In this document: piece after piece, positions 1-64,000 of the stretch
Numbering within the stretch: the stretch's first letter is position 1
Layout of the letters: each line of letters begins with the position of its first letter
Source: Bacteroidota bacterium
Lineage (GTDB): Bacteria; Bacteroidota; Bacteroidia; Cytophagales; Cyclobacteriaceae
Assembly (NCBI GenBank): GCA_016866385.1
Contig: VGMU01000002.1
Location: forward strand, 1-64,000
Length of the DNA stretch: 64,000 bases
Direction: 5' to 3'
Translations under genes and position numbers: made by a program
Notes under the pieces: model-generated
Seen by the model: only the letters and a program-made list of their open reading frames with translations
Databases searched by the model: none
What the model was told of the DNA's origin: nothing

Positions 1-1358
1 CGGAAGAAGAAATTGGCAACATCTCCGGAAGGCATTTCTGAGGCCAACTCTAGGTCACTAATTTGAGAGTTGTTCTGTAGGCCATTATCCAAATTGGGAT
101 TAGTCACAAAGTTCATGTAGTCCAAATCATTTGGTCTTCGAACAATCCCATTGGAAATGAAAATGTCTTTCCAGCCATCGTTGTCGTAATCAGCCAATAG
201 CACACCCCAACTCCAATCTGTAGCCGAAATTCCTGAAAATTGTGCAATCTCTGAAAAAGAGCCATTCCCGTTATTTAATTGAAAACAGTTTCTTGAAAAT
301 TGTCTTTCAAATCCATAATTCAACTTCTGCTGTAGGTTTTCTTCCGTATCCTCTCCTTGGGATAATTTCTGAATGTTCTCGTCCTTTGCCAACATGTCTA
401 GGGTAATAAAATCGACCCAGCCATCATTATTTAAATCAGCAAAATCACTCCCCATGGAAAACCTACTGCTGTAATTTAGGGATGAAGCTGTTTGGTCCTG
501 AAAGGTCCCATCTGCCTTATTGAGGTAGAGGTAATCATTTTCATTAAAGTCATTGGACACATAGAGGTCCGGCCAGCTATCGTTATTCAAGTCCGAAATT
601 CCGATTCCCAACCCATAGCCCAACTGACTTGAATAAATCTTCGCCTCGTTCGTGATGTCTGTAAATCTCTTTTCCCCTATATCGCTATTGTTTTTATACA
701 ATCGATCCCCAGCTAAGCCATCATCCAGATAGCGAAGCGATGCTCTTCCAAAGCTATTTTCAGTATGAACTGCATGATTCAGCAAATACAGGTCTAGATC
801 CCCATCTCTATCGTAATCAAAAAATGAAGCCTGTGTACTAAAGCCTTGAAAATCCAAGCCATAGGCAGCAGCATTTTCCGTAAAAGTCAGATCACCATTA
901 TTGATATACAGTTCATTCTTCCCAGTAATACCCTTAAAATTCCCCAACCGGCAAACATAAACATCAAGCAAACCATCTCCATTAATGTCGACCATGCTTA
1001 CGCCTGTTTTCCAGGAGCCTAAAGATTCCAAACCCGACTTTTTTGTGATTTCCTCAAAAACCATTTTTCCTTTATTTAAGAAAAGTTTGTTTGGTCCTTG
1101 ATTCGAAGAAAAATAAATATCAATAAGCCCATCGTTATTGATATCACCCACTGAAACACCAGCTCCGTTGTAAAAATAAAGGTAGTCGATGATGTTAAAC
1201 TCCTCTGTTTCAGTCAGCAAATTGATGAAATCAACACCCGTCTTTTGGGGGGGCAGACTCACAAAAAGTGTATCCTTTTGTATTAAGTCAGAGTTTTTAG
1301 TGCATGAATAAAAAATGATTAAAGACAGAATCCAAAACTTAGCTAAACCGAGTTTCAT
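1..1358 (-). CDS. FG-GAP/VCBS repeat protein (CRTAC1-like), lipoprotein-type N-terminus; runs off the left edge
   Basis: Minus-strand translation from ATG at 1358: MKLGLAKFWILSLIIFYSCTKNS...GVSVGDINNDGLIDIYFSSNQGPNKLFLN...VSMVDINGDGLLDVYVCRLGN; repeated DxNxDGxxD FG-GAP motifs. Not in the ORF track because it has no stop in the window. Confidence 0.85.
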   Translation of the reverse strand, partial: MKLGLAKFWILSLIIFYSCTKNSDLIQKDTLFVSLPPQKTGVDFINLLTETEEFNIIDYLYFYNGAGVSVGDINNDGLIDIYFSSNQGPNKLFLNKGKMVFEEITKKSGLESLGSWKTGVSMVDINGDGLLDVYVCRLGNFKGITGKNELYINNGDLTFTENAAAYGLDFQGFSTQASFFDYDRDGDLDLYLLNHAVHTENSFGRASLRYLDDGLAGDRLYKNNSDIGEKRFTDITNEAKIYSSQLGYGLGIGISDLNNDSWPDLYVSNDFNENDYLYLNKADGTFQDQTASSLNYSSRFSMGSDFADLNNDGWVDFITLDMLAKDENIQKLSQGEDTEENLQQKLNYGFERQFSRNCFQLNNGNGSFSEIAQFSGISATDWSWGVLLADYDNDGWKDIFISNGIVRRPNDLDYMNFVTNPNLDNGLQNNSQISDLELASEMPSGDVANFFF

Positions 1359-1398
1359 TATACCTTTAAACTTTTAGACAACTTTATTATTGAAAAAG

Positions 1399-1992
1399 TC
1401 ACTTTCCTGATTTTTCGCTCTGACTTTTTTCAAATTCTACTTTGAGCCTCTCTTCAACCTCCATATCAGTAAAAATCGCTTGAACAAACTGATCATCTTT
1501 CATAAAAAGATTGATTCTTCGCTTTCCATCCATTCTATAATATATTTTACCATGGTACCTATCATCTACAACTTTGAAATCACCTCCATAGGTAGCTTTA
1601 TAGCTTTCCAATATTTTAGGCAACAAAACTGCAGATGAGTATTCCTTGTTCCAAGGAGCCCATGAATCATAGGTATAGGTAACCGGCATTTCAAACATTT
1701 CCTTTTTAATAAACGTTGGAAAAAACTGCATGCTGACATCACCCCCATAGGTGCCTTTTATTTTGTGCTCCACACTGGTGGTACCTCCAGGACCTTGCGT
1801 TATTTTTTGTTGGCTATTCAAAACAGTGCAATGGTCAAAAAAATCCTTTTGTGCCATGCCTAAATAAAAGCCCAAAAAAAGACTATCTGAATTCGCCAAT
1901 CCACTATCGGAGGAATTAAACGTTGGGGAATTACAACCTTGAATGGAGATGCTAAGAATTAGCAGAGCAAGAATTGGTAGAGAAATACGCAT
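1399..1992 (-). CDS. hypothetical lipoprotein
   Basis: Intact 197-aa ORF with lipobox-like N-terminus MRISLPILALLILSISIQGCNS; no family recognised. Confidence 0.7.
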   Translation of the reverse strand: MRISLPILALLILSISIQGCNSPTFNSSDSGLANSDSLFLGFYLGMAQKDFFDHCTVLNSQQKITQGPGGTTSVEHKIKGTYGGDVSMQFFPTFIKKEMFEMPVTYTYDSWAPWNKEYSSAVLLPKILESYKATYGGDFKVVDDRYHGKIYYRMDGKRRINLFMKDDQFVQAIFTDMEVEERLKVEFEKSQSEKSGK

Positions 1993-2150
1993 ACAATTTT
2001 TTCTTTTTACACCACGAATTTAATGATTCTTCGATAAAGTTAAGGTAGAAAAGCCTGAATACCTCCCAGATGTTTTTCATCTTTTTTGCTTTAGGATTTT
2101 GATACCCTTAGAAACAAATCAATGACTTCAAAGCCAATTAAAACCCATCA

Positions 2151-2184
2151 AAAAAAAAAGCAGGCTGTCAAAAACAGCCTGCTT
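2151..2184 (-). terminator. intrinsic terminator downstream of susD
   Basis: Perfect 11-bp stem AAGCAGGCTGT / ACAGCCTGCTT followed on the minus strand by a T-run. Confidence 0.85.
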
Positions 2185-2206
2185 CAATATTAGAATCAAG
2201 ATTTAA

Positions 2207-3841
2207 TTAATTGTATCCTGGATTCTGCTTCAAGTTGGTATTAGCAAGAAGCTGTGGTTGTGGAATAGGGAAGATTTCCAAGAAGCTGCCTGGGGCATGA
2301 ACTTTCTTAGGTCTGTTCATACCAGCAAACGGCCACCAAGCATCACCATACTTCTTAAAGCGGATTTGATCTTGTCTTCTAGTCATCTCCACATACATTT
2401 CTCTACCTCTTTCCGCGTATAAATTATCAGCAGTCAATGTAGTGAAAGGCTGAAGTCCACCTGCTCTAGCACGGATTTGGTTCACTAAAGCCAAAGCTTC
2501 AGCAGTTTTTCCTAATCTAAAGTTAGCCTCAGCAAGAGAAAGAATGACATCAGAAAGTCTAAAGATGACGAAGTCATTACTCATGTTAGGTGTACCACCT
2601 CTTTCGAATTCATACTTAGCAATTCTAGCTCCTGCTTGTCTCAAACCTCCTGGAGAGATTTCATTCAAGAAAGGCATGAACGTCAACGGAGGACCATTAG
2701 GATCACCTTTCAATCCAGTTGGATCGGTAACCTCAACTCCTGGATCGATCAAAACTGACCCATCGGCTCTCTTCTGTGGACCAACCAAGAAGTTAGATAA
2801 TCTACCATCAATTGTACCTGTAGAAGGCGCCAAGGCCAATCCTTTCCATACTGGACCTTGAGTTCCAGGGTTCTTTTCTGGATCTATGTAGGAATTGTAA
2901 AATTCTTCTACAGTTTGATATCCATTCCAAGGCTGGTCAGTAAGGCCGTAAGTAGACTGACTTACAATGTGAAGCGTCATCTGTACCCAGTTAAATCCAC
3001 CAGCAAATACCTTGTCATATGGATAAACAAAGATATTCTCTGGAGATCCTGAGTTATTGATGGCAAAGTTTGCCGCATAGGAAGGGTTCAACGTGTAAGG
3101 ACCAGTATTGATAATTGTAGCAGCATCAGCAGCAGCTAGAGCCCATTGAGGAGTTCCAGTGTAAACTTCTGCATTTAGATACAATTTCATTCTGATAGTC
3201 AAAGCAGCCCATTTGGTCATTCTACCATAAGTAGTTCCATCCTTTTTTGTAGGAAGTAATGGGATAATTTCATTCAATTCTTTCAAAATGAAATCATAAA
3301 CCGCTTTTCTTGAGCTATTAGAAGGCTTTACAGTAGACGTAAAGTCAGTTACAATAGGAACGTTTCCAAACGCATCCATAGCCCAATAGTAATACAAAGC
3401 TCTCAATGCTCTAAGCTCACCGATGTAAGCTGGAGAGTTCGCATTTTTAAGTTGCTCGAAAGAATAGATCAATCTATTGCAGGTGTTGATTCCTCCATAA
3501 AGGAAGTTCCAAGTATTATTCAAAAATGGATTATCCTTTTGGAATTCATGCTGGTGCAATTGTAAAAGAACACCACCGTCAAACCAGTCACCACCCTTGT
3601 GGGAAACTACGATTTCATCGGATGCAATTTCATTTATTGACCATAGACCCGAGTGGTTACCCAATCTATTTAAGGTAGTGTAGGCTCCCCCTAGTGCTGA
3701 AATAAATTCTTCATCTGTTTGGAAGAAGTTATCTGAAGTAACCTGGCTATAAACCTTCTCCTCTAAATCAACGCACGATGAAGCAAAATAAGTCAGTCCT
3801 AGGCCAATCAAGAAGTATTTAATATTTAATGTTTTTTTCAT
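2207..3841 (-). CDS. SusD/RagB family nutrient-binding outer-membrane lipoprotein
   Basis: Typical SusD: SCVDLEEKVYSQVTSDNFFQTDEEF..., ...ELRALRALYYYWAMDAFGNVPIVTD..., C-terminal LLANTNLKQNPGYN; directly after susC. Confidence 0.95.
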   Translation of the reverse strand: MKKTLNIKYFLIGLGLTYFASSCVDLEEKVYSQVTSDNFFQTDEEFISALGGAYTTLNRLGNHSGLWSINEIASDEIVVSHKGGDWFDGGVLLQLHQHEFQKDNPFLNNTWNFLYGGINTCNRLIYSFEQLKNANSPAYIGELRALRALYYYWAMDAFGNVPIVTDFTSTVKPSNSSRKAVYDFILKELNEIIPLLPTKKDGTTYGRMTKWAALTIRMKLYLNAEVYTGTPQWALAAADAATIINTGPYTLNPSYAANFAINNSGSPENIFVYPYDKVFAGGFNWVQMTLHIVSQSTYGLTDQPWNGYQTVEEFYNSYIDPEKNPGTQGPVWKGLALAPSTGTIDGRLSNFLVGPQKRADGSVLIDPGVEVTDPTGLKGDPNGPPLTFMPFLNEISPGGLRQAGARIAKYEFERGGTPNMSNDFVIFRLSDVILSLAEANFRLGKTAEALALVNQIRARAGGLQPFTTLTADNLYAERGREMYVEMTRRQDQIRFKKYGDAWWPFAGMNRPKKVHAPGSFLEIFPIPQPQLLANTNLKQNPGYN

Positions 3842-3860
3842 GATTTTTTTATGTTTTAGC

Positions 3861-6824
3861 TTAGAAACTTAAATTTAATCCAAAAGTAGTAATGGTAGTA
3901 GTGAAATAAGTAGCTCTACGCTCTATACCAGGGGCAAGTGGATCCCCATTTTCTGGATCCTGATATCTTACTGAAGGATCTACACCAGTGTAACCTGTAA
4001 ACATGAAAGGTGTTTGTACAGAGAGGAAAGTTCTAATTTTTCCAAAAGATTTACCTTGTTTCACGTTAAAATTGTAACCAATCGTAGCGTTATCCAAGAT
4101 CATAAAATCTGCTTTTTCAACGTGGCTACTGTTATATTCTGCCTTTTTAATTTTTGGATCAAAATATTTAGTTTTCACAACGTTCCAGTTTTGAACTGTA
4201 GTACTTTCAGTGTTTTCATAGAAACCTCTGTAACTGTTGATCAAAGAGTGACCAAGTGAACCTCTAAAGAAGAAATTCAAATCCCAATTCTTGTAATTGA
4301 AATTATTATTGATACCGAAGTTGATTGTCGGATAAGCAGTACCTAATTGAGCTCTATCCGCATCACAGTTACAATAAACAGGGTTTCCTTGTGCATCCTT
4401 AGCAGTACCATTAATCACTTTCATGATCGGAGCTCCTTTATCAGAAATCCCTACTTGAATCGGACCCCAAATCTGTCCCAATGGACCGTTCTCTTGAACT
4501 CGGATCAACTGAGTAAGGTTTTGACCTGGAGAACCGAAGTTAGAGCGGTAATTAACTTTTCCAAATGACAAATCTCCTGCTGACAAACTTCTAAGGTTGG
4601 TAGCTAGCGTAGAGAAGTTAACACCCGTACTCCATTTAAAATCACTCTTATCAATAGCCTTGTAGTTCAACAATACTTCGAGACCAGAGTTCTCAACTTC
4701 ACCGATGTTAAGCAATGTAGTTGGGAAAAGGTTTGGTGGAACAGGTACGTTAATCGGTAAAATCATTCCACTTGTTACTCGGGTGAAATAGTCGATGGTA
4801 CCGTCTAATTTATTGTTCAAAATAACAAAATCTAAACCTACGTTAAATTCGTCTTTAGTTTCCCACGATAAGTCTGGGTTGTTATTGGATACTGGTCCAT
4901 ATGACGGTACAAAGGCTCCATTGTAGAAGAAGTTGCCCTGACGGCCATATCTCAACAAGGAAATGTAAGATTCACCTGGCTGAGTACCTGTTCTACCGTA
5001 ACTAGCTCTGAGCTTCATTGCATTTACTCCTGTAATGTCCACCAAGTTCGCAATGTTCACACCAGCACTTACTGCAGGAAACAATCCCCACTTGTTGTTC
5101 TCACCAAATCTTGTAGAACCTTCGTAACGAGAGCTAATTGACAATAGGTAGGTGTCATCGATATTGAGATTAGCACGACCAAAGAACGCAACTAATTTAT
5201 TTTCGTTGGCAAAACTAGTCACTGTTGCTAATCCATTTGCAAAATCAAGAGCGGCACCAATGTTATTGTAAGTGAATGCATCAGTCAAGAAATTACCAGC
5301 TTGTGTGTAATCGCCCTGAAAAAAGAACTCCTGGTAAGAATACCCTCCCAAGATGGATAAATCTAATTTCCCTAATTCTTTGTCGTAGTTTACAGTCGCT
5401 TCAAACAAATCATTTAAACTTTCTCGATTCTGGATAGTAGCTAGGCCCTTTCTTCCAAATCCTCCTCCAAACTTAGCAGTCTTTGGTGAATAGGAACCAT
5501 TCCAAAACGTTTCTCTCTGGCTAGCATAGAATACAGCAGCTTTAAAGTTATTAGTGAAGTTGTACTCACCTCGGATACTAGCTAACAACCTACCTTCGCG
5601 ACCGTCATTTTTGTTTTGTTCAACAATAGATACTGGGTTGAACCAATCAAAGATATCTCGCTCTGCGTAGCCTCCAAAATTTGGAGACTGTGGATTTGGA
5701 TCGTAAATAGGAAGCGTTGGGTTAGTGATAATTGCATATCTAAATGAGTTTTCATTACCAAACTGTCTATCCGCTGTAGTATTGGAAATGCTTACTGTAA
5801 ACAAAGCTTTGTCATTCAATGCTCTTTGGGTTAGGTTCAATCTAGCATTCAATTGATCAAAACCAGAATTAAGACCTACACCTTCTACATTTCGTGAATT
5901 TAAAGACATTCTGTAGCTTGTACCTTCATTTGCACCACTGATGGAAAGGTTGTTTACAAAGCTAACACCTGTTCTTGTCACTGCATCAAACCAGTCAGTT
6001 TCTGAGCCAAGATTATTTGAACCAGGAAGTGCTCTGTATTCGTCAGCATTCATTACCTGAATCGTACGTGCAACATTTTCTGTCGCTGCAGTGCCACTAT
6101 ACTCAACAACTGCCTTTCCTTTTTTACCTGATTTTGTAGTAACCAAAATTACCCCTGAGGATCCTCTAGTTCCATAAATCGCAGCAGCAGATCCATCTTT
6201 TAGTACATCCATTGATTCGATATCGTTTGGATCTACTGTACTTAAGGAAGCACCAATAACCCCATCAATTACGATTAGCGGCTCAGCGTTAGCTCCAAAA
6301 GAAGAAATTCCTCGAAGTCTGATGTTGAAGCCAGCATTTGGGTTACCCCCTGGTCTTGAAATGTTAAGACCAGCAACTTTACCTTGAAGCAATTGTCTAG
6401 GATCGTTAACGGTTCCTCTGTTGAAATCTTCCGCCTTGATACTTGCAACAGCACTTGTGATTTCTTTTTTCTCTTGGGTACCGTAACCTACAACAACTAC
6501 TTCGTTAAGTCCTTGAATCGACTCAGATAGCGTTAAGTTGATTGTAGTTCGAGTGCCTACAGTTTCTTCAACGGTGTTGTATCCAATGAAGGAAAACACC
6601 AAAACATCAGTGGAACTGGCTTCAATGGAATAATTTCCATCTAAATCCGTGACCATTCCACGGGTGGTACCTTTTACTAAAACGCTCGCACCAGGGATTC
6701 CTTCCCCCGTACCCGCATCAGTAACCTTACCTGTTATTCTCGCTTGCTGAGCGTTAGCAGAAAAACCTATGCTAAAGGCTAACAAAGAGATAAAACACAA
6801 AATTAGTAGTCCTTGTTTTTTCAT
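3861..6824 (-). CDS. SusC/RagA family TonB-linked outer membrane protein
   Basis: Carboxypeptidase-like N-domain (ITGKVTDAGTGEGIPGASVLVKGTTRG), TonB box/plug (EVVVVGYGTQEKKEITSAVASI), DPNDIESMDVLKDGSAAAIYGTRGSSGVILVTTK. Confidence 0.97.
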   Translation of the reverse strand: MKKQGLLILCFISLLAFSIGFSANAQQARITGKVTDAGTGEGIPGASVLVKGTTRGMVTDLDGNYSIEASSTDVLVFSFIGYNTVEETVGTRTTINLTLSESIQGLNEVVVVGYGTQEKKEITSAVASIKAEDFNRGTVNDPRQLLQGKVAGLNISRPGGNPNAGFNIRLRGISSFGANAEPLIVIDGVIGASLSTVDPNDIESMDVLKDGSAAAIYGTRGSSGVILVTTKSGKKGKAVVEYSGTAATENVARTIQVMNADEYRALPGSNNLGSETDWFDAVTRTGVSFVNNLSISGANEGTSYRMSLNSRNVEGVGLNSGFDQLNARLNLTQRALNDKALFTVSISNTTADRQFGNENSFRYAIITNPTLPIYDPNPQSPNFGGYAERDIFDWFNPVSIVEQNKNDGREGRLLASIRGEYNFTNNFKAAVFYASQRETFWNGSYSPKTAKFGGGFGRKGLATIQNRESLNDLFEATVNYDKELGKLDLSILGGYSYQEFFFQGDYTQAGNFLTDAFTYNNIGAALDFANGLATVTSFANENKLVAFFGRANLNIDDTYLLSISSRYEGSTRFGENNKWGLFPAVSAGVNIANLVDITGVNAMKLRASYGRTGTQPGESYISLLRYGRQGNFFYNGAFVPSYGPVSNNNPDLSWETKDEFNVGLDFVILNNKLDGTIDYFTRVTSGMILPINVPVPPNLFPTTLLNIGEVENSGLEVLLNYKAIDKSDFKWSTGVNFSTLATNLRSLSAGDLSFGKVNYRSNFGSPGQNLTQLIRVQENGPLGQIWGPIQVGISDKGAPIMKVINGTAKDAQGNPVYCNCDADRAQLGTAYPTINFGINNNFNYKNWDLNFFFRGSLGHSLINSYRGFYENTESTTVQNWNVVKTKYFDPKIKKAEYNSSHVEKADFMILDNATIGYNFNVKQGKSFGKIRTFLSVQTPFMFTGYTGVDPSVRYQDPENGDPLAPGIERRATYFTTTITTFGLNLSF

Positions 6825-6944
6825 TAGTAATGGGTTTGAGTTAAAATTTGACTTAGGAAGTTAATAAAATTTTAGATTTTAACAATTTTTAATTTTTATT
6901 TTTTAAAATTTGATTTTCCCATAATTGAAAATTGCATTCTAAAA

Positions 6945-7712
6945 ATGAAACAAAAAATTTTATTTGGCACACTCCTAATAGCTAGTCTAGGAACTGTTTC
7001 CTTAGCTTTTGCGCAGCAAACGACGACTCCTCCTTTGCCCCCACAAGCAACAGAGTTTTATACTCCTATACCGCCAAAGGTGACCCCAGGAGCAATGAAC
7101 CATCAGGCACCTTCGGATGCGATTGTCCTGTTTGATGGCAGCAGCCTTTCCAATTTTGTATCTGCCAAGGATGGATCAAGTCCGGCCCCATGGAAGATAG
7201 AGCAGGGAGAACTGGTGGTTCAGAAAGGAACAGGAGATATTCAATCCAAACTTTCCTTTGGGGATGCCCAATACCATATCGAATGGTCAGCTCCCACAGA
7301 AATCGTAGGAGAAGGACAGGGTAGAGGAAATTCGGGTTTCTTTTTGATGGGCTTGTACGAAGTACAAATCTTGGATAGTTACGAAAGTAAAACCTACACC
7401 AACGGCCAAGCAGGGAGTATTTACAAGCAATACCCTCCTTTGGTAAATCCTTTGAGAGGTCCAGGGGACTGGAATTACTACGATATCATTTTCAAGGCTC
7501 CTCGTTTTGATAAAAATGGCATGCTGACTTCTCCGGCTACCGTCACAGTGATGATCAACGGGGTCTTGGTACAAAACAACGTCACCCTCAAAGGCCCCAC
7601 CGAATACATTGGAATTCCTAATTACAAGGCGCATGCGGATGCCTTGCCCATCAAACTTCAGGATCATAGCAATCCCGTTCGCTTCCGAAATATTTGGGTC
7701 AGACCGCTATAA
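6945..7712 (+). CDS. DUF1080 (3-keto-disaccharide hydrolase) family protein, exported
   Basis: Signal peptide plus IVLFDGSSLSNFVSAKDGSSPAPWKIEQGELVVQKGTGDIQSKLSFGDAQYHIEW; GNSGFFLMGLYEVQILDSY motif. Confidence 0.9.
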   Translation: MKQKILFGTLLIASLGTVSLAFAQQTTTPPLPPQATEFYTPIPPKVTPGAMNHQAPSDAIVLFDGSSLSNFVSAKDGSSPAPWKIEQGELVVQKGTGDIQSKLSFGDAQYHIEWSAPTEIVGEGQGRGNSGFFLMGLYEVQILDSYESKTYTNGQAGSIYKQYPPLVNPLRGPGDWNYYDIIFKAPRFDKNGMLTSPATVTVMINGVLVQNNVTLKGPTEYIGIPNYKAHADALPIKLQDHSNPVRFRNIWVRPL

Positions 7713-7728
7713 TCTATTTTAGTCACCC

Positions 7729-7755
7729 GTCGACAGTCGTCCGTGGACTGTTGAC
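7729..7755. repeat. imperfect inverted repeat between DUF1080 and Gfo/Idh/MocA genes
   Basis: GTCGACAGTC ... GACTGTTGAC (9/10 complementary) at 7729-7738 and 7746-7755. Confidence 0.55.
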
Positions 7756-7781
7756 CAAATAAACTATAAACAACTATTCAA

Positions 7782-9125
7782 ATGACTTCACGAAGACGAT
7801 TTATCCAAAACACCATGCTTCTCGGCGCAGGCTTGAGTATGCCCTCCCTATTGACTGCAGCCGACTTCGGCAAATTTACCCGCAGCATCGGACCTAATGA
7901 CCAAATCAACTACGGCGTCATCGGCTGTAAGGGGATGGGATGGTCCAACATGAGTGCGCACCTCAAAATCCCACAGGTCAACTGTGTAGCGCTCTGCGAC
8001 GTAGACCAAGCCGTACTAGACCAGCGTACCGAAGATGTATTCAGGCTTCGCGGCACGCGTCCTACCCAATACAAGGACTATCGCAAAATGCTGGAGAATA
8101 AGGACATCGATGTGATCATCATCGGTACTCCAGACCACTGGCATTGCTTGAACATGGTGGATGCAGTATCCGCTGGAAAGCACGTGTACGTAGAAAAACC
8201 CATTGCCAACACCATCGAAGAGTGCCAAATCATGGTGAAAGCCCAAGAGCGCTACGGAAAGATTGTTCAGGTAGGACAATGGCAGCGTTCGGGCTCCCAA
8301 TACGATCAAGCCATTCAGTACGTGAAGTCGGGCAAGCTCGGCCAAATTCGTTTGGTGAAGTGCTGGGCTTACCAAGGCTGGATGAAGCCCGTGCCTGTGG
8401 TGGCCAATAGCCCAGCACCTGCTGGGGTAGATTACTCCATGTGGCTTGGACCTGCTCCGAAGCGAGATTTTAATGCCAACCGCTTTCACTTCAATTTCCG
8501 CTGGTTTTGGGATTATGCAGGAGGCTTGATGACCGACTGGGGGGTACACGAGATCGACATTGCCTTGTATGCCATGGGCGTAAGCGCACCGAAATCGGTG
8601 ATGGCTTCTGGTGGTAAGTTTGCCTATCCGGATGATGCCTCCGAAACTCCCGATACGCTACAGACGGTGTATGAGTACGAGGGATTCAACATGCTCTGGG
8701 AACATGCCACAGGAATCGATGGTGGAAATTACGGCACCACGGAAGGAATCGCCTTTATCGGCAACAATGCCACGTTAGTAGTAAACCGTGGAGGTTGGAA
8801 GGTCATTCCAGAAACGGAAACCGTAGACGGTCAGCGTAAACCTAAAGTAGAGGAGGTGCCCCACACCAAGCCCTCTGGTCCTAGTGCCTTGGAATTGCAT
8901 GCAGTAAACTTTGTGGAAGCCATGACTACCAATAACCCCAAACTATTGAAGTGCGGGATACAGACAGGTTCCGTGGCAGCAATCAATGCGCAGATGGGTA
9001 ATATCGCTTACAAAACAGGCAAGAAGGTGTATTGGGATGCAAGCAAAAACTTGTTTACCGATACCGAGGCCAATCAATTGATCAAGGCAAATTACCACAA
9101 CGGTTGGGTGGTTCCAAAAGTTTAA
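7782..9125 (+). CDS. Gfo/Idh/MocA family oxidoreductase with Tat-type leader
   Basis: MTSRRRFIQNTMLLGAG leader; NYGVIGCKGMGWSN Rossmann; KHVYVEKPIANTIEEC; GGLMTDWGVHEIDIALYAMG. Confidence 0.95.
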   Translation: MTSRRRFIQNTMLLGAGLSMPSLLTAADFGKFTRSIGPNDQINYGVIGCKGMGWSNMSAHLKIPQVNCVALCDVDQAVLDQRTEDVFRLRGTRPTQYKDYRKMLENKDIDVIIIGTPDHWHCLNMVDAVSAGKHVYVEKPIANTIEECQIMVKAQERYGKIVQVGQWQRSGSQYDQAIQYVKSGKLGQIRLVKCWAYQGWMKPVPVVANSPAPAGVDYSMWLGPAPKRDFNANRFHFNFRWFWDYAGGLMTDWGVHEIDIALYAMGVSAPKSVMASGGKFAYPDDASETPDTLQTVYEYEGFNMLWEHATGIDGGNYGTTEGIAFIGNNATLVVNRGGWKVIPETETVDGQRKPKVEEVPHTKPSGPSALELHAVNFVEAMTTNNPKLLKCGIQTGSVAAINAQMGNIAYKTGKKVYWDASKNLFTDTEANQLIKANYHNGWVVPKV

Positions 9126-9136
9126 GCCACTTGAAA

Positions 9137-9169
9137 CAAAAAAAGTCCCGAGATTTCGGGACTTTTTTT
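9137..9169. terminator. bidirectional intrinsic terminator between convergent genes
   Basis: AAAAAAAGTCCCGAGATTTCGGGACTTTTTTT: stem AAAGTCCCGA/TCGGGACTTT with A- and T-runs. Confidence 0.9.
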
Positions 9170-9186
9170 ATGCTTGAAGGATTGGA

Positions 9187-10575
9187 TTACCAAACCCAAG
9201 TACCTGTGGCGCCTGCTGGGAGAGAGGCTGGAAAAGAGGTGGAATTTTCTTTGATTTCAAAGCGAATTTCCTTGGCAGAGTTGTTATGAACAATCAGTAC
9301 TTTTTTGCTATCGGGCCGGGTAAATGCCACATTGGGTAGCCCTTTGGGTGAATTTGATCCGATTCTTGTGGATCCTGGATCTACCCATTTGCTCGCATGA
9401 GCAATGACATAATAGGCAGGATTGCGGGTTACCGCATCCCCATCAATAGTGATGGCACCCAAACAACGATCACAGCCCCCACGATCCGTATGAGGAGTCA
9501 GTTCCGGATTGGAACTCAGGTTCCATTCCAAGACCGTCTTCGCCCAATTTCGAGGTGCTTCAATCAGTAAGTTTTTGACATGCCAGGCAATGTCTCCTTC
9601 TAAGTTGCCCGGTGATCCCACCCACTGTTCGGTAAAGTAGAGATTCTTGTCAGGAAAGGCACGATGCACCTCGGAAAGGGCTTCGATTTGCCCTCCATAG
9701 AGGTGAAAGGCAGAGCCATCAATGTAGGGATTGGCTATTGGATCACTGAGGACAGTGATCGGATAATCTGGTCGATCGGCATTGTGATCGTAGACAATGA
9801 TTTTGGTTTGGATTCCTGCTTGTTGGAAAGCAGGTCCCAAATGCTGCCCAATGAATCGAGCCTGCTGCTCGGGAAGCATGAGTAGGGAAGGGTTGTTGCC
9901 TGGATGGAGCGGTTCGTTTTGGATGGTGAGCGCATCGATGGTAAATCCACGCTTGCCCATTTCCTGTATGTATTTGACCAAATACTGGGCATAGCTGGCC
10001 TCAAATTCCGGCAAAAGCGATCCACCTCGAGTATCTCGATTGTCCTTCATCCAAGTAGGAGGTGACCAGGGGGAAGCCATCAGCCTTAGCTTTGGATTGA
10101 TGGCTAGGATTTGTTTTAGGATAGGGAGTACATCCAGCGTATCGTAGCTTAGGCTGAATTGGCTCAGTGTAGGATCCGTACCCTTTGGATCTTTTAGATC
10201 ATTGTAAGAAAAAGGAAAGGCATTCAAATCCGATGCTGCTACGGGCAAGCGCAAGTAGGATATACGGATATCGTTTTCGCCTGAACCAAACAATTCATGG
10301 AGGATAGTTTGCCTTGCTGAATCGCTCATAGAAAGCAAATGGCTAGCCGAACCCTGGCTTAAGGTAAATCCAAAGCCATCCATGGATTGATACAGGGAAT
10401 CTGTGTACAAACTGATCTTTTCCGTAGGCTCTCCAGTAGGAACACTTGGACTAGGCTGCTTTTGGAAAAGAATCCCCGCCTTGGGGTCGGTGAGCCAAAA
10501 AGAAGGGGTCTGTCCTTTGACAGAAAAGCCAAAAACGAGTAGTAGACAGAGGAGTAGGGTAGGTCGGATAGGCAT
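9187..10575 (-). CDS. glycoside hydrolase family 30 (glucosylceramidase-like)
   Basis: SMDGFGFTLSQGSASHL, RISYLRLPVAASDLNAF, LMASPWSPPTWMKDN, TIQNEPLHPGN, YFTEQWVGSPG. Track ORF starts at 10602, but the signal peptide MPIRPTLLLCLLLVFGFSVKGQ starts at 10575 and the longer start lies inside a repeat. Confidence 0.9.
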   Translation of the reverse strand: MPIRPTLLLCLLLVFGFSVKGQTPSFWLTDPKAGILFQKQPSPSVPTGEPTEKISLYTDSLYQSMDGFGFTLSQGSASHLLSMSDSARQTILHELFGSGENDIRISYLRLPVAASDLNAFPFSYNDLKDPKGTDPTLSQFSLSYDTLDVLPILKQILAINPKLRLMASPWSPPTWMKDNRDTRGGSLLPEFEASYAQYLVKYIQEMGKRGFTIDALTIQNEPLHPGNNPSLLMLPEQQARFIGQHLGPAFQQAGIQTKIIVYDHNADRPDYPITVLSDPIANPYIDGSAFHLYGGQIEALSEVHRAFPDKNLYFTEQWVGSPGNLEGDIAWHVKNLLIEAPRNWAKTVLEWNLSSNPELTPHTDRGGCDRCLGAITIDGDAVTRNPAYYVIAHASKWVDPGSTRIGSNSPKGLPNVAFTRPDSKKVLIVHNNSAKEIRFEIKENSTSFPASLPAGATGTWVW

Positions 10576-10577
10576 GT

Positions 10578-10672
10578 TATAAACCTTTGAGGTTTCATTC
10601 AAAACCTCGAAGGTTTAAAATTTCGAAGTTTCCCAAATCCTTCGAGGTTTAAAAAACCTCAAAGGTTATTTT
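10578..10672. repeat. nested inverted-repeat cluster (four AAACCTYYGAGGTTT-type units)
   Basis: Units: AAACCTTTGAGGTTT, AAACCTCGAAGGTTT, ATCCTTCGAGGTTT, AAACCTCAAAGGTT; unit 1 is the reverse complement of unit 4 and unit 2 of unit 3. Confidence 0.8.
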
Positions 10673-11628
10673 CTAGCAAGTGCTCTTTTGGCAGCTTTGA
10701 CTATGTTTTCGGCATTGAGGCCATACTTTTCTAGTAGCTGCGTAGGGGTACCCGACTCCCCAAAGCTATCGTTGACACCCACGTACTCCAAGGGAGCAGG
10801 GTAGTGGCGAATCAGGGTTTGGGCAATGCTGTCTCCAAGACCACCGTGGAGTTGGTGCTCTTCGGCGGATACGGCACAACCTGTTTTCTGCACCGATTCC
10901 AAAATTGCTTCGGTGTCCAAAGGCTTGATCGTGTGAATGTTGATTACCTCGGCATGGATTCCTTCTTCACGAAGCATGGCTTCAGCGACCACGGCTTCCC
11001 ATACCAGGTGTCCTGTAGCAAAGAGGGTCAGGTCTTTTCCATCGATCATCTTCCATGCTTTACCAATTTCAAATTTTTGGTTTGCAGGAGTGAAAATCGG
11101 CCAACTTGGGCGTCCAAAGCGAAGGTAAACTGGTCCTTCGTGTTCGGCGATGGCAAGCGTGGCAGCCTTGGTTTGGTTGTAGTCGCAAGGGTTGATCACC
11201 GTCATGTGTGGAAGCATTTTCATCATGCCCAAGTCTTCAAGGATCTGGTGCGTGGCTCCATCTTCTCCAAGCGTCAATCCTGCGTGTGAAGCACAGATTT
11301 TTACGTTCTTGTCCGAATAGGCTACCGATTGACGAATTTGATCGTACACGCGTCCTGTGGCAAAGTTGGCAAAGGTACCTGCAAAGGGAATTTTCCCTCC
11401 CAAGGCCATTCCTGCAGCTAGGCCGATCATGTTGGCCTCAGCGATGCCGGTTTGGAAGAAGCGATCTGGAAATTCTTTCTGGAAGTCTCCCATTTTTAAG
11501 GAACCTATCAAATCGGCACAAAGGCCTACCACATTTGGGTTTCTTCTTCCTGCTTCCAAAAACCCGTCACCAAAGCCTGAGCGGGTGTCTTTCTTTTCGG
11601 TATAGGTATATTTTAAGTCTAAGCTCAT
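10666..11628 (-). CDS. transketolase C-terminal section (pyrimidine-binding + C domain)
   Basis: RSGFGDGFLEAGRRNPNVVGLCADLIGSLKM..., GIAEANMIGLAAGMALGGKIPFAGTFA, SHAGLTLGEDGATHQ, FGRPSWPI. Confidence 0.95.
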   Translation of the reverse strand: MSLDLKYTYTEKKDTRSGFGDGFLEAGRRNPNVVGLCADLIGSLKMGDFQKEFPDRFFQTGIAEANMIGLAAGMALGGKIPFAGTFANFATGRVYDQIRQSVAYSDKNVKICASHAGLTLGEDGATHQILEDLGMMKMLPHMTVINPCDYNQTKAATLAIAEHEGPVYLRFGRPSWPIFTPANQKFEIGKAWKMIDGKDLTLFATGHLVWEAVVAEAMLREEGIHAEVINIHTIKPLDTEAILESVQKTGCAVSAEEHQLHGGLGDSIAQTLIRHYPAPLEYVGVNDSFGESGTPTQLLEKYGLNAENIVKAAKRALARK

Positions 11629-11652
11629 CTTTTTGTCTTTTGCAATGGATAA

Positions 11653-12504
11653 TTAATAATCGCCAAGTGTTTCTTCCAATTGACCCAAGGCCAAGGCCAA
11701 TTGCTCGTCATTTGGCGGGGAACCGTGCCACTTGTGGGTACCCACCATGAAATCGACCCCATAGCCCATTTCCGTGTAGAGCAGATTCAAGATGGGTTTG
11801 CCTTTTCCCGTAAGGGATTTGGCTTTTTCCAAACCAGCAATTACCGATGCGAGATCATTACCCTCTTTGGTTTCGATAACTTCCCAGCCAAAGGCTTCCC
11901 ACTTGGCTTTGAGGTTTTTTAGGTCCATCACCTTTTCGGTAGGACCATCTATCTGCTGCCCATTGTAATCTACAGTTGCAATCACATGGTCCATCCCATA
12001 ATGGGCGGCATACATGGCGGCCTCCCAAACTTGTCCTTCTTGCAATTCTCCATCGCCCATGAGCACATAGACCAAACTCTTATCTTGATCTATTTTTTTG
12101 GCTTGTGCAGCCCCAAGTGCCACCGATAATCCTTGTCCCAAGGAACCGGAAGCGATGCGAATGCCAGGTAAATGTTCGTGGGTGGCGGGATGGCCCTGGA
12201 GTCTGGAATTCAGTTTTCGGAAAGTTTTTAACTCTGCAACTGGAAAATAGCCACTACGGGCCAATACGGAATACCAGCCAGCCGATAGGTGGCCATTGGA
12301 TAGGAAAAAGAGATCTTCTCCTTTTCCATTCATTTGAAAATCAGGGTTGTGATGGAGCTGGTCAAAGTAGAGGGCTACAAAAAATTCGGCACAGCCTAGG
12401 GGCGCTCCAGGATGTCCGGATTGTACCGCATGTACCATGCGCAATACGTCTCTGCGGAGTTGGCTACAGATCTTTTGTAGCTCAGGTAGGGATAGTTTTT
12501 TCAT
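11653..12504 (-). CDS. transketolase N-terminal section (ThDP-binding)
   Basis: AVQSGHPGAPLGCAEFFVALYFDQLHHNP, SNGHLSAGWYSVLARSGYF, GSLGQGLSVALGAA, MGDGELQEGQVWEAAMYAAHY...VDYNGQQIDG. Confidence 0.95.
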   Translation of the reverse strand: MKKLSLPELQKICSQLRRDVLRMVHAVQSGHPGAPLGCAEFFVALYFDQLHHNPDFQMNGKGEDLFFLSNGHLSAGWYSVLARSGYFPVAELKTFRKLNSRLQGHPATHEHLPGIRIASGSLGQGLSVALGAAQAKKIDQDKSLVYVLMGDGELQEGQVWEAAMYAAHYGMDHVIATVDYNGQQIDGPTEKVMDLKNLKAKWEAFGWEVIETKEGNDLASVIAGLEKAKSLTGKGKPILNLLYTEMGYGVDFMVGTHKWHGSPPNDEQLALALGQLEETLGDY

Positions 12505-12513
12505 GAGGCTAGT

Positions 12514-12963
12514 TTACTTGAGTACTTGTGCCGTATGGTTCTTGGTATCTACTTTTTCGATGATTTCAGTGATTTTACCAGCTTCATCGATGACAAAGGT
12601 GGTCCGTGCGGTACCCATGTAGGCACGGCCATACATGGATTTTTCTACCCAAGTTCCGTAAGCCTGATGGATACTCAAATCGGTATCGGCGAGTAAGGAA
12701 AAAGGGAGATTTTGCTTTTCAATAAATTTTTTGTGCGATTTTACATCGTCCGAGCTTACTCCCAAAACCACATAACCCGCTTTTAGTAGTGCATCGTAAT
12801 TGTCTCGAAGATTGCAGGCTTGGGCTGTGCAGCCTGGAGTAGCATCCTTGGGATAGAAGTACAGAATTACCTTTTTACCTCTATAATCAGATAATTTAAC
12901 GTTTGCCCCTGATTCAATTTTTCCTTCAAAATCTGGAGCCAGTTGTCCAACGGAGAGTGCCAT
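12514..12963 (-). CDS. bcp: thioredoxin-dependent thiol peroxidase (Bcp/PrxQ)
   Basis: MALSVGQLAPDFEGKIESG...VILYFYPKDATPGCTAQACNLRDNYDALLKAGYVVLGVSSDD. Start placed at MALSVG; the longer track start overlaps the upstream gene. Confidence 0.93.
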   Translation of the reverse strand: MALSVGQLAPDFEGKIESGANVKLSDYRGKKVILYFYPKDATPGCTAQACNLRDNYDALLKAGYVVLGVSSDDVKSHKKFIEKQNLPFSLLADTDLSIHQAYGTWVEKSMYGRAYMGTARTTFVIDEAGKITEIIEKVDTKNHTAQVLK

Positions 12964-12986
12964 GATCGTAGTAGTTTGGTTTGCAA

Positions 12987-14882
12987 TTAATTTAGTATTC
13001 CTTTCCATTCGGCCACATTACCTGCCATATCGGTAACTCGAACCACTGCGTTTCCTTTGAGCGGTTGATTTTGAGAACTTTCTGACCAGATTACTGCTTG
13101 TTTGTGTTCGTACCTCATCCACACCCATTCTCCATTGACCCAGGCTTCAAAGCTTTTAATTCCCGATAGGTTGTCTTTGATGGTAAAACGCATTCCCTGG
13201 CTGTTTACTCGAATGGGGGTGATGCTTGGATTAGTAATATCTTCTGCCAAAACAAAACTACCAAAATTTCTGGTTTTGAATTGGATTTGATTTCCTTTCC
13301 ATTCCCCACCTACAAAACTTCTGGACCCATTGGCAGCTCTTTGGTAGACATGGGTTTTCGATTTATTTCCTGCATACCCCGACACCTCCCAGGTAGCTTC
13401 TATGGGATTCCAGAGGTATTGGAGAGGATCCCCGAGTTCCAGTGTAGGAGCGCTGGCAGTGCCGGAATGTACCGCCCTTAAATACAAGTCTTCTAGGAGG
13501 CTGTTGGACTCTGTTCTTACTTGAAGCCTGGGAGTGGCATGAAGGTGCTCTTTTCCTACGGGAAAATGCCCCAAGATATCTGGAACATATATTTCTGAAC
13601 ACAAGTCAATTTTACTAGGGATACCAAACCTTAGGTCCCATAGGTAAGTCCTGCTGGCAGCATCTTGGTAGGCTGGCATAAGTTCATAAGAAGTAGTGCC
13701 CACGATAAATTTGGCAAGCCCGCCCTTGGTTGTCTGGGCGACCTTGATTTTCATAATATTTTTAAAATAGCTTACCTGAGGAGATGGAGGGGCGCTTCCA
13801 TCCGATTTGGTGGAATCCAAGTCTGCACCTAGCAAGGTAAGTTGTATGTTGCGCGTATTGTTGTAGGCGTCGATAAGTTTGATTTGAATTTTCTTTTTTA
13901 TCCCGGTCTCTAATTGGAAAACGCCAATTTCGGGAGTCTTAGGTTGGAAAAAATCAAATTTTAGGTCGGGTTGGTGGTAGAGTTTTGAAAATCTATTTTG
14001 GTGGGTATGGAGCAGGAAGTGCCTTGAAAAATTAAAGTCAACTTTATCTACAGTGAGTTTGTAAAGTAATCCAGATTCATCATACACTTCAAACTTGGGA
14101 AAACCATTTTGATTTTCTGCACCATCCAACTTATCGTAGCCTTGAATTTCAATACCTACTTTGCCGCTGATTTGAATGGGTTCTGCGAGGTTATAGCCCG
14201 TTCCACTCAGGGTAGGAGTAAGCTCGAGGCGTTGAAATTTACCGTTTACACGGCTATCAATTTCAAGGGGAACAATAGCTATTTTTTGAGGAGTGGGAGG
14301 AATCTTGTCTAGGATTTCGGAATATCCAGCCAAAAGGGGATCCAAAGCTCTATCCAAACTATCCCTGATTTCAAAGTGCAGGTGTGGCCCACCAGAGCTG
14401 CCAGTATTGCCTCCATAAGCTATCAGTTGACCTTTTTTAACCATCAACTCACCCGGTTGGGGGGCTACTTCCAGTTCCTGCTGTTTTGCAGCATAGACTT
14501 TTGTCTTTATCCAAGCGTGAAGGCTGGGATTAAAATTTCTAAGGTGACCGTATAGCGTGATGTGACCGCTAGGATGCTTGAGGTAAATGACATTGCCGTA
14601 GCCAAAAGAGGAGATTTTAATGCGATGTATCCATCCCTCTGCTGCTGCATAGATGGGTTCCCCTTCCACGCCACCAAATTTGTAATCCAGCCCAGTATGA
14701 AAATGATTGGGTCGTAGTTCAGAAAAATTTCCAGAAAGGAAGTTTCTCACCCCCGGTTTGACAGGGGATTGGAAATATCCTTTTTGAATAGATTGAGAAT
14801 AGAGGTCGTTTTTAACCCCTGTAAAAAGTAGAAAAACGAAAACCAACCCTTTATTTAATCTCCACATGCAGCATTTTTTCAT
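12987..14882 (-). CDS. M23 family metallopeptidase (extracellular)
   Basis: NHFHTGLDYKFGGVEGEPIYAAAEGWIHRIKISSFGYGNVIYLKHPSGHITLYGHL...GGPHLHFEIRDS (LytM/M23 HxxxD and HLHFE). Confidence 0.93.
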   Translation of the reverse strand: MKKCCMWRLNKGLVFVFLLFTGVKNDLYSQSIQKGYFQSPVKPGVRNFLSGNFSELRPNHFHTGLDYKFGGVEGEPIYAAAEGWIHRIKISSFGYGNVIYLKHPSGHITLYGHLRNFNPSLHAWIKTKVYAAKQQELEVAPQPGELMVKKGQLIAYGGNTGSSGGPHLHFEIRDSLDRALDPLLAGYSEILDKIPPTPQKIAIVPLEIDSRVNGKFQRLELTPTLSGTGYNLAEPIQISGKVGIEIQGYDKLDGAENQNGFPKFEVYDESGLLYKLTVDKVDFNFSRHFLLHTHQNRFSKLYHQPDLKFDFFQPKTPEIGVFQLETGIKKKIQIKLIDAYNNTRNIQLTLLGADLDSTKSDGSAPPSPQVSYFKNIMKIKVAQTTKGGLAKFIVGTTSYELMPAYQDAASRTYLWDLRFGIPSKIDLCSEIYVPDILGHFPVGKEHLHATPRLQVRTESNSLLEDLYLRAVHSGTASAPTLELGDPLQYLWNPIEATWEVSGYAGNKSKTHVYQRAANGSRSFVGGEWKGNQIQFKTRNFGSFVLAEDITNPSITPIRVNSQGMRFTIKDNLSGIKSFEAWVNGEWVWMRYEHKQAVIWSESSQNQPLKGNAVVRVTDMAGNVAEWKGILN

Positions 14883-15462
14883 TTTCCATAAAACCAATGA
14901 GTTGATCACCCACCTGTACAGGCCCGACTCCTGCAGGGGTTCCGGTGTAGATTAAATCTCCTTTTTTGAGGGTAAAATATTGGGACACGTAGGAAATGAT
15001 GGTTGCAAAATCAAATAGCATCAAGCTGGTATTCCCTTTTTGCCTGATCTCTCCATTTACCTCCAGGTGGAAATTGATGTCCTTCAAATTTTTGAATTCA
15101 TCAACAGATTTGAATGCTCCCACGGGTGCGGAGCCATTAAACGCCTTGGCAATCTCCCAAGGCAGTCCTTTGGCTTTGCATTGGTCTTGGAGGTCGCGGG
15201 CAGTGAAATCTATACCCAATCCAATCTCCTCCACGTAGCGGTGAGCAAATTGAGGCTGTATGTACTTTCCTTCTTTGGATATTTTGAGCACCAGCTCGAT
15301 TTCGTGGTGGATATTTTTTGAAAAATCTGGATAAAAAAAGGGAGCATCGTTCTTCAACAGCGCCGTCTCTGGCTTGAGAAACACCACCGGTTGCCCTGGC
15401 TGCTCATTTTTCAATTCTTCGATATGGGCCACATAATTGCGGCCAATGCAGATGATTTTCAT
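14851..15462 (-). CDS. fumarylacetoacetate hydrolase family protein
   Basis: MKIICIGRNYVAHIEELKNEQPGQPVVFLKPETALL...HHEIELVLKI...GLGIDFTARDLQ...GDLIYTGTPAGVGPVQVGD. Confidence 0.95.
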   Translation of the reverse strand: MKIICIGRNYVAHIEELKNEQPGQPVVFLKPETALLKNDAPFFYPDFSKNIHHEIELVLKISKEGKYIQPQFAHRYVEEIGLGIDFTARDLQDQCKAKGLPWEIAKAFNGSAPVGAFKSVDEFKNLKDINFHLEVNGEIRQKGNTSLMLFDFATIISYVSQYFTLKKGDLIYTGTPAGVGPVQVGDQLIGFMENEKMLHVEIK

Positions 15463-15490
15463 CGTAGCGTTGGAATTAAAGTCTATTCAT

Positions 15491-16180
15491 TTAAAAACTA
15501 ATTTTTTTGATTTCGTCCAGCAACTTCTCCATCCATTGCGAGTAGATCCCTGGTGAGGGATGGAGCTGGTCTGCCACTACCCCCTCCGGCAATCCCCCCT
15601 GGATTCGGTACTCCTCAGTGATGTCTAGAAACCGTATGCCGTGTTTGTCGCAAATTTCTTTTTTGCTTCGATTGTAGTCATCAATTGCCTTGGCCACTTG
15701 CTTGGAATCCACCCCTTTTTGAATGGCAAAGGGAGTGACCCCCCAATCTGGAATGGACAAGACCATCACCCGATCTTTATTTCCTCTTGCAAAGGCAAGG
15801 GCTCGCAGCAACATTTTTTCAAAATCCACAGCAAAAGATTCTACCGATCGACCGCGGTACTGGTTATTTACCCCAATGAGCAAAGTTACTAGGTCGTAGC
15901 CTGCTGCGTCCGTGGCAGTGGCTTGAATTCCCGCTTCCAGTTCGTCCACAGTCCAGCCTGTCTTTGCAATGAGCAGGGGAGGCGCAAAGGGCCTATCGGA
16001 GGCGACATTCCATGCCTGGACGAGCTGCATAGGATATCGAGCGCTTGACTCCACGCCTTCTCCTATGGTATAGCTATCCCCCAAAGCCAGGTATCGTAGC
16101 TGGAGATGTTGGGCAGATGCTGTCATGGGGCTGAAAAAGGCTAGAAAAAGGAAAAAGGAGAGTAGGGTTTGGATATTCAT
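15491..16180 (-). CDS. SGNH/GDSL hydrolase family protein, exported
   Basis: LRYLALGDSYTIGEGVESSARYP (block I), LIGVNNQYRG (block III), DQLHPSPGIYSQW (block V). Confidence 0.92.
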   Translation of the reverse strand: MNIQTLLSFFLFLAFFSPMTASAQHLQLRYLALGDSYTIGEGVESSARYPMQLVQAWNVASDRPFAPPLLIAKTGWTVDELEAGIQATATDAAGYDLVTLLIGVNNQYRGRSVESFAVDFEKMLLRALAFARGNKDRVMVLSIPDWGVTPFAIQKGVDSKQVAKAIDDYNRSKKEICDKHGIRFLDITEEYRIQGGLPEGVVADQLHPSPGIYSQWMEKLLDEIKKISF

Positions 16181-16184
16181 GATG

Positions 16185-17228
16185 TTAACTGGAAGTAAAC
16201 ACGTTTTCCAACATGGTGATGGTGCCAGAATTGGCATTCATCCTCACTTTTGCTCCTATGGGCAAAATAAATTGCTTGGGAATGTGGCCTATCATGGCTC
16301 CGATGTAAGCAGGAATTCCCAAGGGAAGAATGTAATGGTCCATGAGTTGATCTACGGTAAATGCCCCGTATCCACTGCCCGGTTTGCATTCGGAGCATTG
16401 TCCGAATATAAAGCCTTTTATTTTGGACAAGGTTCCATTGAGCTGCAGCGTACTCATCATGCGATCGATGCGGTAGGGGTCTTCTCCTACATCTTCTGTA
16501 AATAATATAGAATCTTGAAAATCAGGGTAATATGGTGTTCCAGATAAAGCAGTTAATACGGTTAAATTTCCTCCCAAAATTTTTCCGTCTACGCTACCGG
16601 AGCTGAGGGTTTGAATTCTATTTCCCTTGGCTACCAAATCGTCTCCTTTTCCAATTTGATTTTTGAAAGAAACCAGTTTCTGTTCAAAAAAGACCTGTTG
16701 AAATTGGCTAACGTGATAGCTATTCCAGCTGCCTGATCCATTGGGACCATGGAAGGAAATCAAGCCGGTTTGACTTTGAATGGCACAGTGCAAGGCGGTA
16801 ATATCGGAATATCCCATCAGCGCTTTGGGGTTGGCTTTGATCACCTGGTAATCGAGTAGGGGAAGAATCCTAGCTGCTCCAGATCCGCCCCTTAAGCAGA
16901 CGATGGCGCTGATTTCTGGATCGGCAAACATGGCATTGAGATCCTCAGCTCTTTCTTGATCTGTACCTGCCAGATGCCCAAAGCGATTTTTTAAATTTTC
17001 ACCCAGTTTGACTTCAAGTCCTAAGGCTTCCATGGCCTCTTGGGCATAGGTAAACTCCATGCGATCGGCAGTAGCAGCAGAAGGGCTTACGATTCCTACT
17101 TTTTGCCCTTTTTGAAGGGCTTTTGGTCTCAAGGTGCCTGAGGCGGGGGAGCTGGCAAAATCAAAGGATAGAAAGGGGCCCGCCGTAGCGAGGAGGCCTA
17201 AGGATTTTAAAAATGCTCGGGTGTGCAT
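16185..17228 (-). CDS. S66 family LD-carboxypeptidase
   Basis: VGIVSPSAATADRMEF, AIVCLRGGSGAARILPLLDY, ALMGYSDITALHCAI, FHGPNGSGSW, KILGGNLTVLTALSGTPY, LFTEDVGEDPYRIDRM. Confidence 0.93.
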   Translation of the reverse strand: MHTRAFLKSLGLLATAGPFLSFDFASSPASGTLRPKALQKGQKVGIVSPSAATADRMEFTYAQEAMEALGLEVKLGENLKNRFGHLAGTDQERAEDLNAMFADPEISAIVCLRGGSGAARILPLLDYQVIKANPKALMGYSDITALHCAIQSQTGLISFHGPNGSGSWNSYHVSQFQQVFFEQKLVSFKNQIGKGDDLVAKGNRIQTLSSGSVDGKILGGNLTVLTALSGTPYYPDFQDSILFTEDVGEDPYRIDRMMSTLQLNGTLSKIKGFIFGQCSECKPGSGYGAFTVDQLMDHYILPLGIPAYIGAMIGHIPKQFILPIGAKVRMNANSGTITMLENVFTSS

Positions 17229-17290
17229 AGGGTTGGGGTTTCGGGTAAACGTTATGCTAAGACCTGTAAGCTACTAAAATCAAAAACAGG

Positions 17291-18580
17291 TTAAAAGTGG
17301 TCTTTGATATAAAGCATCACTTTTTCGACTTCCTTTCTCACGGTAGATACAGGATAGGGAAAATTAGTGTTCATAAAAGCAAAGGCATAGGTTTTTCCGG
17401 ACCGTGTTTTTACCATTCCTGCCAAATTATAGGAATGGCTCATGCTGCCTGTTTTCGCAAATACATAGGGCTTTTCGGCTTGAAAGGAATTTTTAAGGGT
17501 ACCCGTTTTTCCACCTACAGCAAGATATTCTCCAAGTTGATCCTCTGGAATAAGTTCGGTGAGTTTTTCAACTACCCGCACCAAGGATCTTGGAGTGAGC
17601 AAGTTGTGCCTGCTTAAGCCACTACCATCCACCCATTTGGGTGTGTCAGGAAGGTCGGCTAGAGCTATCTTTTGCACATATTCTATTGCTCTTTCCGAGT
17701 CTAAGGTTTGAAAAAGCTTATCTGAGACCATAAAAAGCAACTGTTCAGCTAAAAAATTATCGCTTTCTACCATCATTTCTTTCAACATTGGCGCCAAGGC
17801 ACCTGCACGCCACAGGTTGTGCTTCGCAGGCAAGGAATCTGGCTGGTAAATCACTGGAATACCCAGTTCTTGGCTCGCTAATGACGCTAGCACCTGGGGT
17901 TGTACCAGAAAGGGAATAAATTTTTCCTTGCCCACAAATGTACTGGGGTTGTAAAAAAAGGTGTTGCTATGGAAATCCCTTTGCACTTCTGAAAGTGCTT
18001 GGGAACTGCTTTTTAATTGAGATTGGAAATAGGAAGGAATAAGTTGAAGGGAGTCATTTTTGACCACTTCCACCAAATTGCCATACATGGGTAAGGAACT
18101 TCGCTCTGCGGAATAATCGTAATAATAATCGTCCCATTGCCATCCGTATCCAAAGCTTGGAGAAACCTGATTTGCATCAGAAAATTGCACCACGCTATGG
18201 GCTGCAATTAGTTGTTTAAAATTGGGTTGAGCCAATTTCTTGTATTTCCAACTTGGGTCTCCAGCTCCCCAAATTTTTAAGGTATCTCCAGAGGATACGT
18301 AGCGAAGGGTATGGGTGCTGTCTTGCAGCACCAGTAAGGAAGCATATAGGGTGAGTAACTTAGCGGTAGAAGCAGGAATAAACCTCAGATGGCTATTTTT
18401 TTCATAGACCACTTGCTTTTTTTCTAGGTCGTAGAGCATAAAGCCTGTAAGGTGAGCAGAGAAAAAATTTGGCGCCCCTAAGGAGGTTTCCAAACCGGCT
18501 ATAGACTCAGGAGAAACTTGCGCTTGGGCACTTCCCAAGAAGAAGTTTAGGATAAGAAGTAGGGCAAAAAAGGTTTTCAA
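17291..18580 (-). CDS. dacB: D-alanyl-D-alanine carboxypeptidase (PBP4/DacB family)
   Basis: FIPASTAKLLTLYASLL (SxxK), VESDNFLAEQLL (SxN), GGKTGTLKNSF (KTG). Probable TTG start at 18580 overlapping the upstream stop (TTGA). Confidence 0.9.
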   Translation of the reverse strand: MKTFFALLLILNFFLGSAQAQVSPESIAGLETSLGAPNFFSAHLTGFMLYDLEKKQVVYEKNSHLRFIPASTAKLLTLYASLLVLQDSTHTLRYVSSGDTLKIWGAGDPSWKYKKLAQPNFKQLIAAHSVVQFSDANQVSPSFGYGWQWDDYYYDYSAERSSLPMYGNLVEVVKNDSLQLIPSYFQSQLKSSSQALSEVQRDFHSNTFFYNPSTFVGKEKFIPFLVQPQVLASLASQELGIPVIYQPDSLPAKHNLWRAGALAPMLKEMMVESDNFLAEQLLFMVSDKLFQTLDSERAIEYVQKIALADLPDTPKWVDGSGLSRHNLLTPRSLVRVVEKLTELIPEDQLGEYLAVGGKTGTLKNSFQAEKPYVFAKTGSMSHSYNLAGMVKTRSGKTYAFAFMNTNFPYPVSTVRKEVEKVMLYIKDHF

Positions 18581-18966
18581 GGTTCTTTGTGATTTTTTTT
18601 GACAAGTAAAATAAGGGAAAGCCACCCCAAGATAAAGGCCAATCCACCCAAAGGGGTAATGGCTCCTAACCAAGTAATCCCCGTGAGAGACAAAAGGTAA
18701 AGGGAGCCTGAAAAAATGAGAATTCCCAATCCCATTAACCAGGCAGAAGTTTCTAATCCTTTCCAGTGGGGCTTGATTAAGGCTAAAATTCCTATACCTA
18801 AAAGTGCCAGGGTATGGTAGAAATGATAATTTACAGCCGTTTCAAATGTGTCCAATCTCCCATTTTTTGTTAGAAGGCTCTCCAAACCATGGGCTCCAAA
18901 AGCTCCCAATCCTACCGCCAATACGCCAGAAATGCCTGTTGCTATGAGAATTTTAGTGGCTTTCAT
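18577..18966 (-). CDS. DUF423 family membrane protein
   Basis: ISGVLAVGLGAFGAHGLESLLT...FETAVNYHFYHTLALLGIGIL...GSLYLLSLTGITWLGAITPLGGLAFILGW. Confidence 0.95.
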   Translation of the reverse strand: MKATKILIATGISGVLAVGLGAFGAHGLESLLTKNGRLDTFETAVNYHFYHTLALLGIGILALIKPHWKGLETSAWLMGLGILIFSGSLYLLSLTGITWLGAITPLGGLAFILGWLSLILLVKKNHKEP

Positions 18967-19643
18967 GAGGTAGGGGATGTACGTGATCCAAAGATAGAAG
19001 ATCCAATCCGAACCATGGTGCTGCCTTCTTCTTGGGCAATAAGGTAATCACCGCTCATGCCCATAGAAAGTTCCTTGAGGTCTACAAAGGAGGGGAGGGC
19101 TCGTTTTTTTAATTCCTCAAAAAGTTGTTTTAGCCCTTTAAACTCTTCTCTGATTTGGGACTGATCCTCGGTAAAGCTAGCCATTCCCATCAATCCTTTT
19201 ACTTGAACATGGGTCAGGTTGCTAAATTCAGGGCTATCCAACATGGAATCTAGTTCCTGTCTGTCAAAGCCAAACTTACTCTCCTCGCTAGCAATATGGA
19301 TCTGAAGTAAAACAGGAATGAGCCTTTGATTTTTTTTGCCTTGCTTGTCAATTTCTAGCAAGAGCTTGAAGGAATCTATCCCATGAATCAGGTGTATAAA
19401 GGGGGCAAGGTATTTGATTTTATTGCTTTGCACATGCCCAATCATATGCCAGCGGATATCTGCAGGCAGTTGTGCTTGTTTGGCCACCAACTCCTGTACT
19501 TTATTCTCTCCAAAATCCCTTATTCCGGCGTCATAGGCTGCTTGCAAATCTTCTAGGGGTTTGGTTTTGCTGACTGCAATAAGCAGGCAATCGGGACGAA
19601 TAAACGTACTTTTTACAAGGTCTAGCTTAGCTTGGATATCCAT
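18963..19643 (-). CDS. YggS family pyridoxal phosphate homeostasis protein
   Basis: LIAVSKTKPLEDLQAAYDAGIRDFGENKVQELVAK...RWHMIGHVQSNKIKYLAPFIHLIHGIDS...LSMGMSGDYLIAQEEGSTMVRIGSSIFG. Start at MDIQAKLDL (19643); stop overlaps the DUF423 start (ATGA). Confidence 0.93.
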   Translation of the reverse strand: MDIQAKLDLVKSTFIRPDCLLIAVSKTKPLEDLQAAYDAGIRDFGENKVQELVAKQAQLPADIRWHMIGHVQSNKIKYLAPFIHLIHGIDSFKLLLEIDKQGKKNQRLIPVLLQIHIASEESKFGFDRQELDSMLDSPEFSNLTHVQVKGLMGMASFTEDQSQIREEFKGLKQLFEELKKRALPSFVDLKELSMGMSGDYLIAQEEGSTMVRIGSSIFGSRTSPTS

Positions 19644-19890
19644 TACTGGAAACTTTCGGATGGAATAATTTCCAAATATACTCCAAGAGGCGGTACTTTT
19701 GAAGATGCGAACAGCAATTTTAGAAGGAGTGGAAACGGGACTGGTGCTATCCACCTTGATTGGACCTGTATTTTTTGCGCTCATTACCACCAACATGAAT
19801 CAAGGGATGAAGCAAGCCTCTTTTTTGGCCTTGTGAGTTTTTTCGAGTGATTTACTCTATATTTTTTGCACCTATTTTGGCATACATGTC

Positions 19891-20508
19891 TTGATGACTC
19901 TTCCCTACTTTGAAAAGTGGCTATGGGAAATTACTCGATTTTATCTTGAAGCATTAGCCGACTTTGAGTCAGATGATTACTCTTTCACGTTTAAAAATAA
20001 TGGTGATCGGTACACCATGAATAAACTACGTACAGATACAAAACACTATCGGATTCAAAGAGATGTTGCTCAAAATTTATTAAAAAAGCACCATCAGAAA
20101 AATAAAAAAGATAAACTAGACAAATTGGAAAAAACAGACTCAGCATTCATGCAACGTAAATTCACAAAATTTGAGCGTTGGGCTGATGATAAAATACGGG
20201 CACTGGAGATTGATCTCAAAGAAGATCGTCAAAAGATCAGGGAATTAGAGCGAGAGCAACAAAAAGTAAACATCTTAGGCGAAGAGTTGATCGAGTTAGA
20301 AGAAAAAACATCTAAGATAAAGCACAAATAAAATAGGCTTAGACAAGAGATTTATGACCGCGAAGATGAGGTAAATGAACAACGCGATACCATGATCAAG
20401 GAAGCTAGGACTAAACTAACCAGAACGATAAAAGAGGAAGAATTAGCGAAGAAGCAAAGTGAGTTAGAAAGAAGGCTCTTAGAATTAGAATCCAAGCTTA
20501 AGGATTAA
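19891..20508 (+). pseudogene. C-terminal remnant of a SNF2/DISARM-type helicase-like coiled-coil protein, interrupted by in-frame TAA at 20329-20331
   Basis: ORF 19891-20331 ends at TAA; the same frame continues as NRLRQEIYDREDEVNEQRDTMIKEARTKLTRTIKEEELAKKQSELERRLLELESKLKD* to 20508. FERWADDKIRALEIDLKEDRQKIRELERE...DREDEVNEQRDTMI resembles the helicase C-terminal pattern LDRWADDLK.LE.E..ELDRQIKELRR...D.QDEID.QRD.LI (recalled, not searched). Confidence 0.6.
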
Positions 20509-20608
20509 AAAAAATCACCTTACTTACCCACTCCTAGATTAGTCCTTTTTTATAAATTTTTTTTTTACATTGTAACTGCTGAGTATACTATCGATAACAA
20601 AAATATCT

Positions 20609-21670
20609 ATGAAAAAAGCAAGCCTCGTTTGGATCATCGTTCTTTTGTCTACAGTAGCCTGGGCGCAAGTTCCTCAAAAAATGAGCTACCAAGCCATCAT
20701 TCGCAATGCGAGCAATGCAGCGAATGTTACGGGCACTGTAGCAGTTGCAAACGGTGGAACGGGATTAACAAATATCACTTCAGGTCAAATTCCGTTTGGG
20801 AATGGGACTAGTGCTATAGGTACAAGTTCAAACTTAACCTGGGATAATTCTACAGGTAGTTTAGGTATTGGCACCTCTACTCCTGCTAGCTCCGCTAAAC
20901 TAGACGTATCATCTATTACCCAAGGCTTTTTACCTCCGAGAATGACCCAGGCCCAACGTAACGCTATTTCAAGCCCTGCCTCCGGTTTAATCATTTGGTG
21001 TACTGATAGTGGCACTAGAGGGCAGTTGCAGGTCTATGATGGGGCCGGTTGGACAAATATGATCGGAGGCTCTTCTAACTTTGCCTGTGGCACAAGTTCG
21101 GTTACATTTACGTTTAGAGGTGCCTCTGTCACCTATGGAACTGTTGTTGGCGCTGCCGGCAAATGTTGGCTAGATCGAAACCTTGGGGCAACCAGAGTGG
21201 CTACCTCATCGAACGATGCGGATGCCTATGGCGATTTATTTCAATGGGGAAGAGGTGATGAAGGACATCAATTACGTAACAGTTCAACTACTGGTACCCT
21301 GAGTACTGGCAACACCCCTGGCAATTCAAATTTTATCATTTGGACTTTAGCTAGCGGTGACCAAAACTGGCGAAGCACCAACTACAACTACCTCTGGCAA
21401 GGCATAAATGGCACCAATAACGTATGCCCCAGTGGTTGGAGAATTCCAACTGAGCAGGAGTGGTTTGAAGAGAGACAAGCTGGATTTCCTGCCAACAAAT
21501 TAGCAGCTGGTTACAGCTCTGTTCTCAAATTGCCAGCGGCTGGAATTCGGACATCCAATGGCTCTGTATCCAGTCAAGGCTCCTTCCTCCATTATTGGAG
21601 CAGTACTACCTCTGGATCTGCAAATTCTTGTGCAGTAGTAATGAGTACTGGATCTCCTGATTCCAGTTGA
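20609..21670 (+). CDS. FISUMP-domain (Fibrobacter succinogenes major paralogous domain) secreted protein, C-terminus apparently frameshifted
   Basis: GKCWLDRNLGATRVATSSNDADAYGDLFQWGRGDEGHQ...CPSGWRIPTEQEWFEE...YWSSTTSGSANSCAVVM; the expected ending (FGMSVRCIKD*) is in another frame at 21687-21719. Confidence 0.85.
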   Translation: MKKASLVWIIVLLSTVAWAQVPQKMSYQAIIRNASNAANVTGTVAVANGGTGLTNITSGQIPFGNGTSAIGTSSNLTWDNSTGSLGIGTSTPASSAKLDVSSITQGFLPPRMTQAQRNAISSPASGLIIWCTDSGTRGQLQVYDGAGWTNMIGGSSNFACGTSSVTFTFRGASVTYGTVVGAAGKCWLDRNLGATRVATSSNDADAYGDLFQWGRGDEGHQLRNSSTTGTLSTGNTPGNSNFIIWTLASGDQNWRSTNYNYLWQGINGTNNVCPSGWRIPTEQEWFEERQAGFPANKLAAGYSSVLKLPAAGIRTSNGSVSSQGSFLHYWSSTTSGSANSCAVVMSTGSPDSS

Positions 21671-21813
21671 TTGTCGTGGAAGGGTTTTCGGTATGTCCGT
21701 TCGCTGCATTAAAGATTGATACGCTCACCTTACAAACAGATAACTTGAAAAGGGTTACAGAATATCTCCTACCTTGTAAAACATTCGCAACCACAGAAAA
21801 ACTAGCCCCCATT

Positions 21814-21837
21814 TTTTGGTGCAAATTTTGGTGCAAA
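21814..21837. repeat. perfect 12-bp tandem repeat
   Basis: TTTTGGTGCAAA TTTTGGTGCAAA. Confidence 0.8.
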
Positions 21838-21924
21838 TAAAAAAGCAGCTACGAGGTAAAAAACATAACTACTTGATTATCAGCTCCCCTTACAGACGAA
21901 AGATTAAACTAAAATTCTTAACAA

Positions 21925-22269
21925 ATGACAATTCTTATAATTACATCTCAGCTTATCGTGGCAATATCAGTTGCCTATGTTTGGGTTTTTCGATATGAAG
22001 TAATCACAAAAGAATTTAAAGAATTCGGATTGAGTGATTTAACCCGAACCTTTGTTGGAACGTCTAAAATTTCTTTAGCCACTTTATTAATAGCGGGTAT
22101 TTGGCATCCTCCATTAATTTTGATACCTTCTATTCTAATGGGTTTATTTATGTTAGCAGCTCAATATTACCATTTCAAAATAAAAAATCCCTTCATTAAA
22201 CATTTGCCATCTTTAATTTTCTTGATTTTATGTGCCTTCATTGCATTAGTTTCAATGAAGGTAATTTAA
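21925..22269 (+). CDS. DoxX-like small membrane protein
   Basis: Four predicted TM helices; ...GTSKISLATLLIAGIWHPPLILIPSILMGLFMLAAQYYHFKIKNPFIKHLPSLIFLILCAFIAL. Confidence 0.65.
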   Translation: MTILIITSQLIVAISVAYVWVFRYEVITKEFKEFGLSDLTRTFVGTSKISLATLLIAGIWHPPLILIPSILMGLFMLAAQYYHFKIKNPFIKHLPSLIFLILCAFIALVSMKVI

Positions 22270-22271
22270 AC

Positions 22272-22652
22272 ATGAATTATTTATTGCTTTCTTGTGTTTT
22301 ATTTTCAAGCTTGTCTTTTATGGGATATTCTATTTCATATTTCATTTCACCATATATGAAAAGTGAATTTGAACGATTCAACTTAAAACATCTTGGTCTC
22401 TTTATAATTATACTTGAAATACTTGGTGCTTTTGGATTATTAGTAGGTTTATTTTTCAAACCTATTTTGTTAATATCATCTGGTGGACTTTCCTTGTTGA
22501 TGTTTTTTGGTTTCATGACAAGACTTAAAATAAAAGATAGTTTCTTGGTTTCTTTTCCAGCAATATTTTTTATGATTTTAAATGGATATATATTTTATTT
22601 GGGAATTGGATCTTCTCTGCATTCTTTGATGACATACATTTATATTCCTTGA
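22272..22652 (+). CDS. DoxX-like small membrane protein
   Basis: MNYLLLSCVLFSSLSFMGYSISYFISPYMKSEFERFNLKHLGLFIIILEILGAFGLLVGLFFKPILLISSGGLSLLMFFGFMTRLKIKDSFLVSFPAIFFMILNGYIFYL; ATG 2 nt after the previous stop. Confidence 0.65.
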   Translation: MNYLLLSCVLFSSLSFMGYSISYFISPYMKSEFERFNLKHLGLFIIILEILGAFGLLVGLFFKPILLISSGGLSLLMFFGFMTRLKIKDSFLVSFPAIFFMILNGYIFYLGIGSSLHSLMTYIYIP

Positions 22653-22670
22653 ACGGAACTAGAGGAAATA

Positions 22671-22703
22671 AAAAATCCCATAGAAACTAAGTCTATGGGA
22701 TTT
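22671..22703 (-). terminator. intrinsic terminator downstream of ald
   Basis: 12-bp stem AAATCCCATAGA / TCTATGGGATTT followed by a T-rich stretch on the minus strand. Confidence 0.85.
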
Positions 22704-22725
22704 GCAATGGTTGGAGAACTTGGAC

Positions 22726-23841
22726 TTAGCTCAAGAACTTGGACACCGGGGTAAATGGCAACCCGAAAGCGTCAGCCACGGCTTTATAAACGATTTCACC
22801 TTGAATCACGTTGAGGCCCAAGGCCAATTCCGTATTTTCTTGTGCTGCTTTTTTCCAGCCCTTATCGGCCAATTGCAGTCCATAAGGAAGTGTGGCATTG
22901 GTCAATGCTAGAGTAGAAGTGTAGGGTACCGCTCCAGGCATATTGGCTACGCAATAATGCACCACCTCATCAATCACGAAAGTAGGATTTTCATGTGTGG
23001 TAGGAGTGCAGGTTTCTATACATCCCCCTTGATCTACCGCTACATCTACCAGCACTGCGCCTTTTTTCATGGTTTTTAGCATTTCTCTGGTAATCAAATG
23101 AGGTGCCTTAGCTCCAGGAATCAACACCGCCCCTACGATTAAGTCGGCAGTTTTGATTTGTTCACGAATGTTGTATTCGTTGGACATCATAGTTTTCACG
23201 TTGGCTGGCATCACATCTGCCAAGTAGCGCATTCTAGGAAGAGAAACGTCCATGATTGTGACGTCTGCCCCCAAACCTGCTGCCATCCAGGCCGCTTGGG
23301 TACCTACTACGCCGCCTCCCAAAATCACCACCTTGGCAGGTAGAACGCCCGGAACGCCACCCAATAGAATTCCTCGTCCGCCCAAAGGCTTTTCCAGATA
23401 GTTGGCTCCCTTTTGAATAGCCATTCTACCTGCTACTTCTGACATAGGAACCAAAAGAGGAAGGCTTCGATCGGCCTTTTCTACGGTCTCGTAGGCCAAA
23501 CATATGGCTTTGCTAGCTACCATAGCCTTGGTTAGAGGTTCGTAGGAAGCAAAATGGAAATAGGTAAAAAGAAGTTGATTCTCCTTGATAAGCCCGTATT
23601 CGGAGGCGATGGGCTCCTTGACCTTCATGATCATTTCTGCAACCTGATAGGTCGCTTCTATGCCGGGCTGAATGCTGGCCCCAGCGCTTCGGTACTCTTC
23701 GTCTGAAAACCCGCTGCCTTCTCCTGCGCTGCTTTGCACATGGACGCTGTGGCCTCTTTTGACTAGCTCTTTGGCTCCCGCAGGAGTGAGGGCTACCCGG
23801 TTTTCATTGTTTTTAATTTCCTTAGGAATACCTAGTATCAT
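22726..23841 (-). CDS. ald: alanine dehydrogenase
   Basis: MILGIPKEIKNNENRVALTPAGAKELVKRGHSVHVQSSAGEGSGFSDEEY...VVILGGGVVGTQAAWMAAGLGADVTIMD...DVAVDQGGCIETC. Confidence 0.97.
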   Translation of the reverse strand: MILGIPKEIKNNENRVALTPAGAKELVKRGHSVHVQSSAGEGSGFSDEEYRSAGASIQPGIEATYQVAEMIMKVKEPIASEYGLIKENQLLFTYFHFASYEPLTKAMVASKAICLAYETVEKADRSLPLLVPMSEVAGRMAIQKGANYLEKPLGGRGILLGGVPGVLPAKVVILGGGVVGTQAAWMAAGLGADVTIMDVSLPRMRYLADVMPANVKTMMSNEYNIREQIKTADLIVGAVLIPGAKAPHLITREMLKTMKKGAVLVDVAVDQGGCIETCTPTTHENPTFVIDEVVHYCVANMPGAVPYTSTLALTNATLPYGLQLADKGWKKAAQENTELALGLNVIQGEIVYKAVADAFGLPFTPVSKFLS

Positions 23842-24187
23842 GTCTAAGTTGATTTGGATTTATAGATTCGGTCGCAAAGATACTATGCAAAAAAGGTTTC
23901 AACAGCAATTTCTGAAATACTATTTGGATAGCATTTTGTATTTCATGGATTTTCCAAAGTTTATTTTTTCTAACTGACTTAAACTTTACTTTATTTCAAA
24001 AAACAACTATTAGAAATAAAAAATTTTGATTTTTTTTAAATTAACCCTGAGCCTTTGTCTTTCCCCAATTCAAGTTTTTTAATTAAATAAATATTTAAAA
24101 ACACTTATTTTACAAAATAAAATTTGGAAAAAGTATTAAAATAAACAATTATTCAAAATATTAAATGGCAATTTAATAATAAGAAAA

Positions 24188-24218
24188 TTTGCACATCCGT
24201 ACTTAATTCCTAATTTTG
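24188..24218 (+). promoter_or_regulatory. Bacteroidota-type promoter (TTTG-N19-TAATTTTG) upstream of the E1 gene
   Basis: TTTG at 24188-24191, 19-nt spacer, TAATTTTG at 24211-24218; matches the known -33 TTTG / -7 TAnnTTTG consensus. Confidence 0.65.
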
Positions 24219-24270
24219 GCATAAGTATTCAAGCCCCAGTTAAGTTTTTCTTTAGGAAGTAAACACAGGT

Positions 24271-26679
24271 ATGGAGGGACAATTTCTAGGAAAGATGCAG
24301 GAGAAGGCTTCCTTAGCGAAGCAGGTGTTGGAAGACTTTCGAATTGCAGTGACCAGTAGGCATGCCTCCTTGATGGGAAGGAAAGAGGTGTTTATGGGCA
24401 AGGCCAAATTTGGAATTTTTGGAGATGGCAAAGAGCTAGCTCAAGTGGCCATGGCGAGGGCTTTTCAAAAAGGAGACTTTAGAGCAGGCTATTACCGAGA
24501 CCAAACCTTTATGATGGCCTTGGGAGAGCTCACGGTTCAACAGTATTTTGCGCAATTGTACGCTCATGCACAGGTAGAAGCGGAGCCTGCAAGTGCGGGT
24601 AGATTGATGAATGGTCACTTTGCCACCCGCTCGGTAGAGGAAGATGGCACCTGGAAAACTCTAACTTCTCAATACAATTCAGCAGCTGATATTTCACCTA
24701 CTGCTGCCCAAATGCCCAAACTTTTAGGCTTGGCCTTTGCTTCCAAGTTGTATCGCAACAACCAAGGACTTGATTTCATGAAGGATTTTTCCATTCGTGG
24801 CAATGAAGTGGCTTGGGGGACCATTGGGAATGCATCTACCTCCGAGGGGATGTTTTTTGAATCCCTAAATGCTGCCGGCGTACTGCAAGTGCCCCTGGTC
24901 ATTGCCATCTGGGATGACGGATATGGCATCTCGGTGCCTCAGGAATTTCATACGACCAAGGGTAGTATTTCCGAAGCATTGCTAGGCCTTCAACGTAATG
25001 AAAGTGAGAAAGGCTTTGAAATTTTGAGAGTCAAGGGATGGGATTACGAATCCTTGCTCCAAGCTTTTGATACCGCTGGGCGTCTGTCTAGAGAAGAGCA
25101 TGTGCCTGTAATGATTCACGTAGAGGAAATGACGCAGCCCCAAGGACATTCTACATCGGGTTCGCACGAGCGTTACAAAACCAAGGAGCGATTGCAATGG
25201 GAACAGGATTGGGATTGTATCCTCAAGTTTAAAGAGTACATTATTTCTTCTGGAATAGCCACTGCCGATCAATTGGATCAAATCGATGCAGAGGCAAAAG
25301 CAGAGGTAAGACGCCAAAAAGATGCAGCTTGGAATGCATTTTCAAATGAAATCAAAGAGGAACTGGAACTTGCGTTAGGCTTGATTCGAGAAGCTGCATC
25401 CAAATCCTCTAGGAAGATTGTATTGCTGCAATTGGCTGAGGAACTCAAAAAAACCATCAATCCCATTCGTAAGGACGTAGTCAGTACGGTAAGGAAGATA
25501 TTGGTTATCCTACGCTTGGAAGGCGAGGAGGTAAAAAAAGACTTGAAAGCTTGGTTTGCTCAAATGGAGAAAAAAAACCAAGACCGATACAACAGCCACC
25601 TGTACTGTGAGACCAGCCATTCCTGGTCCTTTGTGAAGCAAATTCGTCCCCAAATTGATGAAAACTCAGCCTTGGTGGATGGAAGAGAAATTCTTCAAGC
25701 CTTTTTCGATTATACCTTGGCTCATGATCCTAGATTTTTTGCTTTGGGAGAGGATGTAGGCAAAATCGGAGACGTGAACCAAGCATTTGCTGGTTTGCAA
25801 TCCAAGTATGGGGAATGGAGGGTTATGGATACAGGCATTAGAGAATGTACCATCATAGGCCAAGGGATTGGAGCGGCCCTACGTGGGCTTCGACCTATGG
25901 CAGAAATCCAATACCTAGACTATTTGCTGTATGCCATACAGTTGCTTTCCGATGATTTGGCGACTCTAAGTTACCGCACCAAAGGTGGACAGAAGGCACC
26001 CTTGATCGTAAGAACACGTGGTCATAGACTCGAAGGGGTTTGGCATTCCGGTTCTCCCATGGGTATGATTTTATCGAGTTTGCGCGGCATGTTGGTTTGC
26101 GTGCCTAGAGACATGACCCAGGCAGCAGGGATGTATGCCACCTTACTGCAATCCGATGATCCTGCCCTAGTGATCGAGTGTTTGAATGGGTACCGGATTA
26201 AAGAAAAAATGCCGCATAATATAGGACAGTATACTGTTCCTTTGGGAAAGCCTGAGGTGCTAAGGGAAGGAACGGACCTGAGTCTGGTGACCTATGGAAG
26301 CATGTGCCGCTTGGTGTTGGAGGCAGCAGAAGAATTGAATTCCATAGGAATTTCTGTGGAGGTGGTCGACGTACAAACGCTCCTTCCATTCGATACTCAT
26401 GGAATCGTAGGACAATCCATACAAAAAACCAATAGAGTCATTTTTATAGACGAAGATGTGCCAGGGGGCGCTAGTGCTTACATGATGCAACAGGTTTTGG
26501 ATCATCAACAGGTTTTTGCCTACTTGGATGCTGCCCCTCAGACCTTGTCTGCGAAGGCACATCGCCCTGCGTACTCTACAGACGGGGATTATTTTTCCAA
26601 GCCTAGCGTGGAGGATATTGTAGAAAAGGTTTACCAGGTAATGCAAGAAGCTAATCCAAAAAAATTTCCTGCGATTTAA
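24271..26679 (+). CDS. fused 2-oxoacid dehydrogenase E1 component (alpha + beta domains), BCKDH/PDH type
   Basis: Alpha part GYYRDQTFMMALGEL...GTIGNASTSEGMFFESLNAAGVLQVPLVIAIWDDGYGISVP; beta part FALGEDVGKIGDVNQAFAGLQSKYGEWRVMDTGIRECTIIGQGIGAALRGLRPMAEIQY in one ORF. Confidence 0.95.
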   Translation: MEGQFLGKMQEKASLAKQVLEDFRIAVTSRHASLMGRKEVFMGKAKFGIFGDGKELAQVAMARAFQKGDFRAGYYRDQTFMMALGELTVQQYFAQLYAHAQVEAEPASAGRLMNGHFATRSVEEDGTWKTLTSQYNSAADISPTAAQMPKLLGLAFASKLYRNNQGLDFMKDFSIRGNEVAWGTIGNASTSEGMFFESLNAAGVLQVPLVIAIWDDGYGISVPQEFHTTKGSISEALLGLQRNESEKGFEILRVKGWDYESLLQAFDTAGRLSREEHVPVMIHVEEMTQPQGHSTSGSHERYKTKERLQWEQDWDCILKFKEYIISSGIATADQLDQIDAEAKAEVRRQKDAAWNAFSNEIKEELELALGLIREAASKSSRKIVLLQLAEELKKTINPIRKDVVSTVRKILVILRLEGEEVKKDLKAWFAQMEKKNQDRYNSHLYCETSHSWSFVKQIRPQIDENSALVDGREILQAFFDYTLAHDPRFFALGEDVGKIGDVNQAFAGLQSKYGEWRVMDTGIRECTIIGQGIGAALRGLRPMAEIQYLDYLLYAIQLLSDDLATLSYRTKGGQKAPLIVRTRGHRLEGVWHSGSPMGMILSSLRGMLVCVPRDMTQAAGMYATLLQSDDPALVIECLNGYRIKEKMPHNIGQYTVPLGKPEVLREGTDLSLVTYGSMCRLVLEAAEELNSIGISVEVVDVQTLLPFDTHGIVGQSIQKTNRVIFIDEDVPGGASAYMMQQVLDHQQVFAYLDAAPQTLSAKAHRPAYSTDGDYFSKPSVEDIVEKVYQVMQEANPKKFPAI

Positions 26680-26698
26680 TTTTTACTGATATAAGAAA

Positions 26699-27388
26699 TT
26701 ATTTCCTGGTGATTTGTTTCAGGGTCACTTGAGGGCTGGAAACCTCGTTAGACCTGTTGAGGGCTCGGTCTTGAATTTGAACATCTATTCGAAGGGTATC
26801 AGTTCTAAAAATAGATTCCCAACCTGAGGAAAGCATCCTGTAGGTTATTTTTCCCTCTACTGCTTGTCCCTCTTCCGAATTAAGGATTCTTGGAAAGCGC
26901 CCATTGAAAGTAGTGTAGAAGGGCGGGTCTTGCCATCTAAACTCCTTGAACTGCCCATTTCTTTTGATAAAAAATCGAACAAAGATATTGTACTGGTTTT
27001 CGTTTTTTTCCACCCAAATGGTGTCCTTGATAACGACGTTGTTTACAATGGGGTCAATCACCCAATCTATGGGGTTGTATTTTGGGGCCGTACTTGGTCT
27101 CTTGGAATAGGTAATTAAATTACCCAAGACATCCCTCTTGTAATTGAGTGGGTTGAAGGGGGGATTGATGTCCGTGGCAGAAAGCCCTAAATCTCCCTCG
27201 GCATCTTTAAATTTTAAGGTGATCAAGAGGGAATCTTGGGAAGAGGTAGGGGAATACTCTATACTTGAAAACTCAATCTCAGGTTTGCTCGGGAAATTTT
27301 CTGGAGGGCTAACACAGGAGAAACTCAGGAAAACAAATCCAAAGATTATGTAAGTAGAATTTTTCAATCGCATGAGATCCCGGTACAT
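26699..27388 (-). CDS. hypothetical lipoprotein
   Basis: Lipobox-like IIFGFVFLSFSCVSPPEN; KFKDAEGDLGLSA segment; no family recognised. Confidence 0.75.
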   Translation of the reverse strand: MYRDLMRLKNSTYIIFGFVFLSFSCVSPPENFPSKPEIEFSSIEYSPTSSQDSLLITLKFKDAEGDLGLSATDINPPFNPLNYKRDVLGNLITYSKRPSTAPKYNPIDWVIDPIVNNVVIKDTIWVEKNENQYNIFVRFFIKRNGQFKEFRWQDPPFYTTFNGRFPRILNSEEGQAVEGKITYRMLSSGWESIFRTDTLRIDVQIQDRALNRSNEVSSPQVTLKQITRK

Positions 27389-27443
27389 TTACATTTCAAA
27401 AGGTAGGGGCTGAACCTTCAAGTACAGCCCAAGATATAAAACG

Positions 27444-28439
27444 ATGCAAGAATTTAAAAGTTTTTCAAAAAGGTTAGATTCCTTGCCACCCAACCAATTT
27501 GATGACTTTGCGCTTGAACTTTTTGAATTTCAAGCCCATACCAATGCTATTTACAAATCCTACCTGGCTGCACGTAGTATAGATTCTTCTAAAGTAAGGC
27601 GGGTAGAAGACATTCCTTTTCTCCCCATACGTTTTTTTAAAGATCAAAAAGTAGTTACGGGAAATAAGCAAGATTTTGAATTTGCCTATGCCAGTAGCGG
27701 GACTACAGGTGCAGTCACCAGCAGACATTTCCTTTGGTCGCCTTCTTGGTACGTTTCTCACGCCCAAAAACTTTTTGAGAAGGAATATGGGCCTCTACGC
27801 AACTTCCATGTTTTAGGACTGCTGCCAGGGTATTTGGAAAGACCCGATAGCAGCTTGGTTGCCATGACTCAGCATTTTATCACGCAAACTAAATCACCCT
27901 ATTCTGGATTTTACCTTTACAACCAAAAAGAACTTGCACGCACCTTGGAAAATATACCTGAGGATGGACGAAAAGTACTTTTATTGGGAGTAACCTTTGC
28001 GCTATTGGATTTTGCTGAATCCATGACACATCGCCGCCTTCCCTCGGAGCTAATCGTTATGGAAACAGGAGGTATGAAAGGGAGAAGGAGAGAAATGATT
28101 CGGGAAGAGGTACACGATAGATTGATGGATTTTTTTCAGGTAAATGCCATCCATTCCGAGTATGGTATGACAGAATTACTTTCTCAGGCCTATTCTAAAG
28201 GTGGAGGGAAATATACGATACCGTATAGCATGCGCGTTTTACTTCGTGATATGAATGATCCCTTTAGTGCTGCTTCTAAGTTGCAGGGGGGGATTAATGT
28301 GATCGATTTGGCGAATTTCCATTCTTGTGCCTTTGTAGAAACCCAGGATTTGGGAAAATTGGATCAAAATGGGTTTTTGGAAGTTCTAGGCAGATTTGAT
28401 CACGCAGAATTGAGGGGATGCAACTTGTTGGTCCAGTAA
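27444..28439 (+). CDS. LuxE/PaaK-like acyl-protein synthetase (ANL superfamily)
   Basis: FLPIRFFKDQKVVTG...FAYASSGTTGAVTSRHF (AMP-binding P-loop), LGVTFALLDF, ETGGMKGRRREMIREEVHDRL, HSEYGMTELLSQAYS. Confidence 0.85.
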   Translation: MQEFKSFSKRLDSLPPNQFDDFALELFEFQAHTNAIYKSYLAARSIDSSKVRRVEDIPFLPIRFFKDQKVVTGNKQDFEFAYASSGTTGAVTSRHFLWSPSWYVSHAQKLFEKEYGPLRNFHVLGLLPGYLERPDSSLVAMTQHFITQTKSPYSGFYLYNQKELARTLENIPEDGRKVLLLGVTFALLDFAESMTHRRLPSELIVMETGGMKGRRREMIREEVHDRLMDFFQVNAIHSEYGMTELLSQAYSKGGGKYTIPYSMRVLLRDMNDPFSAASKLQGGINVIDLANFHSCAFVETQDLGKLDQNGFLEVLGRFDHAELRGCNLLVQ

Positions 28440-28489
28440 TTGCTTTAAAAAAAATAAATTGGCATCTTTATTAACCTAAATCAAAGCTC

Positions 28490-28609
28490 ATGAGACGATT
28501 TTCTGCACTTGCACTTTTACTTCTTCTTTTTGCATTGGCATCTTGCGCTTCAAGTAGACCTTGTCCTGCCTATGGAAAAGCTTCTATCCCAGTTTCTAAC
28601 TTGGGATAA
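28490..28609 (+). CDS. small lipoprotein (39 aa)
   Basis: MRRFSALALLLLLFALASCASSRPCPAYGKASIPVSNLG*; lipobox LASC; below the track's size cutoff. Confidence 0.65.
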   Translation: MRRFSALALLLLLFALASCASSRPCPAYGKASIPVSNLG

Positions 28610-28622
28610 AATAGTTCTGACT

Positions 28623-29780
28623 TTAGTAGTCGGCGTATTTTTTTACATCTTCTAATGAAATTGTAGAATCTCCTAAGATCACCAGTCGTTCTACCACATT
28701 TCTCAATTCCCGGATATTTCCTGTCCATGGGAATTCCTGTAGTTTTTTGACTGCATCGGGGTGTATTTTTTTGGGAGCATTTCCATTCTCTTGGGAGATA
28801 TCACCCAAAAACTTTTCAATCAATAGAGGAATGTCTTCCTTACGCTCTTTTAATGGGGGTACTTGAATTAAAATAACACTGAGTCTGTGGTATAAGTCTT
28901 CTCTAAATCTGCCCGATTCAATCTCTTTCTTTAGATCCTTGTTGGTTGCTGCAAGCACCCGGACATCCACTTTGATGTCTTTATCGCTCCCCACCCGATT
29001 GATTACATTTTCCTGAAGGGCTCGTAAGACTTTGGATTGGGCTGATAGGGACATGTCCCCAATTTCATCCAAGAATATGCTGCCTCCTTGTGCTTGTTCA
29101 AATTTGCCAACGCGCTGCTTGTGTGCCGAAGTAAATGCTCCTTTTTCGTGTCCAAAAAGTTCTGATTCTATCAACTCAGAGGGAATAGCAGCGCAATTGA
29201 CTGCCACGTAAGGCGCTTCTATTCTTCGGCTTTTTTGATGAATCCAATGAGCAACCAACTCTTTTCCTGTTCCATTTTGACCCGTAATCAATACCCTGGC
29301 ATCTGTTGGGGCAACTTTTTCTATGGTATCTCTAACTCTGGAAAGGGCAGGAGAATTGCCCACCATATCAAATTTTTTGGACAGCTTCCCTCTAAGTATC
29401 TTGGTTTCGTTGACCAATTGCTTTTTTTCTAAGGCATTTCGTACCGTTAGAAGAAGTCGATTGAGATCTGGGGGCTTAGGAATAAAGTCAAAAGCCCCTT
29501 TCTTCGTAGCTTCTACGGCTGTTTCTATGCTTCCATGCGCAGAAATCATGATAAATTGAGGGCACTTTTCCAAGTTTTTTGCTTGTTCTAGCACCTCAAT
29601 CCCATCCATTTTTGGCATTTTCACATCGCATAGCACCAAGTCAAATTCTTCTTTCTTAATCTTTTGTAGTCCTTCTATGCCATCTTGGGCCTCCAAAACT
29701 TCATAATTTTCGTATTCGAGTATTTCTCGAAGAGAAATCCGAATCGAACGTTCGTCATCAATAAGTAGAATTTTTGACAT
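28623..29780 (-). CDS. sigma-54-dependent response regulator (NtrC family)
   Basis: Receiver MSKILLIDDERSIRISLREIL...DLVLCDVKMPKMDG; AAA+ GQNGTGKELVAHWIH, ELFGHEKGAFTSA (GAFTGA variant), GGSIFLDEIGDM. Confidence 0.96.
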   Translation of the reverse strand: MSKILLIDDERSIRISLREILEYENYEVLEAQDGIEGLQKIKKEEFDLVLCDVKMPKMDGIEVLEQAKNLEKCPQFIMISAHGSIETAVEATKKGAFDFIPKPPDLNRLLLTVRNALEKKQLVNETKILRGKLSKKFDMVGNSPALSRVRDTIEKVAPTDARVLITGQNGTGKELVAHWIHQKSRRIEAPYVAVNCAAIPSELIESELFGHEKGAFTSAHKQRVGKFEQAQGGSIFLDEIGDMSLSAQSKVLRALQENVINRVGSDKDIKVDVRVLAATNKDLKKEIESGRFREDLYHRLSVILIQVPPLKERKEDIPLLIEKFLGDISQENGNAPKKIHPDAVKKLQEFPWTGNIRELRNVVERLVILGDSTISLEDVKKYADY

Positions 29781-29800
29781 AAGTTTTCTGTAATAAAAAA

Positions 29801-30240
29801 GTGCAAGTCTATAAGCCGGGTTCTGTTTCAGAAACTCCCTCCGATATTAACGGAAATCGCTGCTGAATCTTGCCATTTATCTAGATCTTGATTTGCATCA
29901 AGATTCCATCGATCTACCCACCTCGGAATTTTCTCCGAAGAGAAAGAATCGGACGAGCCGCCCTTTGCTCGAGGCCTATTTGATCTTTCAACCCATAAGG
30001 TTTGCCCTGCCCCCTTCATCACTGTTGGGGCGGTAGGCTCTTACCCTACCTTTTCACCCTTTCCTTATCCTACTCGTGAAGCATGCTCCACGAGCGAATG
30101 AGGTGGTTTGTTTTCTGTGGCACTAGCTGTCCATGGATCGTTACCCATCCCTGGCCTTCCCGTTAGGAAGTATGGTGCTCTTTGTTGCCCGGACTTTCCT
30201 CCCCGATAGTTGCCTACCGCGGCGGCAAGACGACTTGCAC
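29801..30240 (-). ncRNA. rnpB: RNase P RNA, bacterial class A
   Basis: Minus strand: 5' GTGCAAGTCGTCTTGCC...GGGGAGGAAAGTCCGGGCAAC (P4 5' strand) ... ACAGAACCCGGCTTATAGACTTGCAC 3' (conserved 3' end); GTGCAAGTC/GACTTGCAC closes P1. Confidence 0.93.
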
Positions 30241-30404
30241 GAGGCAAAGTTCGTGAATTTATTTGAAAGCGTAGGCAAGTCCTTTTCTCATCTCCTCGGA
30301 CTTTCCTTTTTAGAGGAAGAATTTTGAATATTTCAGAAACATTTTTTATTCCATTGCAGTTTATTTTCCGAAGGCTTAAACGCTTTTCTTCATAGTGCTG
30401 GGTT

Positions 30405-30434
30405 GAGCCGCTCCATTTGGAGCGGTTCTTTTTT
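30405..30434 (+). terminator. orphan intrinsic terminator (plus strand)
   Basis: CCGCTCC-ATTT-GGAGCGG hairpin followed by TTCTTTTTT; no plus-strand CDS upstream. Confidence 0.75.
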
Positions 30435-30495
30435 GTATATACCCCATTTGTCCCTCTTCAGCTAGATTTTTTCTATCTTTCAAAAAAAATTCATT

Positions 30496-31065
30496 ATGAT
30501 TTTAGTAGGCAACGCAGTGCTTTCCGATGACATCAAAGACCATTTTTTCGTCTGTGATTTACAGGCTTGCAAGGGTGCCTGTTGCGTAGAAGGAGATGCT
30601 GGAGCCCCCCTAGAGGAGGAAGAAATAAAAATAATTGAGGATGTCTATCCCCAGGTGAAAGAGTACCTCAGCGAAGAAGGGAGAAAGGCCATTGAAGCTC
30701 AAGGAACCTGGGTGATTGACAAAGATGGAGACAAGGGAACGCCCACGGTGGGAGACAATAAAGAATGTGCTTATGCGATATACGACGATCGAGGCGTATT
30801 GAAATGCGGCATAGAACAAGCGTACCGGGATGGGAAAATAACTTGGCAAAAACCTATTTCTTGCCATTTGTATCCCATACGCGTAACCAAATACGACCAC
30901 TACGATGCCTTGAATTACGATCGTTGGCAGGTCTGTGATCCTGCTTGTCACTTAGGTAAACACCTTCAGGTGCCCCTTTATGCTTTCTTAAAAGATGCCT
31001 TAGTTCGAAAATATGGACAGGCTTGGTACGATGAATTGCTAGAAGAAATAGAGACTTCTAAATAA
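30496..31065 (+). CDS. DUF3109 family Cys-rich protein
   Basis: [27 protein letters not shown]...[22 protein letters not shown]...[12 protein letters not shown]...CDPACHLGK. Confidence 0.92.
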
Positions 31066-31101
31066 AATCACCCAAGGGCCCATTGATTTCTAATATAGGT
31101 T

Positions 31102-31455
31102 TTATCCTCCCACTTTTTTGGCTTTGTATCCCGCTTGCTCCAAAACTTGGAGGATTTTGTCTCGGTGATCCCCTTGGATGAGAATCTCACCATCTTTTAC
31201 AGTGCCACCAACTCCACATTTATTTTTTAGTAGCTTTCCAAGTTCCTTCAAGTCCTCTTCAGACCCAACAAAGCCTTCAACCAAAGTTACCTGCTTGCCG
31301 GCTCGGGATTTCTTATCCAGTAGAATTCGCAATTTCTGCTCCGAAGGGGGGAGGGTATCTTCGGAATGCCCTAAGTCAATGGAATATTCAAAATGATTGG
31401 CAGTGGAATACACGATTCCTTCTCTTTTTTTCCAGTCGTTTGATTTTTTACTCAT
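31102..31455 (-). CDS. SUI1/eIF1-like translation factor (YciH family)
   Basis: LRILLDKKSRAGKQVTLVEGFVGSEEDLKELGKLLKNKCGVGGTVKDGEILIQGDHRDKILQVLEQAGYK. Confidence 0.95.
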   Translation of the reverse strand: MSKKSNDWKKREGIVYSTANHFEYSIDLGHSEDTLPPSEQKLRILLDKKSRAGKQVTLVEGFVGSEEDLKELGKLLKNKCGVGGTVKDGEILIQGDHRDKILQVLEQAGYKAKKVGG

Positions 31456-31478
31456 GGGTGAATCTAAAGGTAAATAGG

Positions 31479-32360
31479 CTATAAGTTACTCGCCTTGAGT
31501 ACTGGTTTACTTGTTTTTAAAGTCCAAATAGGTCTTTTGGAATGATTGACCACATCTTCAGCAATGCTTCCGGAAAGTAAATGAATAATGCCGGTATATC
31601 CATGGGTAGACATCGCAATTAAATCTGCTTTGACCTCCTCGGCATACTCCATGATGCCCTCATCCTCTGAAGTTGCATTGTAAATCTCTGAGGTAATGCC
31701 TTCAAACTTATATTTTTGGATGAAGCGCTGCAAGCGTTTTCTAGTGGCTTTGCTGCTTTCAAAATTACTGGGTGTGGTGATTTTAACAAAATAAAGCTGC
31801 GCGTCAAACAAACGCTGCATGTGCTTGATTCTTGATGCCAAATTCGAGTCTTCTTCAGAAAAATTAGATGCAAACACGATTTTTTTCATGTTTTTGGGAT
31901 ATACTTCTCCTTTGATGGTGAGTACAGGGCAGGGAGCAGTACGAACAATTTTTTCCGTATTGCTTCCAATGAGCGCCTCTTCCCATCCCGATGCTCCCGA
32001 TGAACCCATGATGATCAAGTCGGGACTGATTTCTTCTATAGCCATGGACAATTCTCTAAAAATATTCCCTGTGCATAAGCGTGTTTCCAGCTGAAAGGGA
32101 AAAGAAGCATAAGAATTCTTTAATTCATGTAAATCCTTTTCCCTTTGTTCCAAAAGTTCTTTGATAAATAGCTGATGTTGAACATCCGGCATAGGATCTA
32201 GGCCCCCTCCGAAAGTGCCCACTCCCATACCAAGTGGTATTTCGACCACATGGATGACAGTAATCTTCAAATGGGAATAGTGGGAGGAAAGCTGGGTAGC
32301 AAATGTCAAGGCATGCGCAGCTAGGGGAGAAAAGTCGTAGGGAACAAGTATGTGGATCAT
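31479..32360 (-). CDS. universal stress protein, two tandem Usp domains
   Basis: MIHILVPYDFSPLAAHALTFATQLSSHY...IMGSSGASGWEEALIGSNTEKIVRTAPCPVLTIKG...KKIVFASNFSEED...AMSTHGYTGIIHLLSGSIAEDVVNHSKRPIWTL. Start moved to 32360. Confidence 0.92.
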   Translation of the reverse strand: MIHILVPYDFSPLAAHALTFATQLSSHYSHLKITVIHVVEIPLGMGVGTFGGGLDPMPDVQHQLFIKELLEQREKDLHELKNSYASFPFQLETRLCTGNIFRELSMAIEEISPDLIIMGSSGASGWEEALIGSNTEKIVRTAPCPVLTIKGEVYPKNMKKIVFASNFSEEDSNLASRIKHMQRLFDAQLYFVKITTPSNFESSKATRKRLQRFIQKYKFEGITSEIYNATSEDEGIMEYAEEVKADLIAMSTHGYTGIIHLLSGSIAEDVVNHSKRPIWTLKTSKPVLKASNL

Positions 32361-32428
32361 AGTTTCTTGGAGTTTATTTCCCCAATCTAGAGGAATCATT
32401 TTCCAAGAAATAGGACTTTTGTCAGCTT

Positions 32429-33340
32429 TTAGGCATATCCAAGACCAAGTCCAAAAAGCAGGGTCCAAACTAAGGTAGCGAGCGCCATTTTCTTCAAGTA
32501 AGGATCTGTGGTTTCTGCGCTACTGGCACGCTGAACACCCAAAACGATGCCAAACATAAGGGGGGCCAACAGCAAGGGGGCTAAGGAGGGTAAGGAAAGG
32601 ATTTGCCAAGAGAAAAGGATCAAAGCTGCTTGACCTACCCCTACGAGTAACCAGAGATAGATCAAAGCTTTTTTTCTTCCCAATCGTACTGGAATTGATT
32701 TTTTCCCTGCTTTTTGGTCGGACTCCAAGTCTCGTATGTTGTTGATGGTAAGTACGGCAGTACTGAAGCAACCCAAGGAAATAGCAATCAAGATAGACGA
32801 CATCTCCCACTGTTGGGCATGAAGAAAATAGGTTCCACACACGCCTAGTAAACCAAAAAAAACAAAAACAGACAAATCCCCCCAGCCTGCATATCCGTAA
32901 GGATTTTTACCTGAAGTGTAGCGAATCGCTGCCCAAATGGCGGCTAGCCCCAGGACTAAAAAAATGCTAAACAAGATCCAATTGGTTAAGGAAAAGAAAA
33001 GGAGCAGTAGCCCAGAGCAAAAGGATAAGGTTCCAGTAATGCCCATGGCCACTTTCATTTCAGAAAGAGAAATCCTTCCCGATTGTACAGCTCGAAGGGG
33101 TCCCTGTCGCGCCGAGGAATCAGCCCCATGCACGGAATCCCCGTAATCGTTGGAGAGATTGGATAAAATTTGTAAAAAAATAGTGGTTAATGAGGCCAAA
33201 ACAAGCACTTCCCACTTCAACTCCTCTTTCCAATACGCTAAAAAAGATCCAGCAAAAATACTGGACAAAGCCAAGGGTAAAGTACGAAGCCGGACTGCTA
33301 GGAGCCAGGCTTCGTTTTTGGAAAGAATCTTTTTATTCAA
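32429..33340 (-). CDS. menA: 1,4-dihydroxy-2-naphthoate polyprenyltransferase
   Basis: LRTLPLALSSIFAGSFLAY...NLSNDYGDSVHGADSSARQGPLRAVQSGRIS...NNIRDLESDQKAGKKSIPVRLGRK. Confidence 0.95.
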   Translation of the reverse strand: MNKKILSKNEAWLLAVRLRTLPLALSSIFAGSFLAYWKEELKWEVLVLASLTTIFLQILSNLSNDYGDSVHGADSSARQGPLRAVQSGRISLSEMKVAMGITGTLSFCSGLLLLFFSLTNWILFSIFLVLGLAAIWAAIRYTSGKNPYGYAGWGDLSVFVFFGLLGVCGTYFLHAQQWEMSSILIAISLGCFSTAVLTINNIRDLESDQKAGKKSIPVRLGRKKALIYLWLLVGVGQAALILFSWQILSLPSLAPLLLAPLMFGIVLGVQRASSAETTDPYLKKMALATLVWTLLFGLGLGYA

Positions 33341-33352
33341 GGAAATAAACTA

Positions 33353-33937
33353 TCAGGACTGGATAAGTTTGATCAATTCTTCATCCATAGGATTTACTGA
33401 AGAAGGATAAAATTTGACCAATTCTCCTTTTTCATTGATCAAATACTTACAAAAATTCCAGCTGGGTTCTTGGTTGTTCCACCCATTTTGGCTTGCATCG
33501 GAAAGCCATCTGTACAAAGGGTGCTTATCAAACCCTTTTACAGAAACTTTTTCAAACATGGGGAAGGTAACCCCATATTCAGAGGTACAAAATGCTTTAA
33601 TTTCTTCGTTGGAGCCAGGCTCTTGTCCTCCAAAATTATTCGCTGGGAAACCAAGTACTACCACTTTTTCTCCATAGGCCGCATAAAGCTCCTGGAGTTG
33701 GGCATATTGCTTGGTGTACCCGCATTTGGAAGCCACGTTGACAATAAGTAATTTTTTACCTTTGAAGGAGGAAAAATCAACTTCTTGCCCGTTGATATCT
33801 TTCAATTTGAAGTCGTAAAGAGTGCTTTCCATGTTTGGCTCATAGCTTGGATGAAGAGAGGCGGCATCGCTAGGTCGATCGAGGACTTTTCCACAAGCAA
33901 GTAGGATGATGCTGAGAATAACTAGTAGTGTTTTCAT
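33353..33937 (-). CDS. glutathione peroxidase family lipoprotein
   Basis: Lipobox IILLACGK; LIVNVASKCGYTKQYAQLQELY, VLGFPANNFGGQEPGSNEEIKAFC. Confidence 0.95.
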   Translation of the reverse strand: MKTLLVILSIILLACGKVLDRPSDAASLHPSYEPNMESTLYDFKLKDINGQEVDFSSFKGKKLLIVNVASKCGYTKQYAQLQELYAAYGEKVVVLGFPANNFGGQEPGSNEEIKAFCTSEYGVTFPMFEKVSVKGFDKHPLYRWLSDASQNGWNNQEPSWNFCKYLINEKGELVKFYPSSVNPMDEELIKLIQS

Positions 33938-33939
33938 AT

Positions 33940-35730
33940 TTACATTCGTTGAGGTACTTCTATTCCTAACAACCGCATTCCGCAGTGTATTGTTTTTGCT
34001 GTATGGGCGGAGAGAGCAACGCGAAAGGCTTGAACTTGTAGATCTTTTTCATGAAAAATTGGCAATTCAGCATAAAAACGATTGTATTCCTTTGCCACTT
34101 CAAAAAGATATTGGGAAAGAATGGCTGGGGAATATTCATCGGCCGCCATTTTTAATTTTCTCTCAAAATCCTGTAGCAGTTGAATGAGCGAAACCTCGGT
34201 TTCGGAGAGCTCCCGTACCTGGGAGAATCCTGTAGGGCTGAGGTCTACTCCCAACTGGGCAGCTTTTCTTAATATAGCCGCAATCCTGGCGTGAGAATAT
34301 TGAATGAAAGGCCCTGTATTTCCTTGGAATTCTATGGATTCTTGGGGATTGAAAAGCATGCGCTTTTTAGGGTCTACCTTCAGTAGAAAATATTTCAATG
34401 CACCGAGGCCCAACATTTCGTATAAGCCCTGCGCCTGTTCTTCCGTGAATCCCTCGATTTTTCCTAGGGCCTTGGTATGATGGGCAGCTGTATCGATCAT
34501 TTCTTGGATCAATTCATCCGCATCGACCACTGTACCTTCTCTAGATTTCATTTTTCCAGAAGGTAAGTCTACCATCCCGTAGGAGAGGTGGTACAATCCA
34601 GGGCCATAGGATCTCCCTAGTTTTCGCATGATCTTAAACAAGACATCAAAGTGATAATCTTGCTCATTTCCAACTACATATACTGATTTATCAATATGAA
34701 AATCTTTGTATTTTAAGTCAGCAGTACCCATGTCCTGGGTAATGTATACGGAGGTACCATCGCCTCGGAGAACTAACTTTTCGTCCAACCCTTCTGCACT
34801 GAGATCTACCCAAACTGAGCCGTCTTGTTTCTTGTAAAAAACACCCTTAGATAATCCCTCTTCTACGATGTCTTTGCCAAGTAAGTAGGTGTTTGACTCG
34901 TAATAGGTGATGTCGAAGTCCACTCCCATGTTACGGTAGGTCTCCTCAAAACCTGCATACACCCAAGTATTCATGGTTTTCCAAAGGGAGATCACCTCCT
35001 GATCGTGGTCCTCCCATTTTCTGAGCATTTCTTGGGCTTCTACTAAGATGGGGGCAGTTTTTTTTGCCTCCTCTTCAGATTTTCCCTGCTCCATGAGTTC
35101 CTTTTGCTGCTTTTTATAAAGGGAATCGAAAAGGACATAATATTTTCCAGCCAAGTGATCTCCTTTAAGTCCAGAAGATGCGGGAGTTTCCCCATTTCCA
35201 TGATGAAGGTAAGCCACCATAGATTTGCAAATGTGAATTCCCCGGTCATTGACCAAGTTGGCTTTGATCACTTCGTAGCCACTAGCCTTGAGAATTTCGG
35301 CAATGGAAAAACCTAAAAAATTATTTCTCAAATGCCCCAAATGCAGGGGTTTGTTGGTATTGGGTGAGGAATACTCTACCATCACTTTTTTACCATTTGC
35401 TGGAAGTTGACCCAGAGAAGGTGCGGTATAAAGGGAAGTAAACAATTCCAGCCATTGCTGCTGGGCAACTTCTAGATTTAAAAATCCTTTGACCACATTG
35501 AAATCCCGTACCGATGAGACATGTGCTTTCAAGTACTGCCCAATTTGTTGGGCCGTAGCTTCAGGGCTGCTCTGAGAAATCTTCAAAAAAGGAAATACCA
35601 CGAAAGTATAATCTCCACTAAATTCCTTTTTGGTAGGAGATAGGCTCACTTGCTCTAAGTCTATGGCATGCTGGTAGCATGCCATAAAAGCATCTTGGAT
35701 ACCTTGAATAATGGATTCTTGCAAACTCAT
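33940..35730 (-). CDS. argS: arginyl-tRNA synthetase
   Basis: VEYSSPNTNKPLHLGHLRNNFLGFSIAEILKASGYEVIKANLVNDRGIHICKSM; GDGTSVYITQDMGTADLKYKDF; FQGNTGPFIQYSHARI. Confidence 0.98.
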   Translation of the reverse strand: MSLQESIIQGIQDAFMACYQHAIDLEQVSLSPTKKEFSGDYTFVVFPFLKISQSSPEATAQQIGQYLKAHVSSVRDFNVVKGFLNLEVAQQQWLELFTSLYTAPSLGQLPANGKKVMVEYSSPNTNKPLHLGHLRNNFLGFSIAEILKASGYEVIKANLVNDRGIHICKSMVAYLHHGNGETPASSGLKGDHLAGKYYVLFDSLYKKQQKELMEQGKSEEEAKKTAPILVEAQEMLRKWEDHDQEVISLWKTMNTWVYAGFEETYRNMGVDFDITYYESNTYLLGKDIVEEGLSKGVFYKKQDGSVWVDLSAEGLDEKLVLRGDGTSVYITQDMGTADLKYKDFHIDKSVYVVGNEQDYHFDVLFKIMRKLGRSYGPGLYHLSYGMVDLPSGKMKSREGTVVDADELIQEMIDTAAHHTKALGKIEGFTEEQAQGLYEMLGLGALKYFLLKVDPKKRMLFNPQESIEFQGNTGPFIQYSHARIAAILRKAAQLGVDLSPTGFSQVRELSETEVSLIQLLQDFERKLKMAADEYSPAILSQYLFEVAKEYNRFYAELPIFHEKDLQVQAFRVALSAHTAKTIHCGMRLLGIEVPQRM

Positions 35731-35919
35731 CCCTGTTAGTTAATCTGAAAGACCTGAACCTCGAGAAAGGGTTTTTCCCTGGATTTTACTCTTGGATAGC
35801 ACAAGCAGCGGAATATTTTCCCACGAGGCAGGTGCTGAATTGAAAAGCAAAGTTAAGACCGACAACAAGAATACATAGCACCCTCCCCTAAATTTAGTAG
35901 AAGTGGTTTGATGGGATCT

Positions 35920-35951
35920 CTACGCAGGTCTTTCTTAGCCTTACCGCGTAG
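35920..35951. repeat. imperfect inverted repeat in the argS-arginase gap
   Basis: CTACGC AGGT ... ACC GCGTAG: 6-bp outer stem, inner GGT/ACC, no adjacent T-run. Confidence 0.5.
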
Positions 35952-36004
35952 GAATTTCTGAATTGAATAATTGCTTGGCCCCAAAAGATAAAGGAATCCA
36001 AGTT

Positions 36005-36955
36005 CTAAAAATGAAGAACCAGAGACTGAGTGGTGATTTCTAAAACTTCAAAGGCGATTTCAGCTGTGGTATTTTCTGTATCTAGAGTTGGATTAACTTC
36101 TACGATTTCCCAACAACATACCCGCTTGTCTTTGATCAATTCTGCATTTAAGGCAATGGCTTCCGATACGCTCAAACCATGGGGTACCGGTGTCCCAGTC
36201 CCTTTGGATATGGAGGAATCCAAGCTGTCCACATCAAAGGATATGTAGAGCTGATCGCAATCTTTTAGTAATTCAAGGGTTTTCCTTGCAACTTCATGGA
36301 CCCCGAGTTCTTGGATCTCCTCGGTTCTAAAGGTAGAAATCCCATGCGAAGCGATTAGAAAATTTTCAGCTTCTTCCGTGTCTCGTAAGGAAAGGTATAC
36401 GATGTCTTTTAGGTCAATTTTCGGAAAATCCCCACCTATTTTTTTTATTCTTTCCCAGTAGGAAATCGTTTCAGAAGAAGGTTGATTTTGCTTGCAGGGC
36501 AAATTATCCAGTTGTGCAGCGATGGCCAAAGGCATCCCGTGCATGTTGCCTGAAGGGGTGGTGTAGGGGGTATGTAAATCCGCATGGGCATCTATCCAGA
36601 TCACGCCGAGTCGTTTGTCAGGATGGGCTCCTTTGATGCCCATGATGGTTCCTGCGGCGGTGCTATGGTCTCCTGCCAATACGATGGGAAATTTCTTTTC
36701 TAAGCGAAGGGACTCTATGGTGGAATAGACGTTTTTGATTACTTGATACACTCCGTCAATGTAATTGGCAAAGGGATGCTTGTTGCCCTTCCAAAGAAAG
36801 CTATTGGCATCCGTAACAGTTATGGGTTCAAACCGAGAGAAAAAATTTGATTTTTTGTCTAAGCTTGCAATTTTAAGGGCATCTACCCCAAGGCTAGCTC
36901 CTCGGGTGCCAGCAGCGATTTCAGAACGTACCTCTACAAGGGAGATTTTTCTCAT
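36005..36955 (-). CDS. arginase (ureohydrolase family)
   Basis: VLAGDHSTAAGTIMGI, VIWIDAHADLHTPYTTPSGNMHGMPLA, LYISFDVDSLDSSISKGTGTPVPHGLS. Confidence 0.93.
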   Translation of the reverse strand: MRKISLVEVRSEIAAGTRGASLGVDALKIASLDKKSNFFSRFEPITVTDANSFLWKGNKHPFANYIDGVYQVIKNVYSTIESLRLEKKFPIVLAGDHSTAAGTIMGIKGAHPDKRLGVIWIDAHADLHTPYTTPSGNMHGMPLAIAAQLDNLPCKQNQPSSETISYWERIKKIGGDFPKIDLKDIVYLSLRDTEEAENFLIASHGISTFRTEEIQELGVHEVARKTLELLKDCDQLYISFDVDSLDSSISKGTGTPVPHGLSVSEAIALNAELIKDKRVCCWEIVEVNPTLDTENTTAEIAFEVLEITTQSLVLHF

Positions 36956-37149
36956 GGCTAAGATATACTTGGGTTGGTAAAGGTAAAAATAGCCAATTGG
37001 GATTAATTCTTACCCTTGAATTTCTAAATTCCCCTAGATTTTTTACACAGAAAATAAGCAAAAACTAATGGGGACCTGCTTCTTTTAAGGAAAAGGAGCG
37101 GTATAATTTTTTTAAAATGGAAATTCTCGGGGTTTTTATCTCCTAATCA

Positions 37150-37181
37150 TTTGATAACTGTGAATAAAAGCGCAATTTTTG
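37150..37181 (+). promoter_or_regulatory. candidate promoter of the arginine decarboxylase gene (TTTG-N20-AATTTTTG)
   Basis: TTTG at 37150-37153, 20-nt spacer, AATTTTTG at 37174-37181 (7/8 to TAnnTTTG); ATG at 37215 lies 33 nt downstream. Confidence 0.5.
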
Positions 37182-37214
37182 CACCCTTATCTTAAAATTA
37201 AACCTGATTGGTAC

Positions 37215-38603
37215 ATGAATAGATACATTGATTTGATCCAGCAGACTTTTGATTTTCCTACCAAGGAATTTACCGTTGAAGACAACAATCTTTTTTTCAA
37301 TGGAGTCAATCTGATGGAAATCATTGAGACCTATGGGACACCGTTGAAGTTGACCTATCTGCCAAAAATTTCTGAAAGTATACATCAGGCGAAAAAGTAC
37401 TTTTCAAATGCCATGCAAACCCACCAATACAAGGGAAAGTATACCTATTGCTATTGTACCAAATCTTCTCACTTTAGCTTTGTTCTGGACGAGGCCTTGA
37501 AAAACGATATCCATCTTGAGACTTCCTCCACTTTTGATATTCCTCTGGTGAGAAGTCTATATGCCAAAGGAAAGATCCGAAAGGATACCTATATCATTTG
37601 CAATGGCTTCAAGCGGGAAAAATACAAGGAGTATGTTTCTGCCTTGCTCAACGATGGTTTTGTCAATTGCATACCCATTTTAGATAATCTCACCGAAATC
37701 GATTACTATTTGGAGCACGTCAAGGTCCCTTTTCAAGTAGGGATTCGAATTGCTGCGGATGAGGAACCCAAGTTTGGATTTTATACCTCAAGGTTGGGCG
37801 TTCGCTACAACGATATCATTTCTTTGTACGAACAAAAAATTAAAAATAATCCACAGGTAAGCTTAAAAATGCTTCATTTTTTTATCAATTCTGGCATCAA
37901 GGATACCGCTTACTATTGGTCTGAATTGACCCGTTTTATTCAAAAATATGTAGAACTCAAAAAGGTAGCCCCTAGTCTAGATGCCATGGATATTGGCGGG
38001 GGATGGCCCATCAAAACCAACGTATTTTTCGATTACGATTACCAATATATGGCCGATCAAATCGTAAAAAATATCAAGTGGATGTGTGCCAAAAACAATA
38101 CCACCGAACCCAATATTTTTACTGAGTTTGGAAGCTATACGGTAGGAGAAAGTGGGGCTGTTTTGTACTCTATTTTGGCTGAGAAACTTCAAAATGACAA
38201 GGAATTGTGGTACATGATTGATGGTTCCTTCATCACTCAACTTCCAGATAGTTGGGGATTGAATCAAAAATACATCATGCTTGCAGTGAATAATTGGGAA
38301 GAAGAATACCATAACATCTCCTTGGGTGGATTGACTTGCGACAGCATGGACTATTACAATTCAGAAGCCCACCAATTCAATATTTATTTGCCAAAATTGG
38401 TGGAAAAGAAGCAGCAATACATAGGCTTTTTCCATACCGGAGCTTACCAAGAATCTTTAGGAGGCTATGGTGGCATTCAGCATTGCTTGATTCCAGCGCC
38501 CAAACATGTGCTGATCGATCGGGATGAACATGGAAAGGTGAAGCACTGGTTATTTGCTACCGATCAAAAGGAAGAAAGCATGTTGAAAACCTTAGGGTAT
38601 TAA
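37215..38603 (+). CDS. arginine decarboxylase (fold-type III PLP enzyme, SpeA-like)
   Basis: MNRYIDLIQQTFDFPTKEFTVEDNNLFFNGVNLMEIIETYGTPLKLTYLP; GKYTYCYCTKSSHFSFVLDEALKNDIHLETSSTFDIPLV; DAMDIGGGWPI; CDSMDYY. Track start at 37179 (TTG) falls in the putative -7 box. Confidence 0.9.
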   Translation: MNRYIDLIQQTFDFPTKEFTVEDNNLFFNGVNLMEIIETYGTPLKLTYLPKISESIHQAKKYFSNAMQTHQYKGKYTYCYCTKSSHFSFVLDEALKNDIHLETSSTFDIPLVRSLYAKGKIRKDTYIICNGFKREKYKEYVSALLNDGFVNCIPILDNLTEIDYYLEHVKVPFQVGIRIAADEEPKFGFYTSRLGVRYNDIISLYEQKIKNNPQVSLKMLHFFINSGIKDTAYYWSELTRFIQKYVELKKVAPSLDAMDIGGGWPIKTNVFFDYDYQYMADQIVKNIKWMCAKNNTTEPNIFTEFGSYTVGESGAVLYSILAEKLQNDKELWYMIDGSFITQLPDSWGLNQKYIMLAVNNWEEEYHNISLGGLTCDSMDYYNSEAHQFNIYLPKLVEKKQQYIGFFHTGAYQESLGGYGGIQHCLIPAPKHVLIDRDEHGKVKHWLFATDQKEESMLKTLGY

Positions 38604-38608
38604 AAAGT

Positions 38609-38635
38609 AAAGACCACCGCAAGTGGTCTTTTTTT
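38609..38635. terminator. intrinsic terminator after arginine decarboxylase
   Basis: AAAGACCAC CGCAA GTGGTCTTTTTTT. Confidence 0.85.
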
Positions 38636-39638
38636 AACCCATTTTTTTAGCGTCCTGGGTAGGAAATAAAATGGAGGCGAGCACTGATAAAATCAGAACT
38701 CCCCCTACTATGGAAAGAGAAAGCGGTGAAGAAATGTGAAAAATTGGAGCAATGATCATTTTGAATCCAATAAAGGCAAGGATCACAGCAAGGCCATACT
38801 TTAGCCGGCTAAACATGTGAATGAAATTAGCCAACAGGAAGTATAGCGATCGTAATCCTAAAATTGCAAAAATATTTGAGGTATACAGAATGAATGGATC
38901 ATCCGGAGCAATGGCAAAAATGGCAGGGATGGAATCCACGGCAAAAATCAAATCGGTGAATTCAATGACCGCTACCACTACCAATAGGGGAGTGGCCACC
39001 TTGACCCCATTTTCGATGGTGAAGAAATTTCCCCCATTGTATTCCTTACTCACTTTAAATAGTTTGTGGATGACTTGGGCTCCTGGGCTCTTGCTGAAGT
39101 CTTTTTCCTGGTCGTCCTTGTCGTTAGCAAACCAGGATTTAATTCCTGCATAAATAAGGAAAAAGCCAAAAACAGTCAAAACAGCATTAATTTTAACGTA
39201 ATGGCCAAATAAATTCATTTCTGGAAGGAAGGTGAGGTTGATGATACCCACGCCTGCAAAAATGAAGATGGCTCGCATCAGCAATGCTCCAATAATCCCC
39301 CAAAAAAGTACCTTGTGGTGAAGTTCTCGTGGGACATTGAAGTAGCCAAAAACTAAAATGAATACAAATAAATTGTCTACTGAAAGTGCCTTTTCTATCC
39401 AATAAGCAGCCTGGTACTGAGAAAACTTTTCCAAGGCGTATTTCTCGTCGGTGACGATGAAGATGAAAATACTGAAAATCATGGAAATTCCTATCCATAC
39501 CAAAGACCAAATAGCGGCTTCTTGGTTGGAGATCACATGGCTTTTTTTATTAAATATCCCTAGGTCCAACAAAAGCATGAACAGAACAATCGCACTAAAT
39601 CCGATGATAATGCCAGGATGATTGATTAAGTTATCCAT
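38634..39638 (-). CDS. TerC family integral membrane protein
   Basis: YWIEKALSVDNLFVFILVFGYFNVPRELHHKVLFWGIIGALLMRAIFIFAG; VVAVIEFTDLIFAVDSIPAIFAIAPDDPFILYTSNIFAILGLRSLYFLL. Confidence 0.96.
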   Translation of the reverse strand: MDNLINHPGIIIGFSAIVLFMLLLDLGIFNKKSHVISNQEAAIWSLVWIGISMIFSIFIFIVTDEKYALEKFSQYQAAYWIEKALSVDNLFVFILVFGYFNVPRELHHKVLFWGIIGALLMRAIFIFAGVGIINLTFLPEMNLFGHYVKINAVLTVFGFFLIYAGIKSWFANDKDDQEKDFSKSPGAQVIHKLFKVSKEYNGGNFFTIENGVKVATPLLVVVAVIEFTDLIFAVDSIPAIFAIAPDDPFILYTSNIFAILGLRSLYFLLANFIHMFSRLKYGLAVILAFIGFKMIIAPIFHISSPLSLSIVGGVLILSVLASILFPTQDAKKMG

Positions 39639-39710
39639 AGGAAAAGGAAATTCCAGAGATTAAATGATTTGCAAAAGTACTTCTTTTTATATCTTAGCCG
39701 CAGGCAAGGA

Positions 39711-40661
39711 TCAAAGAGTTTCAGACGGATTCAAGCTGGCCTCAAAATAGGCTATGGTTTTTTGTAATCCTTCTTTTAAAGAAATCCGAGGCTCCCAATT
39801 CAACTCTTTCTTTGCACGTAAAAGTTCAGGTTTTCGCTGTTTGGGGTCATCGGGTGAAGAGGGGAGAAAAATCAACTTACTTTTACTTTGGGTAAGTTCT
39901 AGAATAAGGTGTGCCAACTCCCGAATAGAGCACTCATTGGAATTTCCAATATTGATAGGGCCAGTAATATTTTTTGGAGTTTTCATCAGCCTTATCATGG
40001 CTTCTATGGTGTCTTCCACATAGCAAAAAGATCGGGTTTGGTATCCGTCACCTAGTATACTTAGGTCTTCTCCCTTCAAGGCTTGTTGAATTAAACTGGA
40101 GACTACTCTGCCGTCTTTAGCGCTCATGCGAGGTCCGTAAGTATTGAATATCCGCATCACTTTTATGGGGACCTCATGCATTCTGAAGTAATCAAAAAAT
40201 AAGGTTTCTGCTCCTCTTTTCCCTTCGTCGTAACAGGCCCGTGGGCCTATAGGATTTACATTTCCAAAATAGGATTCCGGTTGAGGATGGATTTCGGGGT
40301 TTCCATATACTTCGGAAGTAGAGGCTTGAAGGATTTTTGACCGATTGACTTTGGCAAGCTCAAGCAAATTCATGGCTCCAAGAATGGAAGTGGTAAAGGT
40401 TTCTATGGGGTATTTTTGGTAAAGTTGTGGAGAAGCAGGACATGCCAAGTTGTAGATTTCATCTACTTGTAGGGTCAAGGGCTTTCTAACATCCTCCTGA
40501 ATCAACTCAAAATTTCTATTTTCTAATTGTTTTTCAATGTTTTGCTTATTCCCTGAGAAAAAATTATCCATGCAAAGGACATAATTCCCTTCTAGAAGTA
40601 GTCGATCACAAAGGTGACTACCTAGAAATCCAGCTCCTCCACTTACTAAAACTCTTTTCAT
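39711..40661 (-). CDS. UDP-glucuronate decarboxylase-type NAD-dependent epimerase/dehydratase
   Basis: RVLVSGGAGFLGSHLCDRLLLEGNYVLCMDNFFSGNKQNI, YNLACPASPQLYQKYPIETFTTSILGAMNLLELAK, TSEVYGNPEIHPQPESYFGNVNPIGPRACYDEGKRGAETL. Confidence 0.93.
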   Translation of the reverse strand: MKRVLVSGGAGFLGSHLCDRLLLEGNYVLCMDNFFSGNKQNIEKQLENRNFELIQEDVRKPLTLQVDEIYNLACPASPQLYQKYPIETFTTSILGAMNLLELAKVNRSKILQASTSEVYGNPEIHPQPESYFGNVNPIGPRACYDEGKRGAETLFFDYFRMHEVPIKVMRIFNTYGPRMSAKDGRVVSSLIQQALKGEDLSILGDGYQTRSFCYVEDTIEAMIRLMKTPKNITGPINIGNSNECSIRELAHLILELTQSKSKLIFLPSSPDDPKQRKPELLRAKKELNWEPRISLKEGLQKTIAYFEASLNPSETL

Positions 40662-40765
40662 GGATCTATTTTAGAAATTATGGACGTTTATCAATTGAAT
40701 GAAATAGGAATTCATTTTTAATTTTCTTCTAGACTCAATAACTGCTGTTGAATGGTAAAAATACA

Positions 40766-42547
40766 TCAAAACCACTCATTTTTCATGGAAAGGGTAGGAT
40801 AGGAAGAAGCAGTAAAACGTTCCATGAGACCCTTTAACTTGATCAATTCGTATTCCATGGTATACCTTGCCGTTTCTATTTTCCCTAAATGAAAATCAGG
40901 ATCTTTAGCATCTTGAAGTAAGGCTTTTTGAGAGGTACTTGCTTGCTTTAGCCACATCCAGGCATGGCAGAGTATGCCAGCGGCTTCTAGGAAAAGGGTG
41001 GCGTCTGCCAACAGCACAAGAGGACCTAGGTCTCTTTTCTCTAGTAAGCGTACAGTAGCTTGGAAAAAGGATTGGAAATAATGCTGGAAGGAAGTGGTAA
41101 TCGTCTTTAATTCTTCAAAAACTAGAGCTTCTTGTAGGGATTTTTCCATTTCTTTGTGTAGCATTTTCCAGCCTAGGCCATCTTCCAAAAATAGTTTTCT
41201 GCCTAGCAAGTCCAATCCATGAATTCCCGTGGTCCCTTCGTGTATGGGATGTATTCTTGACTCCCTAAAGTACTGTTCGGTTGGAAAATCTGTGGTATAC
41301 CCGGCACCACCCAAGACTTGAATGGCCATGGAGGTACTTTGTATACCCATTTCCGAGGGGTACGTTTTTGCTATAGGAATCAGAACGTCTAAGAGGAGTT
41401 CCCCTTCTTTTTTTAATTCCAAACGGGTCTCTTGTGATACTTTGTCTGCTATGAGTCCACAGTAGATGAGCAAGGCCAAAGATCCTTCGCACATACTTTT
41501 TTGAAATAGAAGCATTCGCTTCACATCTGCATGCTCAATGATAGGTACTTGCGCTTTGGAAATGTCTTTTTCCGTCAGCCTTCTTCCTTGAGGACGCTGC
41601 TTCGCATAACCTAGAGAAGCTTGGTAGGCTGCAGTTGAAATGGCGGTGGCATTCATCCCAATTCCTAAGCGGGCTTCGTTCATCATCTGAAACATGTACT
41701 TAAGTCCTTGGTGGGGTTCTCCCACAAGATATCCTTCACAAGCTCCTTCGCTACCCATCATCAAATGAACAATAGGAGCACCCTTGTACCCCATTTTATG
41801 ATAAATGCCTTGAGTGAGCACATCGTTTGCCGTACCATCTAATCGGATTTTGGGTACTACAAATAGAGAAATGCCTTTGGTCCCTGGAGGGGCTCCCTCT
41901 ATTCTGGCAAGCATCAAATGAATGATATTTTCACAGGCATTGTGGTCCCCTGCGGAGATGTATATTTTCTGTCCTTGTATGGAATAGACCCCTTCTTTTG
42001 GTGTTGGAGAGGCTTTGGTACTCAAGTCAGAAAGGGAACTTCCCGCGTCAGGTTCGGTCAAAGCCATGGTACCTTGCCATTCCCCGCTATACATTTTTGG
42101 GGTATAGGAATCTCGTAATTCTTTGGATCCAAAGGTACGAATGAGGTTGGCGGCTCCAGTAGTTAAAAAAGGAAACACACTGGCAGAATAATTTGCAGCT
42201 TGAAAAATAAATCCTGCCCCCATATGAATGGTCCATGGAAGTTGCTGTCCCCCTTCTTCGTAGGAGAAAATGGCATTGATCCAACCGTCTTGGCCAAATT
42301 GCCGGATGATGGCCTTCAAATCGGGATGAACCTTGACTTCTCCTGGTGTCCATTGTGGTTCTTGCCTATCCATCTCTCTAAAAATGGGGTACATGGATTT
42401 TTCTGCAAGCTGGGCAGCAGCATCCAAGACCAGGGTGAAGGTTTCATAGGAATGATCAGAAAAATAGGGATAGGAAGTTAGTTCCAGGCAATTTTGGTTT
42501 TCAAACAACTGGTAATAAAGATCTCTTTTGGAGTAGAATGATGCCAT
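40766..42547 (-). CDS. acyl-CoA dehydrogenase
   Basis: MALTEPDAGSSLSDLSTKASP, YSIQGQKIYISAGDHNACENIIHLMLARI, LGIGMNATAISTAAYQASLGYAKQRPQGR, GGAGYTTDFPTEQYFRESRIHPIHEGTTGI. Confidence 0.95.
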   Translation of the reverse strand: MASFYSKRDLYYQLFENQNCLELTSYPYFSDHSYETFTLVLDAAAQLAEKSMYPIFREMDRQEPQWTPGEVKVHPDLKAIIRQFGQDGWINAIFSYEEGGQQLPWTIHMGAGFIFQAANYSASVFPFLTTGAANLIRTFGSKELRDSYTPKMYSGEWQGTMALTEPDAGSSLSDLSTKASPTPKEGVYSIQGQKIYISAGDHNACENIIHLMLARIEGAPPGTKGISLFVVPKIRLDGTANDVLTQGIYHKMGYKGAPIVHLMMGSEGACEGYLVGEPHQGLKYMFQMMNEARLGIGMNATAISTAAYQASLGYAKQRPQGRRLTEKDISKAQVPIIEHADVKRMLLFQKSMCEGSLALLIYCGLIADKVSQETRLELKKEGELLLDVLIPIAKTYPSEMGIQSTSMAIQVLGGAGYTTDFPTEQYFRESRIHPIHEGTTGIHGLDLLGRKLFLEDGLGWKMLHKEMEKSLQEALVFEELKTITTSFQHYFQSFFQATVRLLEKRDLGPLVLLADATLFLEAAGILCHAWMWLKQASTSQKALLQDAKDPDFHLGKIETARYTMEYELIKLKGLMERFTASSYPTLSMKNEWF

Positions 42548-42604
42548 ATCGGTTTAAATTTAAAGCCTTGTATCGAGCCATTTGTGTGGAAAGAGTAAAT
42601 CTGA

Positions 42605-43792
42605 TTAAGATTTCTTTTTATCTCTCATCCAAAGCAAGGCTTCTTCTACCCCTCTAAGCTCCGCCAAGCCCTTTAGCCTGCCAATGGCTGTATATCCTGG
42701 GTTAGCAGACGTCTTGTGTAGGTCGTCGAGAAGTTGGTGCCCATGGTCCGGGCGCATAGGAATTCTCTTTTTTCGTATTTCTTGCCACCGGAGTACTTCT
42801 TGTATGACTGCTACCATGTCTACATTGCCTTCCAGGTGGTTGTCTTCGTAGAAATTTCCTTCCGCATCTCTTCGGGTACTTCGCAGATGGAGAAAATGAA
42901 TGCGTTCTCCAAATTCTTTGACCATGGCAGGTAGATCATTGTCTTCTCGTACCCCATAACTGCCGGTACAAAAGGTAAGTCCATTGTGCTGGCTAGGGGT
43001 TTGGCTGAGGATTCTTCTGGCATCTGCCGCTGTGCTGACAACTCTAGGCAATCCATACAAGGAAAAAGGGGGATCGTCTGGATGAATACATAGAAAGCAA
43101 CCCACTTCTTCTGCTACTGGGGTGATGGCATCTAAAAATAGGCGCAGGTGTTCTGCAAGTTTATTTGCATCGATTCCAGAATAGGTTTTCAGCATTTCGC
43201 GAAATTCCTCTAAAGTATACCCAATTTCTGAGCCTGGAAGACCCTTTAGAATATTATCCAAAATAAGCTGCTTGGATTCTAGGCTAAGATTCTGGTAGTA
43301 GGTTTCGGTGGTAGCAATTTCTTCTGGACTGTATTCTTGTCGCGCTTCAGGTCGTTGCAAGATGAATAGGTCAAAGGCAATCACCGCTTTTTTCTCATAA
43401 AGTAAGGCTTTAGCACCGTTCGGGAGCAGGTATTCTAGGTTGGTACGTGTCCAATCCAAAATCGGCATAAAGTTGTAACAAACGGTATACACTCCCTCAG
43501 CAGCCAGGTTTCGTAAGGTTTGCTTGTAATTTTCGATTAGTTGGAGATAGTTGCCAGACCTTGTTTTAATCTGTTCGTGAACAGGTACGGATTCTACCAC
43601 AGACCAGGTCAGGCCAGCTTCCTCAATTGTCTTTTTTCGAATACTAATTTCTTCCCTTGACCAAACTTCCCCATTGGGAATATGGTGTAGCGCGGTAACT
43701 ATTCCCGTAGCGCCAGACTGTCGGATATCTTGAAGACTTACGGGGTCCTTTGGACCGTACCAGCGCATGGTTTGTTCCATCTTATAGGTCAT
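42605..43792 (-). CDS. uxuA: mannonate dehydratase
   Basis: [41 protein letters not shown]...[13 protein letters not shown]...[12 protein letters not shown]...[15 protein letters not shown]. Confidence 0.97.
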
Positions 43793-43829
43793 GGCAATTT
43801 GATTTGAGGGTTGAATTCAATCACTAATT

Positions 43830-44651
43830 TTAAACTCCAGCATAGGCACTAAAGCCACCGTCCACGGCAACCACACTGCCCGTTACGAAGGATGAGGCAT
43901 CGCTGCATAGCCAATGTAAGGCACCCAATAAATCTTCAGGCTGTCCAAATCGATTCATAGGGGTATGGCTGATGATTTGGTTTCCACGTTGCGTGAGACT
44001 TCCATCTATCTCGGTAAGAAGGGTTCTGTTTTGTTCAGTGAGGAAAAATCCTGGGGCCAAGGCATTCACGCGAAAGCTAGGGCCATATTTGGTGGCGAGC
44101 TCTACCGCTAGCCATTTGGTCAAGTTGTCAATAGCAGCCTTAGAAGAGGCATAGCCCATTACTCGTGTCATAGGTCGAGAAGCAGCCATGGAACTGATAT
44201 TGAGGATGGTACCGCTGTTATTTTTAAGCAGTAGGGGTAGGAAAGCCTTGATTGGAAAAACTGTACCCAGGTAATTCAAGTCCACCACTTGCTTTAAGGC
44301 TTCCGTATCCAAATCCAAAAAAGTTTGCTCGGGTCGAATTACCGCTCCAGGCATATTCCCCCCCGCAGCATTGATCAGTATGGCTATGGATTCGTGTTGA
44401 GCAGAGACTAATTGGGCAACTTTCTCAAGGGATTTCTCATCTGTTACATCTGCGTAATAGCCCCAGGCTTTGCCGCCTTGGGCGAGGATTTGATCTCGCA
44501 GGGCATTTACTTTCTGGGGAGATCTTCCTAAGAGTAAAAGTTCTGCCCCTTGCTGCGCAAGGTAAAGGGCCATAGAGGTACCCAGAACCCCCGTTGCTCC
44601 TGAAAAAAGGACTTTCCTTCCGCTTAGGTCAAATGGATTTGTGGGATTCAT
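43830..44651 (-). CDS. SDR family oxidoreductase, probable fructuronate/mannonate reductase
   Basis: GRKVLFSGATGVLGTSMALYLAQQGAELLLLGR, NAAGGNMPGAVIRPE, YASSKAAIDNLTKWLAVELA, lies between uxuA and uxaC; ATGA overlap with uxaC. Confidence 0.9.
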   Translation of the reverse strand: MNPTNPFDLSGRKVLFSGATGVLGTSMALYLAQQGAELLLLGRSPQKVNALRDQILAQGGKAWGYYADVTDEKSLEKVAQLVSAQHESIAILINAAGGNMPGAVIRPEQTFLDLDTEALKQVVDLNYLGTVFPIKAFLPLLLKNNSGTILNISSMAASRPMTRVMGYASSKAAIDNLTKWLAVELATKYGPSFRVNALAPGFFLTEQNRTLLTEIDGSLTQRGNQIISHTPMNRFGQPEDLLGALHWLCSDASSFVTGSVVAVDGGFSAYAGV

Positions 44652-46093
44652 TGGGAGAGGCTAAAGTTTTGGGAACTAAAGTTGAAGTAGTTTTTGGCAT
44701 TGTGGTAGCAGATGTCTTGAATAATTTTTCCCAGCCACTTTTCATCCCAAGGCAATTCCCCGCGCTCTACTTCTTGACCAAACAAATTGCAAAGGATCCT
44801 ACGAAAATACTCGTGTCTTGGGAAAGAAAGAAAACTTCTGGAATCGGTGAGCATGCCGATGAAGCAACTCAAGAGCCCTAGGTTGGAGAGCGCGTTGAGT
44901 TGTTTTTCCATGCCGTCTTTTTGATCCAAATACCACCATCCTGATCCATACTGCATTTTTCCTTTGATAGATCCATCATTGAAGTTTCCAATCATGGATG
45001 CAAACACTTCATTGTCCCGGGGATTCAGGTTGTAAATGACAGTTTTTGCAAGTTGATCGGTCTTATCCAAGGCATTGAAGTAAGCGGCCAACGTGCTTGC
45101 CTGGTCAAAATCTCCGATGGAATCGAAGCCTGTATCAGGTCCAAGTTGCTGCAGCATGCGCTCATTGGTATTGCGCAATGCCCCCAAATGAAATTGCTGC
45201 ACCCATCCCTTGGCGTGGTAGCGCTTGGAAAGTTGGAACAGCACTTCAAACTTGAAATGTTCCAATTCTTCAGCATTGGGCAATTGTCCCTTCAGGGTAT
45301 TCCTTAGGATGCGGTCCAGAGATAATCCTTGATTCTTTGAAAAATAGAGGCGGGATAGCCCGTGGTCGGAGACACGGCATCCATGCGCATGAAAGTGATC
45401 CATACGGTTGAAGAGGGCTTCCATCAAGGTGTCAAAGGAGTTGACCTCAAATCCGACGACTAATCCCAGTTTTTGCAAATAGGTTTTGTAGTGTTCAGGC
45501 TGTTCAATGCCGAAAGCTTTGTCAGGCCGAAAGGTAGGGTAGAGTTGTAGGGAAGAACCTTCCCGATGAAAGGCAAAATGGTGCTCCAACGAATCGGTGG
45601 GGTCATCTGTGGTAGCCACCACTTCCACCTGCATGTGGTTTAGGAGCCCCCGCACTCGGAAAGATTCCTGCTGCAAGGTTCCTTTGGTTTCTGCGTAAAT
45701 CTGACTGGCATTGCTCGGATTGAGGAGTTGGTCGATGCCAAAGTAGCGTTTCAACTCCAAAGCGCTCCAATGGAAAAGTGGATTACGTAGCGTGTAGGGA
45801 AGCGTATACGCCCATTTTTCAAACTTCTCTTTCGCTGACGCATTTCCAGTGATGTAATGCTCGTCTATTCCGAGGGTTCGCATGGCCCTCCACTTGTAAT
45901 GATCCCCTGCCAGCCACAAGTCTGAGATGTTGTCAAACTTTCGGTTGGAGGCGATTTCAGCAGGAGAAAGGTGGTTGTGGTAATCTATGATGGGTAAGGA
46001 CTTGGCGTAGTCCTGATAAAGCATTTGGGCAAATTTATTCTTCAATAAAAAATCATCCGAAAGAAAGGAAGCCTGCTGATTTGAGCTTAACAT
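44648..46093 (-). CDS. uxaC: glucuronate isomerase
   Basis: SLPIIDYHNHLSPAEIASNRKFDNISDLWLAGDHYKWRAMRTLGI; ATTDDPTDSLEHH; YGSGWWYLDQKDGMEKQLNAL; MLTDSRSFLSFPRHEYFRRILC. Confidence 0.97.
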   Translation of the reverse strand: MLSSNQQASFLSDDFLLKNKFAQMLYQDYAKSLPIIDYHNHLSPAEIASNRKFDNISDLWLAGDHYKWRAMRTLGIDEHYITGNASAKEKFEKWAYTLPYTLRNPLFHWSALELKRYFGIDQLLNPSNASQIYAETKGTLQQESFRVRGLLNHMQVEVVATTDDPTDSLEHHFAFHREGSSLQLYPTFRPDKAFGIEQPEHYKTYLQKLGLVVGFEVNSFDTLMEALFNRMDHFHAHGCRVSDHGLSRLYFSKNQGLSLDRILRNTLKGQLPNAEELEHFKFEVLFQLSKRYHAKGWVQQFHLGALRNTNERMLQQLGPDTGFDSIGDFDQASTLAAYFNALDKTDQLAKTVIYNLNPRDNEVFASMIGNFNDGSIKGKMQYGSGWWYLDQKDGMEKQLNALSNLGLLSCFIGMLTDSRSFLSFPRHEYFRRILCNLFGQEVERGELPWDEKWLGKIIQDICYHNAKNYFNFSSQNFSLSQ

Positions 46094-46210
46094 TTTTAAT
46101 TAAGTAACTAAATAACAAGAAAATATGTTGTATGTATTAAACTAAAACTTAATTGAAATTACACTGGAATAAATCTTTCTGTAGCAAGATTCAATCAACC
46201 AATCAGTGAT

Positions 46211-47560
46211 TTAAATTGCTGGTGGAGCCCAGCCCTTTTCGTATTCTCGAGTCCACAGCGTCATGGCCTTTGGGGAATTGAGGATGTGTCCATTTTTCGG
46301 GTCGCAAGTCAAAGCCTCTCCGGTACGGTAACTGATATTGGCGAGATGACATAATAGGGTAGATACGGCCCCTTCTTCAATGGTCGAGTTTTGTTTTGCT
46401 GTTCCTCGAACTGCGTTGAAGAAATTGACAATATGCAAGGTGCTCATGTCGCCACCACCGCCAAGAGCAGTGCCTCCTTCGTTGTTATTGGCTTGGTTGG
46501 ATTTAATTTCTTTGCCAGAGCGATCGTGTAGTCGGTATCCACCACGGTCTACATAGACGGTACCCTCCGAACCGTAAATAATCGTTCCTCGGTCCGAACC
46601 ATAGGTTTTGTAGTTGTTTCGGCTTTTTCCATCCCATTGTATGACTTTTCCCTCTCCAAATTGGAAGGTAGCATCCATGGTGTCGTACATGGTCCATCCG
46701 TCTTCGGGGAAATGCATTTTTCCGGCTACTACGGAGACTGCTGTAGGAAAATCCACTTGCAAGGCCCATCGGGCGATATCTAATTCATGGGTAGCATTAT
46801 TGCCCGTTTCTGCGGTACCGTAATCCCAACCGTACCAATGCCAATTGTAATCCCAAGTATCGTGGAAATAGGGTTTCCGAGGCGCTGGACCCTGGAAAAG
46901 CTCCCAATCCAAGCCTGCCGGTGCTTCTTGTTGGACAGGGTTAGGTACGGCTCCTCGGGAATTGCTGTAAAAGGCCTTGGCGAAGTACACCTTACCAATG
47001 ACGCCCTCGTGTATGGCTTGGATGATTTCTCTACTCTCAGGGGCGGAGCGCTGCTGGTTGCCCATTTGTACCACCTTGTTGTATTTCTTCTGTAGCGCGA
47101 CGAGTACCTCTCCTTCACGAGGGTTGTGGGAACAGGGTTTTTCTACATAGACATGCTTTCCTCGCTCCAAGGCAAGCCAGGTACCTGGTGCATGCCAATG
47201 ATCAGGTGTGGCATTGATGAGCACATCGACCTCCTTGTCGTCCAATACTTTGAAGATGTTTTGCTCTTGCTTGGGTTGGTAGTCGATCCATTGTTCAAAA
47301 TTTTTCGCTGCCTTGGGTATCTGGGACTGCATGGCATCGCAGAGGTAAAGCAAATTGACATTGCTGCTTTTCAATCCTATGGGCTCGTAAAATGCACCTA
47401 AACGCCTTCCCAAGCCAGCAATGGCGACATTCAGTCGGTCGTTTGCACCCAGGATGCGGGCATAGGATGTGGGCGAAAAGGCCAGTGAACCTAGGGAGGC
47501 TAACCCAAGGGTTGCAACCGCACTTTTCTTGATGAATTCTCTTCTGTTTGATTTGCTCAT
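46211..47560 (-). CDS. Gfo/Idh/MocA family oxidoreductase with Tat-type leader
   Basis: MSKSNRREFIKKSAVATLGLASLG; LNVAIAGLGRRLGAFYEP; KHVYVEKPCSHNPREGE; GNNATHELDIARWALQVDFP. Confidence 0.95.
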   Translation of the reverse strand: MSKSNRREFIKKSAVATLGLASLGSLAFSPTSYARILGANDRLNVAIAGLGRRLGAFYEPIGLKSSNVNLLYLCDAMQSQIPKAAKNFEQWIDYQPKQEQNIFKVLDDKEVDVLINATPDHWHAPGTWLALERGKHVYVEKPCSHNPREGEVLVALQKKYNKVVQMGNQQRSAPESREIIQAIHEGVIGKVYFAKAFYSNSRGAVPNPVQQEAPAGLDWELFQGPAPRKPYFHDTWDYNWHWYGWDYGTAETGNNATHELDIARWALQVDFPTAVSVVAGKMHFPEDGWTMYDTMDATFQFGEGKVIQWDGKSRNNYKTYGSDRGTIIYGSEGTVYVDRGGYRLHDRSGKEIKSNQANNNEGGTALGGGGDMSTLHIVNFFNAVRGTAKQNSTIEEGAVSTLLCHLANISYRTGEALTCDPKNGHILNSPKAMTLWTREYEKGWAPPAI

Positions 47561-47581
47561 GGTGGTATTGGCTTCCCTGAT

Positions 47582-48949
47582 TTACTTCAGGGTTTTGATT
47601 TTGATGTTTTTGTATTGCACCGCATCTCCATGATCTTGGAGGAGAATACGGCCTTGTTCGGCTTCGCCAAATTTATTCCAGACCACATACTTGCTGATGG
47701 CGACCAGATCTCGGTAGGCTTGGGATCCTCTTTGGTATTCGAGCACTTTGACCCCATTGAGGTAATGCTCCACCTTATTGTCCGGATACACTACGATTCT
47801 ACCCTGATTCCATTCGCCTGGTTTACGCACAAATCGGGCTTGCTTTTCGGCTTTAATCAGGTCATACAAGGAGGCGAGGGTTCGGTTGCCATCTCTGCCC
47901 ATCTTGGCATCGGGATGGAGGGCATCGTCCAGGATTTGGTATTCTAGGCCAATGGCCGAGCCCGTATTTCCTTCGGAAAGGGTGACAAAGTACTTGATCC
48001 CACTGTTGGCGCCTTCGCTGAGGTTGAAATCAAAAGCCAAATCAAATGCTTTGTACTGCTCGGTGGTGACGATATCCCCGAAAGACATGGATTCACTGCC
48101 ATCGGATTTTTGAATTTGGAGGATACCATCTTCAATGTTCCAACCTTTTTCAGGGAAGGCATCCTTGTAGGCGCCTACCCAGCCCTTGCTCGTTTGTCCA
48201 TCAAACAACAATTTCCAACCTTGGGATTTCTCTTCTGGTGTCAACTCATTTTTTACGGTGCTGACTACAAAAACGGGCTTTTTGAAGGGGATGGGGTGTA
48301 GGTTTTCCGTTTGAATTCGGATGTTTCTAAAATAGGTTTTTCTGCCTTCGTCTTCCTTGGATTGGATGCTGTGCACCTGAAGTCCAATAAATCCTCTGGC
48401 ATCTAGGTCATCCACAAAGTAAGCTACCTCTTGGCCATTGACCCAGGTTTTGAGGGTGTTGCCTATGGCTTCTATGCGGTAATGATTCCATTCACCTAGT
48501 TTAAAGGCCGATTTGGCAGTAGGATTGAGGTCCAAAGGATAAAACCATCCCCGTCGGGCTTCGTCGTAGATCCCTCCTGACCAGGCTCGTGAGGTGGGAT
48601 CGGCTTCCACTTGATAGCCAAACACGAGACCCTTGCCCTCATTCTTAGTTGGATCGTATTGACCGCGGGCCATAATTCCACTATTGGAAGAAGTATGGCT
48701 AATTTTGAGTTCCAGTTCGAGGATAAAATCCCCATAGGTATCTTCTGTAATGAGAAAGGTATTCCCGGTACCATAGACGGCCGTACCTTCAATGGTCCCA
48801 TCTTTTACTGCAAACTCTGCCTTTCCTGCCACAGTTTTCCAGCCACTCAGGTCTTTGCCATTGAAGAGGGGCTTCCATTGGGCTTCCTGTGCAAGGCTTG
48901 GCAGAGCCAATAGAAAGACCAAACAGGCCATAAAAATGCGTGTATTCAT
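47582..48949 (-). CDS. exported protein with two DUF1080 domains
   Basis: First domain EAQWKPLFNGKDLSGWKTVAGKAEFAVKDGTIEG...SNSGIMARGQ; second QGWKLLFDGQTSKGWVGAYKDAFPEKGWNIEDGILQIQ...GANSGIKYFV. Start placed at MNTRIFMAC (48949). Confidence 0.92.
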   Translation of the reverse strand: MNTRIFMACLVFLLALPSLAQEAQWKPLFNGKDLSGWKTVAGKAEFAVKDGTIEGTAVYGTGNTFLITEDTYGDFILELELKISHTSSNSGIMARGQYDPTKNEGKGLVFGYQVEADPTSRAWSGGIYDEARRGWFYPLDLNPTAKSAFKLGEWNHYRIEAIGNTLKTWVNGQEVAYFVDDLDARGFIGLQVHSIQSKEDEGRKTYFRNIRIQTENLHPIPFKKPVFVVSTVKNELTPEEKSQGWKLLFDGQTSKGWVGAYKDAFPEKGWNIEDGILQIQKSDGSESMSFGDIVTTEQYKAFDLAFDFNLSEGANSGIKYFVTLSEGNTGSAIGLEYQILDDALHPDAKMGRDGNRTLASLYDLIKAEKQARFVRKPGEWNQGRIVVYPDNKVEHYLNGVKVLEYQRGSQAYRDLVAISKYVVWNKFGEAEQGRILLQDHGDAVQYKNIKIKTLK

Positions 48950-49105
48950 GAAGTTGGGTTTATTGCAATAACAAGTTTTGCACGGTTGGACAAGACTCGA
49001 TTCGAAATCAAGATACAAAAACAAGTTGAAGTGTACGCAAGAAGGGTTAGTTGAATGGACGGATTTTTTTTCGGGTATTCCCTTTCCTGTTTTGTACTTT
49101 TGTGT

Positions 49106-50269
49106 ATGCTTGATTTCAATACCAAAGGAAAGGTTTTTATTACCTGCAAGGACCGTTCGGTCAGTTACTTAGAGCAGGAGATTCGTGAATTAGGGTTTTT
49201 CCCTTTAGAAATCCGCCGGACCGGCATCGAGATTCTGGCTTCGCTTGAGGAATGCATGGACCTCAACTTGCACCTGCGGACGGCTTCCCATGTCTTGTAT
49301 GAAATCAAATCTTTTTACCTCCGGAATGCAGATGACATCTACCGCCGATTCAAGGCCATCCCTTGGGAGGAGTATTTGGATGTGGACGGCTATTTTTCAG
49401 TCAATTCGGTCGCTGAAAATGAGTCCATCACCACGCCGCTGATTGTGAATGTGAAGGTAAAAGATGCCATTGTGGATCGCTTTCGGGAGTTGAAGGGGAG
49501 GAGACCGGATTCCGGTTCGGATTTTTCAGGCTTAGTGATTCAAGTGTATTGGAAAGAAACGCAAGCCATCGTCTACTTGAATACTTCTGGGGAAACCCTG
49601 GCCAAGCACGGGTACCGCAAGATCCCTGGAAAGGCACCCATGATGGAGGCTTTGGCCGCCGCCACCATTTATGCTATGGAGTGGAATACCCGAGTACCTT
49701 TTATCAATCCCATGTGTGGTTCTGGTACCTTGGCCATTGAGGCGGCCTTAATGGCCAGCAAGCGCTACCCGGGATTGTACCGGGATACCTATTCCTTTCA
49801 ATCCATCTTAGGGTATTCTGAAGCGTCTTTTCAAGCGAAAAAGCGAAAGTTGGAGCAAAAGATCATCGCCAACCCAGGCGTAAATATCATTGCCTCTGAT
49901 ATTTCCCTGCAAGCGATCACCTTTGCCAGAGAGAATGCGGCTTATGCAGGGGTAGAAGACCTTATTGATTTTCAGACGGGGGATTTTGCAGAAACGGAGA
50001 TTCCAGAAAAGCCAAGAGGGGTCATTTTTTTCAATCCCGAATACGGTGAGCGATTGGGGGATCTTACCGAATTGGAAGAAACCTACAAGCGCATGGGGGA
50101 CTTTATGAAACAAAACTGTGCGGGTTACCGAGGGTATATTTTCACGGGCAACTTGGACTTGGCTAAAAAAGTTGGTTTAAAGGCCAGCCGACGCATCGAG
50201 TTCTGGAACGGAACGATCGACTGTCGCTTGTTGAAGTACGACCTATACGCAGGAAAAGGGACTGAATAA
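49106..50269 (+). CDS. THUMP-domain class I SAM-dependent RNA methyltransferase (RlmL-like)
   Basis: MLDFNTKGKVFITCKDRSVSYLEQEIRELGFFPLEIRRTGIEI..., FINPMCGSGTLAIEAALMASKRYPGLYR, GVIFFNPEYGERLGD (NPPYGER-like). Start set after a non-homologous N-terminal extension. Confidence 0.92.
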   Translation: MLDFNTKGKVFITCKDRSVSYLEQEIRELGFFPLEIRRTGIEILASLEECMDLNLHLRTASHVLYEIKSFYLRNADDIYRRFKAIPWEEYLDVDGYFSVNSVAENESITTPLIVNVKVKDAIVDRFRELKGRRPDSGSDFSGLVIQVYWKETQAIVYLNTSGETLAKHGYRKIPGKAPMMEALAAATIYAMEWNTRVPFINPMCGSGTLAIEAALMASKRYPGLYRDTYSFQSILGYSEASFQAKKRKLEQKIIANPGVNIIASDISLQAITFARENAAYAGVEDLIDFQTGDFAETEIPEKPRGVIFFNPEYGERLGDLTELEETYKRMGDFMKQNCAGYRGYIFTGNLDLAKKVGLKASRRIEFWNGTIDCRLLKYDLYAGKGTE

Positions 50270-50317
50270 AAAAAGTCGCCAAGATTTCCTGACGACTTAA
50301 TTTTGCTTTTTTCAGCG

Positions 50318-52417
50318 TTAATTGACTAACATACTGCTAAGGTTCTTTACCTTGTTGCTTAGGTCGAGTATTGCCTTTGCATAGCGGGTATCCCATTCCT
50401 CGAGGCGTGTTGTATTTCCTATGGCCACTTCGTATTGAATTCCAGGAAGAATCCAAGAGGCATAGCCTGAGAAAGGATCGTTGCATACATAAAGCGACTT
50501 GTACCATTCACCGTAGTACATGCCCTTGGGGTCTATCCAGCTTTTTTCCAAACCGATCAACCCGGTATTGATTTTTTTCAGTTGCGCTGCTGTTAGCTTT
50601 TCCGATGCCATGGCGTTTTGAAGCGCATTTTGATATTCCTCGGATCGGGCTTCCAACTCTTTTAATGCCCCTTCTACCTGATCAAATCCGCTGAAATTGG
50701 GATCCATTCCCTTCACGTTGGCCACAGCTTGTGCAAAGTGTCCTTTCAAATCTTTGGCATAGCGAGGCACATCGTAGGGAATGATGGTGGCATTCGCTTG
50801 ACGAATCGCAACTAGCCCAAACACTTGCGCCACAGCACCACCCATCTTAAAGCTTGGATCAGAAAACTTGCTGTAATAGTGGATATTGTCGTAGTTGGAG
50901 TGGTAGGCAGTGGTGCCTCCAGAGCCGCCACTCAACGATGGAATGCCCACATGCATGTAGAAGGCAATGTGGTCGGAGCCACCACCCAGATTTCCAATGC
51001 CTGGCTCTGCATTTTTTCCTGCCCAAATTTCAAACACCGTTTTAGAGGAATCAGGATAGATAACTTCTTTGGAGGCATCAACGATCAATTTCTTTAAGGT
51101 CGGCGCTGCTGAAGCACCAAAATTTCTACCCGAGGCACCTCCATCAAAGTTCATGTAGGAAATGGCTTTTGCACCCAACTCTTCTCGCAAATGTTCCACC
51201 CATTCGGTAGATCCAATCACGCCCTGCTCTTCGGCATCCCAATGTCCAATCAGGATGGATCGGGAAGGCTTTTGGCCATTTTTGTACAACTCACCCAAGG
51301 CTTCCGCAAAGGTCAGCAACATGGCTGTGCCGGAATTGGGATCCGTAGCACCAAATGACCAGGCATCGTAGTGACTACCTAGGATGATCCACTCGTCAGG
51401 ATGGTCTTTTCCAATGAAGGTTCCAACCACGTTATTGGCACGTATAAATTCTGGCTTTTGATCCACCATGACCCGAACTTTCAAGTCAGAACCGCCAGTC
51501 AGCTTGTAAGGGAAAGGCAATCCTCCTTGCCAACTTGCAGGCACATCTGCACCCGTCATTCTGCTCAAGATCTCTTTGGCAGCCCCATAACCAATCGGAG
51601 TCACCGGGATGGTATGAAAGTCGACGGAGGCCGGGTTGTCACGCTTGATTTTTACTGGACCATCCAAGGGTAGAGCAGGACGGTTGGGTGTCAGGGGATC
51701 ACCCGTAAAATCCAAGGTCAGCATGGAACCTCGTTGGATGGTGGTTTCGTTGTAATAAGGGCCTTTGGGATAGACATCTCCTCTGGTAAATCCAGAGTCT
51801 TTGGGATCGGTGTACACCACCAAGCCCACCATGCCTTGCTGCTCAGCAAACTTGGCCTTGTAGCCACGAAAGTTGCCTCCATAGCGAGCGATGGCAACTT
51901 TTCCTTTTAAGGGAACTCCCATTTCTACGAGCTTCATGAAATCTTCTCGCGTACCGTAGTTAACATAGACTACTTCCGCAGTGACATCTCCACTTCCTGA
52001 AAAGGCATTAAAGCCTAGGTGTAGTCTGGGATCTGTGGAGAAAGGATCTTCTGCAAGTTCCCCTTCTTTTTGAGAAAGGGTAAGCTGAACGGGGCTAATG
52101 ATTTGTAATTCAGATTTACCGGGATGATTGGGTAAATACACATCGTAGGGCCATACCTTTACCTCCATGCCTGCTTGAGACATGATGTGCACCATGTAGT
52201 CTTTTACCAATTCGTTTTCCAGAGTACCAGCGATGTGTGGGTTTTTGGTCAACTCAGTCAGGTGTACTTTGAAGCGTCCGGGTTGAACAGCTTGGAGAAA
52301 ATCTTCCTCAATTTTTTTTTGTGCCTGCAATTGGGAAGCGAAAAAACCGTCTTGCTGCGCGAGTCCTTCCAATGAAAGGAGGGAAGAGGCGATGAGAATA
52401 AGAAAACTTTTCTTCAT
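50318..52417 (-). CDS. M28 family metallopeptidase (PA domain, glutamate carboxypeptidase II-like)
   Basis: WIILGSHYDAWSFGATDPNSGTAMLLTFAEALGEL; ILIGHWDAEEQGVIGSTEWVEH; GGGSDHIAFYMHVGIPSLSG; TFR-dimer-like C-terminus. Confidence 0.94.
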   Translation of the reverse strand: MKKSFLILIASSLLSLEGLAQQDGFFASQLQAQKKIEEDFLQAVQPGRFKVHLTELTKNPHIAGTLENELVKDYMVHIMSQAGMEVKVWPYDVYLPNHPGKSELQIISPVQLTLSQKEGELAEDPFSTDPRLHLGFNAFSGSGDVTAEVVYVNYGTREDFMKLVEMGVPLKGKVAIARYGGNFRGYKAKFAEQQGMVGLVVYTDPKDSGFTRGDVYPKGPYYNETTIQRGSMLTLDFTGDPLTPNRPALPLDGPVKIKRDNPASVDFHTIPVTPIGYGAAKEILSRMTGADVPASWQGGLPFPYKLTGGSDLKVRVMVDQKPEFIRANNVVGTFIGKDHPDEWIILGSHYDAWSFGATDPNSGTAMLLTFAEALGELYKNGQKPSRSILIGHWDAEEQGVIGSTEWVEHLREELGAKAISYMNFDGGASGRNFGASAAPTLKKLIVDASKEVIYPDSSKTVFEIWAGKNAEPGIGNLGGGSDHIAFYMHVGIPSLSGGSGGTTAYHSNYDNIHYYSKFSDPSFKMGGAVAQVFGLVAIRQANATIIPYDVPRYAKDLKGHFAQAVANVKGMDPNFSGFDQVEGALKELEARSEEYQNALQNAMASEKLTAAQLKKINTGLIGLEKSWIDPKGMYYGEWYKSLYVCNDPFSGYASWILPGIQYEVAIGNTTRLEEWDTRYAKAILDLSNKVKNLSSMLVN

Positions 52418-52454
52418 AGGGGTATTAAAGGGATAAGGATAAGCAACAGGTGTT

Positions 52455-52488
52455 TAAAAAAAGGCTATAGAAAAATTCTATGGCCTTA
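52455..52488 (-). terminator. intrinsic terminator downstream of the amidohydrolase operon
   Basis: Minus strand: AAGGCCATAGAATTTTTCTATAGCCTTTTTTT. Confidence 0.8.
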
Positions 52489-52492
52489 GGTG

Positions 52493-53794
52493 TCAATTGG
52501 CCTTTAAACCAGGAGATCTCTCCAAAAACTCTTGGTACAGTCGGATGTGTCGATTGGACAAAGGAATTCTGTACCCATCAATAAATACGTGTAGAATCTG
52601 AGACCGTGTTTCGAAAGGATCTCCGGTAGAGACGATGAGGTTGGCCTTTTTTCCCACTTCAACCGATCCATACTGGTCAGCAACTCCGAAAATTTCTGCT
52701 GGATTGATGGTTACCGCCTTCCAGGCTTCTTCTTTACCTAATCCATACGCTGCGGCAAAGGCAGCATGAAAAGGAAGATTTCTAACATTCTCTTCTTCAT
52801 CGGTTCTCAGTGCCACTTTTACACCTGCTTTTGCAAGCATCCCCGCATTGGCATATGGGGTATCGTATCTATCCGATGCTCTGGTAGGGAGATCTTGAAC
52901 CGGTCCAGTGACTACTGGGATTTTGGCTTTGGCAAGTTGTTCTGCCACTCTCCATCCTTCCGCTATGCCTGTAAATATGACCTTGATATTCTTCCCTTCT
53001 ACCCATTGGATAGCACTGAGGATGTCTGAGGCTGCATTTACTTCGATGAGTAGGGGAAGTTCACCTGATATCACTTTGGATAACTGCTCCATTTCAGGGA
53101 AGTAGCTTAGTTCAGCACCGGAATTTTTTAATTCCAAATAGCTTTTGGCATTGTCCCATATCTCATTTGCTTCTTTCAACGCTTTTTCTCCATCCTTTTT
53201 GATTTCCTCTTCAGAACGTCTATCGAAGCGCCCTCTTCTTCCGGAACTAGGGAAGGTCATGGCCACTGCCTTAAAGCCTCCATACATTTGATCGGGCGTG
53301 TAGCCATTTAAGTTGATTAGGGCAGCAGTTCCAGGGAATAATCCACCAGAAGGCACCGTCAATACGGTAGTTACCCCTGAAACACGAGTAACTCCTATGG
53401 CTTCTGAATTGGGATTCACAGTGGTCAAGGCCTGCATGTTGGGCGTTACATTCCCTACATCGGAGTAGTCTACCGTTTCTGGAACAGAACTTACCTCTAC
53501 CAATCCCAGTCGGGTACCTCCATCGATCATTCCAGGATAAATAAATAGGCCAGAACAGTCTATAACTTCAGCTCCTTCAGTTGGAAGGGATGCACCGACC
53601 CCAATAATCTTTCCATTTTCTAACAAAACAGAAGCATTGGACAGCGTCCCCTTGGTTACAGTCACTACGGTCGCATTTTTTAGGATAAACTTCCCTGTTC
53701 GAGGTTTTACAAATTGCCCGTCTATTTGAGCCATTCCCACACTTGGTAGAAGGGCTATCCAGGTCATACAAAATAATACTAATATTCTTTTCAT
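52493..53794 (-). CDS. amidohydrolase-family paralog lacking HxH
   Basis: KNATVVTVTKGTLSNASVLLENGKIIGVGASLPTEGAEVIDCSGLFIYPGMIDGGTRLGLVEV...; GSVEVGKKANLIVSTGDPFE. GGT where HxH is expected. Confidence 0.88.
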   Translation of the reverse strand: MKRILVLFCMTWIALLPSVGMAQIDGQFVKPRTGKFILKNATVVTVTKGTLSNASVLLENGKIIGVGASLPTEGAEVIDCSGLFIYPGMIDGGTRLGLVEVSSVPETVDYSDVGNVTPNMQALTTVNPNSEAIGVTRVSGVTTVLTVPSGGLFPGTAALINLNGYTPDQMYGGFKAVAMTFPSSGRRGRFDRRSEEEIKKDGEKALKEANEIWDNAKSYLELKNSGAELSYFPEMEQLSKVISGELPLLIEVNAASDILSAIQWVEGKNIKVIFTGIAEGWRVAEQLAKAKIPVVTGPVQDLPTRASDRYDTPYANAGMLAKAGVKVALRTDEEENVRNLPFHAAFAAAYGLGKEEAWKAVTINPAEIFGVADQYGSVEVGKKANLIVSTGDPFETRSQILHVFIDGYRIPLSNRHIRLYQEFLERSPGLKAN

Positions 53795-53818
53795 ACGTAT
53801 GTTGAATTTTCGGGGTGA

Positions 53819-55210
53819 TTAATGATTTTCTTTCAAAAAGGCCACATCGAAGGCATCTAAATAGATTTCTACATCTTGCATGCAACGGTGCGCTTCCTCA
53901 TTGGCGCGCAAATAGATAGGTTCTACCATTTCGGTAGCAATTACCAGTTGGCGCTGATCGTCTTTGTCTGCCACAATATCAAAGTACTTTATTCCATCTA
54001 CGAAAGTCATTTGAGGTACGGCATAGGAGGATAGGGGATGGCTATCAAAAATGACCAAGTCCCCTTGCTTGCCTACCTCAATCGAACCTACCTTGTCATC
54101 AATACCCAGTTGCTTGGCAGGATTGATGGTGATCATGGCCAAGGCTTCCTCGTCCGTCAAGCTGCCATAACGCTGGGTTTTAGCCGCCTCATGGTAGAGA
54201 TGTCGGATTAGTTCGGCCGAGTCGGAATTGATAGAAGTAATGGCTCCATTTCTTTGAAGAATAGCAGCATTGAAAGCGGTAGAATAGTAAACTTCCATTT
54301 TGTATGCCCACCAGTCGGCAAAAACAGAGGCTCCCATGGTATACTCTGCAATTTCTGGTGCCACTTTAAATCCTTCGTTGGTATGCTGGAACACTAATTT
54401 TTTGATGTTGAAATCCTTTGCCACGTTGATAAGCATATAGATTTCATCTGCGCGATAGGAGTGGCAATGCACAATTACCTTACCGTCTAAAATATCAGCT
54501 AAGGTCTGAAGTCTTTCGCTATACACTGGGGGGGTGAGGGTATTTCCTTTGGTATTTTTTGCAGCGGCAAACGTTTCCCAAGCTTTCTTGTATTGAAGGG
54601 CCTCATTAAAGCCATTTCTTATCACTGCTTCCACTCCCATTCTGGATCGGGGTTGTATCCCATTTCCTCTGCCATGAACCCTAGTTGGGTTTTCTCCTAA
54701 AGCAAATTTGATGGTTCTGGGAGCATCTTGCATGATAATGTCTGCAGGGTCTTTAGCCCCCCATCGATGTTTTAGGGTGGCATTTTGACCTCCCACCACA
54801 TTGGCTGATCCATGCATGGCATGAGAGACGGTGACTCCACCCGCCAAGGCCCTGTAAATCCCTATTTCAAAAGGATTGACAACGTCTTTCATTCGAACCT
54901 CTGAAGTGATAGGCGCAGAGGCTTCATTGACTACATCCAAGGCCACATGAGAGTGTGCATCGATGATGCCTGGCATGAGGTATTTGCCTGTGGCATCTAT
55001 GGACTGTACCCCATTAGGTGCTGAAATATTTTTACCAATCTGGGTGATGATTCCATTTTGAACCAATACATCAGCAGATTCTAAATTGCCTTTGGTCACG
55101 GTGAGCACGGTAGCATTTTTGATTAAAACGCTTCCTTTTTGAACTTGGGCTTGGGAGAAATTACATCCCAGTCCAAAAAACGCTAAAAAAAGGTAAAATA
55201 TCTTTTTCAT
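53819..55210 (-). CDS. amidohydrolase (imidazolonepropionase-like)
   Basis: GKYLMPGIIDAHSHVALDVVN (HxH kept), VIVHCHSYRADEI, LVFQHTNEG, ITSINSDSAELIRHL, GSIEVGKQGDLVIFDSHPL. Confidence 0.95.
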   Translation of the reverse strand: MKKIFYLFLAFFGLGCNFSQAQVQKGSVLIKNATVLTVTKGNLESADVLVQNGIITQIGKNISAPNGVQSIDATGKYLMPGIIDAHSHVALDVVNEASAPITSEVRMKDVVNPFEIGIYRALAGGVTVSHAMHGSANVVGGQNATLKHRWGAKDPADIIMQDAPRTIKFALGENPTRVHGRGNGIQPRSRMGVEAVIRNGFNEALQYKKAWETFAAAKNTKGNTLTPPVYSERLQTLADILDGKVIVHCHSYRADEIYMLINVAKDFNIKKLVFQHTNEGFKVAPEIAEYTMGASVFADWWAYKMEVYYSTAFNAAILQRNGAITSINSDSAELIRHLYHEAAKTQRYGSLTDEEALAMITINPAKQLGIDDKVGSIEVGKQGDLVIFDSHPLSSYAVPQMTFVDGIKYFDIVADKDDQRQLVIATEMVEPIYLRANEEAHRCMQDVEIYLDAFDVAFLKENH

Positions 55211-55212
55211 AA

Positions 55213-56934
55213 TTAGTTGATTTGGCTAGGTGAAGAAAGTGTGGCTTTGACTGGAAATGAACCCATTTGAGGCACGGATAAGTTACCTTCCATGGATTTC
55301 CCGTTGACTTCTCCTGATACAGTCACCGTAAAACTCATGCCTCCTGCTGCAATGTCAAATTCAAAACTCAAGTTCTTGCCTGTCAGCGTTACATTTTTGA
55401 TGGGGGCACTTGCTTTTCCAGATCCTGTAGGATCGTCGTAGGTAATACTACCTCCCAACACACCATTTTCTTTCTTGATGGTTATTTCTCCTCCTGAACT
55501 TCCCGCGGGAGTTTCAGAAAGGTATTCCCATGTGCCTTCTACCGTAATTGCTGTATTTTCTGGTTTAGTAGAAGAATTAGGAGCTGAATTTGCTTTTTTC
55601 TTCACTTCATAGTCAAACACATAACCATCTACAATGACATGCTTGATTTGGGAAGATTCTTTAAACAAAGGTTCGGTAGCTAGGATGAGGTTGGCCAACT
55701 TTCCTTTTTCAAGGGTACCAGCAATTCTAGAAATGCCTAGGACGGAAGCAGGATTTGTAGTTAAAGCAGCCAGGACTGCCTTTTCACTTAATCCATTGGC
55801 AATCATGGTGGAAAGGGCTTTGTGTACGTCTGAAGCTTTGGTATCTAGGGTACTAAATCCAAAGGACACCCCTGCCTTTTCTAGGTTAGCAGCTTGCTTT
55901 AAAGAATTATCGTAAGCCTCTTTTACTCTGGTATATTGCGCCTTGGTGGCTTCGGTCACTCCTTCTTCTTTCTGAGATTTAATTGATTTATCGTCAGGAA
56001 CTTGCAATTTTAACATTACCGATGTGCCGGAGTTTTTGATCAAATCAATGACCGAATCGTAATTTTCTAAGCCGGTTAGTATAAGCTTAAAACCCAATTC
56101 CTTTTGTAAGGAGATGGCTCTTCTGACTTCTAATTCCGAGTTGGCTGTGAAAAGAATAGGGAGTTGCCTTTGGACTACTGGTCCCATTGCCAGTTGCGTA
56201 GGGGTAGTTTGGGGGCGCTTTACCCCAGCAGCGGAGGCAAACATTTTTTCATGTTCCAAGGCTAGGGTGCTGTTTTGGTACACGTCTCTAAACTTGGCCA
56301 TGACTCCAGCCACAGTGCCTGGATACATACCCCTAGAGCCTCTAAAATTTGCCGCCATAGCCACGTTAGCTTGTATGATGGCAATGGATTTGGGATCTCC
56401 TAAGCTTACTAAGGCTGTTTTTCCGGGTAACATACCTCCGTCTGGAATGATTTGTGTCATGGCAAATCCTACTTTTCTCCATTCGTCGACCTGGGTGCTG
56501 GTGTTGGAATAAAAATCAGTGGCCAACCTCCATGGAGTAATTCCTGCGAATTCATCTGGAGGATTGGAGGTGACAAGATCTTTAGGTCTTTCTGCTTCTT
56601 TAGGTTTGGAAATCCCAATATTACTTCCTCCATCTATGAATGCAGGGTATACATAAAGAGAATCTCCTGAGATAACCTGGGCATCTTTCGGTATGCTTAG
56701 TCCAACTCCGATTCCTGTTATAATTCCATCCTTAAATAGGACAGTAGCCTTGCTTCCAGGATCCCCTGGGGATTTGATGACAGTAGCATTGGTAATGGCA
56801 AAGGAACTGGTCACTCTACGTTTTCCACTTGGATCACTTTGTGCCCAACTTATCTGCATTACCCATCCAAAGATCATCATCGTGAGTATGGTGCTGAGAA
56901 AATAGTTCTTCATTCTTTCTTTTTTTAACTTCAA
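55213..56934 (-). CDS. amidohydrolase-family paralog lacking HxH, with extra C-terminal beta-rich domain
   Basis: ITNATVIKSPGDPGSKATVLFKDGIITGIGVGLSIPKDAQVISGDSLYVYPAFIDGGSNIGISKP; GTLEKGKLANLILATEPLFK; C-terminal TVEGTWEYLSETPAGSSGGEITIKKENGVLGG. Confidence 0.85.
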   Translation of the reverse strand: MKLKKERMKNYFLSTILTMMIFGWVMQISWAQSDPSGKRRVTSSFAITNATVIKSPGDPGSKATVLFKDGIITGIGVGLSIPKDAQVISGDSLYVYPAFIDGGSNIGISKPKEAERPKDLVTSNPPDEFAGITPWRLATDFYSNTSTQVDEWRKVGFAMTQIIPDGGMLPGKTALVSLGDPKSIAIIQANVAMAANFRGSRGMYPGTVAGVMAKFRDVYQNSTLALEHEKMFASAAGVKRPQTTPTQLAMGPVVQRQLPILFTANSELEVRRAISLQKELGFKLILTGLENYDSVIDLIKNSGTSVMLKLQVPDDKSIKSQKEEGVTEATKAQYTRVKEAYDNSLKQAANLEKAGVSFGFSTLDTKASDVHKALSTMIANGLSEKAVLAALTTNPASVLGISRIAGTLEKGKLANLILATEPLFKESSQIKHVIVDGYVFDYEVKKKANSAPNSSTKPENTAITVEGTWEYLSETPAGSSGGEITIKKENGVLGGSITYDDPTGSGKASAPIKNVTLTGKNLSFEFDIAAGGMSFTVTVSGEVNGKSMEGNLSVPQMGSFPVKATLSSPSQIN

Positions 56935-57120
56935 CTCCCAAGCTACTATTTCTATTTTTAATTTTCACTATAGATTTTTAAATCTGTCTTTTTAAGGGAT
57001 TAATGGCAAGGGATTAGGTTAAAATTCAGTTTACCTCCTTTAATCTTTCACTTTATAAATGGGAGAAATTAGGGTAGTTTTTATTTCCATTCCCTTCAAA
57101 AAAATCAAATAAGGTTTTAG

Positions 57121-57747
57121 TTGGTAAATCTTAAACATTCCAGCCTAGTGGCCGTTACTACATCTATGTCATTGCGATTAGAATTACCAAAAACAGAGCT
57201 ACAAATTCCTCCAGGCTTAAAAGCTATTATCTTGGGTGGAGGCTGTTTTTGGTGTACAGAAGCAGTTTTTTCTCGTCTGATAGGAGTAAGCCAGGTCATT
57301 TCAGGATACTCGGGGGGGATAGTGGATCATCCCAGTTACCAACAAATTTGTACGGGTACCACAGGTCATGCCGAAGTGATCCTGGTTTATTATGATCCCC
57401 AGATAATTAGCCTTACCAGCCTGTTGGACGTGTTTTGGTCTACTCACGACCCAACTACCCTCAATAGACAAGGAGCAGATCATGGGCCACAATATCGATC
57501 TGTAATTTTTTATCTTGATGAAAGACAGGACCAGCATGTGCGTCAACATAAAAAAGCCTTAGACGCGTCTGGTAAGTTTTCTGCTCCTGTAGTAACTGAA
57601 ATTTCCCCTTTTGCCAATTTTTATCCAGCTGAGGGATACCACCAGCAGTACTTCGAACGCCATAGAACACAAGCGTATTGTCAGTTTGTTATTCTTCCTA
57701 AGGTGGAAAAATTACATACCCTTTTTGCTGACAAGCTCAAAACTTAG
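57121..57747 (+). CDS. msrA: peptide-methionine (S)-S-oxide reductase
   Basis: AIILGGGCFWCTEAVFSRLIGVSQVISGYSGG...GTTGHAEVILVYYDPQ...FWSTHDPTTLNRQGADHGPQYRSVIFY; ATG at 57166 is an alternative start. Confidence 0.96.
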   Translation: MVNLKHSSLVAVTTSMSLRLELPKTELQIPPGLKAIILGGGCFWCTEAVFSRLIGVSQVISGYSGGIVDHPSYQQICTGTTGHAEVILVYYDPQIISLTSLLDVFWSTHDPTTLNRQGADHGPQYRSVIFYLDERQDQHVRQHKKALDASGKFSAPVVTEISPFANFYPAEGYHQQYFERHRTQAYCQFVILPKVEKLHTLFADKLKT

Positions 57748-57881
57748 GCACTAAAAATCCCAAATGGTTTTCAAAGCATTATCTAGAGCAATGAGGAAAT
57801 TCCGTTGAAGATTTTAGACTTTTTAAGCCCACTTTTGATTAAAATGGCTAAATTTGAAGAATTTAACCATTTTTAAAACGC

Positions 57882-59552
57882 ATGAAAAGAACAAGAGCTC
57901 AAGAATCTAGGGCAGCCATAGAACGCCTCTACATTACCATGCGTCATCTTTATAATAGGGGCAGCTATAAGCCCATGGGGGTTTCTGGGGAAGGATTGAT
58001 CCAAGCACTCATGGTGCTTAGCCCGGAGATTTATGGAAGCCTCAGTGACTCCGAAAAAGTTGAATTGGATGGACTTCTTTATGTTATGGAGCGGCTCCCC
58101 AAGGGAATTGAGGAATGTAGGTACATCCGATTGATTAGTCGAGAAGGCTATGAAACTTCTCATTTAGAGCCCATTATTCCTGCTCGCAGAAAACGAAATT
58201 GTTATCGATTAGATGAGCAGATTATGTACGTAGAGATGACTCGGGGAAGATCAGACATCTACGATATTTTGACTCACCTCACGTTTTTGTACATAGAATC
58301 AAGAAAAATTTATCAAAATAGTTCAGATCCAAAGGGAAAGCTTTCAGCCAATTGGAAAATGCTGGAAGAGTTGGTGAGAAAAGAGCAGGCAGGGGAGGAG
58401 TTGGACGTAGAGAGTGCATCTTCCTACCTGAGTCATATTTTGGTTAGGACCTTTGAAGAGACCTTAGCAGCGGTCAAGAAATTCAAAAAAAGCAGCCATA
58501 CGCATAGCCTTTTTTCTATTGTCTACCATTTGGGAAAACTTGCTTTAGAGGAAGCAAGCCAGGGTATGGATCGGGAAATTAGTTTTTCCGCAACCCTTAG
58601 AGAACGTATTGGCCACCACGTGTATGGAGAATTATGGGCCAATAGAATAAAAGAAACACTTTTACATAAAGGGCTTTTGCAAAGGCCGATTCACATCATT
58701 TCCGCCAACTTGCATAGTGTGCTCCATACTATTTATGCGCACCAAGCTCTTAGTGCTAAGAGTTTTGAAGAAATTGGACAGATTGCTACTGCAATTTCTA
58801 TCAAATCCAAAACAAATGAGGGTAGGAGGATTCGAGAATATGCTGAAAAATATGGGTTTACTGACCTTCCTGACGAATCAGGTACCAACATAGGAGCGCA
58901 AATCATTGATACGGCAAAAATGGAAAAATCTTCCTTGATCCCAGGAGTACAACTGCCCAAGGAAAAGGAAAAATGTCCTGTTTTTGTGGTCATGGATTAC
59001 GCTTTTGGAGAACAGGCGTACGAATGCTTTGATGAATTACTCAAACCCTTTGCGGTGGATGGCGTAAAATATCCCCTCAATGTAATGTCTACTTCCATCA
59101 TGGGTAAGGCAGGTATTTTACATGGAGGTAAGGGGGATTTGATGGTTCCTACCGCCCATATTTTTGAAGGTACAGCGGATAACTATCCTTTTCGAAATGA
59201 ATTGAAGAAATCAGATTTTAAAGGCTTTGGTTTGGGGGTTTACCAAGGCCCCATGATCACCGTGCTAGGTACCTCTCTTCAAAACAAGGACATCCTCACC
59301 TATTTTATGCAATCTTCTTGGAAGGCCATAGGTTTGGAAATGGAGGGAGCGCATTACCAAAAAGCCATACAGGCTGCTTCAAAAATTAGAGGGAACGTAA
59401 AATCTTCCATCAAAATTTTATACGCATACTATGCCTCCGATAATCCCTTAGAAACGGGAAGCACCCTTGCATCTGGAGCCTTGGGGATGGATGGGGTCAA
59501 ACCCACCTATTTAATTACCTACAAAATCTTGGAAAAATTATTTACCAAGTAA
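57882..59552 (+). CDS. DUF6909-like conserved protein of unknown function
   Basis: 556 aa, MKRTRAQESRAAIERLYITMRHLYNRGSYKPMGVSGEGL...; C-terminal WKAIGLEMEGAHYQKAI. Family name recalled, not searched. Confidence 0.7.
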   Translation: MKRTRAQESRAAIERLYITMRHLYNRGSYKPMGVSGEGLIQALMVLSPEIYGSLSDSEKVELDGLLYVMERLPKGIEECRYIRLISREGYETSHLEPIIPARRKRNCYRLDEQIMYVEMTRGRSDIYDILTHLTFLYIESRKIYQNSSDPKGKLSANWKMLEELVRKEQAGEELDVESASSYLSHILVRTFEETLAAVKKFKKSSHTHSLFSIVYHLGKLALEEASQGMDREISFSATLRERIGHHVYGELWANRIKETLLHKGLLQRPIHIISANLHSVLHTIYAHQALSAKSFEEIGQIATAISIKSKTNEGRRIREYAEKYGFTDLPDESGTNIGAQIIDTAKMEKSSLIPGVQLPKEKEKCPVFVVMDYAFGEQAYECFDELLKPFAVDGVKYPLNVMSTSIMGKAGILHGGKGDLMVPTAHIFEGTADNYPFRNELKKSDFKGFGLGVYQGPMITVLGTSLQNKDILTYFMQSSWKAIGLEMEGAHYQKAIQAASKIRGNVKSSIKILYAYYASDNPLETGSTLASGALGMDGVKPTYLITYKILEKLFTK

Positions 59553-59572
59553 AGCTTTATTTTCCTTCACTT

Positions 59573-61042
59573 TTAATAGCCAGATTTCAAAGGTGGAGGT
59601 CCATCAGGAACGATGCCTTTGTACACATAATCTCCTTTTTTGGCTTTAAATTCTGACTTTATTTCCTCTCTTAGCACTTCGTTTTGATAAAGATCAACCA
59701 TGGTCATTGCCAGAGCTTTGGAGGCATAACCCATGCCTTTATGTCCAATAGACATGCCTGCTGAGGCCACTACGGCCCAAGAATGCCAAGGGGTACCCGT
59801 AGGTGCTACAGTAGCTCCCATACGAATGGTGGGTACCACCCAGCTGACGTCACCCACATCGGTACTTCCACCCATGCTATGTTCCTGCGTTTCTTCCATG
59901 GGTTTAATTTCAGAAATAACTCCCACTTGAGGCTTTCCATTTGCTTCTTGGATCTTTTTTGCAAATTCTTGTTCTTCAGGCGTGTAGGTGATTTTTCCTA
60001 AAGTTTCAATATTTTTTTGCATTACTTCTGAGCCTCTGCGATTGACCAAAATTTCGTGCACGCCTGATACCAAAATGACCTTATGGTCTACATTGGCCAT
60101 AATTGCTGCTCCTGAAGCCATTTTTTCCACCTGCTTCCAGACCGGCAACAAGCCCTCTCTGCTTGTGTCTCGAACTCGAACCCACAACCTGCTGTAATCC
60201 GGCACCACGTTCACTACTTTTCCTCCATCTTGGATATGGTAATGGATTCGAACGGTAGGTTTGATGTGCTCTCTGTAGTAATTGATTCCTGAAGTGTAAA
60301 GCTCTAAAGCATCTGAGGCAGATCGACCGTTCCAAGGATCTCCTGAAGCATGAGCGGCTTGTCCAGAAAATTCCACAATAAAATCGACTAAGGCTAAACC
60401 TTTTTGTACCTCTGTTTTAGTTTCATCGGCAGGATGCCAATCCATCATCAAGTCCAGGTCATCCATGAGCCCTGCTCGAATCATCCAAAGTTTCCCAAAG
60501 TATTTCTCCTCGGCGAGGGTTCCATAAAACCGAATGGTCCCTTTTAATTTACCTGAGGCGATCAATTCTTTAATAGCTGCTGCAGCACCCAGGGAAGCTA
60601 CGCCAAAAAGATTGTGTCCACATCCATGTCCTGGAGCTCCGGCATGAAGAGGACTTTTAAAAGGCACCTTGTTTTGTGAAAGTCCAGGAAGACCATCAAA
60701 TTCCCCCATGATTCCGATAATAGGCTTTCCCGACCCGTACTCTGCAATAAACGCAGTTGGAATCTCTGCTACACCTCTGCTCACCTTAAATCCTAATTTT
60801 TCTGCGTAGGCAGATAAAGCGGCAGAGGATTGATTTTCTTGAAAAGCAATTTCTTCAAATGCCCAAATTTTATCGCTGAGTTCAGTCATTTCTGCAAATT
60901 TTGCATCTAGACTTTGTTGAACTTCTGTTTTTAAAGGATCTACTTTGGGATTATTTTTCTTTTGTCCAAGACCTGGCAGAGAAACCAAGAGCAGACCGGC
61001 ATATGCGAAGAGGTGAATTTTTTTCATGACGATTTCTTTCAA
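59573..61042 (-). CDS. M20 family amidohydrolase (AbgB-like), exported
   Basis: PIIGIMGEFDGLPGLSQNK, HAGAPGHGCGHNLFGVASLGAAAAIKELI, GSTDVGDVSWVVPTIRMGATVAPTGTPWHSWAV. Confidence 0.94.
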   Translation of the reverse strand: MKEIVMKKIHLFAYAGLLLVSLPGLGQKKNNPKVDPLKTEVQQSLDAKFAEMTELSDKIWAFEEIAFQENQSSAALSAYAEKLGFKVSRGVAEIPTAFIAEYGSGKPIIGIMGEFDGLPGLSQNKVPFKSPLHAGAPGHGCGHNLFGVASLGAAAAIKELIASGKLKGTIRFYGTLAEEKYFGKLWMIRAGLMDDLDLMMDWHPADETKTEVQKGLALVDFIVEFSGQAAHASGDPWNGRSASDALELYTSGINYYREHIKPTVRIHYHIQDGGKVVNVVPDYSRLWVRVRDTSREGLLPVWKQVEKMASGAAIMANVDHKVILVSGVHEILVNRRGSEVMQKNIETLGKITYTPEEQEFAKKIQEANGKPQVGVISEIKPMEETQEHSMGGSTDVGDVSWVVPTIRMGATVAPTGTPWHSWAVVASAGMSIGHKGMGYASKALAMTMVDLYQNEVLREEIKSEFKAKKGDYVYKGIVPDGPPPLKSGY

Positions 61043-61196
61043 GTAGTGAATGAAGGCATAAGATAGGTAGCCTTTTTTAAAAAAGCATGCAAATGTTGGA
61101 TGTAAGGCAATTCATTTGACAAGAGCTGTAGATTAAAAATTCTACTCCATGAAAATCCTTATCTTGTTGTTTCATCTTTATATCTAAAGCATCGCC

Positions 61197-61907
61197 ATGC
61201 ATTTCCATTATTTTTCTGACTATGAGTCAATGAGTGAAAAGGGATTTGAACTCATCAAGGAAGAAATCGAAAGAAAACCAGACCTTTTGTTTTGTGTAGC
61301 CAGTGGGGGTTCACCTGCCGGTACATACCAGAAATTGGCAGCCCATCGTCAGGTACATCCCAACTTTGGCTCAGAACTTCGGGTAGTGAAATTAGACGAG
61401 TGGGGTGGGCTTGAAGCAGGTTCTGCTTTCACTTCTGAAGAAGATGTACAAGGTAAGTTTATCCGGCCTATGCAAATAAGTTCCGATCGATATTGGAGCG
61501 TAGATCCATTCACTTCTGATCCTGCGCTGGCCTGTCAAGACATGGAAGAAATAATTCAAAAGGAGGGGCCAGTGGATATCTGCATCTTAGGGATAGGAGT
61601 TAATGGACATATTGCTTTAAACGAACCAGGTGAGGAACTCCAATTGCCCTTTCATGTATGTTCCTTGGCAGAATCTACCTTGGCCAATGGAATGATAAAA
61701 ACCTTGAAACAAGCCCCTTCTTTCGGAATGACCATGGGGATGAGATCCATTTTGCAATCTCAAATGATAATTCTTTTTATAGCAGGATCAGGCAAGAAAC
61801 AGGCTTTTGAATATTTAAAAGAAGAGCAAGTTTCTACCCAATTCCCAGCTTCTTTTCTTTGGTTACATCCCAATGTGCAGGTTTTAGTTGATTCTGTGGT
61901 TATTTAG
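61197..61907 (+). CDS. glucosamine-6-phosphate deaminase / 6-phosphogluconolactonase family protein (NagB-like)
   Basis: LLFCVASGGSPAGTYQKLA, VVKLDEWGGL, DICILGIGVNGHIALNEPGEEL, MTMGMRSILQSQMIILFIAGSGKKQAF. Confidence 0.92.
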   Translation: MHFHYFSDYESMSEKGFELIKEEIERKPDLLFCVASGGSPAGTYQKLAAHRQVHPNFGSELRVVKLDEWGGLEAGSAFTSEEDVQGKFIRPMQISSDRYWSVDPFTSDPALACQDMEEIIQKEGPVDICILGIGVNGHIALNEPGEELQLPFHVCSLAESTLANGMIKTLKQAPSFGMTMGMRSILQSQMIILFIAGSGKKQAFEYLKEEQVSTQFPASFLWLHPNVQVLVDSVVI

Positions 61908-61978
61908 TTGTGTTTATTCGTGTTGAAATGCGAGTACTAGGGACCTCATGGGGTAAGTAAAAAAATAAAGTCTAGTCA

Positions 61979-62008
61979 TTGCGGATAAGTTCCGATTTTC
62001 TACCTTTG
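61979..62008 (+). promoter_or_regulatory. promoter of the tRNA-Asp pair (TTG-N19-TACCTTTG)
   Basis: TTG at 61979-61981, 19-nt spacer, TACCTTTG at 62001-62008, 25 nt before the tRNA. Confidence 0.7.
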
Positions 62009-62033
62009 CACCACTTCAAAAGTGAAGGGAAAC

Positions 62034-62107
62034 GGAGTGGTAGTTCAGCTGGTTAGAATGCCTGCCTGTCACGCAGGAGGTCGCGGGTTCGAGTCCCGTC
62101 CATTCCG
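62034..62107 (+). tRNA. tRNA-Asp (GTC)
   Basis: GGAGTGGTAGTTCAGCTGGTTAGAATGCCTGCCTGTCACGCAGGAGGTCGCGGGTTCGAGTCCCGTCCATTCCG; full cloverleaf, anticodon GTC. Confidence 0.98.
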
Positions 62108-62188
62108 CACTTAAAATATAAAGAGTAACATTGGCTTTAAAGTCATCAGCTAGCCCAAATGTAAATTAGGGATGCTGGGAACAGTACT

Positions 62189-62262
62189 GGAGTGGTAGTT
62201 CAGCTGGTTAGAATGCCTGCCTGTCACGCAGGAGGTCGCGGGTTCGAGTCCCGTCCATTCCG
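62189..62262 (+). tRNA. tRNA-Asp (GTC), second identical copy
   Basis: Sequence identical to the copy at 62034-62107, 81 nt downstream. Confidence 0.98.
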
Positions 62263-62263
62263 C

Positions 62264-62299
62264 AAAAGTCCCTTTGAGAGAAGGGACTTTTTTTTTTGT
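62264..62299 (+). terminator. intrinsic terminator after the tRNA-Asp pair
   Basis: AAGTCCCTT TGAGAG AAGGGACTT followed by T-run. Confidence 0.9.
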
Positions 62300-62398
62300 G
62301 CATTTTTCATTTTTATGTAGATTTTTTGGCCTTCCAATCTACCTAGGGTAAGTGAGGTAAATACCCGAGACAATTCTTCTTGGATACAGACTATTGAT

Positions 62399-62406
62399 TA
62401 TCTTTG
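62399..62406 (+). promoter_or_regulatory. -7 element (TATCTTTG) upstream of accA
   Basis: Exact TAnnTTTG, 21 nt before ATG; no clear -33 TTTG. Confidence 0.4.
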
Positions 62407-62426
62407 AACCGTAAAAGAACTAACCA

Positions 62427-63374
62427 ATGGTATTAGAATTTGAAAAACCCATTGCAGATTTAGAGCAAAAACTTCAGGAGATGAAAGATTTGGCTAGAGG
62501 GAGAAACATCGACCTGAGTAAAGATATTAGCTCCTTGGAAGGAAAGATTTTGGCCTTAAAAAAAGAGACATTTGCCAACTTAACCCGTTGGCAACGAGTA
62601 CAGTTGTCGAGGCATGCAGATAGGCCCTACGCCTTGGATTATATTTACGAGATCACCAACGATTTTATTGAACTTCATGGAGACCGTACCGTAAAGGACG
62701 ATAAGGCCATGATAGGTGGATTGGGGGATATCGATGGGCGAACCGTCATGTTTATCGGGCAGCAGAAGGGAAGAAATACCAAGCAAAGACAAGAGCGAAA
62801 TTTTGGAATGGCCAATCCCGAAGGCTATAGAAAGGCACTGAGGCTGATGAAGATGGCTGAGAAATTTGGTAAGCCTATAATTACCCTTATCGACACTCCT
62901 GGTGCTTTTCCGGGTATTGAGGCCGAAGAAAGAGGACAAGGAGAAGCCATAGCCCGCAATATCAAGGAGATGTTTACCCTCAAGGTACCCGTGATTTGTA
63001 TTATTATCGGTGAAGGAGCTTCCGGTGGCGCCTTAGGCATTGCTATTGGTGACAGGGTGTTTATGCTTGAAAATACCTGGTATTCTGTGATTTCTCCAGA
63101 ATCTTGCTCTTCCATACTTTGGAGATCCTGGGATTACAAAGAGCAAGCTGCAGAAGCCTTGAAACTTACCTCTACGGACATGAAATCCAATGGATTGGTA
63201 GATGATATCATTCCCGAACCTCTAGGAGGTGCTCACAAGGATATCAAAGAAATGTCCAAAACTATCAAAAAGGCAATTATCCAAGCGCTCAAAACCTTGG
63301 ATAAGCAAAGTCCTGAGGAAAGAATTTCGCAACGCATCGACAAATTTTGCGTTATGGGTGTAGTGGTAGAGTAA
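62427..63374 (+). CDS. accA: acetyl-CoA carboxylase carboxyltransferase subunit alpha
   Basis: [21 protein letters not shown]...[19 protein letters not shown]...[20 protein letters not shown]...[22 protein letters not shown]...[33 protein letters not shown]. Confidence 0.98.
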
Positions 63375-63461
63375 CTTCTATCTCTTGCTTAGCATTTTAC
63401 AAGTTTAATTAAAGCAATCTTCTACAGGTTGCTTTAAATTTTTACCTAAGTCTGTTTAGAA

Positions 63462-64000
63462 ATGGAAGTTTTTGCTCTCGATACGGGATATTTTAAGCTT
63501 GATGGAGGTGCGATGTTTGGAGTAGTTCCAAAATCCTTGTGGTCAAGAACTAACCCTGCTGATGAAAATAACTTATGCACCTGGGCCATGCGCTGCCTTC
63601 TTGTGGTAGAAGGAAATAGGGTAGTTTTGGTAGATACGGGGATAGGAGATAAGCAAGATTCTCGGTTTTTCTCCCACTATTACTTGCATGGAGATGATTC
63701 CTTGCAAAAGAGTCTTGCCAAGATAGGGGTTATCCCCAGTGACATTACCGACGTATTTTTGACCCATCTCCACTTCGATCATTGCGGTGGTGCCGTACGC
63801 TACGGTTCCCATGGACAGTATGAACTTTCTTTTCCCAATGCCAAGTACTGGTCCAATGCTTCTCATTGGGAATGGGCTACTAGGCCTAATCCCAGAGAGA
63901 AAGCCTCTTTTTTAGAGGAAAATATTCAACCCTTACAAGACCTTGGGGCCTTACATTTTGTGGATTTGGAACACAAATCTCTCTTTCTAGGCTTCGATGT
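63462..64000 (+). CDS. MBL-fold metallo-hydrolase, partial (runs off the right edge)
   Basis: MEVFALDTGYFKLDGGAMFGVVPKSLWSRTNPADENNLCTWAMRCLLVVEGNRVVLVDTGIGDKQ...VFLTHLHFDHCGGAVRYG (HxHxDH). Not in the track because it is open-ended. Confidence 0.92.
   Translation, partial: MEVFALDTGYFKLDGGAMFGVVPKSLWSRTNPADENNLCTWAMRCLLVVEGNRVVLVDTGIGDKQDSRFFSHYYLHGDDSLQKSLAKIGVIPSDITDVFLTHLHFDHCGGAVRYGSHGQYELSFPNAKYWSNASHWEWATRPNPREKASFLEENIQPLQDLGALHFVDLEHKSLFLGFD

Follow-up and report, generated by a model that had tools for sequence, protein, structure and literature searches.

The locus examined here, positions 19891-20508 of a 64,000-nucleotide stretch of Bacteroidota DNA (the window), lies between yggS and ald and begins with an open reading frame (ORF) ending at an in-frame TAA. 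Beyond this stop, the same frame is open for a further 58 codons (20332-20505), up to the next TAA at 20506-20508; the coordinates of the ORF and of its continuation proved to be as originally predicted. The locus is composed of pieces of different genes, which are listed with their neighbors in Table 1. In the remainder of the segment up to ald, the usual-looking end of the Fib_succ_major gene, FGMSVRCIKD, sits in another frame. The G+C content is 35.5% in the helicase fragment and 34.8% in intact helicases, compared to 43% in yggS and 49% in ald.

Table 1. Features of the locus and of the segment up to ald, in window coordinates. G005 is the nearest relative found; L003 and L004 are two loci encoding intact helicase relatives.
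Feature	Position	Strand	Description
LysE-type exporter, N-terminal remnant	19705..19914	+	own in-frame TGA at 19834-19836, upstream of the junction; last ~nine codons (LMTLPYFEK) begin the ORF
ORF	19891-20331	+	146 aa from TTG start to TAA 20329-20331; opening ~nine codons LysE, not helicase
Left junction, 9-nt near-match	19906..19914	+	G005 LysE TTCGAAAAG, window TTTGAAAAG, helicase relatives TTYGAGAAA
Helicase fragment 1	19915..20082	+	about residues 669-724 of 944-aa relative; blastn 71-72% to L003/L004, 69% aa
Internal deletion point	20081..20086	+	about 276 nt (92 codons) gone, in frame; present in every intact relative aligned
Helicase fragment 2, C-terminal coiled coil	20084..20445	+	about residues 816-936; blastn 77% to L003/L004, 80% aa
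In-frame TAA	20329..20331	+	sense codon at same position in all intact relatives aligned
Terminal tail	20446..20508	+	20 codons + stop; unrelated to helicase
Fib_succ_major surface-type gene	20609..21711	+	Pfam 2e-9; frameshift near 3' end by three-frame translation
Two overlapping DoxX-like membrane protein genes	21925..22652	+	28% G+C; right-hand portion of the segment that G005 lacks
Right edge	22639..22664	.	homology with G005 resumes on ald side

The exporter junction and the sister genome

G005 carries at the same site a whole LysE-type exporter gene (Pfam LysE, 2.7e-30), followed by a DUF6992 gene and then ald. Its DNA is 92% identical to window positions 18900-19926, and its LysE protein is 87% identical to the window's over 94 residues. 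Because this homology to the intact gene at the corresponding site is unbroken, the 5' part of the ORF is assigned to LysE; in almost every relative examined, LysE and yggS are linked. We read the junction from a DNA alignment of the window, G005 and two intact helicases: pairwise homology to the G005 exporter ends at a near-match in which LysE reads TTYGAAAAG and the helicases read TTYGAGAAA, and the LysE frame enters the helicase frame without a shift. The replaced segment measures about 2.7 kb in the window versus about 1.0 kb in G005, and the surrounding sequence showed no clear repeats of the kind that would mark insertion of a mobile element.

As the assembly is fragmented (136 contigs), an error of local assembly at one of the junctions keeps a small probability. 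The fragmentation and the deviating G+C content of the inserted DNA would also suit a chimera in which a helicase piece of another organism was joined into the contig. However, both flanks lie on one contig in the expected order, as in G005 and others, and a chimera alone would yield neither the internal deletion and stop codon nor the unrelated tail and LysE's own stop. We consider an assembly chimera highly improbable.

A truncated C-terminal piece of an SNF2 helicase

Four loci related to the fragment, L002 to L005, were identified among 84,980 species genomes scanned, and blastn of the fragment against a database of the four gave E values down to 1e-75. In each of them the match forms the C-terminus of a far longer ORF, of 944 aa in L003 and L004 and 947 aa in L005; that of L002 is cut by its contig. 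Window positions 19915-20445 correspond to about residues 669-936 of an intact SNF2 helicase of ~944 aa, and what the window copy retains is thus homologous to the C-terminal region in full-length members of this helicase group. The closest known system is that of operons pairing an SNF2 helicase with type III Mod and Res, exemplified by L003, L004, G274 and E. coli plasmid pEC316_2; protein identity to the four nearest helicases is 67-79% over 178 aligned codons, coiled-coil end included. Since the C-terminal ends encoded by L002 to L005 align without a gap across the window TAA, so that both sides of the stop match one helicase stretch in four independent loci, the open frame beyond the stop is more than chance. 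By itself, the fragment gave only sub-threshold noise against Pfam and PADLOC, with no DrmD match; because it rises above no family threshold alone, the helicase family is recognizable only through the full-length relatives. These alignments, together with matches of an intact relative to SNF2 and DrmD models, bear out the original prediction of a remnant of a large defence-type SNF2 helicase, namely of its C-terminal coiled coil.

Compared with its closest relatives, the window copy lacks ~665 N-terminal residues and ~92 internal codons, carries an in-frame stop and a different tail, and is unaccompanied by the type III Mod and Res genes that adjoin those helicases. The SNF2 and Helicase_C motor domains, both found in the intact relative, are absent from the window copy, which thus makes no helicase. 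The tail replaces the conserved helicase end FT(V/I)SFE(I/V/L)I of intact relatives, and a search of the window's own genome and 60 genus genomes found no source for its 21 codons (stop included). Truncation, deletion and an in-frame stop relative to intact homologs, with the short form conserved in no relative, mark this copy as a pseudogene. It had been predicted to be a decayed helicase tail interrupted by a TAA, as opposed to a stand-alone family of ~147-aa proteins. The remnant status held, all relatives found being full length and the stop position being sense in the intact ones; the damage, on the other hand, exceeds a single TAA: the copy is also truncated, has an internal deletion and a foreign tail, and is joined to the interior of another gene.

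Substitution patterns bear on the history of the fragment. Differences between the window copy and L003 number 30, 12 and 92 at codon positions 1, 2 and 3, respectively, and this third-position excess indicates that the fragment descends from a gene long under coding selection. At otherwise invariant sites, unique amino-acid changes amount to 17 of 123 in the window copy (stop included); the corresponding figures for two similarly diverged relatives are 8 of 114 and 10 of 116. This excess points, modestly rather than strongly, toward relaxed selection, and decay is therefore probably recent.

Two readings would assign the locus a product. According to the first, the 146-aa coiled-coil protein arising from the LysE-helicase mosaic is expressed and has been retained in a new role, such as that of a helicase decoy or partner. 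The 146-aa ORF is indeed open, and the frame is preserved through two joins. However, we found no short-form homolog, only full-length relatives, and the fragment did not turn up in any further genome of the genus that was searched (36 for the fragment, 60 for its 3' part). The TTG start, moreover, lies inside LysE sequence, downstream of the LysE nonsense codon. An AlphaFold model of the intact helicase, built from four sequences with an overall pLDDT of 38 and moderate confidence in the C-terminal helical hairpin alone, the one part considered here, has long helices at residues 812-876 and 881-927. The window TAA would, at that moderate confidence, fall within the second of these and cut the coiled coil. 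A retained protein is thus very unlikely. According to the second reading, the TAA is read through or recoded to give a 205-aa product, as the in-frame continuation of family-like sequence after the stop might suggest. We give this next to no credence: intact relatives have a sense codon there, the window copy is damaged in several further ways, and nothing else found at this locus suggests recoding. The original prediction had already ranked read-through or recoding as the less likely alternative, and the sense codon and the additional damage uphold that ranking.

SNF2-Mod-Res operons and the comparison with DISARM

In seven loci (L002, L003, L004, L107, L108, L022 and L023), genes for a Mod-like methylase and a Res-like protein, both of type III kind, come after the helicase gene. 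These loci include an IncF plasmid of E. coli and a plasmid of Blastomonas; the partners differ in some other, more distant relatives. Within the class, 8 of 394 other genomes yielded further relatives, each an uninterrupted frame of 953-979 aa. Relatives were also detected on 39 plasmids, mostly enterobacterial, of which 27 are predicted to be conjugative, and none was found when phages and viral contigs were searched with the intact C-terminal part. We found no description of a named SNF2-type III system in the open-access literature searched. Judging from its parts, the intact system would use Mod to methylate host sites and Res to translocate on and cut unmodified DNA, and the SNF2 motor would assist by moving on DNA.

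Individual operons vary. In L003 (4885-10865), a single operon contains a tandem pair of Mod methylase genes with 72% identity, suggesting a duplicated or alternative specificity subunit. In L004, a McrB-like AAA protein is encoded at 15103-16746, directly 3' of the SNF2-Mod-Res genes. L005 (8842-11227) is another decaying copy: its helicase is whole, but Mod is reduced to about its first 53 residues and Res to its last 159. In the window's genome (completeness about 92%), neither a second helicase copy nor Mod or Res homologs were found; by this search, the window copy is not part of an SNF2-Mod-Res operon.

The original prediction had likened the helicase to DISARM DrmD. Models for SNF2, Helicase_C and DrmD all recognize the intact relative P0001, whose best PADLOC match is DrmD (PDLC02619, 2.9e-199). 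Against NCBIfam DISARM_DrmD_b (NF038318), however, the match, which covers residues 28-671, scores 670 bits with a cut-off of 950, and against NF038317 it scores 246 bits with a cut-off of 610. Judged by these scores, the intact helicase is closest to DISARM DrmD yet appears to be no member; the part retained in the window lies beyond the DrmD match, and the partners of the relatives are non-DISARM genes. In the loci with a readable operon, where they were looked for, DrmA, DrmB and DrmC were not seen beside the helicase. The likeness to DrmD was thus a close guess, whereas the assignment to DISARM is unsupported, with a score of 670 against 950 bits and Mod and Res as the usual neighbors.

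The yggS-ald interval itself, read in 22 loci of the genus, contains LysE, DUF6992, a small zinc-ribbon-like protein and other genes. Ten variable genes of the interval gave generic TPR matches against PADLOC and no specific defence match; on these grounds, together with the reading of the 22 loci, a defence hotspot at this site was rejected. The proposal that the locus is a hotspot for defence cargo is hence unsupported, and comparing the interval across relatives, the check suggested with it, turned up no defence genes. That result also weighs against a formerly complete DISARM island at this site, of which the fragment would be the remnant. Such an island would suit the DrmD match of the intact relative, but that relative falls below the NCBIfam DrmD cut-off and such helicases are usually accompanied by type III Mod and Res, leaving the idea with very little probability.

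Other known systems resemble the intact helicase in part. RapA, an SNF2 protein associated with RNA polymerase, acts with RNA polymerase. RapA structures are by sequence the closest solved structures to the motor of the intact relative (E 1e-36), and this motor, the part in common, is absent from the window copy. ARMADA likewise has an SNF2/RapA-like helicase adjoining a DNA methylase, and includes a PglX-like methylase and a YprA-like helicase (PMC12458937); the relatives described here carry type III Mod and Res instead.

Origin of the mosaic

Taken together, positions 19891-20508 are very probably a decaying pseudogene mosaic in which a C-terminal piece of an SNF2 helicase is joined into a LysE exporter gene. 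We infer that the window copy yields no functional product. The piece would have come from an SNF2 (DrmD-like) helicase of an SNF2-Mod-Res restriction-type operon and was probably joined into the LysE gene adjoining yggS by illegitimate recombination at the short near-match. The loss of ~92 internal codons and the acquisition of a nonsense codon and an unrelated tail would complete the proposed course of events. Decay is further supported by the neighboring Fib_succ gene, which is likewise broken. Counting against it, neither the LysE-helicase join nor the internal-deletion join shifts the frame, which would happen by chance about 1 time in 9, and the window copy has only a modest excess of unique changes.

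The window copy is an ordinary but well-mapped remnant: a piece of a mobile restriction-type helicase decaying inside a chromosomal exporter gene, with the unbroken site preserved in a sister genome. The more interesting lead is the SNF2-Mod-Res operon of Bacteroidota and conjugative enterobacterial plasmids, which merits a study of its own.
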